A stretch of DNA of 39,538 nucleotides from Nitrospirota bacterium. Its GTDB lineage: Bacteria > Nitrospirota > Nitrospiria > Nitrospirales > UBA8639. Positions 1-39,538 of the stretch are shown here, piece after piece. Where the stretch lies: positions 1 through 39,538 of the forward strand of contig RFGT01000069.1 in NCBI GenBank assembly GCA_003696975.1, given 5' to 3'. Numbering within the stretch: the stretch's first letter is position 1; every line of letters starts with the position of its first letter. The position numbers were made by a program, and so were the translations under genes. The notes under the pieces are model-generated. The model saw only the letters and a list, made by a program, of their open reading frames with translations, did not search any database and had not been told where the DNA came from.

Positions 1-726
1 ATAATAAGGCTGATTCAGTAAACTCTTATAGGCGTCTACCGTGGTGAGGTATGTCTGGAATAAGGATTCCAGAATGTGCTCACGCTGCTCGCCGGACATG
101 GCAGCAATGGCTTTGTTGGTCTGAAGCGGGGCATGCTCAAGGTCCCGTTGGATCTGAATGGCTTTTGGTCGTGGCCTGGTTTCCGCTTTGACAAGCACCC
201 ATTGAAACTCCCGCGCCAACGGGGGAACGAGTTGATCGGGATGACCAAGGTAGCCTCGTTCAACGAGATGGTTCGCGCTAATGAGCAAATTGACCTTTCC
301 TTTTTGAGGAGTGCGGACGACCAGAAAGGGGAACGCTTTTCCCTCTCGATTGATCACTTGGGGTTCAATGATGACTTTCTGGAGTACCCCGCGGTTTAAG
401 GCTTCATCGAATCGCTGGTATTGGGATCGATGTTGGACCATCCACTCCAAGGCTTGGACCACGGTTTCCACGGCTTGAGTGGCTTGATCCTTTGTCAGTG
501 CTCCCTGCTTCGATAAGCCCTCCCCTGGTTCGAGAAACACCTGAAATGAAGCCCCCCGAACAGGGTACCCGGTGGTCGCGTGGTGTTCAGCCGGAGCATG
601 GACTTCATGACCTTCATGGCCCCAGGCTACAGGCGGCAGGGCACAGATCATGACCAGCATACCGTCTAAGACCCAGACGAGTAGCGGAGAGAAAAATTGT
701 GGCGACGTGATGCTTCGACTGTTCAT
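1..726 (-). CDS. Secreted protein of unknown function, 3' end cut by window edge
   Basis: The frame is open without a stop from an ATG at 726 to the left edge (242 codons), so the C-terminus lies outside the window. A GAGGGG ribosome binding site sits about 6 bases before the ATG. The N-terminus looks like an export signal: polar start, then a hydrophobic stretch (about residues 11-33) ending near Ala-Trp-Gly. The presumed mature start is His/Glu-rich (HEGHEVHAPAEHH), which could bind metal. The rest is soluble and mixed alpha/beta, with a VVQALEWMVQHR helix and a K/R-rich segment around residue 180. I recognise no family. It points away from the gene at 1026 across a shared upstream region. 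That it is a real gene follows from its length, RBS, signal and protein-like composition; its function is unknown. Confidence 0.72.
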   Translation of the reverse strand, partial: MNSRSITSPQFFSPLLVWVLDGMLVMICALPPVAWGHEGHEVHAPAEHHATTGYPVRGASFQVFLEPGEGLSKQGALTKDQATQAVETVVQALEWMVQHRSQYQRFDEALNRGVLQKVIIEPQVINREGKAFPFLVVRTPQKGKVNLLISANHLVERGYLGHPDQLVPPLAREFQWVLVKAETRPRPKAIQIQRDLEHAPLQTNKAIAAMSGEQREHILESLFQTYLTTVDAYKSLLNQPYY

Positions 727-1025
727 ACCTTTTCCCCTCATTTTAATTTGGACGCGCACAGACCAGCCTCAAGTCTTACCACTCTTTCTCTCTAAGGATA
801 AGACCAGCGTACTGCTTCTCTTCAATTCATTTCAATCAGGATCCAACCCATTTGGTTGAAATGGATATTCTAGGTTTGGTTGGACAGATCAGGCGAAAGT
901 GCGTATGCTACATGTGGCCATGATGGAATATGCATGGTTCGCATTCTCCTCAACTCGGTCTGACAAATGATGCCCGTTGATCCAATGAAAACTGGTCGAT
1001 AGCAGGAAATCGGAGAGAGGAAGCC
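727..1025. other. Divergent intergenic region with a stem-loop
   Basis: This stretch separates two divergently transcribed genes and should hold both promoters. The clearest structure is an inverted repeat at 829-862: ATTTCAA at 829-835 pairs with TTGAAAT at 856-862, and CCAA (843-846) can pair with TTGG (852-855) inside it. I see no convincing -35/-10 pair and no small gene. Confidence 0.4.
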
Positions 1026-1469
1026 ATGTTTTTCGATCCCGCCATTGCCGCCCAACAGGCTCTGCATCGTGCCGAGGAACAGGGTGAACTTGGACCTTTC
1101 CACAAGGAAATTGTGGAAGCGGAAGAAATCTTTTCATGCGATGAAAGTTCGGAGGCAACTCAGGCCTTCGAGCGACTGCACCACTTTGGGGAACAGCTTC
1201 CCCATGCCCGAGCCTTTCAAGAATTTCTCATCTACCTTACTTGGCAGCAGGTCATGGCCCAACCCCTTCCTCACCATCTTCAAAAAGGATGGGACTTATG
1301 CAACCGATTTCTGAAACGCTTTGGCCCACAACTTGAGGGATCTCAGGCGCTCCAACAGGTGTTGGCCATGCGAGAGTCATTTCGGAAGGGGATTGGCATC
1401 CATGTGGAGAGCCAGGAAACTTTGATCTCAGAAGAATATGATCAAGAGGCATTCTCCAGCGGAGATTAA
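1026..1469 (+). CDS. Conserved-looking hypothetical protein, 147 aa
   Basis: The ATG follows a purine-rich GAGAGGAAGCC ribosome binding site. The product is 147 residues, acidic, mostly helical and rich in Gln, Glu and His, with no signal peptide or membrane segment. The pattern of short amphipathic helices (for example FERLHHFGEQLPHARAF, then LHHFGE and WDLCNRFLKRFG) suggests a small cytosolic helical bundle. I recognise no domain. Competing frames on both strands are shorter and of poorer composition. The next gene begins 84 bases downstream on the same strand, so the two may be cotranscribed. Confidence 0.6.
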   Translation: MFFDPAIAAQQALHRAEEQGELGPFHKEIVEAEEIFSCDESSEATQAFERLHHFGEQLPHARAFQEFLIYLTWQQVMAQPLPHHLQKGWDLCNRFLKRFGPQLEGSQALQQVLAMRESFRKGIGIHVESQETLISEEYDQEAFSSGD

Positions 1470-1553
1470 AGCTCCCCTGATACGCGCTGGGTCCCGAGGT
1501 CAATCCAGACCAAGGCGGCAAGGCGGCGGTACGAGCCAATTTACAGGGATTCC

Positions 1554-2003
1554 ATGACGTCGCATCCAGCAAGCCAGGCAGGTCAGGAGGTTATCCGATG
1601 GAAAGCCTATCCTGCCTGGTCACACTTTCTGTGGTTATATTTTTTCAGCGCATTGACAGGGTTTCGAGCCTTGCCGCTCATCTGGTCCGGAGTTGAGGGA
1701 TGGGAAGTCTGGCTAGGTGGAGCTCTGGCGTTACTGGGTTGTGCCGCAGCCCTTCGGCATTGGGCTTTTTACTACATGACTTCCACACGGCTGGGGATCA
1801 TCAATGGATATACTGGACGCGAAATCGCTTCTCTCGCTATTGCCGAAATTGGCGAGGTGGTGGTCAGGCAAGGGCTTTTAGCCCGATGGCTTGATATCGG
1901 CACATTGGTGATCACGTCCGCAAAGCAAGAGAGTTACCTCTCTTTCAAAGGGATCCACCGCCCTGAGGTGATCAAAACCCGCTTGTTGGCTCTGTCCCGG
2001 TAG
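1554..2003 (+). CDS. Membrane-anchored bacterial PH-domain (bPH2/DUF304-type) protein
   Basis: The 149-residue product has two hydrophobic segments (about residues 24-45 and 52-70), followed by a cytosolic domain of about 80 residues. That domain has the look of the bacterial pleckstrin-homology family: YYMTSTRLGIINGYTGRE, then a strand pair leading to LDIGTLVITS, and a final FKGIHRPEVIKTRL helix. Proteins of this family (YdbT/DUF304-like) are membrane-associated and usually of unknown role. The length fits the single-domain form. The start is an ATG at 1554; there is no strong Shine-Dalgarno. It probably shares a transcript with the gene at 1026. Confidence 0.7.
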   Translation: MTSHPASQAGQEVIRWKAYPAWSHFLWLYFFSALTGFRALPLIWSGVEGWEVWLGGALALLGCAAALRHWAFYYMTSTRLGIINGYTGREIASLAIAEIGEVVVRQGLLARWLDIGTLVITSAKQESYLSFKGIHRPEVIKTRLLALSR

Positions 2004-2208
2004 GGGCCTCTCATGCGTTCGAATCCTTACCGGCAAATAGCTCTCTCAACCAGGACTGAAACGGGTATCAGTCACCACGAGGAGAGATGCTCCATCGAAA
2101 TCCTTTCTTCTGCTCGCAAGTTCCATAAGTTCGGTAATGGAGCCCATATGCTATAGAGCCAAGTCCTCCGAGACGCCACTGCGCGAATGCTATCTCACCG
2201 CTTCTCCT

Positions 2209-2526
2209 TCACCAGCGGTTTCGCCTACTGCTCCCGCTGCTTCGGCCCGCGCTGAACCGGCCTCGGGGAGGGCGCGATTCTTGGGGTCTTGCTTCATTGA
2301 TGGTCAAGGTGCGGCCCCCCAGTTGAATGCCTTGTAAGGCAGCAATTGCGGCTGTGGCTTCTTCCGCTGAGACCATCTCCACGAACCCGAACCCCCGTGA
2401 CTGCCCGGTATATTTGTCCGTGATAATTTTGACCGATTCAACGGTCCCATGTTGAGAAAATAAATCATTCAATTCCATCTCACTCGTGGAATAGGGTAAT
2501 CCACCGACATAAATCTTTAACCCCAT
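2209..2526 (-). CDS. Small RNA-binding protein with one RRM domain
   Basis: One RNA recognition motif fills residues 3-80. RNP2 is KIYVGGL near the start and RNP1 is RGFGFVEM around residue 45, both with the aromatic residues that stack on RNA bases. The tail after residue 80 is basic and rich in Arg, Gly and Ser (RGRFSAGRSSGSSRRNRW), typical of bacterial glycine-rich RRM proteins, which are often cold- or stress-induced. The ATG follows AAAGGAG at a spacing of 7. A second RRM protein lies at 22626-22895; they share NARP after the domain and DLFSQHGTV/ELFAPHGTV, so they are paralogues. Its RNA targets cannot be told from sequence. Confidence 0.9.
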   Translation of the reverse strand: MGLKIYVGGLPYSTSEMELNDLFSQHGTVESVKIITDKYTGQSRGFGFVEMVSAEEATAAIAALQGIQLGGRTLTINEARPQESRPPRGRFSAGRSSGSSRRNRW

Positions 2527-2928
2527 AGGGCTTCTCCTTTGGTGTGAGGTTGACGAGGTTGATGAGAACGTTATCGACTGGGGACTGAGGGAAGAACCTG
2601 ATGTAGGGCTCGCACTCAGCCGTGGTCAGGCGTTCAAGCAGGCTCCTGGGTTCAACAAACTAACTGTGGACCGCGATTGGCGACAACGCTTCACCACCGG
2701 CCCGCGTGCTGAAGTACACTCACCGTAGCATATCTTCCCTCTGAAGGCAAACTGAAAAAATCTTGCTGGCAGTCCGGTCAAAAGTCTGGTAGAGTGGAGT
2801 TGTTTGTAGGAACAGTCCAATAGCCTGGATTCGATCGCCTCCCCTTGATCCTCTTGTTGATCGTGTAAGAGGATGCGACCCTTCCAGCTATTTCTATTCT
2901 CCCATTTTTCAACCTGGAGGCTTCTCTC
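2527..2928. other. 402-bp divergent intergenic region
   Basis: This region lies between the RRM gene (leftward) and the FKBP gene (rightward) and must contain their promoters and a leader for each. Short frames here have no ribosome binding site or protein-like composition. I found no strong terminator, tRNA or matched promoter hexamers. Long leaders are common for cold-responsive RRM genes, but nothing here proves that. Confidence 0.4.
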
Positions 2929-3477
2929 ATGTTGTACGGTCGCTTACCCAAACAGAGTTGGTATTTTGTTATCTTGATCGGCATCTTGAGTCCGATCAGC
3001 CTACAGGCTGAACAACCGAAAGGAGGTCGCATGACCATCGCCGCAGGCCAAGATGTCTCCATCGAGTACACCCTTAAACTGGACAATGATCAAGTCATTG
3101 ACTCGAACGTGGGGGGGGAGCCGCTCACGTATACCCATGGCGCCAAGCAAATTATTCCAGGGCTCGAGGAAGCCCTGGAGGGCATGGCGGTTGGGGAAAC
3201 GAAACATGTGACGATCGCCCCGGAGGACGGATATGGTCCAGTGAATCCAAACGCATTCCAGGAAGTGCCTAAGGAGTTAATTCCCCCAGAGGCTTTGCAG
3301 GTGGGCACACAACTTCAGGGACGAGATGCCAGTGGTCGTATCGTGCATCCACGGATTGCCGAAATCAAAGAGAACACCGTGGTGCTAGACTTTAATCATC
3401 CTCTGGCAGGGAAGACTCTGCATTTTGACGTCAAGGTGTTGGATATTCAAAAAAGCCATCACTCGCAGACGCCCTAA
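2929..3477 (+). CDS. SlyD-like FKBP-type peptidyl-prolyl cis-trans isomerase with possible dual start
   Basis: The enzyme catalyses cis-trans isomerisation of Xaa-Pro bonds. The FKBP fold is split around an insert-in-flap domain as in SlyD: VSIEYTLKLDNDQVIDS, then GAKQIIPGLEEALEGMAVGE, APEDGYGP, and a C-terminal strand HFDVKVLDIQ. The His/Cys-rich metal-binding tail of E. coli SlyD is missing. From the ATG at 2929 (GGAGG, spacing 8) the product is 182 aa with a credible signal peptide: Arg/Lys, a WYFVILIGILSPISL core, and an Ala-type cleavage site before EQPK. An in-frame ATG at 3031 has its own AGGAGG and would give a 148-residue cytosolic form. The domain begins only after that second start, so both forms would be complete enzymes. 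Confidence 0.9.
   Translation: MLYGRLPKQSWYFVILIGILSPISLQAEQPKGGRMTIAAGQDVSIEYTLKLDNDQVIDSNVGGEPLTYTHGAKQIIPGLEEALEGMAVGETKHVTIAPEDGYGPVNPNAFQEVPKELIPPEALQVGTQLQGRDASGRIVHPRIAEIKENTVVLDFNHPLAGKTLHFDVKVLDIQKSHHSQTP
3021..3033 (+). promoter_or_regulatory. Internal Shine-Dalgarno and ATG within the FKBP gene
   Basis: A perfect AGGAGG at 3021-3026 lies 4 bases before an in-frame ATG at 3031. The same bases encode Lys-Gly-Gly just after the predicted signal-peptide cleavage site. The position exactly at the junction between export signal and FKBP domain is what makes an internal start credible. Confidence 0.5.
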
Positions 3478-3510
3478 TCCCGTTGTCAATCGCTGGTGTG
3501 TGTCCCGCAT

Positions 3511-4719
3511 TCATCGTTGGAAGCATGGGGTCGTGAGCTTCCGGATAATGCGGGCCCACAGTGATTGATAGGTCTCACGCCCCTGAAGGAGCTGGCAATA
3601 TCGGTGGAGGACCTGCTGGTATGCGTGTGGGAAGGTTCGACCTATCCATCGGTGCCACGAGCGCGGCACGCCATAAATAATCCGGTTTAACCGCGACGCG
3701 ATAAGAAATTCTTTTCCAAATTCCGCAAGCACAGCACCCTCGTACATGGTTAAAGGATGATGAGGCTCACGAAGGAATCGAGTAATATGTTCTGCCGCAA
3801 TTTGGCCTGACCGAATGGCATAATAAATTCCCTCTCCCAAGAGCGGATCGACTAAATGCCCGGCATCGCCCACCAAGAGAGCTCGTCCCTTGACCAACCA
3901 GCCATGGCGTTGTTTTCGAATCCTGCTCCACTGAAAGACGGGAATGGGATGCCCAAGAGGGGCGGGGACATGCAAGCCCTGCAAGACGGGCTCTTCCTGA
4001 GAAAACTGGTGGAAACTCCGTTTGGGACGGCACTCTCCTCGCACGAACTCCCCTACGCCAACGGAAAGCCCATGGTGCTTGGGGAAGATCCAGCCATATC
4101 CTTTCTTCGCGGCGTTGAGACTAATCACCGCGTATGTCGGGCTCTGTCCATTGTTGAGCTTGAGGCCCAGCTCCGGAGTGTCACACTGCACTTCGCTCTC
4201 CAAGGCGGGAACCATCCGGGTCGGGCGAGTCTGAAACAAATGTTGCGTTACAACCCCTTTTGCCCCATCTGCTCCCACGACAACCTGACCCACATATTGC
4301 CTTTGTGACGTGATGACTCTGATCCCCTCTGCCTCTGCCATCACGTTTATGACCGGTTCTCGTTCATGGATTTCTACTCCGGCGTGTTTCGCTTTCTGCA
4401 CCAGCCACGCATCAAACCCTGATCGCATGACCATGTAGGCCAGTGGCCTAGACGATTCCACGAAATATGATTCATCCAGCCCATAGGTAAATCGAAAGCC
4501 GTATACTTCTTCCTCCACGACTGAGAGAAAATCCGGATCGAGAATACGGACGATCCGTGCCGACAAGGCTCCGCCACAGACTTTTTCGCGAGGATGGGTA
4601 TATTTCTCAAGCCCCAACACCGATACCCCTCTTTTCTGCAGCTCATAGGCAGTCGATGCCCCAGCCGGACCCATTCCCACCACAATGACCTCATACCGGG
4701 AAGCGGAAGAAGCCATCAC
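3511..4719 (-). CDS. FAD-dependent geranylgeranyl-reductase-family oxidoreductase
   Basis: The 402-residue product is a flavoprotein of the GGR/ChlP group (p-hydroxybenzoate hydroxylase fold), whose members reduce polyprenyl chains of quinones, lipids or chlorophyll side chains. Visible are the N-terminal dinucleotide motif VVGMGPAGASTAYELQKRG with LGLEK, the family-specific PREKVCGGALS (residues about 43-53), VVGADGAKG, and the second FAD motif LVGDAGHLVDPLLGEGI (about residue 290). The length matches the family. The gene ends close to and converges on the FKBP gene, and is divergent from msrA. No photosynthesis genes are nearby, so a quinone or membrane lipid substrate is more likely than chlorophyll; this is inference. 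Confidence 0.85.
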   Translation of the reverse strand: MMASSASRYEVIVVGMGPAGASTAYELQKRGVSVLGLEKYTHPREKVCGGALSARIVRILDPDFLSVVEEEVYGFRFTYGLDESYFVESSRPLAYMVMRSGFDAWLVQKAKHAGVEIHEREPVINVMAEAEGIRVITSQRQYVGQVVVGADGAKGVVTQHLFQTRPTRMVPALESEVQCDTPELGLKLNNGQSPTYAVISLNAAKKGYGWIFPKHHGLSVGVGEFVRGECRPKRSFHQFSQEEPVLQGLHVPAPLGHPIPVFQWSRIRKQRHGWLVKGRALLVGDAGHLVDPLLGEGIYYAIRSGQIAAEHITRFLREPHHPLTMYEGAVLAEFGKEFLIASRLNRIIYGVPRSWHRWIGRTFPHAYQQVLHRYCQLLQGRETYQSLWARIIRKLTTPCFQR

Positions 4720-4846
4720 GCGTGGAACCCCCTTGGCAATTCAATCAGACCTCCTGCCTTTACTTTCATCATCGTTTATTCTGAACTGATTGATTGGCCG
4801 CCTTGCATGTGGCTCTACTTTACTCTATTTTTGATGAGGCAGACCA

Positions 4847-4861
4847 CTATTTATAAAATAG
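4847..4861. promoter_or_regulatory. AT-rich palindrome between divergent genes
   Basis: CTATTT at 4847-4852 pairs with AAATAG at 4856-4861 across three bases. It lies in the 251-bp region between the flavoprotein gene (leftward) and msrA (rightward), which must contain both promoters. It may be a protein binding site or a -10-like AT-rich patch; there is no direct evidence for either. Confidence 0.25.
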
Positions 4862-4970
4862 GCGCGATCGTTGGAAGTCTCATGTGTGAGAAGGATACAT
4901 TGGGGTTCGTGAATGTGGGAGAGCTCATTCACGGAACACGGGTGGCTCAGGTCACAAGAGGGTTAGGATT

Positions 4971-5537
4971 ATGAACGACGCTGCACCTACGAGAGAACAG
5001 GCCACATTAGGTGGCGGCTGCTTCTGGTGTCTGGAGGCCGTGTATGAGCACGTCCAAGGGGTGGAGCAGGTGGAATCCGGCTACATGGGGGGACATATCG
5101 TGAATCCCTCATATGAAGCTGTCTGCACAGGAACCACAGGACATGCAGAAGTTGTGCACATTATCTTTGACTCTCGGGTAATTTCCTATTCCGAACTGCT
5201 GGAAATCTTTTTCGCCGTCCATGATCCAACAACACGCAACCGTCAAGGCTATGATGTTGGTCCCCAGTATCGCTCAGTCATCTTCTACCATTCTCTCGAT
5301 CAGAAGTTGGCTGCCGATGCGATGATCACCATGCTCAGTCGGGCCGGAGTCTTTTCCAATCCCATTGTCACGGAGGTGGCCCCTGCTGGCCCATTCTATC
5401 GCGCCGAGGCTTATCACCAACGTTATTATTTCCGAAATCCTTCCCAGCCCTACTGCACCTTTCAGATTGCGCCCAAACTTGTCAAACTCCGCGAACGCTT
5501 TTCCGCAAGGCTCAAACAGTCGTCCCAACCTTCATAG
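4971..5537 (+). CDS. msrA: Peptide-methionine (S)-S-oxide reductase MsrA
   Basis: MsrA reduces the S-form of methionine sulfoxide in proteins, repairing oxidative damage with electrons from thioredoxin. The signature GGGCFWCLEAVYEHVQGV is at residues 14-31, with the catalytic Cys at 17. The metal-free active-site neighbourhood DPTTRNRQGYDVGPQYRSVIF is present from about residue 84. A C-terminal QPYC supplies the likely resolving Cys near residue 161. Length (188 aa) is normal and there is no signal peptide, so it is cytosolic. The ATG follows TTAGGATT, a modest ribosome binding site. MsrB is not next to it. Confidence 0.95.
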   Translation: MNDAAPTREQATLGGGCFWCLEAVYEHVQGVEQVESGYMGGHIVNPSYEAVCTGTTGHAEVVHIIFDSRVISYSELLEIFFAVHDPTTRNRQGYDVGPQYRSVIFYHSLDQKLAADAMITMLSRAGVFSNPIVTEVAPAGPFYRAEAYHQRYYFRNPSQPYCTFQIAPKLVKLRERFSARLKQSSQPS

Positions 5538-5648
5538 ACTCGCCCGCAAAGCGAGGTGCGATCTCGCAGTGTAGATTCCATCTGGGTGCTCATGTTTACG
5601 TGTTGAAGGGTGGGGGATCAGCTTTGGGGTATAAAGACCATGTCCGAC

Positions 5649-6941
5649 TTATTGAGTAAGCAAAGAAACCACGGGCTGAAACAGGGCACGACATTCCTCT
5701 GGAGAGACATGTAATACGTTCGCCAGCTTCTCCAGCTTCTCGGGACACGATAGATCGCTCGAGGAGAGGCGAGCCATATATTCTCGCGCAATGCAGTACG
5801 ACTCTGACGTAATATCCACCAGTCGAATTTTGGCCTTTCCTGTGACAGGATCCAGCATATCTTTGAAAGGCAGCGGTGTGAAGCGTCCATCATAAATAGC
5901 TACCATCGCCGCGCTGCCTCCCTCCAGTAAGTACTGAGCTGCACAATATCCCAGATCGCGTGTATATTCCATGTCAAAAGGGATCGGATCGGCACAACGC
6001 AGTTCATAGCCAATATTTTTTGTCACAATGGTGAGCTTGATGCCGTAACGCTCGAGCAGGCGCTGCACGGTTTGCTTGAGAACGTCTCCGATGTTCAGTT
6101 CCGAGAGGCGAAGATGGCCATGCTCGTCACGCTCGATTGTTCCCAGCATGGACAATTCCTCTTCTTCAAGCAACTCGGCTAATCCTTCCGCAAGCACGGC
6201 AACGCCATGCGATTTGCCCTCACTGATACGCTTTACGATTGAGCTTAACAGAACCAAAGACAGCGTGTTGAGCTTGAGGGGACGGCAAGGGAACTCCTCG
6301 GGAATCACCGTGATCGCACTGCCGGCAGCTTTACCTATTCCCAAGGCCAAATGCCCGGCTTTTCGGCCCATGGCTACGGCAAAATACCATCGGGATGTGG
6401 TCTGTGCATCGACCATGAGGTTTTTGACAATCTTCACGCCGTAATGGCGAGCTGTTTGAAACCCAAATGTGGAGATGCCATGAGGAAGACTGAGGTCGTT
6501 GTCGATCGTCTTCGGGACATGAACCACCTGAAGCGTCCCGTGGGCGCGTTCTTCCAGTTTCATGGCCGAGGACGCCGTATCATCACCTCCAATGGTGATC
6601 AATCGCGTGACCCCCAGCCGACGCAGCGTGTCCAGCGTGCGTTCTAAGGCCTGTGGCGACTTCGCGGGATTAGCTCGTGAAGTGCCCAAGATCGACCCTC
6701 CTTGAAAGTGAATGCGGTTGACCGTATCCGGGGTCAACAGCCGTATTTTGGTCAGTTCGCCCTGCATAAGCCAAAAGAATCCATCCAGAATGCCGACTAC
6801 CTCATTTCCATGTGCTATGCTCTGTAATGTCGCTGCTGCAATGACACTGTTGATCCCTGGGGCTGGGCCGCCTCCCACCAAAATGCCAACTTTCTGAGTC
6901 GAAACGGGCGTAGTATGTTCCTGAAATTGGGTTGCGCTCAT
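5649..6941 (-). CDS. 6-phosphofructokinase, PPi-dependent type
   Basis: This enzyme interconverts fructose 6-phosphate and fructose 1,6-bisphosphate. The phosphoryl-donor site reads GGDD at residues 118-121, where ATP enzymes have GGDG, and is followed by PKTIDND at 143-149 with Lys in place of the ATP-enzyme Gly. In studied members this Asp/Lys pair selects pyrophosphate over ATP and makes the reaction reversible. The N-terminal VGILVGGGPAPGINSVI loop and MGRKAGHLALGIG motif also fit. At 430 residues it is of the mid-length class. It lies 22 bases after a small exported protein gene on the same strand, suggesting one transcript. PPi specificity is inferred from residues, not shown. Confidence 0.88.
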   Translation of the reverse strand: MSATQFQEHTTPVSTQKVGILVGGGPAPGINSVIAAATLQSIAHGNEVVGILDGFFWLMQGELTKIRLLTPDTVNRIHFQGGSILGTSRANPAKSPQALERTLDTLRRLGVTRLITIGGDDTASSAMKLEERAHGTLQVVHVPKTIDNDLSLPHGISTFGFQTARHYGVKIVKNLMVDAQTTSRWYFAVAMGRKAGHLALGIGKAAGSAITVIPEEFPCRPLKLNTLSLVLLSSIVKRISEGKSHGVAVLAEGLAELLEEEELSMLGTIERDEHGHLRLSELNIGDVLKQTVQRLLERYGIKLTIVTKNIGYELRCADPIPFDMEYTRDLGYCAAQYLLEGGSAAMVAIYDGRFTPLPFKDMLDPVTGKAKIRLVDITSESYCIAREYMARLSSSDLSCPEKLEKLANVLHVSPEECRALFQPVVSLLTQ

Positions 6942-6963
6942 CAGCGTGCTTTCCCTCCTTCCA

Positions 6964-7509
6964 TTACTCTTTAGGCCAATGCAAATATACCACGCGGGTT
7001 CCTTGTGCAGGCACGGTGACCTGTTTCGTCGCCCGAACCTGATCGCGTCTCGTGGCCGTCACCGTATAGGTCCCTGGGTCAAGATCAATGAAAACCCATG
7101 GCCCTGTCACCTGCTCACTGGGAATCTCCAGGATCAACTGACCTTGTGCATCCCTGATACTCACCGAGACACCCGTAAGAAACGCTCGCACTCCCTCAAC
7201 GAACACAAGTTTCAATGAGTACGGAGGATAAGTCGCCTGCCGTTCCTCCACTCCTACACCGGCACTGAGAAAGCGAATATGGCCTACTTGATAAATGGGG
7301 ATCGTATATGAAAACGTCCCCTCTCCCGGGTGATGAATCTCGACGTGATCGACCACTTGGGCCACTGATTTCGCTTCTAAGGATCCTACAAGCCCTAGAA
7401 GAAAAAGCAGAAGGATACTTTTCACGAGAAGCCTGACACGCCAGAGCTGGAGTGCATTCGCCTCTGCTGGAGCCATTGGTCCACGTAAGCCCATTATCGC
7501 ATGTGGCAT
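6964..7509 (-). CDS. Small exported or membrane-anchored protein with beta-sandwich-like domain
   Basis: I chose the ATG at 7509, two codons inside the longest frame, because AAAGGAG sits 7 bases before it but only 1 base before the outer ATG. About 25 residues precede a hydrophobic segment (SILLLFLLGLVGSLEA), which could be a late signal peptide or an anchor. The rest is beta-rich. Its last third (VSIRDAQGQLILEIPSEQVTG, then FIDLDPGTYTVTATR) resembles the carboxypeptidase-regulatory/PEGA-like sandwich found in surface proteins. The function is unknown. It lies directly upstream of the phosphofructokinase gene and is probably cotranscribed, with no obvious functional link. Confidence 0.65.
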   Translation of the reverse strand: MPHAIMGLRGPMAPAEANALQLWRVRLLVKSILLLFLLGLVGSLEAKSVAQVVDHVEIHHPGEGTFSYTIPIYQVGHIRFLSAGVGVEERQATYPPYSLKLVFVEGVRAFLTGVSVSIRDAQGQLILEIPSEQVTGPWVFIDLDPGTYTVTATRRDQVRATKQVTVPAQGTRVVYLHWPKE

Positions 7510-7784
7510 AGCCATACTCCTTTCCCTTCTTCTCTAAGATGACCTAGACCAACCTGTCTGGATAACCCTTATGATCGAATTCCCGCACAACCGATTCAGC
7601 AGTATGCCATGATATCGTTCATCTCCACGTTCTGCAAACGGCTTCTGTGGTTCATTTCCAGAGCCCTCGGCTTGCACGAGGAATATTTTCCACACCAGAA
7701 ACTTTTCTCTCTCAATCCTCAACGCCAACTTTGCGATCAGTCGTGGGGGCCTGTTTGTCAAATGTAGAAAAATTCAGTGAGCTT

Positions 7785-8474
7785 TTACGGGGCTGGTGGA
7801 TCGAGAAAAGCTCTTCGGACACGCACCAAGAATGCATCAACGGCGTCTCGGTCTGGAGAATGGGTACAGTGTGGCAACAGTGCCGTGGCTTTTAGGGTCA
7901 GGTCTTCTCCAAGGTCGATCACCTCGCCCGGTCGATACGCCCCAGCTTGGATGCGGGCTAGGGTATCCCCAAGCGAAGTCTCTCGAATTCGAATGGTAAA
8001 CGTCCGGCGTTCCAAAAGCTCACAAAGATTCGCCAGGACACGGAGGTAGGCGATGGCATACTTGGCCGGTCTACCGTCTTTCTTCTCTAAAAACTTCGTC
8101 CGCTGATTAACAGCATATCCTAGAAAACTCGTATACGCTTTCTCTGGACTCCAGACTGCCGGAAACAGACGGCGGAGCTCCATTCCCCATTGCGTAGCAA
8201 CGATGACGGGGGCAAGAAATGTTTCTAAAATCAGGGGATGGCATTGGAGAGCAAGTGACAAAAACTGAGCAATTTCCCAAGCAGTTTCGTCGCCTGTGTT
8301 GTGGCGCCAACTCATCGTAGGGTACTTGAAATCCAAGTGAAAGAAGGCCTCTGTAGGGAGAATGAACACGCTTCGAAAATCTTGATCACTCTCAGGTCTG
8401 GCCAACCCATGAGCATGGGAGCCGACGAGTACCTTCAGAATCCTTATGCGCTGCTGCGAAGCGAATATACTCAT
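7785..8474 (-). CDS. Stand-alone nucleotidyltransferase of the YcgL/RlaP type (Pol beta superfamily)
   Basis: The N-terminal third holds the minimal nucleotidyltransferase signature: GSHAHGL at residues 18-24, then SDQDFRSVFI with acidic Asp30 and Asp32, the expected metal ligands. The 229-residue length and the helical remainder (FLGYAVNQRTKFLEKKDGRP, KYAIAYLRVL) fit the PF10127 family, which includes RlaP proteins linked to RNA repair. Known RlaP genes sit beside an RNA ligase; no ligase, kinase or phosphatase is adjacent here, so the role is open. The start ATG has only a weak GATGAG upstream. The 275 bases downstream hold no gene. Confidence 0.75.
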   Translation of the reverse strand: MSIFASQQRIRILKVLVGSHAHGLARPESDQDFRSVFILPTEAFFHLDFKYPTMSWRHNTGDETAWEIAQFLSLALQCHPLILETFLAPVIVATQWGMELRRLFPAVWSPEKAYTSFLGYAVNQRTKFLEKKDGRPAKYAIAYLRVLANLCELLERRTFTIRIRETSLGDTLARIQAGAYRPGEVIDLGEDLTLKATALLPHCTHSPDRDAVDAFLVRVRRAFLDPPAP

Positions 8475-8722
8475 GTTTGCAAACTCATCGAGCTCTGCAG
8501 CCCATGCTGGCAGTTGTTCTCATGCCTTTTTGTTGAAGAACCTCTTGCAACAGGAGGCTTTTCTTCCCCAGCCCTTTATTTCTCATACATCGACCAACAT
8601 CTGTGTGAAACAGGCTTGGCCACCGCGACAATCAAAAGGTAAGAACTCTAACACGGAAGAAAAGTCATTGAAATCAAAACCCTGATCAGGGTAAAAAAAC
8701 AGTTGAAGAAGGTCGAGTGTGA

Positions 8723-9052
8723 ATGAAGTCGTCTCCTCCAAGTCCCATTCCCTTTTCTGCGCAAGCAGTAGCATTCTGGGAACTGTTGGAAACAGGGGCT
8801 ATTCCTCAAGAATACCTTTCGAGCGAATATGTGGCTCAACAGTTCGTAGAACGCTTAGTCCACTACATTTTGAGTGTGCCCGTGAAATCTTACAGTATGT
8901 CACAATTGGCGAAGCTTATTGAACAATTGGACCCTCGCCTTCAAGTATTGTTTTTTAGACGTCTCAAGGAAACCAGCCCTCACAGTCTCAAAGACTTTGC
9001 CCCCTTGTATTATGGATTTATGGCGGAATTTCACCCTCTTCTGTTTACCTGA
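8723..9052 (+). CDS. Hypothetical protein, 109 aa
   Basis: The ATG is preceded by GAAGAAGG about 10 bases upstream. The product is mostly helical, with a predicted soluble core (AVAFWELLETGAIPQEYL, VAQQFVERLVHYILSVP) and a basic stretch FFRRLKE. There is no signal peptide or membrane span. I recognise no family. Upstream, 8475-8722 is non-coding and divergent from the nucleotidyltransferase gene. Confidence 0.5.
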   Translation: MKSSPPSPIPFSAQAVAFWELLETGAIPQEYLSSEYVAQQFVERLVHYILSVPVKSYSMSQLAKLIEQLDPRLQVLFFRRLKETSPHSLKDFAPLYYGFMAEFHPLLFT

Positions 9053-9226
9053 GATCTTGAGATCTTTGTTCCATCCAGCACAGGGATCATCTAGGACATC
9101 GCCTGTATCTGAAATACAGGTCGCGGACAATAGGACCACAGTGATCCATACCGGGAAACGGCATGGGCCTCTCGCACCCTTTAAAGTTATGTGCAGGAAT
9201 GAGTGGCGGATTTCGCTAAGTCGTTG

Positions 9227-9232
9227 TATAAT
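9227..9232 (+). promoter_or_regulatory. Candidate -10 box (TATAAT) for the 9269 gene
   Basis: A perfect TATAAT lies 36 bases before the ATG at 9269, with TG directly upstream of it. The hexamer 17 bases upstream (TGGCGG) is a poor -35. The spacing to the GGAGGAGG ribosome binding site gives a short, sensible leader. Confidence 0.4.
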
Positions 9233-9268
9233 GAGCCTTTAAGATTTTTCCAGATGGAGGAGGATTGA

Positions 9269-9637
9269 ATGAATTCAACATTGCATAGAGCCGTGGCTAG
9301 TTTTTACAACTTGATCTATGAGGCTCAGGCCTTTGCCAGCACGATGGCTCGGATCGATTCTGCCGATCAAGATCGGTATTTAGGACGAGTGGAGGGGCTC
9401 AACTGGGTGTTAGACCGATGCCAAGAATTCGAAGACGTTGATATGAACTTGACGACAGCTTCACTGCAAAAATTGTTGGCCGATGTTAAATCGGATCTGG
9501 ACCATGAATTGTCCGTCCAACGGAGAGAGAAAGGGCGACGCGCCGATGGTCGAGAAGAAGCCCTGCTCTTCGTCACGGATTACCTGACGAGCCTTATTAC
9601 CGCAACAGAGATTGAATTGGCGAAAAGCCCGGTGTAA
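9269..9637 (+). CDS. Hypothetical helical protein, 122 aa
   Basis: A strong GGAGGAGG ribosome binding site precedes the ATG. The product is acidic and almost wholly helical, with heptad-like segments (LHRAVASFYNLIYEAQAF, ASLQKLLADVKSDLDHEL). It has no signal peptide, no membrane segment and no motif I recognise. The strong RBS and TATAAT upstream suggest it is well expressed. A small membrane protein gene follows 80 bases later on the same strand. Confidence 0.65.
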   Translation: MNSTLHRAVASFYNLIYEAQAFASTMARIDSADQDRYLGRVEGLNWVLDRCQEFEDVDMNLTTASLQKLLADVKSDLDHELSVQRREKGRRADGREEALLFVTDYLTSLITATEIELAKSPV

Positions 9638-9717
9638 GGGGCTCTTACAGAAGGTCGGGGAGCCTCATACTGAGCCCGTACCAGACAAGATTGAAGAAGC
9701 TTAGGAGTAGAACCGGG

Positions 9718-9969
9718 ATGACGGCCTTCTCATCGAGAAGGGCATGGATGGTGAAAGAGTGGATTATCTTTGCCCTCTGTGTCGGTGTAGGAGGCCATTT
9801 AGCCTTCGCCGTGATACTCCATGCCCCGGACATGTGGCCCCTGAGCACCCTGTGGAAAGCGGGACTCTTATCGGCGGCTTCTCTATACGTAGCAGTTCAA
9901 CTGATTCGCTCGCTTTGGTGGGTGGTGAGAGCCTGCCCGCCATATCCTTCTCAAGACGAGACCCGTTAA
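9718..9969 (+). CDS. Small membrane protein with two transmembrane segments
   Basis: I chose the ATG at 9718 because TTAGGAG lies about 10 bases before it; an in-frame TTG at 9691 has no such site. The 83-residue product has two hydrophobic helices, IIFALCVGVGGHLAFAVIL (about residues 15-33) and KAGLLSAASLYVAVQLI, with a short Pro/Asp loop between and a basic N-terminus. No family is recognised. It could belong with the preceding gene in one transcript. Confidence 0.5.
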   Translation: MTAFSSRRAWMVKEWIIFALCVGVGGHLAFAVILHAPDMWPLSTLWKAGLLSAASLYVAVQLIRSLWWVVRACPPYPSQDETR

Positions 9970-10027
9970 TATCCATCATGCCCAGCCGAGCGCCTCTATC
10001 TCGGCATGTTACCGTGACGCGACGAGC

Positions 10028-10336
10028 TCATTCACCGCTTGTGCCAGAAGCGATGAGATGCTGAACAGGGATACTTTCATCGATCAGCATAACGGGAATC
10101 CGATCTCGAATGGGATAGACCACGCGTTGATCGGCACGAATCAGCCCTCCATCGAGTTTTTCTTTCACAAGGGCCCCTGCATGATTTCGAAGTTCCCCCC
10201 GTTCGATAGCGTAATTAATCTTTGCAAGTAATGCCTCATCAACAAGAGAAACGGGTTGTTTGGTTTCCGGGCAACAGAGAATGGCCAATAGGGTTTGGTC
10301 CAAAATAGGCTCTGGAGCAGAGTCAGCGGTAGTCAT
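10028..10336 (-). CDS. Trm112-family protein
   Basis: Trm112 proteins are small activators and partners of methyltransferases that act on tRNA, rRNA or release factors. The hallmark pattern is present: LLAILCCPETKQPVSL at the start, then DQRVVYPIRDRIPVMLIDES at the end. Typical bacterial members are about 60 residues. This one has 102 because of an insert of about 30 residues (roughly 38-68), also known in some homologues. Only one of the usual zinc-site Cys pairs is visible (CC at 20-21), so zinc binding may be lost. It is divergent from the DUF502 gene. No methyltransferase is adjacent. Confidence 0.85.
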   Translation of the reverse strand: MTTADSAPEPILDQTLLAILCCPETKQPVSLVDEALLAKINYAIERGELRNHAGALVKEKLDGGLIRADQRVVYPIRDRIPVMLIDESIPVQHLIASGTSGE

Positions 10337-10509
10337 GGGTTGTTCCCCTATTTGGTTGGTTCTTATTAATTAAGTCGTGTCGATCGAGCATTCATTTACA
10401 GTAGACGGAATTTGCTTGCCTCTGCAAGTAGGGAAAAAAGAGAAAAGTGTCAACCAAAAGGATGGCGTCATCGCACAGTTTTTGGTAAAACTTGGGAGGG
10501 AGTACCCCT

Positions 10510-11142
10510 ATGGAGCTTTCTCCTGAAAGAAGAATGTCTTCCACATGGCGACGCTATTTCTTCACAGGCGTGTTCATTCTGGTACCCGCCTGGGGAACCT
10601 TTTTAATTCTGTCTACGTTGTTCACCACCCTCGACGGGTTGTGGGTTGAGCTCCTCAGCCCTTTTGTGAAGTGGGAAATGCCCGGGGTTGGTGTCGTATC
10701 ACTCCTACTTCTCATTCTTGTGAGCGGCATTTTGACCACTCATTTTGTCGGACAATGGATCTTCTTACAGGTGGAAGAATCATTAGACCGCATCCCCATG
10801 GTACGCAGCATCTATAATACCTTGAAAGGTATGGCTGATGTCTTCCAATTTCGCGAGCGTTTTGGGCGAAGTGCGGTGGTCATTTTCCCTTTCCCGCGCG
10901 ATGGATTGTGGGCTTTGGGATTTCTCATGGGTCCTGCCCCTCCGCCGTTACAGGTAGTTCCCCAAACCTCGCTGGTCATGGTCTTTGTCCCTACGGCTAT
11001 TCATCCATTCACTGGATATCTGGCATTTGTCCCTGACGCGCAGGCTCGCCGGTTAACCCTTGAACCCCAAGAAGCGATGAAATTAGAGTTTTCTGCTGGC
11101 CTATATCGCCCCCCACGAGGATGGTTGACCAACAGGGCGTGA
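10510..11142 (+). CDS. DUF502 family membrane protein
   Basis: The ATG at 10510 follows GGGAGGG at about 9 bases and is preferred to an in-frame TTG at 10492. The product has two N-terminal transmembrane helices (TGVFILVPAWGTFLILSTLF and VVSLLLLILVSGILTTHFVG) and then the conserved cytosolic DUF502 domain: IPMVRSIYNTLKGMADVF, an aromatic/Pro-rich strand set and LVMVFVPTAIHPFTGYLAFVP. The length of 210 is normal for the family, widespread in bacteria and plants with no firm function. It is followed 48 bases later by a GNAT gene on the same strand. Confidence 0.88.
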   Translation: MELSPERRMSSTWRRYFFTGVFILVPAWGTFLILSTLFTTLDGLWVELLSPFVKWEMPGVGVVSLLLLILVSGILTTHFVGQWIFLQVEESLDRIPMVRSIYNTLKGMADVFQFRERFGRSAVVIFPFPRDGLWALGFLMGPAPPPLQVVPQTSLVMVFVPTAIHPFTGYLAFVPDAQARRLTLEPQEAMKLEFSAGLYRPPRGWLTNRA

Positions 11143-11190
11143 CGCAGGACGCATATAGAGTTTAGCCATTCCCGTGATACAGGAAAAGCT

Positions 11191-11691
11191 ATGGCTTACC
11201 TCTCGAAGCGAGACCTCATTATTCGCCGAGCTTTCTCGAGCGATCTCGATGTCCTAACTACGTTCAATACAGCTCTCGCATGGGAAACCGAGACCCGTTC
11301 TTTGGACCCCACCCGTGTCCGATATGGCGTCCAAGCTGTGCTCGACCACCCGGAGCGGGGATGGTATGTGGTTGCTGAATATGCCTCCACTCATGAGGTT
11401 GTCGGCCAGACCTTAGTGACATTTGAGTGGAGCGATTGGCGGAATGCCACATTTTGGTGGCTGCAAAGCGTATATGTACGACCCCAGTGGAGGCGGCGTG
11501 GTGTGTTCAGGCACTTGTACCAGTTTGTGGAGTGCCTGGCACGGAAACACTCCGATCAGGTTGCCGGGATCCGATTATACGTGGATTATGCCAATCTGAC
11601 TGCACAAACGGTGTATCAGGCGCTTGGATTTCGCCCGACGTCTTACCAGGTCTATGAAATCGATTTTATTTTGTCGCACCCATCTCTCTAA
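11191..11691 (+). CDS. GNAT-family N-acetyltransferase
   Basis: GNAT enzymes move an acyl group from acyl-CoA to an amine. Motif A with the pyrophosphate-binding loop is visible: WLQSVYVRPQWRRRGVFRHL (about residues 89-108, the Q/RxxGxG-like RRRGVF). The C-terminal motif B follows: LYVDYANLTAQTVYQALGFRPT, with the usual AxxxYxxxGF. The acceptor cannot be told. The gene lies after DUF502 and overlaps the start of the peptidase gene, so the three are probably one transcript. Confidence 0.87.
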   Translation: MAYLSKRDLIIRRAFSSDLDVLTTFNTALAWETETRSLDPTRVRYGVQAVLDHPERGWYVVAEYASTHEVVGQTLVTFEWSDWRNATFWWLQSVYVRPQWRRRGVFRHLYQFVECLARKHSDQVAGIRLYVDYANLTAQTVYQALGFRPTSYQVYEIDFILSHPSL

Positions 11692-13033
11692 CCTCCTATC
11701 CGGTGGCATCGCCAAGACTCTTCCTCACGTGATCCCACTGTCCTACAAATGGGTTGGACTCGTGTCAGTGATCTGGACTCTCGGGATGGGGGGCATGGAG
11801 GGGACCACTGCCAGTGAGGTTTCATCGGGCAATTGGGACACTGGCAGGGTTCGAGCACGAGACTTGGGAATTGTGATTGGGCAGTATCCGCCTGGCCGCT
11901 GGAATGCCATAACAGACGTTGCAGGGGTCAAGGTCGGCCATGTCACTCTCATCAAAGGAGATGGACCGCTACGGCCTGGGTATGGGCCAGTCCGCACAGG
12001 CGTGACGGTGATTATCCCCAGAGACGACGTTTGGCGGCGCAAAGTTCCAGCTGGAGCATTTGTGTTGAATGGCACCGGGGAAATGACAGGGTTGGCCTGG
12101 GTGAAGGAATCGGGTTTTCTCGAATACCCCATTGCGCTAACCAATACGCTGAACGTCCCACGAGTGGCTAACGGTGTGATCAGTTGGATGATCCAGCGCT
12201 ATCCAGAAATCGGGATCACGGATGATACCCTCACCCCCGTCGTCGCGGAATGTGACGACAGCCGGCTTAACGATAGTCAAGGACGGCATGTGTCTGAAGC
12301 CCATGTCATCCAAGCCCTCAATCAGGCCCGCAGTGGGCCCGTGGCGGAAGGAGCCGTGGGAGCGGGAACAGGCATGATCGCCTACCAATTCAAGGGAGGC
12401 ATTGGCACAGCCTCGCGCCGCCTGCCTCCCCATCTCGGCGGGTACACCCTTGGTGTCCTGGTCAATGCAAATCATGGACGCCGACATGAATTGGTCGTTG
12501 CCGGTGTTCCCGTTGGGAAGCTGTGGGAGCAAGATGGGCAGCGGGAAAAGAGACACCCGGCTTTGTCCGGGGGTGCGCAGCACTCTTCTCATCCTGGGAG
12601 AATCATCAGGGAAAACCAAGAGGCCGGTTCGATTATCATCATCCTCGCCACAGATGCGCCCCTGGATAGCCGTCAACTAACCCGCTTAGCCAAACGAGCC
12701 GCCTTGGGACTGGCGCGAACTGGTGCCACGTCTCACCATGGAAGTGGGGATTTTATCCTGGCTTTTTCCACAGGCAATACCATCCCCCACTACCCGAAAG
12801 CCACGACCTACACTATGACACTCTTGGCCGATACCCATTTCACTCCCTTGCTGAGCGCAGCCGTTGAGGCCACGGAGGAAGCTATTCTTAACGCCTTGCT
12901 GGCAGCACGTTCCATGGTGGGACGAGATGGCCGCCGGGTCGAGGCTCTGTCCATTCCTAAGTTGCGCCGAATTCTCGACACCTATCGTGGCCCCTTGTTC
13001 CTCCCCGGCTTCAATAGCTCGCCTCGTGAGTAG
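11654..13033 (+). CDS. P1-family peptidase (DmpA/BapA-like, family S58)
   Basis: These are N-terminal nucleophile hydrolases that cut themselves to expose a Ser and then act as aminopeptidases or beta-peptidases. The self-cleavage site is visible as EAGS followed by IIIILATDAPL: the scissile Gly-Ser is near residues 325-326 from this start. VLVNANHGRR carries the oxyanion-hole Asn, and HGSGD the second active-site Ser. GAVGAGTGM is also conserved. I chose the ATG at 11654, overlapping the GNAT gene by 38 bases; a further in-frame ATG at 11624 and a GTG at 11729 are alternatives. The hydrophobic WVGLVSVIWTLGMGGM stretch looks like a signal peptide, so the enzyme is probably exported. Confidence 0.9.
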   Translation: MKSILFCRTHLSNLLSGGIAKTLPHVIPLSYKWVGLVSVIWTLGMGGMEGTTASEVSSGNWDTGRVRARDLGIVIGQYPPGRWNAITDVAGVKVGHVTLIKGDGPLRPGYGPVRTGVTVIIPRDDVWRRKVPAGAFVLNGTGEMTGLAWVKESGFLEYPIALTNTLNVPRVANGVISWMIQRYPEIGITDDTLTPVVAECDDSRLNDSQGRHVSEAHVIQALNQARSGPVAEGAVGAGTGMIAYQFKGGIGTASRRLPPHLGGYTLGVLVNANHGRRHELVVAGVPVGKLWEQDGQREKRHPALSGGAQHSSHPGRIIRENQEAGSIIIILATDAPLDSRQLTRLAKRAALGLARTGATSHHGSGDFILAFSTGNTIPHYPKATTYTMTLLADTHFTPLLSAAVEATEEAILNALLAARSMVGRDGRRVEALSIPKLRRILDTYRGPLFLPGFNSSPRE

Positions 13034-13098
13034 AAGAATCCTCTTCATGCCCGCGGGCCATAGACAATCATACCCTATGGTTGTTAGACTTCTCTCCG

Positions 13099-14325
13099 AT
13101 GCCGAGTCACCACGACACAGTGCAATTCCACGTGGCCATCACGCATGAGTCCCACCCGGAAAAAGCAGGGACGGCCCTCGCACAAACGGTGGATCATGCG
13201 CAAGGCCCTTCTGTCGACCTTGCCTGTTTGTTTTGTTCCGGTCATTATGGCGATCGGCTGCAGGACTTGCTCGATACGCTCCATCGCCATCTGACTATCC
13301 AGGTACTAATCGGATGTATGGGTGAAGGAGTGATCGGAGGCACTGAAGAATTTGAAGGGCCAGCTACGGTCATCTTGTGGACTGCCCGATTGCCTCAGGT
13401 CAAACTCTCTCCTTTCCATGTGACCTTTCACGAGCGCGAGCAGGGGTATTCCTTGCATGGGTGGCCTGGTCCAGGGGAATGGAGCCAGCATCAGCCAACG
13501 TTCGTGCTGCTGGCAGATCCCTTTTCAACTCCCATCGAGACACTCTTGGCGACTATCGAGCGAGATAGCCCCGGCTCTCTCGTTATCGGGGGTGTGGCCA
13601 GTGGAGGGAGCGATCTAGGGGAAAATCGGCTGCTGTATAATCGCGAGGTCTTTCACAGTGGAGCTGTGGGTGTAGCCTTCATTGGTCCCATCTCCATTCG
13701 AACATTAGTCTCACAAGGGTGTCAGCCAATTGGAGAACGGTTTGTGGTTACCAAGGCGCAGCGCAACGTTATCTATGAGCTCGGTGGCGTGCCAGCGTTA
13801 GAGCGCTTGCAGGCCACCTTGAATGGGCTCGGAGCCGAGGGCGCCAGGCGTGCGGTTTTGGCCCTGCAAGTCGGTATTGCCTTCGACGAGCATCGAGAGC
13901 GGTTCACCCGCGGAGATTTTCTGATCCGCGGGGTATTAGGCGCCGACCAGAGGTCAGGGAGCATCGCGGTTTCGGATGTCGTGACAGAGGGGCAGACTGT
14001 CCAGTTTCATTTGCGGGATGCCCAAGCCGCGAGAGAGGAATTGCATTTGTTGTTAGCCCATGATCGGCTCAAGTTCTCTCATCAACCCCCACGAGCAGCC
14101 CTAGTATTCAGTTGCAACGGACGAGGCCGGCGGTTTTTTGGAGAGCCCCACCACGACATACGCGCCATTCTTCAACACATGGGGACGATCCCCGTGGCCG
14201 GGTTTTTTGCCGCCGGAGAGATCGGACCCGTGGGAAACAAAAATTTTGTTCACGGCTATACGGCAAGTGTTGCTCTGTTCTCTGAAGCTTGTTCTGACCC
14301 CCTTGGTGGTGTCCCAGAGCAGTAG
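13099..14325 (+). CDS. FIST-domain signal transduction protein
   Basis: FIST proteins have an N-terminal FIST_N and a C-terminal FIST_C half and are thought to bind small molecules as sensors. FIST_N shows in DLACLFCSGHYGDRLQDLLD, LIGCMGEGVIGG and VIGGVASGG. FIST_C shows in GEIGPVGNKNFVHGYTASVALF at the end. There is no kinase, cyclase or other output domain, so it is a stand-alone two-domain form of about 409 aa. I chose the first ATG; an in-frame TTG 18 bases upstream is possible, and neither has a clear ribosome binding site. It follows the peptidase gene by about 65 bases. Confidence 0.88.
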   Translation: MPSHHDTVQFHVAITHESHPEKAGTALAQTVDHAQGPSVDLACLFCSGHYGDRLQDLLDTLHRHLTIQVLIGCMGEGVIGGTEEFEGPATVILWTARLPQVKLSPFHVTFHEREQGYSLHGWPGPGEWSQHQPTFVLLADPFSTPIETLLATIERDSPGSLVIGGVASGGSDLGENRLLYNREVFHSGAVGVAFIGPISIRTLVSQGCQPIGERFVVTKAQRNVIYELGGVPALERLQATLNGLGAEGARRAVLALQVGIAFDEHRERFTRGDFLIRGVLGADQRSGSIAVSDVVTEGQTVQFHLRDAQAAREELHLLLAHDRLKFSHQPPRAALVFSCNGRGRRFFGEPHHDIRAILQHMGTIPVAGFFAAGEIGPVGNKNFVHGYTASVALFSEACSDPLGGVPEQ

Positions 14326-14415
14326 AGTCTGTATATCTCGTGTTTGAGCGAGTTTTCGACGGTGCTGTGACTCACGATCTCCGGGATGCCTTCCATCGCG
14401 GCCGGCGAGTGAGCC
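14326..14415. other. Non-coding stretch after the FIST gene
   Basis: With the decayed FKBP gene that follows, this makes up a 356-base interval without an intact gene between the FIST and gcvT genes. I see no promoter or terminator in this part. Confidence 0.3.
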
Positions 14416-14642
14416 GTGATATCCTCTGGGCTCAAGCATCGTTGAGCTGGCAAAGGGAACAGCACAAGAAGCCCATGTTGGGGAAACTGCCATTGTGCAC
14501 TACACTGGCTGGCTTGAAGGCGGGATGAAATTTGATGGCTCCCAGGACTGTAATGAACCCATCTCGTTTGGCTTAGGCGCCAACCGCATCATTCCACCAC
14601 TTTGATTTTGAAGTGGAGTTTTCTCAAGTTACGTTGAGTTAG
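14416..14642 (+). pseudogene. Decayed FKBP-type peptidyl-prolyl isomerase gene
   Basis: Three reading frames together spell a cut-down FKBP. Frame one gives ISSGLKH (14419-14439), matching the SGLKY-type opening of FkpA/FKBP proteins. A shift of one base leads to VELAKGTA and then GETAIVHYTGWLEGG, MKFDGS and FGLGANRIIPPL (14441-14602), the unmistakable FKBP core, ending at TGA (14603). A second shift gives FDFEVEFSQVTLS and TAG (14601-14642), the family's usual C-terminal FEVEL strand. About 30-40 residues between the two parts (the GWDEG, active-site loop and YGxxG region) are missing. No reading frame makes an intact protein, so this is a relic. Confidence 0.85.
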
Positions 14643-14681
14643 AGCGCGAGGGACCCTTTATCCTTAAAAAAATTTCCCCTG

Positions 14682-15827
14682 ATGAAGACCACACCTCTCC
14701 ATGAGATCCATGTCGCGTTTCGCGCGAAATTGACCGAATTCGCCGGGTGGCACATGCCCGTCCAGTACGTTGGCGTCCTCGCTGAATATGAGGCCGTCCG
14801 AACACGAGCCGGGCTGTTCGATGTGAGCCATATGGGCCGCATCGAGGTTGTAGGAGAAGAGGCTGTCCCCTTTCTCCAATGGATCACCACCAACGATGTC
14901 AACACGGTAGACATCTTGCACTCGCAATATTCCCTGATCTGCAATCCACAGGGAGGCATTAAAGACGACATCTTTCTCTACCGGCTTGGCCAATCTTCAT
15001 TTCTGCTGTGCGTGAATGCCTCTAATCGGGAGAAGATCGTCAACTGGTTACACACGCAACAACGCCAGCGTTCCTATGCCGTCCACATCCATGATCGCTC
15101 AGAGGAATTGGCCCAATTAGCGGTACAAGGTCCTCAGTCACTCGCGGTGCTCCAGCACCTTGTTGGTCAGGAGCTCTCTTCTCTCAAACCTCGGCGTTGC
15201 ATCGAAACGACATGCGATCATATCCCCCTCCTGATCAGTCGGACAGGGTATACAGGCGAGCGAGGCTATGAGCTCTATATGCCGGCTCAGCATGCACAAG
15301 CGGTGTGGGACTTGCTAATTCGAAAGGGATCCGCTCAGGGATTACAGCCCGCGGGACTGGGCGCCCGCGATCTTCTGAGACTGGAGATGGGGTATTTTCT
15401 TTACGGCAACGAACTCACGGAAGAGACGACTCCCATTGAGGCAGGTGCCAGATCACTCGTCTGTTTCGACAAAGGTCCGTTCGTCGGCCGAGAGGCGCTC
15501 TGCCTTCAGGTGCAACACGGACCTTCTCGGCAACTCGTGCCGTTCATCCTTTTAGAAAAAGGTGTGCCTCGCCACGGCATGGTCCTGTATCGGAATAATC
15601 AGATCATCGGCCAGGTCACAAGCGGAAATTTCTCTCCTGCCCTCCACCAAGGTATTGGGTTGGGATATGTCACCCCGGACGTCGCCCAGGTTGGGGCTCT
15701 CTTTGAAGTGGATGTGCGAAGCCGGCGCATTCCCGCACGCGTAGTGACGGCGCCGTTTTATACCAGAAAGGCACCGCCATCACCAACTTCGGCGCGAACT
15801 TCTGATGGAGGTTCTCCCTCATCATGA
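14682..15827 (+). CDS. gcvT: Aminomethyltransferase, glycine cleavage system T protein
   Basis: GcvT takes the aminomethyl group from the lipoyl arm of GcvH, releasing ammonia and passing the carbon to tetrahydrofolate. Hallmarks in order: EFAGWHMPVQY, FDVSHMGRIEV, ITTNDVN, LICNPQGGIKDDIFLYRLG, VQGPQSLAVLQHL, ISRTGYTGERGYEL (the folate-binding region), AGLGARDLLRLEMGY and GQVTSGNFSPALHQGIGLGYV. The length (381 aa) is normal. gcvH and gcvP are not in the window, so the rest of the system must lie elsewhere. The start ATG at 14682 has a weak ribosome binding site. Its stop overlaps the start of the Nudix gene by ATGA. Confidence 0.93.
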   Translation: MKTTPLHEIHVAFRAKLTEFAGWHMPVQYVGVLAEYEAVRTRAGLFDVSHMGRIEVVGEEAVPFLQWITTNDVNTVDILHSQYSLICNPQGGIKDDIFLYRLGQSSFLLCVNASNREKIVNWLHTQQRQRSYAVHIHDRSEELAQLAVQGPQSLAVLQHLVGQELSSLKPRRCIETTCDHIPLLISRTGYTGERGYELYMPAQHAQAVWDLLIRKGSAQGLQPAGLGARDLLRLEMGYFLYGNELTEETTPIEAGARSLVCFDKGPFVGREALCLQVQHGPSRQLVPFILLEKGVPRHGMVLYRNNQIIGQVTSGNFSPALHQGIGLGYVTPDVAQVGALFEVDVRSRRIPARVVTAPFYTRKAPPSPTSARTSDGGSPSS

Positions 15828-16339
15828 AACAATCGATTTATAAGGGCCGTGTTCTCGAACTGTCTCTCGAGACCGTTACCTTGCCCAACGGCGCTCAGAC
15901 ACAACTTGAGCTGATTACCCATCCAGGCGCAGCGGCGGTGGTCCCCCTCCAGGAGGATGGCACGGTGATCATGATTCAACAGTACCGTCACGCAGTGGGT
16001 GGATTTATCTATGAAATCCCAGCAGGTAAGCTTCATCCCGGTGAAGACCCGCAGGTCTGCGCAGCACGAGAATTGGAAGAAGAAATCGGGTATCAAGCAG
16101 CGGAACTCCGGCACCTGCTCAGTTTTTTCACCACCCCTGGATTTACCAACGAGATCATCCATATTTACCTGGGGACTACTCTCAAACCAGGGCGGCAACA
16201 TCTAGGAAGTGATGAAGTCTTGCAGGTTGTGCGTTTTCCTCTGGAACAAACCATCGCTTTGATTAACAATGGAACGATTCGCGACGGCAAGACCATTATC
16301 GGCCTTCAAGCCACCTACCTCCGTCTCCCCAAGCTGTAG
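15824..16339 (+). CDS. Nudix hydrolase, ADP-ribose pyrophosphatase type
   Basis: A complete Nudix box lies at residues 68-90: G-x5-E, seven residues, then RELEEEIGY, with the Glu residues that bind Mg. The lead-in YRHAVGGFIYEIPAGKL is typical of ADP-ribose pyrophosphatases, which split ADP-ribose into AMP and ribose 5-phosphate. The length of 171 fits. The ATG overlaps the gcvT stop codon (ATGA), so translation is probably coupled. The gene ends 24 bases before the convergent racemase-family gene. Confidence 0.92.
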   Translation: MKQSIYKGRVLELSLETVTLPNGAQTQLELITHPGAAAVVPLQEDGTVIMIQQYRHAVGGFIYEIPAGKLHPGEDPQVCAARELEEEIGYQAAELRHLLSFFTTPGFTNEIIHIYLGTTLKPGRQHLGSDEVLQVVRFPLEQTIALINNGTIRDGKTIIGLQATYLRLPKL

Positions 16340-16363
16340 CCCCTGGAGCAGTCTGTTCCGTTC

Positions 16364-17362
16364 TCATCTCAACAAGAATCCCTCCTTGAGAGGGTCGTCA
16401 GGATCCAGGAGAAACTCATGACGGCCTGTGATATAGGCTCGTCCTTCCACCTCCGGAATAATCATAGACTGTTCTCCTTCACGGCACTGCTCCACAATCC
16501 TCCCGGTGAAACATGTCCCGAGAATGCTTTCAAACGTCACATCCTGATAAGGGAGAATCTGCTGGCGGGCATGGAGCAAGGCAAGATGGGCACTGACCGC
16601 TGTGCCCGTGGGAGAACGATCCAGCGCCCCATCGGCAAAGACGCACACATGGCGTCGATACACTCCTGCCTGCTGGGGAGGCCCTATCCATACAATCCCG
16701 TACAAGAATCCCAGGTCAGGCTCATGGGGATGCGTAATGGCGTGGCGCGCTGCGATAGCCTGTTTCAAGGACATGGCCGTATCTACAAGCTGCCGGGACT
16801 GCTCAGGCCGTAACTCTAACCCGCAGTCAGCAGCACGGCAAAATCCATAAAAGGCTCCACCAAATGCCAAATCATAGTGTAGGCACCCCACGCTGGGCAG
16901 ATCGATCACACAATCAAGGGCCGAGGCAAAGGAGGGCACGTTGCGAAAGGATACCTTCTGAATGTGATGCTGTTGAATCGTCGCGGTGGCCACAACCTGG
17001 CCACTTGGTGTGTCCAGCTTAACGGTAGTGGTAGGTTCCGTCCATTGGACAAGCCTCGCTTCAAGAAGTGCAGTCACCACTCCAATGATGCCATGCCCGC
17101 ACATCGTGCTGTACCCTTCATTGTGAAAGAAGAGCACGCCAAAATCTGAGGATGGCGTCGTTGGGGTGACAAGTAAGCACCCGTACATGTGTGGGTGCCC
17201 ACGCGGTTCCCACATTAAAGCCCGACGCAAATGGTCATACTGCTGCTGGCAGGATCGGCGTTTTTCCAGAATGGTGTGCCCCATGGGCTCGGGAAACCCC
17301 GAAAGGACGACCCGGAGCGGCTCACCCGCTACATGCAGGTCGAGTGTGGTGAGACGGTGCAT
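16364..17362 (-). CDS. Proline racemase-family enzyme, likely trans-3-hydroxy-L-proline dehydratase
   Basis: The proline racemase fold is clear: catalytic Cys88 in MCGHGIIG, LAFGGAFYGF (about residues 165-174), and DRSPTGTAVSA at 248-258. In racemases and 4-hydroxyproline epimerases the second site has Cys (DRSPCGT); here it is Thr252. The Cys-to-Thr change marks family members that dehydrate trans-3-hydroxy-L-proline to the cyclic imine, as in the human L3HYPDH protein. Length (332) is normal. It follows the Fe(II)/2-oxoglutarate oxygenase gene by about 27 bases on the same strand, so they are probably cotranscribed. Substrate assignment rests on the residue swap and the neighbour. Confidence 0.85.
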   Translation of the reverse strand: MHRLTTLDLHVAGEPLRVVLSGFPEPMGHTILEKRRSCQQQYDHLRRALMWEPRGHPHMYGCLLVTPTTPSSDFGVLFFHNEGYSTMCGHGIIGVVTALLEARLVQWTEPTTTVKLDTPSGQVVATATIQQHHIQKVSFRNVPSFASALDCVIDLPSVGCLHYDLAFGGAFYGFCRAADCGLELRPEQSRQLVDTAMSLKQAIAARHAITHPHEPDLGFLYGIVWIGPPQQAGVYRRHVCVFADGALDRSPTGTAVSAHLALLHARQQILPYQDVTFESILGTCFTGRIVEQCREGEQSMIIPEVEGRAYITGRHEFLLDPDDPLKEGFLLR

Positions 17363-17389
17363 GGCTTAGGCTCCACTTCACCCAGGATA

Positions 17390-18043
17390 CTAGGCATGTT
17401 CCGTCATAAACCACCCCGCGATGGAAAGCCGTCTATGCGATCCCGCGAGTGCGTCAACTCGGCACACTCGATGGAAGCGGGGTACAGTGAAGATGGCCAC
17501 GGACCCGGGTTGAGGGGCAATACAATGCGTAATCTCCAGGGTTACCGTCCCAGTAGCATCTTTTTTGGTTTCATAAATAATCAGCTCACCACCCCAGTCA
17601 GGTTCCCATCGTGAGTGCAGATAGGTCACGAGAGCTAATCGGCGACGGGGAGGCCGCTTGCCTTGCTCACGGGCATAAGCTTCATCCGTATCGTCATGGG
17701 TGGAGAGACAATCGCCCGCGCCGTAGGAGTAATAATTAAAATTGAGATGACGGCTAATAATGCCGGGAAACGATTCGATGTACTCTGCGATACAAGGAAG
17801 CGCGATCTTTTTCAACAACAAATCAGCTTCTTGTTGGGCAATGTCGGCCTTCAGCCAATTCCCACACTGAGGGAAGGCTTTCGCGACAGCAGGCATCTCG
17901 GCTAAAGCTTTCCAAGTCGCCTGCTGCATCGCCTGCTGGAATTGGGCTAACTCTTGATCCGTCCATACTTCTTCCAGCACAAGAACCGGATCCTTATGAA
18001 ATGAAAAAACTGCAGGATTGAAGTCGCGATATACCACTCTCAT
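17390..18043 (-). CDS. 2-oxoglutarate/Fe(II)-dependent oxygenase
   Basis: The jelly-roll metal site is visible: His-x-Asp in LSTHDDTD (about residues 116 and 118 from this start), distal His in PRFHRV (about 191), and the 2-oxoglutarate-binding Arg in GSHRRLSIAGWF. DWGGELIIYE and PGSVAIFTV are typical of the prolyl-hydroxylase-like group (PF13640). The enzyme couples decarboxylation of 2-oxoglutarate to hydroxylation of a substrate that sequence does not reveal. I chose the ATG at 18043; a GGAGG lies about 14 bases before it, and a GTG at 18064 is possible. The dehydratase gene follows 27 bases later, which makes proline or a related imino acid a natural guess. Confidence 0.82.
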   Translation of the reverse strand: MRVVYRDFNPAVFSFHKDPVLVLEEVWTDQELAQFQQAMQQATWKALAEMPAVAKAFPQCGNWLKADIAQQEADLLLKKIALPCIAEYIESFPGIISRHLNFNYYSYGAGDCLSTHDDTDEAYAREQGKRPPRRRLALVTYLHSRWEPDWGGELIIYETKKDATGTVTLEITHCIAPQPGSVAIFTVPRFHRVCRVDALAGSHRRLSIAGWFMTEHA

Positions 18044-18253
18044 AATACGGCTACATTCCTCCACATTTTAAGAAACCTTTAAGAAACCTGGGAGCAACAT
18101 CTCGTTCGCATGTGCTGTCCGTAACCCGTACAGCATGTTTAAGCCATAAGGGTTCGGCATCTGTCAAGAAGAATAACGAGCCAGCCCATGCACCGTGGAG
18201 CGTTGTGTCTCCAGGAGGACAGGAACAGGGTCAATTACCTGAACGCGGAACAG

Positions 18254-19399
18254 TCAGGCAAAATAGGTGCCGAATCGGTTCGCAAGAATGGTGGACAGAG
18301 GAAACGTCTCCTGCGTGATAAATCCTTGATAGGCTGCAGGATTAGTCAAAACCACATCTAGCACGCTGCACAGACCCGCCGCCGTGGTAACTTGGATGGC
18401 CGACCATGTCTTGCCAGCAATTCGCTGTGGATAAATCTTTTTGACATAATTCTCTTCCATGAGCTCTCCGTCTATACGACCGATCACCGCGACATAAATG
18501 AGCACCACATCTTGGAGAGTTTTAGGAATAGCATTTTCCAGAATCCGCTTGAGAACATCGCGCTGCTGGTTCAACTTCAGCTCATTCATGAGGAAGTGGA
18601 TCTTTTCGCAATGCCCCGGGTATCGAAGCGTCTTGTAATTCATGGTTTGGACCTTACCCGCGTAAGTATCGGCCAGCGTACCTAATCCGCCCGACGTGTT
18701 AAAGGCTTCGTAGAGTAGTCCATCCACTTCGATGGTTTCATACCCTTCTAACGGCAGCAACGGCGTTTTCACTCCTTGCTCGATGCCATAACAGATGTTG
18801 CCATATTCATTGATTAAGCCATCAGTTGACCAAGTCAGAGAGTATTTCAGCACATTACTTGGATTAACGGGGAGCGCGCCAACTCGCATCTTCACCGTCT
18901 CGACTGATTCAAAATGGCTCATCAGTGCGTTGGCAACAATGCTGATAAATCCCGGAGCCAATCCACATTGGGGAACGAACGCTTGAGCACTGCCCGCACT
19001 GATGGTCTTGACCTGCTCTGTGACCTGCACATCCTCGGTCAAGTCGAAATAATGAAGCCCCATGTCGCGAGCGACACGGGCAACAGCAGGGTTACAGTAG
19101 TAGGGAAGACTGGAGACGATTGCCTCCACCTTATGTTCTGACACATAGCAGGAGAGGGCTTGAGAGTCCGAAGCATCCAATATCACAGGATGGATAACAG
19201 GGAAGCGGTCGTGCCTTATCCGTTTGATCGCTTCTGGGTCAACATCCGCCAAATGGATGTCATACTCCTTCGTCTCCGCCAAGAGCGTAGCAATCAACGC
19301 TCCAATTTTTCCTGCACCAAGCAAAAGAAGGGTCGTCATGTCATGAGCTCTGTCCATGGGGACTGGCGTCGTAAAGAACAATGTGTCGTTACATGACAT
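18254..19399 (-). CDS. Saccharopine dehydrogenase-family protein (lysine 6-dehydrogenase or saccharopine reductase)
   Basis: The N-terminal Rossmann fold opens with TTLLLLGAGKIGALIATLLAE. The C-terminal half carries the family's strongly conserved pieces: QCGLAPGF, NVLKYSLTWSTDGLINEYGN, EAFNTSGGLGTLADTYAGKV, YKTLRYPGHCEKI, and IAGKTWSAIQVTTAAG. This architecture is shared by saccharopine dehydrogenase (glutamate-forming) and by bacterial lysine 6-dehydrogenase, both giving 2-aminoadipate semialdehyde. The two cannot be separated by eye. The real start may be one of the internal ATGs before TTLLLLGAG; the outer ATG at 19399 overlaps the upstream gene by 11 bases. Translational coupling with the VOC gene suggests one pathway. 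Confidence 0.85.
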   Translation of the reverse strand: MSCNDTLFFTTPVPMDRAHDMTTLLLLGAGKIGALIATLLAETKEYDIHLADVDPEAIKRIRHDRFPVIHPVILDASDSQALSCYVSEHKVEAIVSSLPYYCNPAVARVARDMGLHYFDLTEDVQVTEQVKTISAGSAQAFVPQCGLAPGFISIVANALMSHFESVETVKMRVGALPVNPSNVLKYSLTWSTDGLINEYGNICYGIEQGVKTPLLPLEGYETIEVDGLLYEAFNTSGGLGTLADTYAGKVQTMNYKTLRYPGHCEKIHFLMNELKLNQQRDVLKRILENAIPKTLQDVVLIYVAVIGRIDGELMEENYVKKIYPQRIAGKTWSAIQVTTAAGLCSVLDVVLTNPAAYQGFITQETFPLSTILANRFGTYFA

Positions 19400-19994
19400 C
19401 TCCCTTGACGGTTGATTGCATCAAGGCATGAGCTTGGGGTGGGGAAAATCCCTGATATCCCGCATGTCGTTCAGTCAATTCAAGCACAGAAAAGGGGGTC
19501 TCTTCGACGAGCTCGGGAGCGGTAAAAATTTGGCGTAATACCGCACCTTTCTCTCCCACAATCGATCCTGCAAAGCGTACCCCCTCCTGTTCAAGCCGTC
19601 TGACGGCCCGCTCGATGTCTTCGACTAAAACAGCCACATGATGAAGCGTGCGGTCACCGAATTTATCCACCCATCGAGGGATCACGTTCTTTTCTCCTCG
19701 TCTATCCGCATAGGCTTGATCAATAAACAGGGTAGGGAACCCTGGTGCCCGATAGACCTTGGCATACCAGTCGGTATATTCCAGTATCTCTGTATAGCAA
19801 TAGCCCAACGCCTCGAATTCCTTCGCTCGCTCATCGATCTGGTACGTACGAATGGTGATATGGTCGAGAACAGGCTTCAGGCCAATTCCCGCATGATCCA
19901 ACATGGTTTTAATGACGCGGGCGGCATGGTTTCGTGCCAAATAGTCTTGCAACAAGCGATCTACCAGAGCTTCGAGAGCTCTTCCTTGACTCAT
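19389..19994 (-). CDS. VOC-fold protein, candidate compact HGLS (2-oxoadipate dioxygenase/decarboxylase)
   Basis: The 201-residue product has VOC-fold metal sites. DHITIRTY puts His45 and Arg49 in the His-x3-Arg arrangement of HGLS (DUF1338) enzymes. HHVAVLVED (118-119) supplies the second His. LELTERHAGYQGF (171-183) has the Glu ligand in the same setting as the family's YEFVER...GF...AL segment. HGLS turns 2-oxoadipate into 2-hydroxyglutarate in lysine breakdown. Known bacterial members are about twice this length, so this is a compact, distant relative and could equally be another VOC dioxygenase. Its overlap with the lysine/saccharopine dehydrogenase gene is what supports a lysine role. 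Confidence 0.7.
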   Translation of the reverse strand: MSQGRALEALVDRLLQDYLARNHAARVIKTMLDHAGIGLKPVLDHITIRTYQIDERAKEFEALGYCYTEILEYTDWYAKVYRAPGFPTLFIDQAYADRRGEKNVIPRWVDKFGDRTLHHVAVLVEDIERAVRRLEQEGVRFAGSIVGEKGAVLRQIFTAPELVEETPFSVLELTERHAGYQGFSPPQAHALMQSTVKGDVM

Positions 19995-20372
19995 AACTCG
20001 CTCCTTTCTTCCTCCGCTCTACCCTGCTGCATATGTTGTGAGATTGTGCTGCCCTACGTGTTATTCCAACTTCGGCCGGTTTTGGATTGCTTTTTCGCTC
20101 ACAATGGCTGAGCTTCAACTCTTAGAACGATTACGTTTTCGTGTATCAACTACCAAAATAAAAATGTCTTCTGTGGCCGAATACGGACGGAATTAGTAAG
20201 GCGATCGTCCCCACCCCTCTATGCCGTGATGCTTCCCGCGTGTTAACCGTACACTCGAGAGTCTGTAATAGCAAGAGGCTTGTAATCCAAAGCTGAAGGA
20301 TTCCGCAGGCGAGGAGTTAGATTATCAATGCAGGAGGAATCGTATGCAAGTATTTCACAAGTGAGTCGTGTG
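19995..20372. other. Leader/promoter region of the VOC-dehydrogenase operon
   Basis: This 378-base gap lies upstream of the VOC gene. On the minus strand a TTGATA, 17 bases, TCTAAG arrangement (near 20110-20150) is a weak promoter candidate. On the plus strand AGGAGG at 20332-20337 stands 6 bases before an ATG at 20344 that opens only a six-codon frame (MQVFHK, stop at 20364). I see no intact gene. Confidence 0.35.
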
Positions 20373-20837
20373 CTATTCTGAAAGGGCTTGCTGTACGGCA
20401 TGGATGATTTCCCCGAAATTCGGGGGCTTCCGCAGAATGGCTTTCGCACCAGCTTTCAACGCTCGTTCCGTTTCTTCCTGATCAATGTCTCCTGTAAAAA
20501 AGATCACAGGTGGTTTGGGATCAATTGTAGCACGTTCTGCTAATGTTTCCAGAAATTCAACGCCATTGAGCACAGGCATACGGTTATCGGTGATGACAAG
20601 ATCAAAGCGCTCTCTTTCCAACGCACTTAGCGCAAGCGCGCCATTTTCAGCCTCTTCACATATATACCCTTGGGTTTCTAGCACAGCTCGAAGGGTACTT
20701 CGGACTGAAGCTTCATCGTCAACGATCAGAACGCGCCGCATCACCCCGCTTTCTGAAGGAGGAACAGGTTTGTCAAACTGAGTCGATCGCATGAGAACCA
20801 CAAGAAGATGCCTATTTTTCTCTAGAACCCCCTGCAT
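20373..20837 (-). CDS. Stand-alone response regulator receiver protein
   Basis: A single CheY-like receiver domain: acidic pair at 40-41 in VLIVDDE, phospho-acceptor Asp84 in VITDNRMP, Thr in FFTGD and Lys in ILRKPP. No DNA-binding or enzyme domain follows, so it passes a signal by protein contact. The first 32 residues before MRRVLIVDD are not part of the domain; the true start may be the ATG at 20792 or 20741, as none has a strong ribosome binding site. No kinase gene is adjacent; the nearest is at 23167-25398, which lacks a receiver of its own. Confidence 0.88.
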   Translation of the reverse strand: MQGVLEKNRHLLVVLMRSTQFDKPVPPSESGVMRRVLIVDDEASVRSTLRAVLETQGYICEEAENGALALSALERERFDLVITDNRMPVLNGVEFLETLAERATIDPKPPVIFFTGDIDQEETERALKAGAKAILRKPPNFGEIIHAVQQALSE

Positions 20838-21184
20838 GCGTCAATCACTCAAAAGAGGGGACTTCAAGCACCTAGAGCCTTTTTCTCATTATACCCATTT
20901 CGCGCGGAGAAGCCTCAAGCCATCGTACAGATAGAACCCGTATCGCGGTTCTTTTTGATCCGGGCTGCATACATATCTCACTGACTGCGCATAGGGAACG
21001 AGGGGAGCGGCTTTGGAGAAACTGGTTGCTCTATTGAGTTGATGGCGCTCTTGTATCAGATGAGTGCAGCACGACCAGCATTCGCACGTCTCAGGGAGTG
21101 CGAAACGCCTGCATTACCATGTATTCATCGCAGGTAATAGGCGAGAGAGAATGCCCCTTTTCAGAACGGAGTCGGAGCGGTCAG
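20838..21184. other. 347-bp gene-free stretch with two inverted repeats
   Basis: No protein-coding frame is credible here. Two stem-loops stand out. The one at 20933-20956 is listed separately. TTCGCAC (21081-21087) pairs with GTGCGAA (21098-21104) across 10 bases; it lies downstream of the desaturase gene but has no T-run on either side, so it is not a classic terminator. Confidence 0.35.
20933..20956 (+). terminator. Terminator-like hairpin without an upstream gene
   Basis: AGAACC (20933-20938) pairs with GGTTCT (20947-20952) and is followed by further Ts. The polarity fits a plus-strand transcript, yet the genes on both sides run on the minus strand. It may end antisense or small-RNA transcription, or be a chance structure; the stem is only 6 bp. 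Confidence 0.3.
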
Positions 21185-22039
21185 TTATGAAGCACGACGC
21201 AATTCACTCGCCAGACCGATCAAGGAGAGGCTATAGATAAGCCACTTGGACGGATCGAAATTGTACCACTTAGGACCATTTCGATAATCACTCTGATACA
21301 TGTGATGATAGTTATGATACCCCTCACCAAAGGTGATGAGCGAGATCCACCAGCTATCTCGACTAGAATCCAAGGTTCCATGGGGCTGTTTTCCCCATAA
21401 ATGACAAATGGAGTTGATGCAAAATGTGGAATTGAGGACAAAAAAGACTCGCCCGATTCCAGCAAGGAGAAAACAGCCCAATCCCCCAATCCATCCATCA
21501 TGAAGAAACCCTACGACAAACGGCAAGGCTAAACCTGACAAGACAATTGGGATGTAATAGCGGTCTTGCCACATCACGACAGGATCGCGTTTCAAACGAG
21601 ACGCAAATTTTTCATTACGATATGGATCCTTCCAGAACAACCACCCGCAATGGCTATACCAAAATCCTCGTTGCGCATTGTACGGATCTTCCTCTTGGTC
21701 ACAACGTGCATGATGGCGAATATGATCGGCTACCCATTTGAGAGCAGAATTTTCCAACGCCCATCCACCAGCAATCAACAATGCCCCCTTGACCCAATCC
21801 GGACAGGTGAAACTGCGATGAGCCAAAAGCCGGTGATACCCCACCGTGATTCCCAGGCCTGTAACAATGTACAGAATACCGAACATGGTCCAATCGACCC
21901 ACGAGTAATCATAAAAATACGCAAAGGTTGGAAGACCAATGACTGCCCCAGTCGTAACAAGACCAAATAGAATGACTGTAGGGTAGTCAAATTCATACTG
22001 CTTGAACCCGTGATAAGAGACAGATGGTGTCGCGCTCAT
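21185..22039 (-). CDS. Fatty-acyl desaturase (delta-9 type)
   Basis: This integral membrane di-iron enzyme adds a cis double bond to acyl chains, which raises membrane fluidity. The three histidine boxes are present: HRLLAH (about residues 69-74), HIRHH (about 106-110) and HNYHHMYQSDYRNG near the C-terminus. Two hydrophobic hairpins flank them (IVTGLGITVGYH upstream; PIVLSGLALPFVVGF and GCFLLAGIGRVFFVL later). GYHRLLAHRSF and DQEEDPYNAQRGFWYSHCGW are typical of the acyl-CoA/acyl-lipid group. I chose the ATG at 22039, about 12 bases after AAGGAG; an ATG at 22066 and a TTG at 22087 are also in frame. Confidence 0.93.
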   Translation of the reverse strand: MSATPSVSYHGFKQYEFDYPTVILFGLVTTGAVIGLPTFAYFYDYSWVDWTMFGILYIVTGLGITVGYHRLLAHRSFTCPDWVKGALLIAGGWALENSALKWVADHIRHHARCDQEEDPYNAQRGFWYSHCGWLFWKDPYRNEKFASRLKRDPVVMWQDRYYIPIVLSGLALPFVVGFLHDGWIGGLGCFLLAGIGRVFFVLNSTFCINSICHLWGKQPHGTLDSSRDSWWISLITFGEGYHNYHHMYQSDYRNGPKWYNFDPSKWLIYSLSLIGLASELRRAS

Positions 22040-22625
22040 GGTCTGAAAATTCTCCTTCGTGGACATAACATAATGCGGGCTTAACAAGAAGCCGCGTTCT
22101 TCTTAGATTTCTTTAGGATAACGAGCTTGGATTCTCTTCTTCCTTTGGTTACCTTCCCAGCTTTGTCTTCGCTTTGTCTTCCTGACACACAACACGTCTG
22201 CCGGTGTCCGGACTCTCTCTGCCTGCAACATGTCACGTGTTGAATATGGGCACTGAAGTTGTGCTGCTCAGCAGTTGTTCTACCCTCGTGAGAGCACGCT
22301 GAGATATACGATTCTCTGGCTCACAGGGGCTAGATCCGGGATTAGGGCTGTTCCCCAATCCCAGAGGCAGGCTATACAAACAGAATACTCGCTTGTTCCC
22401 CTATTTGTAAAGTCAAAAATTCTTGTCGAATTCCTCTAAAAAAAATTACTCTAATTTTTAAGCTTATCGGTCGTTTCCCTGGAAAAGACAAGCTATTACA
22501 GAAGGAACCCGCCGCCCGGGGAAGAGGTGTTTAAGGGAAAGGCCGGCTTCCTGTTGAATTGGCGATGCGCTTTTCTTACTACAAGGATGAGAGAGTCCCA
22601 GTGTCCGGAAGGAACCAGCTTGTTC
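22040..22625. other. 586-bp region with no gene, AT-rich centre
   Basis: This gap separates the second RRM gene from the desaturase gene; both run leftward, so the desaturase promoter should be here. The centre (about 22420-22460) is strongly A+T-rich. AGGAAC/GTTCCT forms a 6-bp stem just downstream of the RRM stop codon, near 22611-22628, with no T-run. I see no intact small gene, tRNA or matched promoter. Confidence 0.35.
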
Positions 22626-22895
22626 CTATCTGGAAAATCGGCCTTTTTCTTTAGGCCGAGCTTCATTCACGACAAGATTTCTTCCTTGAAAATCCGAACC
22701 ATTAAGCGCGGCAATGGCCTTTTGCGCCTCCTCAGGGGTGGCCATCTCAACAAAGCCAAATCCCCGCGAGCGACCGGTATAGCGATCCGTGACTACATTG
22801 GCAGATTGAACCGTCCCATGAGGAGCAAACAATTCACGCAAGTCTTGGTCTGTCGACGCATAGGGCAGGTTTCCGACATAGAGCTTTTGAGTCAC
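22626..22895 (-). CDS. Second small RRM RNA-binding protein
   Basis: One RRM domain covers almost the whole 89-residue product: RNP2 is KLYVGNL at residues 4-10 and RNP1 is RGFGFVEM around residue 46, followed by the basic tail RPKEKGRFSR. I place the start at the GTG at 22895, which has GGAGG 5 bases upstream, and not at the ATG at 22970, whose extra 25 residues match nothing in the family. It is a paralogue of the protein at 2209-2526 but lacks the Gly/Ser/Arg-rich tail. The last codons contain a GGCC-rich stem-loop followed by TTTT on the coding strand. Confidence 0.88.
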   Translation of the reverse strand: MTQKLYVGNLPYASTDQDLRELFAPHGTVQSANVVTDRYTGRSRGFGFVEMATPEEAQKAIAALNGSDFQGRNLVVNEARPKEKGRFSR

Positions 22896-23166
22896 CGCAT
22901 CCTCCAGTATAAGCAGCACGATATTGTCCAGTAGGGAAGGAGGAACATGCATGTTACGGAAGGCAGGCAAGAAGGCAAGTCAGCTTACTGTCTTCTCTGA
23001 ACTGACACGTTCCGAAAACAACCCCTTTTCTCACCAGGCAACACCGGTTTCGGGCCATTCTTAACTCGGTACCGTCATCACAGGCCCTTTCGCAATGAAC
23101 GGTGCTTCAGCCTAACATCGGTTCAGGAAAAAGATCAACCATCTTGCCATGTGCCAAAAGCCGTTT

Positions 23167-25398
23167 TCACTGGTTCCCCTGCAAATGCGTGACTTCATTC
23201 TGACCGCCTGGTCCACCGTGATCTGCTGACGTATGGGCTAGTTCCGCTGACCGTTCAACTGGCCATAGAGACCCGGAAGAGAACGCAGGGAACCGAACAA
23301 CCACTGTCGTACCCTTTCCCACCTCGCTTGAGATATCAATAGCCCCTCTATGGGCTTCAACGATTTGATGAGCGATGGTTAAGCCGAGGCCTGTCCCTTC
23401 GCGTTCTCGACTTTGATGTTTGGTGGTAAAAAACGGATCAAACACGTGATCGAGCACCTGCGGTGGAATCCCTTCTCCCGTATCCGTGATCTCTGCGACA
23501 ACCCATACTCTTTCTTGGGTGGTCACCTGCTGGAAGGTCCGAATCCTCACCACCCCTTTCTTCTTTTCATCAATCGCTTCAAGGGCATTGAGTAGCAAAT
23601 TGCTAAAAACTTGTTGCAATTGTTGCCGGTCTGCCTGAATCGGGGGGAGATTGCACGCGAATTCCTGCTTGAGATGAATGGCGCTTCCCGCTAATTTGAC
23701 TTGGAGGCTATAGAGACAGGACTCAACAATGGCATTCAGATCTTCCACCTTCAACTGTGGAGCGGGGGATCGGGAGAATTCCAGAATTTCCTGGGTCAGG
23801 CGTTCAATGCGCGCCACATCCTCTCCCACGACACGCCCAAATTCTCGGAGAAACCTATAATCTCCAACCCGATGGGGCGCGAGCTGGATAAACGTTTTGA
23901 TCGACGTAAGCGGATTGCGAACCTCATGCGCAAACCCTCCGGCCATGATCTCCAATGAGCGCAATTGGTGGCTGCGTTGCATAAGAATATGCGCTTGTTT
24001 TAATTCCTCGTATAACAGCGCATTGTCGAGCGCAATGGCAGCGTTATTCCCTAATGAACGGAGCAACTGTAAATCCTCTTCCGCATAGCCAGCTTGGGTC
24101 AGATGCGGACCCAATAGACAAAACCCAATAAGCTCGCCTTTGGTGTTACAAAAGGGCAAACAGAGCTCAGCTTGGAGATGACGAAGTATGTCGAGGAGGA
24201 CGATGGACTCAGGGTCCCGAAAGGAGTGGTACTCCAGCTCCTCACGCACTAGAAGATCACGGTGAGTTTGCAAGTACAGCGGCAAGGGATCTCCGGCAGA
24301 AAACCGGGGGAACACATGGAGCGAGATTTCAGCGGTCGAAGCAATGGGAGCAAACACGCCTTTCCCCTTGTCCCAAACAAACAAGGTGGCATGTTGGATC
24401 GTCAAAACGCGTACAAGTGTGCGAACGATTTCACGTGTCAATGTGGAAAAATCCAAAATCGTGACCAATGCCTGAGAAAACCGAGAGAGCGCGTCGGCGA
24501 CTTCATAGCGTCGTTTAAACAAGGTGCGGCCGATGGCCGCTTCAGCTCGGATTTTCAAAGAATATGCCCCCAGTACAAACAAGTGAAAGAACGCTAACAT
24601 CGTCGCCGAAAAGGTATAGCTAATCCGTCCAAAGAAAACTTTTTGTCCCCAGAGCAACCCCCCAAACGCCGGAATCACCGCCATGGAAAACAGCAGAAGA
24701 TACGACAAGCTTTTTTCGAGCACGATCGAGATATCCATTAGCCGATATTTGATGATGGCATAGGACATAATGACGGGATAGAGAGGAATAGCAAAATGTC
24801 CCCAGGGATAGAGATCAAGGCCAAACATGGGCAGGAATTCCAGCGAGCCCCCGGTATACCCCAACGCGGTTGCGATAAAAAAATAGATGATTTGCATGCG
24901 ACGCAGGCCGGCACTGCGACGGAACTCTCTCAGAAGCAAGATATGACTGTAAACCGTTAACCCCAGCCACATCATGGTAAAACAGGCAAACAGAAGGGGC
25001 CCTGGTTGGGGATAGAAAAACTCGGCGAACACAGGCCGGACTCCGGCAAAGAAAGAATCGGATCCGACAATCCAGGGAACAAACAATACACCGACAGCAT
25101 AGGTGCCGAGCAGCAGGTGGGGTTGATGGACATGGCAGAAAATACAGACAAAATGGTAAAACAAGATCGGGATCCAGACTACACTCAGGGCAAACGACAC
25201 CCGCCATGCCCACAAGGCACGTTCAGCATCCGTTTCCAGGCCGATCCAGACCGACCCTCCGCCCCACAAGGCCACGGCAAGGGTAAATGCCAACCAGAGT
25301 TGATTCAAACGGCGAGTCGGATTGTGGAAAAACACAAAAAATCCGAACACCAGCGAGCTGATCGCCGTAAAACAACCGGCCCACGCAAAAGCCGTCAT
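23167..25398 (-). CDS. Membrane sensor histidine kinase, 7TM-GAF-HisKA-HATPase
   Basis: The first about 290 residues form seven or eight hydrophobic helices like the His_kinase_N 7TM module, ending at YSLKIRAEAAIG. A GAF-like sensor domain spans roughly 300-460. The phospho-acceptor is His491 in GFAHEVRNPLTSIKTF. The ATP-binding domain has Asn604 (FSNLLLNALEAI), the G1 box DTGEGIP at about 639, FDPFFTTK, and GTGLGLTIAH at about 668. The length of 743 fits this architecture. It has no receiver domain and no neighbouring regulator gene; the orphan receiver at 20373-20837 is a possible partner by proximity only. ATG is preceded by GGGG at 5 bases. Confidence 0.92.
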   Translation of the reverse strand: MTAFAWAGCFTAISSLVFGFFVFFHNPTRRLNQLWLAFTLAVALWGGGSVWIGLETDAERALWAWRVSFALSVVWIPILFYHFVCIFCHVHQPHLLLGTYAVGVLFVPWIVGSDSFFAGVRPVFAEFFYPQPGPLLFACFTMMWLGLTVYSHILLLREFRRSAGLRRMQIIYFFIATALGYTGGSLEFLPMFGLDLYPWGHFAIPLYPVIMSYAIIKYRLMDISIVLEKSLSYLLLFSMAVIPAFGGLLWGQKVFFGRISYTFSATMLAFFHLFVLGAYSLKIRAEAAIGRTLFKRRYEVADALSRFSQALVTILDFSTLTREIVRTLVRVLTIQHATLFVWDKGKGVFAPIASTAEISLHVFPRFSAGDPLPLYLQTHRDLLVREELEYHSFRDPESIVLLDILRHLQAELCLPFCNTKGELIGFCLLGPHLTQAGYAEEDLQLLRSLGNNAAIALDNALLYEELKQAHILMQRSHQLRSLEIMAGGFAHEVRNPLTSIKTFIQLAPHRVGDYRFLREFGRVVGEDVARIERLTQEILEFSRSPAPQLKVEDLNAIVESCLYSLQVKLAGSAIHLKQEFACNLPPIQADRQQLQQVFSNLLLNALEAIDEKKKGVVRIRTFQQVTTQERVWVVAEITDTGEGIPPQVLDHVFDPFFTTKHQSREREGTGLGLTIAHQIVEAHRGAIDISSEVGKGTTVVVRFPAFSSGSLWPVERSAELAHTSADHGGPGGQNEVTHLQGNQ

Positions 25399-25563
25399 AA
25401 AATCCCCGACTTCATTCCCCCAGACAAGGAAACCGGCAGTTGGTCTCCTTCGACACTACCATGGGGATTATGCGACAAACGACAAGCTAAGCCAAGGGAA
25501 AGTTATGAGTGGGCAACCAGGTCTCGCGCTGTGCGGGGAAGAGAAATCTACGAGAGAACCAGG

Positions 25564-25598
25564 GCTGTCGATGGTCTCTCTCCGAGACCATCGACAGC
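25564..25598. repeat. Perfect 15-bp inverted repeat
   Basis: The 15 bases at 25564-25578 (GCTGTCGATGGTCTC) are the exact reverse complement of 25584-25598, leaving a 5-base TCTCC loop. It lies 9 bases downstream of the stop codon of the CADD/TenA-like gene and 166 bases upstream of the histidine kinase start. There is no T-run after it in either direction, so it is not a standard intrinsic terminator; mRNA 3'-end protection, Rho-linked termination or a protein site are open options. Confidence 0.9.
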
Positions 25599-25606
25599 GC
25601 ACCGTG

Positions 25607-26410
25607 TCACGCGGCTGCAGATGCAGGCAGCGAATGGAAGGAGCAGTCTTCCGGGGCAAAGTGCCGGTAGCACGCATCGAGCGCCATAAAAAAGTATTCC
25701 ATGCTGCGCTGTGCCGCATATTTCACCCGGCTTTGGATTTCCTCTGGGGGAGACTCGCGTTTGATGATCTCCAACGCTTCAAGAGGATGCGTTTCATCAT
25801 AACGGGCATGATTCTGCATCCAGGCATAGGCACGCTTTGTCAATCGGATGCCATAGCGCCCATCGTACTTGGGAAACCCTTGGAGCACGGCCTGGGCAAT
25901 CCCGTGAGTCGTCCCTTCGATCGCGTAGGTCATGGCGCTTAAGCTTTCTGCTAACGTCCCTCGAAGGTTGATCGACCACATGTAATGGGTCAAGGCTTCC
26001 ACTTCAGGAAGAATAGAGGCATGGTGGAGTTCATCCAAGCTGACACCAAAGGCTTCCGTCATATCCACCCATTGTTTGGCATGCCATTTTTCCACTCGAA
26101 TATTGTCGATCAAGATCTCCCGGGCGTAGGGGTCAGATGCTTTCGTAATGTTCATGGCAATCCATTGGGGAAAGGTTTCAATAAACGGGTACAACTGAAT
26201 CAGCCATCCCTGCATCTGACGCAGTGACAAACTCCCGGTGGATGCCTCTTGGACGAGCGGACAATTCCACACTCGCTCTTGATAGGGTTTAAGCGTGTCA
26301 ATCAGGTCAACAATCCATGAAGGATGGGGGCTGAATTGGTGTCGCTGTGTAGGCGCTGTTGTTGGGAACCCGTGTGTGCGATGGTGTGGAAACGTCAAAA
26401 CTTGTGCCAT
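25607..26410 (-). CDS. TenA/CADD/PqqC-like protein with a dimetal-site residue set
   Basis: The 267-residue product has the heme-oxygenase-like fold of TenA, PqqC and CADD. Candidate metal ligands are Glu107 and His110 (VEKWHAKQW), Glu165 (YAIEGTTHG), His201, Asp205 and His208 (NHARYDETH). The last set is the His-x3-Asp-x2-His pattern known from the CADD group of non-heme dimetal oxidases. CADD-like proteins make p-aminobenzoate in some bacteria. The N-terminal 30 residues are His/Pro-rich and likely disordered. TenA thiaminases lack this ligand set, so a TenA regulator name would be misleading. The exact reaction is unknown. Confidence 0.75.
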   Translation of the reverse strand: MAQVLTFPHHRTHGFPTTAPTQRHQFSPHPSWIVDLIDTLKPYQERVWNCPLVQEASTGSLSLRQMQGWLIQLYPFIETFPQWIAMNITKASDPYAREILIDNIRVEKWHAKQWVDMTEAFGVSLDELHHASILPEVEALTHYMWSINLRGTLAESLSAMTYAIEGTTHGIAQAVLQGFPKYDGRYGIRLTKRAYAWMQNHARYDETHPLEALEIIKRESPPEEIQSRVKYAAQRSMEYFFMALDACYRHFAPEDCSFHSLPASAAA

Positions 26411-26807
26411 CTTCTCCTCCCTGACTCTGTAAAAGGTGAACTTTCAACTGGCAACTACCTGTCCTGCCATGCTCTTCAGCAATTGCATTGCCAAAATCCC
26501 CAACAGGTCGCCCTCATACTTCCTCCCTCTAGATCCCTATGAAAAATGCACAACTTCAATCAGTTCCATGAATAACCTTTGAAAAGGACTAGGCAACATG
26601 TACCTCTCGCGTCAGAAGAATCCCGTCGGATTTTTGACAGATGTTGCCCGTTCTGACATGACACAATCTTTTACATCTTCTTTATACCTTAGCGATTTCA
26701 ATAAGCCCTGTGTTCACCCTGCTCTGCTTGCTGCCTCAATTAGTTCTCCGGTATGATCCTCCACACACTTGCGAACCTTACGGCCACAAGAAGGAGGAGC
26801 CAAACCC
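26411..26807. other. 397-bp divergent promoter region
   Basis: It separates the CADD/TenA-like gene (leftward) from the CBS gene (rightward). On the plus strand TGACAC, 17 bases, TTATAC near 26660-26690 is a possible sigma-70-like promoter about 120 bases before the CBS start. A TTGACA near 26633 has no good partner. No gene is visible. Confidence 0.35.
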
Positions 26808-27569
26808 ATGAGCCTCAATCCCCGTGCTGACAAACTCGCAACGCTCGACGAGGATATTCAGCAACTACGAGCACACCTTCTGGAACTGAAAACCTTGCTG
26901 CTAGGCGAAGCCACTCCTACCGCGGTAGAAGATTTCGATCTGCGGACTGAGGAGCTTCTCGCTCGTATATTTGGACGGAGTTCTCCTCTCCTCGATGCCT
27001 ATGAATATGCACAATTAGGAGAAGCCGGGGGGCTTGTGAATCTTCCTGAAGAAGCTCCTGAGGGAGCGGCACTGGATCCCATTCGCGAACGTCTGCGGCA
27101 GCGACAGCGCGTCCTCGAAAGCTGTGTGGCAGAGTTGGAAGCCCGCCGGGCGGAAGCCCATGCTACCCCCCGGGCCTCGTGGTTAGCTGGTCCTCGGATC
27201 TCCGAGTACATGACCAAATCCATTCGCAGCATTTCTCCCGATGCCACACTCCAAGAGGCGGGAAAGTCTATGCAGGCAGAAAAGGTAGGCGCCTTGCTCG
27301 TACAAAGTGGGGATGAGTTCCTAGGCATGATTACAGAAACCGAGCTGAGCCGTGAGGTGATCGCCCAGGGACTCGATCCCGCAACGACCACGGTGAAAAC
27401 ATGTATGCGCGAGCCGCTTCTCACGATTGAGGAGAGTGCCCCTATTGCGGAAGCCGTGCGCCTGATGAAAGAAAAAGGTACACGGCACCTCGCCGTAACA
27501 GAAAATGGCATGGTAGTAGGTGTGATTTCCGTTTCCGACGTGCTTCGATATTATTCCGGCGTGAAGTGA
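26808..27569 (+). CDS. CBS-domain-pair protein with N-terminal helical region
   Basis: The ATG at 26808 follows AAGGAGGAG at about 9 bases and is preferred over an in-frame TTG at 26769. The first half (about residues 1-125) is helical and charged, with likely coiled coils (DKLATLDEDIQQLRAHLLEL, RQRQRVLESCVAELEARR). Then come two CBS motifs: ISEYMTKSIRSISPDATLQE with FLGMITETELSREV, and VKTCMREPLLTIEESAPI with MVVGVISVSDVLRYY. CBS pairs bind adenosine nucleotides and act as energy or ligand sensors. No effector domain is present, so it may regulate a partner through the N-terminal half. A terminator follows. Confidence 0.9.
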   Translation: MSLNPRADKLATLDEDIQQLRAHLLELKTLLLGEATPTAVEDFDLRTEELLARIFGRSSPLLDAYEYAQLGEAGGLVNLPEEAPEGAALDPIRERLRQRQRVLESCVAELEARRAEAHATPRASWLAGPRISEYMTKSIRSISPDATLQEAGKSMQAEKVGALLVQSGDEFLGMITETELSREVIAQGLDPATTTVKTCMREPLLTIEESAPIAEAVRLMKEKGTRHLAVTENGMVVGVISVSDVLRYYSGVK

Positions 27570-27579
27570 ATGCCGCGAC

Positions 27580-27607
27580 AGGAAGGCCGGGGCTTTCCTT
27601 GCTTTTG
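27580..27607 (+). terminator. Intrinsic terminator after the CBS gene
   Basis: AGGAAGGC (27580-27587) pairs with GCTTTCCT (27592-27599), with one G-U pair and a CGGG loop, and is followed by TGCTTTTG. It starts 11 bases after the CBS stop codon. Confidence 0.6.
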
Positions 27608-27609
27608 TG

Positions 27610-27915
27610 TCAATAGGTTCCCGTCGGGCCTAAACGCACAAAGAGGATTTCCTCATCGAGCGTCGCGTAATTGGCTCCCCACATATATCGCAACTGATGC
27701 CAGCCTTCGTGTGAAGGAAGGGGAATTTCTACCCGTCGATAGCCCTTTTCCAAAATCAACGAGTGATGATCGAGGTAAGCCACCAATGGACAGGCCGCCG
27801 GCTCGATGTGGAGTGGTTCATAGGCATGTTTGGTGGGATCGGGGCCTCCATGAAGCGAAGCGATCAAAAAACATTTTACCACGACAGGCCAAATGAGATT
27901 GGGTAATCCCGCCAT
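27610..27915 (-). CDS. Hypothetical protein, about 101 aa
   Basis: I chose the ATG at 27915 because TGAGG lies about 9 bases before it; the frame stays open further upstream (ATGs at 27930 and 28017) without better support. The product has a hydrophobic start (LPNLIWPVVVKCFLIASL) and then a soluble domain with YEPLHIEPAACPLVAYLDHH, YRRVEIPLP and WHQLRYMWGANYATLDEEIL. The tail looks beta-rich. No family is recognised. It converges on the CBS gene and is divergent from the HDOD gene. Confidence 0.5.
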   Translation of the reverse strand: MAGLPNLIWPVVVKCFLIASLHGGPDPTKHAYEPLHIEPAACPLVAYLDHHSLILEKGYRRVEIPLPSHEGWHQLRYMWGANYATLDEEILFVRLGPTGTY

Positions 27916-28130
27916 ATGAGAAATCCTCATGGTCGTGTAAAGTGTTACTCGGCAAAACACACTAGAGACTGGAGGCACCTTCACCCGGGAATACCTCTGA
28001 GTTTTGGGTAGAGGCATTTTGCAAATTTAAGACAACTGATTTTAAGTTTCAGGCTTCTCTTAGCCGATTATGTAAGGAGAATACCAAGAAGAAACGAGAC
28101 ACACGCTGCTGCCCTTTCTATTGGGTCACC

Positions 28131-28994
28131 ATGCAGGTTACTTCAGCAGTACATCCCGCCAAGTTGGAGCGCATTCGAGCAATGGTGGCCGACCGTATCG
28201 CAACCCGCGAGCTGACTTTACCACTCTTACCGCAAGTAGCCTCACAGGTGATGGCCTTGGCCAATGATCACCAGGCTGATGCCAGCCGGCTTTCATCTTT
28301 AATCCATCAGGATCAAGCCCTGGCCAGTCAAATCCTGAGGATTGCCAATTCCCCGGCCTACTTACCCCGATCCCCCATCGTCACACTGCAACAAGCCGTG
28401 GCGTGGTTGGGAATGAACATGTTGGCAAATCTTGCACTCACAGTTTCCCTCCAAAACGGCATCTTTCGCATCCATGCCCACCAGAAAGAGGTGAAAACTT
28501 TATGGCGTCAAGCACTAGCTACAGGATTGTTTGCCAAGGAGGTGGCACGCCACTGCCGGCAAAACGTGGAAAGCGCCTACTTGTGCGGATTGCTCCATAC
28601 AATCGGAAAACCCGTGTTGCTCCACACGATTCTTGACATTCAAACGAGCCTAGACATCGAGCTCACATGGGAGGATATTTCAACACTCTTGGAGTGGTAT
28701 CATGTGAGTGTTGGTTCTCAGGTCGCGGAAGCTTGGCATCTCCCCGACTATGTGAGAGAGGCCATTCTCTACTACCAGGACTATACCCAGGCTCCTCGTG
28801 CCAGCAAGATAGTCTTGATCACCCATTTCGCCGATTGTTTGGCCACTCACCTGCTCTCACCAGAGCACTTCACGGAAGACCACCTCTTTTCGCTTCCCGT
28901 GCTCGAAGAGCTCAATTTCTACGCCGAAGATGTCTCCCGAGTGTTGGCACAACGGGAATCCCTGGAGAAGTTGATCGAGACAATGGCGATATGA
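28131..28994 (+). CDS. HDOD-domain regulatory protein
   Basis: HDOD is a catalytically silent relative of HD phosphohydrolases used in signalling. The domain covers most of the 287 residues: LPLLPQVASQVMALANDHQAD, then LSSLIHQDQALASQILRIANSP, and LQQAVAWLGMNMLANLAL. Later comes LCGLLHTIGKPVL, the degenerate HD-like segment. The protein has no output domain. Its stop codon overlaps the transhydrogenase start (ATGA), so the two are translationally coupled. The start ATG at 28131 lacks a strong ribosome binding site. Confidence 0.88.
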   Translation: MQVTSAVHPAKLERIRAMVADRIATRELTLPLLPQVASQVMALANDHQADASRLSSLIHQDQALASQILRIANSPAYLPRSPIVTLQQAVAWLGMNMLANLALTVSLQNGIFRIHAHQKEVKTLWRQALATGLFAKEVARHCRQNVESAYLCGLLHTIGKPVLLHTILDIQTSLDIELTWEDISTLLEWYHVSVGSQVAEAWHLPDYVREAILYYQDYTQAPRASKIVLITHFADCLATHLLSPEHFTEDHLFSLPVLEELNFYAEDVSRVLAQRESLEKLIETMAI

Positions 28995-30385
28995 GCCAAC
29001 GGCTTCATTACGACATCGTGGTGATCGGAAGTGGACCGGCCGGCCACAAGGCCGCCATCCAAGGAGCCAAAGCCGGCAAACGGGTTGCCATCATCGAGCG
29101 GAACAAAGAAGTGGGCGGGGCTTGCGTCCATCAGGGCACGATTCCCAGCAAAACCCTGCGGGAATGTGCCATGAACATCGTGCGGTTCAATCGTATTCCG
29201 GAAATCTTTGATTATCGTCTGCGGGATGACCTCAAAGTCCCGCACCTCATCCACCGACTCGAAGGCGTTATCCAGGCTCACACGCAATTCATGTCTGACC
29301 AGCTTCGGCGCAACTCCATCACGTGTTATCATGGCCGCGCTCGATTCTTGTCAGCACATGAACTTCATATTTCTACTCCCGGCCGGGGATCGCTTCAATG
29401 CTCGGCGGACTACATCGTGATTGCCACGGGATCTCGGCCGCGAACGCTTTCCCATATTCCTGTGGACCATGAACACATTCTCGACAGCGATTCCATCCTA
29501 TCCTTGATCTATTTGCCCAAGACCCTGACCGTCCTAGGAGGAGGGATCATCGCCAGTGAATATGCCTCGTTCTTTTCCCAATTGGGTGTGCAGGTCACCA
29601 TGATTGATCAGGCTGAACGTCCATTGCGCTTCATGGACCCTGAAATCGTCGAGGGATTTCTCCGCGAATTCCGGCAAGATGGTGGAACCTACTTGGGGCG
29701 GCAAACCATTCGCGAGGTGTTCTGGGATGGCCTGTCTCAAGTGGTCACGGTATTGGACAATGGTACAGCCGTCAAAAGCGAAAAACTGCTCATGGCTCTC
29801 GGTCGAGTAGCGAATATCGAAGATCTTGGTCTGGAAGCCGCGGGGATTAAACCAACTCCACGAGGGCTTATCCCGGTCAATCAATATTGCCAAACGGCCA
29901 TACCTCATATCTATGCTGTGGGTGACGTCATTGGTCCTCCCTCCCTCGCTTCCTGCTCCATGGAACAGGGGCGCCGAGCCGTCCGTCATGCCTTGGGTCT
30001 CGACTTGGGAAGCCCTCCGGAAATGGTGCCCATAGGAATTTACACGATCCCGGAGATGGCCTGTGTAGGCTTGGGCGAGGACGAAGCCAGAGCACGCTTC
30101 GGCGGAGTCCAAGTGGGTCGAGCCCACTTCCGCGAGATTGCCAGAGGACAAATTTCGGGGATGACCGATGGCCTACTCAAAATGATTGCCGATCTCCAGG
30201 GCAAAAAACTCCTGGGGGTTCACATTGTGGGCGACGGCGCAACAGAGTTGATTCACATTGCCCAAATGGGACTCATCGCCCATGTGGACGTTGAAAGTTT
30301 CGTGGAAAACATCTTCAACTTCCCGACACTCGCCGAAGCCTATCGCGTCGCAGCCCTAGACATCGCCAAACGCGTTCCTCGTTGA
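28991..30385 (+). CDS. sthA: Soluble (Si-specific) pyridine nucleotide transhydrogenase
   Basis: SthA is an FAD enzyme that passes hydride between NADPH and NAD+ and so balances the two pools. FAD binding: DIVVIGSGPAGHKAAIQGAKAGKRVAIIER. The region where lipoamide dehydrogenase has its redox disulfide reads GGACVHQGTIPSKT: the second Cys is Thr, as in E. coli SthA and unlike LPD or glutathione reductase. NAD(P)-binding GGGIIASEYASFFSQLG and dimer-interface YTIPEMACVGLGEDEA also match. I place the start at the ATG at 28991, overlapping the HDOD stop; the frame is open upstream to 28667 but that part antagonises the HDOD gene. Length is 464 aa, normal. Confidence 0.92.
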   Translation: MSQRLHYDIVVIGSGPAGHKAAIQGAKAGKRVAIIERNKEVGGACVHQGTIPSKTLRECAMNIVRFNRIPEIFDYRLRDDLKVPHLIHRLEGVIQAHTQFMSDQLRRNSITCYHGRARFLSAHELHISTPGRGSLQCSADYIVIATGSRPRTLSHIPVDHEHILDSDSILSLIYLPKTLTVLGGGIIASEYASFFSQLGVQVTMIDQAERPLRFMDPEIVEGFLREFRQDGGTYLGRQTIREVFWDGLSQVVTVLDNGTAVKSEKLLMALGRVANIEDLGLEAAGIKPTPRGLIPVNQYCQTAIPHIYAVGDVIGPPSLASCSMEQGRRAVRHALGLDLGSPPEMVPIGIYTIPEMACVGLGEDEARARFGGVQVGRAHFREIARGQISGMTDGLLKMIADLQGKKLLGVHIVGDGATELIHIAQMGLIAHVDVESFVENIFNFPTLAEAYRVAALDIAKRVPR

Positions 30386-30413
30386 CTCCCGCATTCACAC
30401 TAAACGCTCGGGG

Positions 30414-31973
30414 TTAGGTTCTACTACTCCGTCGCGCTTGGAGAAAGCCTTCAATGGCATGCGCCACATCTTCGTGGGTGGGAATGGTGGTGACGAATGG
30501 CCATTCATCCTGACTAAACGGTTCCCGAACCTGATGCTGCTGTTCCACTACGGCGATCGTGGCATCAGAGGCATCGGCCCCACGAGTGGCAACCCGCTCG
30601 CGAAGGATCGTGTCTGGAGCGGTACAGGCAAGAATGGAAAAGGGAATCGCCAAGCGCTGGGCCAACTGTCGAAATCGGTGGCGATGTCTGCGTTGGAGAA
30701 AGGTGGCGTCCACGATTACAGGATATCCCGCCTGAAGCAATGTGTTGGCCACGGTTTCAAGCCGTTCATATACGGCATCGGTCATCGCCGGGGTATACAG
30801 GCGCTCTTGCAGGGACGCCGGCGGCCGGACACCAGGCGGAAGGCCAAACAGGCGCTTGCGCTCCACATCGGAGCGCACGCGAATAGCCCCAATGGCTTCA
30901 AGGAGAAGCTGGGAGACGGTTGTCTTACCTGATCCTGAAATCCCCTGCATGATAAAGAGGGTAGGGACCTGGCGACGGATGAGATGAGCGGCAAGCGCCA
31001 CATAATGGAGACAGTCCTCCCTGGCCTTGTCCTGCGTCCCACCCTGTGTCTTCCCCCGAAGAGCGGCGACCTTTGCCCGGACCAGTGCCCGATACGGTTC
31101 ATACACCTGCAAGCATGGCACACCTTCGTAATCGCCCGTGCATTCCAAGTAGCCATTGAGAAATCGGCTTGCCAAATCTTGCCGATTTCTGGCTTTGAGG
31201 TCCATCACCAAAAACGCCACTTCGCTGATCACGTCAATCCAACGCAGTAGGGGATTGAATTCTAGACAGTCGAACACGAGCACACGGTTCTCGACCAGTG
31301 CCATATTGCCGAGATGAAGATCGCCATGACATTCCCGCACAAACCCCTGGGCTTTTCGACGCTCCAGCATAGTGCTGAAGGAAGAGGCCATGCAGGATGC
31401 CCATTGGGTGAGGTCTTGGAGCTCATCCTGGATATGCGGCGTGAGCCATGCCTGGGGTACATCAGGTATGGCCTCGGTAATAGCCCGAAAAACGACGTCC
31501 GGCTCACCATATGCTGTTTCCGGGCCAGCCACATCGATGTGCTCGTGAAAGTGAGCCACCTTGCGGGCAAGGCTATCGATCTGGGCAGACGTCAAGCGCC
31601 CTTGGGCCAAGACTCGATCAAGTTGAGCATCCGGCGAAAACTGTCGCATCTTGACAGCATATTCCAGGGGAGGCCCGGTCCCTTCTACCACGGGTCGTGT
31701 CATCGTACCGCAAATCGGCACGACAGCCTGGTACAACTCCGGGGCCAGACGGCGATTGAGCCGGAGCTCTTCCTCGCAGAAATGATGGCGTTTCTCGAGA
31801 GTGGAAAAATCCACAAAGCCAAAGTCTACGGGCTTCTTGATCTTATAAGCAAAGGGCCCCGTCAGCAAAACCCAGGAAATATGGGTTTCATGTAGCTCGA
31901 TATGGGTGACATCATGGGGATAACAAGAGGGATGGAGCAAGGCGTCAATGAGTGTCACTGGATGCGGAGCCAC
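30414..31973 (-). CDS. APH-like kinase fused to a P-loop nucleotide kinase
   Basis: Two phosphotransfer modules in one 519-residue chain. The N-terminal half is aminoglycoside-phosphotransferase-like, with HGDLHLGNM at 216-224 and VFDCLEFNP at 233-241, which carry the catalytic Asp and metal-binding residues. The C-terminal half is a P-loop kinase: GISGSGKTT at 344-352, then VRSDVERKRLFG and VIVDATFLQ. This fusion is known as the bifunctional APH/ATP-binding family and has no firm substrate. The start is a GTG 34 bases after the phosphoketolase stop, with no clear ribosome binding site. It is the last gene of the phosphoketolase block. Confidence 0.8.
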   Translation of the reverse strand: MAPHPVTLIDALLHPSCYPHDVTHIELHETHISWVLLTGPFAYKIKKPVDFGFVDFSTLEKRHHFCEEELRLNRRLAPELYQAVVPICGTMTRPVVEGTGPPLEYAVKMRQFSPDAQLDRVLAQGRLTSAQIDSLARKVAHFHEHIDVAGPETAYGEPDVVFRAITEAIPDVPQAWLTPHIQDELQDLTQWASCMASSFSTMLERRKAQGFVRECHGDLHLGNMALVENRVLVFDCLEFNPLLRWIDVISEVAFLVMDLKARNRQDLASRFLNGYLECTGDYEGVPCLQVYEPYRALVRAKVAALRGKTQGGTQDKAREDCLHYVALAAHLIRRQVPTLFIMQGISGSGKTTVSQLLLEAIGAIRVRSDVERKRLFGLPPGVRPPASLQERLYTPAMTDAVYERLETVANTLLQAGYPVIVDATFLQRRHRHRFRQLAQRLAIPFSILACTAPDTILRERVATRGADASDATIAVVEQQHQVREPFSQDEWPFVTTIPTHEDVAHAIEGFLQARRSSRT

Positions 31974-32007
31974 AAGCTTGACCAGGTGTTACGGAGACAC
32001 CATGGGC

Positions 32008-34374
32008 TCAACTATAGGGCCATGTCCAGTTTCGGATTTCCGGCATGTCTTCGCCATATTGCACAATGTATTCCCTGTGCTGGATGCGCTTATCGCGCAT
32101 CGCCTGCTTTGCATATGCCGCCATTGCCCCTAGCGTCGGCACTCGATCGATAACATCCATGACCAAATGAAATCGATCCAAATCATTGCGGACCACCATA
32201 TCGAATGGCGTGGTGGTGGTTCCCTCTTCCTTGTAGCCCCGGACATGCAGGTTGCGATGATTGGTCCGGCGATAGGTCAACCGGTGAATCAACCAGGGAT
32301 ACCCGTGAAACGCAAAAATAATGGGTTTATCCGTGGTAAACAGCGTGTCGAATTCTTTGTCGGATAATCCATGGGGATGCTCGCTCTGGGGCTGGAGCTT
32401 CATGAGGTTCACCACGTTGATCACCCGAATCTTCAACTGCGGCACATGCTGCCGGAGCAAATCCACCGCAGCCAGCGTCTCCAACGTCGGAACATCCCCG
32501 CAACAGGCCATGACGACATCAGGCTCTGTCCCTTTGTCGTTACTCGCCCATTCCCAAATCCCAATACCCGCGGTACAGTGGGTGATGGCTTGCTCGATGG
32601 TCAAATACTGCAGCTCTGGTTGTTTGCCAGCCACGATCACGTTGACATGGTTGCGGCTGCGCAGACACTGATCGGTCACGACCAGGAGGGTATTCGCATC
32701 AGGTGGCAAATACACACGGATCACCGTCGCTTTTTTGTTGACCACGTGGTCTAGGAATCCAGGATCCTGATGGGAAAACCCATTGTGGTCTTGCCGCCAG
32801 ACATGGGATGACAACAGATAGTTCAGCGAGGCAATAGGAGCGCGCCAGGGGATTTCCTGCGAGGAGACTTTCAACCACTTGGCATGCTGGTTGAACATGG
32901 AATCGACAATATGCACGAATGCTTCATAGGTGTTGAACAAGCCATGTCGGCCTGTTAACAAATAGCCTTCCAACCATCCTTGGCAGGTATGTTCACTCAG
33001 GATTTCCATAACTCGCCCATCAGGGGAGAGATGTTCATCTTCTGGAAGGATCTCGCCGAGCCAGGTTCGTTCCGTGGCCTCGAAGACGGCATTCAGTCGG
33101 TTGGATGCCGTTTCATCAGGACCAAAGATTCGAAAGTTGCGGTGATCTTGGTTCAACTGCATGATATCTCGAAGAAAGCGCCCCATTACTCTGGTGGCCT
33201 CGGCCAACACGACGCCGGGTTTGGGCACCTCTACGGCATAGTCTCGAAAATCGGGCATGCGGAGTTCCTTGAGCAGGACCCCGCCATTGGCATGAGGGTT
33301 GGCGCTCATCCGGCGGGTTCCTGTCGGCGCAAGGTCCCGGAGGACGGAAATGAACCGGCCGGTCTCATCGAACAACTCTTCTGGTTTGTAACTTTTCATC
33401 CAGCCTTCCAGCAGGCGGATATGTTCCGGGTTATTCGCCATCTCGGACAGCGGGACTTGATGCGACCGCCAGAAGTCTTCAATCTTTTTGCCTTCTACTT
33501 CCTTGGGGCCAGTCCATCCCTTGGGGGTTCGCAACACGATCATGGGCCATCGCGGCCGCGTGACTGTGCGGTTAGCTCGGGCCTCGCGCTGGATCTCATG
33601 AATGTGAGCTATCACTGTTTCCAGCGTGCTGGCCATCGCTTGATGCATCGGAGGAGGATCGCTCCCTTCAACAAAGTAAGGATGATACCCGTAGCCCCTC
33701 AGCAAGCTCTCGAGCTCTTCACGGCTAATGCGGGCCAACACCGTGGGGTTGGCAATCTTGTAACCATTGAGATGGAGGATCGGCAGGACCGCTCCATCCG
33801 TCATGGGATTCAAGAATTTGTTGGAATGCCAAGCCGTGGCTAACGGCCCAGTCTCGGCCTCGCCGTCCCCCACCACACAGGCCACAATGAGATCTGGATT
33901 GTCGAATGCCGCACCAAAGGCATGGGACAGGGCATAGCCTAACTCCCCGCCCTCATGAATGGAGCCTGGTGTTTCGGGAGCCGCGTGACTGGGAATGCCT
34001 CCAGGGAATGAGAATTGTTTAAACAGTCTTCGCAGGCCTTCCATATCTTGGGAGACGTGCGGGTAGATTTCGCTGTATGTGCCTTCCAGATAGGCATTGG
34101 CCACCAAGCCAGGTCCGCCATGGCCCGGTCCGGCGATATAGATCATATTGAGGTCGAACCGCTTAATAACTCGATTGAGATGGACGTAGATAAAGTTGAG
34201 CCCTGGTGTAGTTCCCCAATGACCGAGCAGTCGGGGCTTAATGTGTTCCCTGGTCAGCGGTTCCCTCAGCAGGGGATTGTCCAGAAGATAGATTTGTCCC
34301 ACAGAAAGGTAATTGGCAGCTCGCCAATAGGCATCGATCAGACGTAATTCGTGGTCGCTTAGCGGTCCAGCCAT
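32008..34374 (-). CDS. Xylulose-5-phosphate/fructose-6-phosphate phosphoketolase
   Basis: This thiamine diphosphate enzyme splits xylulose 5-phosphate or fructose 6-phosphate with phosphate, giving acetyl-phosphate. The 788-residue length and motifs fit: [56 protein letters not shown] (the ThDP site), [11 protein letters not shown], and [15 protein letters not shown]. The ATG follows AAGGAGG at 6 bases. It lies 51 bases after the trehalose-phosphatase gene and upstream of the APH-kinase fusion. Acetate kinase is encoded on the same strand 2.3 kb upstream, which completes a route from sugar phosphate to acetate and ATP. Confidence 0.96.
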
Positions 34375-34425
34375 TGCCTTCCTCCTTACGCAGGATTTTT
34401 TCCAACCTCATGATCAGCATCGCGA

Positions 34426-35349
34426 TCAGCCACCTTCGTCAGTGACCGAGGGCTCATGAGTCTGGAATTCCCCCCAGTCTCGTGATATATGCTGATCCAA
34501 CACCTCGTCACATAATCGATCCAGAAAGAGCTTGACCTCATCCGGTGAGGCAAGACGGTATTGGGCATATGTGGGGCGGTCCCCTTCGTTTACGACAATT
34601 CCCAGCCCTCTTTCTTGGACGACCCGCAAGGCGGCTTCATCCGTCAGATCATCGCCAAGATAAAGGGGCAGCACTTCCTCTCGTTGCCGTTGACCTGATA
34701 GAGCTTGGAGAATCCACCACAATGCTGCTCCCTTATCCCATGCAACTCGGGGTCGTAGTTCATAGACGCATAGCCCCTCGATCTTCTGTAAATGGGGCTG
34801 ATGGGCCAGTATGCTTTCGATCACCTCCTGAACCATAGGCAGATTCTGAGAGTGAGTCAATCGATAATGGACAGCCACAGAAAATTTCTTCTGTTCGAGA
34901 AAAACCCCTTCCACCCCCTGAAGATGTCGGCGAAGCTGAACTTCAGCCTGGCGCAGGGCCGGGAGGGCATGGACACCTTCCTCATGGCGGAATCTGTAAC
35001 GCTTGGAGCCCATGATATCGAACCCATGGCACCCTGCATAGATCACTGAATCCAGTTGGACTAGCCGTTCCACATCTTCTCGATCACGCCCGCTGATGAT
35101 CCCTACTGGACACCGAACCGCTAGTCGCCTGAGGGTCGTTCGCATGGCTGGCGCAAGTTCTGCCTGTTCTGGCTGATCTGCTAGAGGGGAGAGCGTACCA
35201 TCGTAATCCAAAAAGATGGCCACGGCTTTCCCTGGGACCTCCTGCAGAAGACGCGCAAAGGCTTGACTTGCATGGGGGAGCGCTTGAATCGTTTGGAGAG
35301 GCTTCACTTCATTCTGAGCGGGTTGGATAGACCGGGAATCGCCACTCAC
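34426..35349 (-). CDS. otsB: Trehalose-6-phosphate phosphatase
   Basis: A HAD-fold phosphatase that releases trehalose, a stress protectant. Motif I FLDYDGTLSPL carries the nucleophile Asp (about residue 48 from this start). IISGRDREDVERLV, YAGCHGFDI and GDDLTDEAALR (motif IV) are all in place. I chose the GTG at 35349, which has AAAGGG 5 bases upstream; the frame reaches a TTG at 35406 with no good site. No otsA synthase is in the window. The gene sits between the pentapeptide gene (upstream) and phosphoketolase (51 bases downstream). Confidence 0.9.
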   Translation of the reverse strand: MSGDSRSIQPAQNEVKPLQTIQALPHASQAFARLLQEVPGKAVAIFLDYDGTLSPLADQPEQAELAPAMRTTLRRLAVRCPVGIISGRDREDVERLVQLDSVIYAGCHGFDIMGSKRYRFRHEEGVHALPALRQAEVQLRRHLQGVEGVFLEQKKFSVAVHYRLTHSQNLPMVQEVIESILAHQPHLQKIEGLCVYELRPRVAWDKGAALWWILQALSGQRQREEVLPLYLGDDLTDEAALRVVQERGLGIVVNEGDRPTYAQYRLASPDEVKLFLDRLCDEVLDQHISRDWGEFQTHEPSVTDEGG

Positions 35350-35441
35350 TTGAACCCTTTCAATCTCGTCTGCACCCACTTCCAACCAAAACCTCTCAAA
35401 AGCCAAACCCTATTCTTTTGGACTCCGGTCGGATTGATTTT

Positions 35442-35461
35442 TCCCCTGAGCTATCAGGGGA
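35442..35461. repeat. Perfect 8-bp stem-loop between pentapeptide and otsB genes
   Basis: TCCCCTGA (35442-35449) and TCAGGGGA (35454-35461) pair exactly across GCTA. It lies 12 bases beyond the pentapeptide stop codon and in the leader of the otsB gene. On the minus strand it is followed by A's, not T's, so it is not a classic terminator; it could limit readthrough or shape the otsB leader. Confidence 0.7.
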
Positions 35462-35472
35462 GGAGCGAGCTG

Positions 35473-36207
35473 TCAATATTCGACTTCTTTGGCGCCATGC
35501 TGGAGAGGATCGAATCGATCAGGCCAGGTAGTCATGGCATTGAAGGTCGCACCTTCGAGGTGCGCGCCATCTAGATTCGCGCCTTGCAGAAATGTGTCGA
35601 AGAAGACGGCCTGACGAAAATTTGTGCCCCGAAGGTCGGTCTTCTCCAAGTTGGTGATTTCGAGAGTCGCTCTTGTTAGATCGCTGTAGGCCAGAATAGC
35701 TCCCCTAAAATTGGTGGCCGTCAGATTGGCCCTCGCGAGATTGGCCATGGCGAGATTAGCCCGGAACAATACTGCTTCCGAGAGATCCGCCTCTTGGAGA
35801 TCAGCCGACCCCAAGAAGGCATCTTCCAGATCTGCGCCTTGGAGATTGGCATGTGCCAGATGGGCGCCTCCCAAAAATGCTCCTTTGAGATTCGCATGCT
35901 GGAGATCTGCCCCTGTCAGATCCACATCCATTAAGATGGCTCCCTCCAAATCCGCACCACTCAGGTTGGCAGCGGCCAACGTAGCTGATGTGAGAATGGC
36001 TCCCTTGAGAGAGGCACCCTCAAGATTCGCTTCTGACAAATTGGCATTGCTCAAGATTGCCTGATTCAACATGGCCTGCTTTAGTGTACACCCTGCCCAC
36101 TCAACACGAGGGGTGGGAGGATCGGTACATTTCGCCAAGATCGGATCCGTCCAGGCAAAAGGCCAAATAAGGATAGTCATTACCATGAGCACGTATCGAG
36201 CCATCAT
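35473..36207 (-). CDS. Exported pentapeptide-repeat protein
   Basis: After a signal peptide (ARYVLMVMTILIWPFAWTDPILA, cleavage near Ala-Lys-Cys) come about 30 repeats of the A(D/N)LXX type over residues 40-220, for example ANLSGADLEGAILMDVDLTG. These stack into a right-handed quadrilateral beta-helix. There is a Cys at the predicted mature end region (KCTDPPTP) and another at WAGCTL, so one disulfide is possible. Cytosolic pentapeptide proteins can shield gyrase, but an exported one is more likely structural or wall-associated. Function unknown. It has the DnaA-box region upstream. Confidence 0.93.
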   Translation of the reverse strand: MMARYVLMVMTILIWPFAWTDPILAKCTDPPTPRVEWAGCTLKQAMLNQAILSNANLSEANLEGASLKGAILTSATLAAANLSGADLEGAILMDVDLTGADLQHANLKGAFLGGAHLAHANLQGADLEDAFLGSADLQEADLSEAVLFRANLAMANLARANLTATNFRGAILAYSDLTRATLEITNLEKTDLRGTNFRQAVFFDTFLQGANLDGAHLEGATFNAMTTWPDRFDPLQHGAKEVEY

Positions 36208-36645
36208 AAATGATCTCCTTTCGCATTCGTAGTCTCTCTGCCTCCCGCGGGGGTAGGAGGGGAATCTCCTTCATTGTATGGAAAATGCATAAGCCAGGGC
36301 TACAGCAAAAATTGAACCAGAAAGCACTATCCCCAATTTCTGTGGATAAACTGGGTACAATCCTGAGAAGACAGATGGTTTTTTCAGGAAAGAGCCCTGA
36401 ACCAACAGATTGCCTACTTTTTAAGCATAGCAGTCAAGAAAAGTCTTACCACAATATCTTGTTGATTTTTATGGACAAGTTTGAGGCATTAAGATTTTTA
36501 TCAATCTTAAGCTAGCATTATCTTCAGTCTACTAAGGGACTTCCCCAATAGGTTCGCGAGTTATCCACAAGTTTTCACAACTTCTGTGCATAACACCCCT
36601 AATGGTTTTACCCAGAACCCATGAAGCGGTGAGGCAAAGCAACCC
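36208..36645. other. 438-bp AT-rich gap with DnaA boxes, possible origin or DnaA-binding site
   Basis: Three 9-mers match the DnaA-box consensus TTATNCACA: TGTGGATAA at 36341-36349 and TTATCCACA at 36561-36569 are exact matches to the strongest box, and TGTGCATAA at 36585-36593 is a consensus variant. TTATGGACA at 36469-36477 is one base off. Between them the DNA is A+T-rich, with GATTTTTAT twice (36464-36472 and 36493-36501) and an 8-bp inverted repeat TTAAGATT/AATCTTAA (36489-36510). On the minus strand TTAGTAG follows the boxes at 36535-36529. It holds no gene. No dnaA or dnaN gene is in the window. Confidence 0.55.
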
Positions 36646-37896
36646 TCATACAGCCGAATCAGGAGCAAGAGAAGCCATCGTTTCTCGAGCAATCCATGTT
36701 TCTTCATCTGTGGCCCCCACATACACAGTGATAGGGGTATGATCGGGACTAATACGGGCAATTTCTCCGGGAGCGAGGTGGACAATCTGACGATTCCGCT
36801 CGGCATCGAGAAGGAGTCCGCACCATTCCATCCCATGACAGATTCGAGCCCGAACCTCCGGGGCATGCTCACCGATTCCCCCCCCGAAGATAATTGCATC
36901 CGCACCGCCCAACACCGCTAGATAGGCCCCAAGATATTTACGTGCACGATAACAAAAAAGATCGATCGCAAACTGGGCACGGGGATCGCCCTCCTGAAGG
37001 CTAGCCTGGAGGAGGGCACGCATCTCCCCAGATCGGCCAGACACCCCAAGAAGCCCAGAACGTTCGTTCAGCCATCGTTCCACTTCAGCAACATCCACCT
37101 GCTCACGCTCGGCGAGATAGCCCACGATGGTGGGATCAAGATCTCCCGATCGAGTGCTCATCATAAGACCCTCAAGAGGGCTGAACCCCATCGATGTATC
37201 AATGGCCTGCCCATGCTCAATCGCCGTGATGGAGCATCCACTGCCAAGTTGCAGCGTAATAAGGCGGACGTGCGTTAGCTCACGACCTGTCCCGCGGGCG
37301 TAACTGGCCGCAAGTGCCCCATGAGCGATCCCGTGGAACCCATAACGCCGAATGGCATGTCGTTCAGCTATCTCGGTTGGAAGGGCATAGAAACGGGCCA
37401 CGTGGGGAAGGGTGTAGTAAAAGGCGGTATCAAAGACGACCACCATAGGAATCTGCCCCCCGAGTCGTTCCCGCGCACCATAGATTCCTTCCAGGCACGC
37501 CGGGTTGTGCAGTGGAGCCAAGTCCCCAAGTTTTTCCAATTCCAACAGCACGGTCTCATTAACCCGAGTAGGGCCGACATAGCGATCGCCCCCATGCACC
37601 ATTCGATGGCCAACCGCATCGATCTGATGGAGAGAAAAGGCACAGAAAGGAAACGACTCCGTCATCTTGTCGAAAATCCAATGAACCGCTTCTCGGTGCG
37701 TGCGAATCCGCTTGGACTCCATGACGGTGGGTCCTCCCGCAAGGTGGAGTTCCATTGTGGCATGGTCACCAATTTCGCGGACAAGGCCTGCGAGGAGTGG
37801 ATGATAGGCCCCCATATCAGTAAAAGCCCCCTCACAAACCTCGAAGCCACGGACTTTGAGGGAAGAACTTCCGCTGTTCAAGACAAGCACGCGCAT
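36646..37896 (-). CDS. ackA: Acetate kinase
   Basis: AckA turns acetyl-phosphate and ADP into acetate and ATP. Motifs: RVLVLNSGSSSLKV at the start, VGHRMVHGGDRY, AFYYTLP, RYGFHGIAHG, LQLGSGCSITAI, STRSGDLDP and GGIGEHAPEVR. I place the start at the ATG at 37896, just before RVLVLNSG, giving 416 aa as usual; GGTGAG lies about 10 bases upstream. A longer frame to 38076 adds 60 residues with no family match. It is downstream of the tandem UspA gene and shares the strand with phosphoketolase. Confidence 0.94.
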   Translation of the reverse strand: MRVLVLNSGSSSLKVRGFEVCEGAFTDMGAYHPLLAGLVREIGDHATMELHLAGGPTVMESKRIRTHREAVHWIFDKMTESFPFCAFSLHQIDAVGHRMVHGGDRYVGPTRVNETVLLELEKLGDLAPLHNPACLEGIYGARERLGGQIPMVVVFDTAFYYTLPHVARFYALPTEIAERHAIRRYGFHGIAHGALAASYARGTGRELTHVRLITLQLGSGCSITAIEHGQAIDTSMGFSPLEGLMMSTRSGDLDPTIVGYLAEREQVDVAEVERWLNERSGLLGVSGRSGEMRALLQASLQEGDPRAQFAIDLFCYRARKYLGAYLAVLGGADAIIFGGGIGEHAPEVRARICHGMEWCGLLLDAERNRQIVHLAPGEIARISPDHTPITVYVGATDEETWIARETMASLAPDSAV

Positions 37897-38222
37897 GGGT
37901 GGGTGACTCACCAGGCAGAAGTGACACTGTCTCTCGCGAAAGGCAATCGTTCTGTGCCCCTCGGCATAGCCTTTTCCCGCATGGCGATAACATGTCACAT
38001 CATACACATCCTTCTTAGCCCAACGCACATATTCTGTCAGGAATCTGTGGAAAACATTGGAGAGATACAGTGTCAAGGAGGGAAAACCCGTGATCCTCGA
38101 TGGCGGTCGGGGACGATCTGGAAACCAAAGAAGACCCCTTGGATTGCCCTGGCTCCGGTGCCAGCAAGAAAAGAAACGAAGATCCTATAAACGCTTGAGC
38201 GAGAAGGACCAACTCTGATTCG
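37897..38222. other. 326-bp gap between usp and ackA genes
   Basis: No gene is visible. On the minus strand a TTGACA at 38076-38071 is a good -35 but no matching -10 lies at the right distance. TGTGGAAAA at 38046-38054 is one base from a DnaA box. Confidence 0.35.
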
Positions 38223-39188
38223 TCAGGAGGCCCGGCGGCGCACCACGAGAACGGAACAGGGCGCATGACGTGCCACACGACTGGAAACACTACCTAGCAG
38301 GATGCGCCGAAGACCCGTCAATCCTTTCGAACCCACGACTACCAGATCCGGCAGAAGGAGTTTGGCTGCTTTCACTATCTCTTCTGCCTCATGCCCCAGA
38401 ATCAGGGACATTTCGACGGTCTGTTCACCATCACCAAACGCGTGGAGTGTCCTATTCAGCAGTTCATGGGCGTGCTTGCCTCGCAGGCCAAACGCGCGCT
38501 CTGCTTGCCGAGAAAACTCTTCTCCCGCCACGTCCCAGGTGGAAAGACCATGTGAAGTCTGATGCAGCCATTTTTTGATGACATGAAGAATGGTAACGCG
38601 CGACCGTTGGGGAAACACCAGGCTTTTCGTAAACTCCACCGCGGCCCACGCATCGGGTGATCCATCGACCGCCAAGAGAACGTGGAATGGAGCACCACGA
38701 CGCCTCCGCCGCTTCGAGCGAACAAGCAACACGGAGCATCCGGCCTCGTTCAAGATCCATTCGCTCACGCTGCCAAGCCAGAATCGCTCAAGTTTCGAGT
38801 GCTTTCGCGTCCCAACCATGACCAGATCGATCTGGCATTCATCGATCATTCGTAAGATCTCGGCTCCTGGGATCCCTACACGAAGCACCGGCCGCGTCTC
38901 AATGTTGAGACGTTTCAGCTCTCTCATCACATGGGCAAGAAACGCTTTCCCCTGTTGTTGCAGCGCCTGCTGCCACAGAGACTCTTTTTCTGACGGAGAC
39001 CCTTTTTCTGGTAGATCTGCTGCCGGGTGTGGTGAAGGAGGTTCCGGCTCCTCCATGGCTCGCTCCTCTTCGAGATGGACCACATGCAGAAGGTAAACCA
39101 CGGAACCACTGGGGAACCTCATCATCCGAAGGAGCGCGATCGTGGCTTGCATGTCGATCGATCCATCTACTGCTAGCAAGATTTTCAT
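38223..39188 (-). CDS. Tandem-domain universal stress protein
   Basis: Two UspA domains in one chain. Each opens with the ATP-binding strand ILLAVDGS or VLLAVDGS and ends with a nucleotide-binding G-x2-G-x9-G(S)-type loop: GTRKHSKLERFWLGSVSEWI in the first, GSKGLTGLRRILLGSVSSRV in the second. Between the domains lies SKRRRRRG, a strongly basic linker, and the first domain holds a Pro/Glu-rich insert of about 30 residues. I chose the ATG at 39188, seven bases after AAGGA; a GTG two codons upstream is possible. USPs next to phosphoketolase and acetate kinase genes are common, suggesting induction with low-energy metabolism. Confidence 0.94.
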   Translation of the reverse strand: MKILLAVDGSIDMQATIALLRMMRFPSGSVVYLLHVVHLEEERAMEEPEPPSPHPAADLPEKGSPSEKESLWQQALQQQGKAFLAHVMRELKRLNIETRPVLRVGIPGAEILRMIDECQIDLVMVGTRKHSKLERFWLGSVSEWILNEAGCSVLLVRSKRRRRRGAPFHVLLAVDGSPDAWAAVEFTKSLVFPQRSRVTILHVIKKWLHQTSHGLSTWDVAGEEFSRQAERAFGLRGKHAHELLNRTLHAFGDGEQTVEMSLILGHEAEEIVKAAKLLLPDLVVVGSKGLTGLRRILLGSVSSRVARHAPCSVLVVRRRAS

Positions 39189-39538
39189 TCGCACATCCTT
39201 AATCTAAAGCCCTATTAAGATCAAGCGTGCCCCCTTTCAGCGCATACGATCATGCTTTCCCCTCCTCTACCACGCTGGCAAAGCGGGCCACTGGTCTTCA
39301 CTGGAGCCGCATGAAGGTGTGTGCTGGTCAGCCGCGATCGAACATTCGTATTATGAAGCGTGCATATGCAGAGATCAAACGGAAAACGGTACCAGAGAGT
39401 CCTGTTTGGCGCTCTCATGGAGCGTATCATCATTGCAATGGGCTGGACATACGGATAAACTGAAAAACCTTGCATCAAAGCATTTATGCCGAGCAAGAAC
39501 GCGAACAGCGAGAGGAACCTCCAAGAAGGGTGAGCAAC
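39189..39538. other. Right edge, no supported gene
   Basis: About 350 bases upstream of the UspA gene. Two overlapping frames exist (plus strand 39227-39463; a minus-strand frame open from the right edge to 39221), but neither has a ribosome binding site and both have poor composition. The minus frame begins hydrophobic at the edge, so the tail of a real membrane protein cannot be excluded. Confidence 0.3.

Follow-up and report, generated by a model that had tools for sequence, protein, structure and literature searches.

The 438-bp gap between an acetate kinase gene and a pentapeptide-repeat protein gene in a Nitrospirota bacterium (GCA_003696975.1) carries a cluster of DnaA boxes beside AT-rich repeats, raising the question of whether it is a replication origin, a DnaA-titration site or another kind of DnaA-control locus. 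The gap lies in the window, the whole 39,538-nt stretch of contig RFGT01000069.1 that was analysed, which is contig 151 (C151) of a 2.77-Mb, 273-contig draft genome. Stepwise analysis does not support an origin. It identifies the site as one copy of an intergenic element, found in essentially every genome tested of two families of the order Nitrospirales, built like the Escherichia coli sites (DARS) that recharge the replication initiator DnaA and most likely of the DARS type, with DnaA binding and nucleotide exchange inferred from sequence and by analogy.

DnaA boxes in the intergenic region

The observation recorded in the earlier note is confirmed. The box TTATCCACA is present at 36561-36569 (+) and 36341-36349 (-), and TTATGCACA at 36585-36593 (-), all within 253 bp. 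The AT-rich repeat GATTTTTAT occurs at 36464 and 36493, and CTACTA, the minus-strand TAGTAG, at 36529 as a single hexamer. The gap has a GC content of 42%, falling to 31% in its middle (36430-36535). Genome-wide, TTATNCACA is not clearly enriched, with 49 sites in 2.77 Mb against 38 for the reversed-pattern control, yet this is the only triple within 253 bp in the assembly; from that density about 5e-4 such triples are expected, so the cluster is not a chance occurrence. The note's statement that no dnaA or dnaN is nearby also holds, as both lie on another contig. Its interpretation, a candidate origin or DnaA-titration site, is only partly supported: the origin half is not supported, whereas the DnaA-control half is right in spirit but too general. 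The order of box pair, GC-rich spacer, trinucleotide and AT-rich DNA, which the note had likened to unwinding elements of origins, is not part of the conserved element described below.

The features of the region are as follows:

36646-38076 (-): acetate kinase gene ackA (Pfam PF00871); the element lies about 185 bp past its 3' end.
36585-36593 (-): accessory DnaA box TTATGCACA, convergent with the box at 36561-36569, with a weak box GTTTTCACA at 36571-36579 between them; a weak partial match to the element model R2 covers 36574-36595 (-), 3.6 bits.
36561-36569 (+): accessory DnaA box TTATCCACA, outside the conserved element.
36436-36574 (+): possible degenerate second copy in the opposite orientation, overlapping the upstream part of the first; marginal (R2 8.0 bits, E 0.086).
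36328-36463 (-): copy of the conserved DARS-like element, R2 positions 34-169 (R2 64.8 bits, E 1.9e-19 in the window; an earlier model, R1, 73 bits).
36449-36458 (-): GATATTGTGG, the conserved ATATTTTGTGG block upstream of the palindrome.
36411-36428 (-): palindrome ATGCTTAAAAAGTAGGCA, an exact match to the Fis consensus GNNYANNNNNTRNNC.
36352-36360 (-): core box III, weak, TTGTACCCA, two mismatches, 11 bp from box II (12 in most copies).
36341-36349 (-): core box II, TTATCCACA, exactly 79 bp from the palindrome start.
36327-36335 (+): core box I, CTATCCCCA, two mismatches, opposite orientation, 14 bp from box II.
35473-36207 (-): pentapeptide-repeat protein gene (Pfam PF00805), its start 120 bp beyond the element.

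Relation to the chromosomal origin

The genome has a standard dnaA-dnaN-gyrB-gyrA locus at which dnaA stands at the head, on contig 191 (C191), with the boxes TTATCAACA (+), TTATCAACA (-) and TTATTCACA (-) upstream of dnaA. The same 0/11/23 box pattern stands upstream of dnaA in many relatives. GC skew, named beforehand as a test of the origin reading, was sampled in two complete relatives (G010 and G017) and changes sign at dnaA, while the elements lie elsewhere. The box cluster next to AT-rich DNA, and the resemblance of the convergent pair at 36561/36585 to the box pair upstream of dnaA (convergent, 22-24 bp apart), are the features that favour an origin or a second origin. The dnaA-upstream region differs from the element in spacing and box sequences, lies beside dnaA and gives only weak model matches. 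The dnaA locus with its own boxes, the skew switch at dnaA in the two relatives and the occurrence of the element in 2-4 copies per genome make the origin reading very unlikely.

Contig 84 (C84) of the same genome, whose very end carries two exact TTATCCACA boxes 32 bp apart (6871-6911), was considered as the missing upstream side of dnaA; its large ribonucleotide-reductase-like gene (1185 aa) is not next to dnaA in relatives, leaving this assignment unsupported, and the boxes upstream of that gene may mark a DnaA-regulated nrd promoter cut by the assembly. In one relative (G005, contig C129, 7804-12855) ackA lies about 2.5 kb upstream of dnaA with a hisS-like gene between, probably a coincidence of gene order.

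A conserved intergenic element in Nitrospirales

A BLAST search of the whole gap against the family recovered only a 25-nt stretch, 36406-36430, found again in the same genome (contig 41, C41) and in two relatives, once again just downstream of ackA, and in each case with a DnaA box or near-box further on. A degenerate search found more copies, and in most of those with a box the distance from motif start to the box was exactly 79 bp. The exact convergent pair TTATNCACA-N0-20-TGTGNATAA was also searched, but is rare and often at dnaA, so it is not the conserved unit.

Alignments of 15 and then 43 copies show a ~170-bp element comprising TACGTA, ATATTTTGTGG, the palindrome ATGCYTAAAAAWTAGGCA, 61 variable bases and then a box cluster. 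A sequence model finds it in 49/49 genomes of the family, usually in 2-4 copies each; the present genome has copies on C41, C151 (this window) and C227. The search of the phylum found it in 117/296 genomes, including nearly all of two Nitrospirales families, often in exactly two copies in the second, with weak scattered matches beyond. In 2.3 Mb of background R2 gives no unexplained hit above 15 bits, the only unexplained matches being weak ones at the dnaA-upstream boxes. The upstream third of the window copy diverges from the model. The marginal second copy in the window may parallel the clear divergent pair in one relative (G063, locus L141), where copies at 1417-1587 (-) and 1915-2081 (+) share one intergenic region.

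A functional RNA is not supported, with no Rfam match, no covariation and a consensus fold of only -1.27 kcal/mol. The 32 copies inspected are intergenic, apart from short overlapping unassigned ORFs, and are not at dnaA or the skew minimum. Neighbouring genes fall into a few recurrent classes (ackA, response regulator, carboxypeptidase, hemW-type gene, dnaE/ybjQ), among others, without consistent orientation relative to the element. This variation argues against a regulatory region where DnaA and a Fis-like protein control transcription of the neighbouring gene, although copies lie between genes, the window copy is 120 bp upstream of a gene start, and E. coli DARS1 and DARS2 themselves lie in the uvrB and mutH promoter regions (PMC5835720); such a role remains improbable. 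The presence of several copies at different loci could suggest a mobile or miniature repeat, or chance similarity, but this is disfavoured and very unlikely, given a low, stable copy number in every genome, recurrence at the same loci in different genera (carboxypeptidase, hemW/DUF, ackA and response-regulator classes), conservation confined to protein-site-like blocks, and a tree in which copies largely group by locus class, indicating old fixed sites rather than fresh insertions. The window copy does not group firmly with the other ackA copies.

Core geometry shared with DARS1 and DARS2

Scoring every offset of the 43 copies for DnaA boxes gives three clear sites: direct, 12 bp later direct (the strong one, TTATCCACA), and 14 bp later inverted. 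This is by far the best spacing, with 31 of 43 copies scoring 3-6 mismatches while a background of 2 million positions never scores below 7; twelve copies not used for the model score 4-6, against 7 or more in 194 background segments. The DARS core in E. coli is likewise three boxes with identical spacing at both loci and box I opposed to II and III (PMC5742627). In MG1655, DARS1, located in the bioD-uvrB gap and not the uvrB-ybhK gap, and DARS2, in the rppH-mutH gap, fit direct-12-direct-14-inverted with 2 and 3 mismatches, respectively, whereas datA has 6. Given 316 kb of MG1655 including oriC, dnaA, datA and nrdAB, R2, built only from Nitrospirales copies, returns exactly two matches, DARS1 (16.7 bits) and DARS2 (11.4 bits), ungapped on the core and in the right register. 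The DARS2 match alone (E 0.061 in 316 kb) would be weak without DARS1 and the geometry. The window copy is a weaker example, with box II exact, box I carrying two mismatches at 14 bp, and box III two mismatches at 11 instead of 12 bp, compared with 2, 1 and 2 mismatches at 12/14 for the C41 copy.

A passive titration or DnaA-inactivating site, datA-like or like the Bacillus DnaA-box clusters, would bind DnaA and limit initiation without reactivating it; several perfect boxes, few copies and intergenic location are compatible with this, as titration needs no special geometry. The strict 12/14 spacing and opposed orientation shared with DARS, the absence of an R2 hit at datA, and a Fis-consensus palindrome at fixed spacing, which titration does not explain, make it unlikely. 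E. coli datA is also a non-coding DnaA-box cluster outside oriC, but has a different box arrangement and requires an IHF site. The DnaA-box clusters of Bacillus subtilis and the Streptomyces cluster are ectopic boxes outside oriC that affect initiation, and B. subtilis is stated to lack DARS loci (PMC13220808).

Fis-like palindrome and a Fis homologue

Within the palindrome, GCYTAAAAAWTAGGC matches the Fis consensus GNNYANNNNNTRNNC, as quoted in PMC8682772, exactly in 33/43 copies, with the total far above shuffled sequence. The genome encodes a 196-aa protein ending in a Fis domain (PF02954, E 1.2e-12), with a helix-turn-helix very like E. coli Fis, about 16.5 kb from dnaA on C191 (18032-18622 of locus L024), making it a candidate partner of the palindrome. 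Its best NCBIfam match is Fis (E 6.5e-15), although it carries an extra N-terminal part and scores below the NCBIfam cut-off. DARS2 of E. coli needs both Fis and IHF (PMC8682772), whereas IHF sites are not clearly enriched in the element, with 3 exact matches against 0.8 expected and 15 one-mismatch matches against 13.4.

Probable mode of action

The site is, with fair confidence, one of about three copies per genome of a conserved non-coding DnaA-control element of the DARS type, inferred to turn ADP-DnaA into ATP-DnaA. By analogy with E. coli DARS, ADP-DnaA would assemble on boxes III, II and I, and DnaA molecules on the opposed boxes I and II would meet head to head through their AAA+ domains, releasing ADP, after which the freed DnaA would rebind ATP and could fire oriC. 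A Fis-type protein at the palindrome, 79 bp (about 7.5 helical turns) upstream, would switch or stimulate the site, as Fis does at DARS2. The boxes at 36561 and 36585 may be accessory, like the extra boxes of DARS2, or the remnant of a second, opposed copy. The analysis itself establishes lineage-wide conservation, intergenic location at several unrelated loci, box geometry equal to DARS1/2, the Fis-consensus palindrome at fixed spacing and the encoded Fis homologue, whereas binding of DnaA and of Fis, nucleotide exchange and any effect on initiation timing are inferences. The element shares with DARS1 and DARS2 the three-box core, intergenic location, two to three loci per chromosome and, with DARS2, a putative Fis-type site predicted from the consensus; it differs in that nothing outside the core aligns, a single conserved palindrome replaces the IHF/Fis array, neighbouring genes are other ones, and the phylum is different. 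Copy number varies, and positions relative to oriC differ among genera.

The sources examined, limited to openly accessible literature and thus not excluding earlier reports outside Proteobacteria, describe DARS only from E. coli and nearby beta- and gamma-proteobacteria (PMC5742627). The present element suggests that this control is far older than E. coli and its relatives. It is somewhat more likely than not that DARS-mediated DnaA reactivation, coupled to a Fis-type protein, is an old bacterial system present at least in Nitrospirota as well as Proteobacteria, with a simpler one-palindrome design in Nitrospirales. A DARS-type element in a distant phylum makes it testable whether cycling of DnaA between ADP and ATP forms is an ancient control or an E. 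coli speciality, and provides a natural minimal design (three boxes plus one Fis-like site) for dissecting the mechanism, together with a handle on replication control in a little-studied lineage that includes nitrite oxidisers.

Chromosomal position and gene neighbourhood

In the few complete genomes covered, labelled G113, G150, G194, G198, G289, G239, G166, G200 and G293, one copy of the element often lies about a quarter (0.24-0.31) of the chromosome away from dnaA, suggestive of a conserved mid-arm position but confounded by shared descent. Around the window copy, a leftward block at 30414-38076 comprises phosphoketolase, trehalose-phosphatase, acetate kinase and an APH/AAA kinase gene, a putative carbon-storage or phosphoketolase pathway island.
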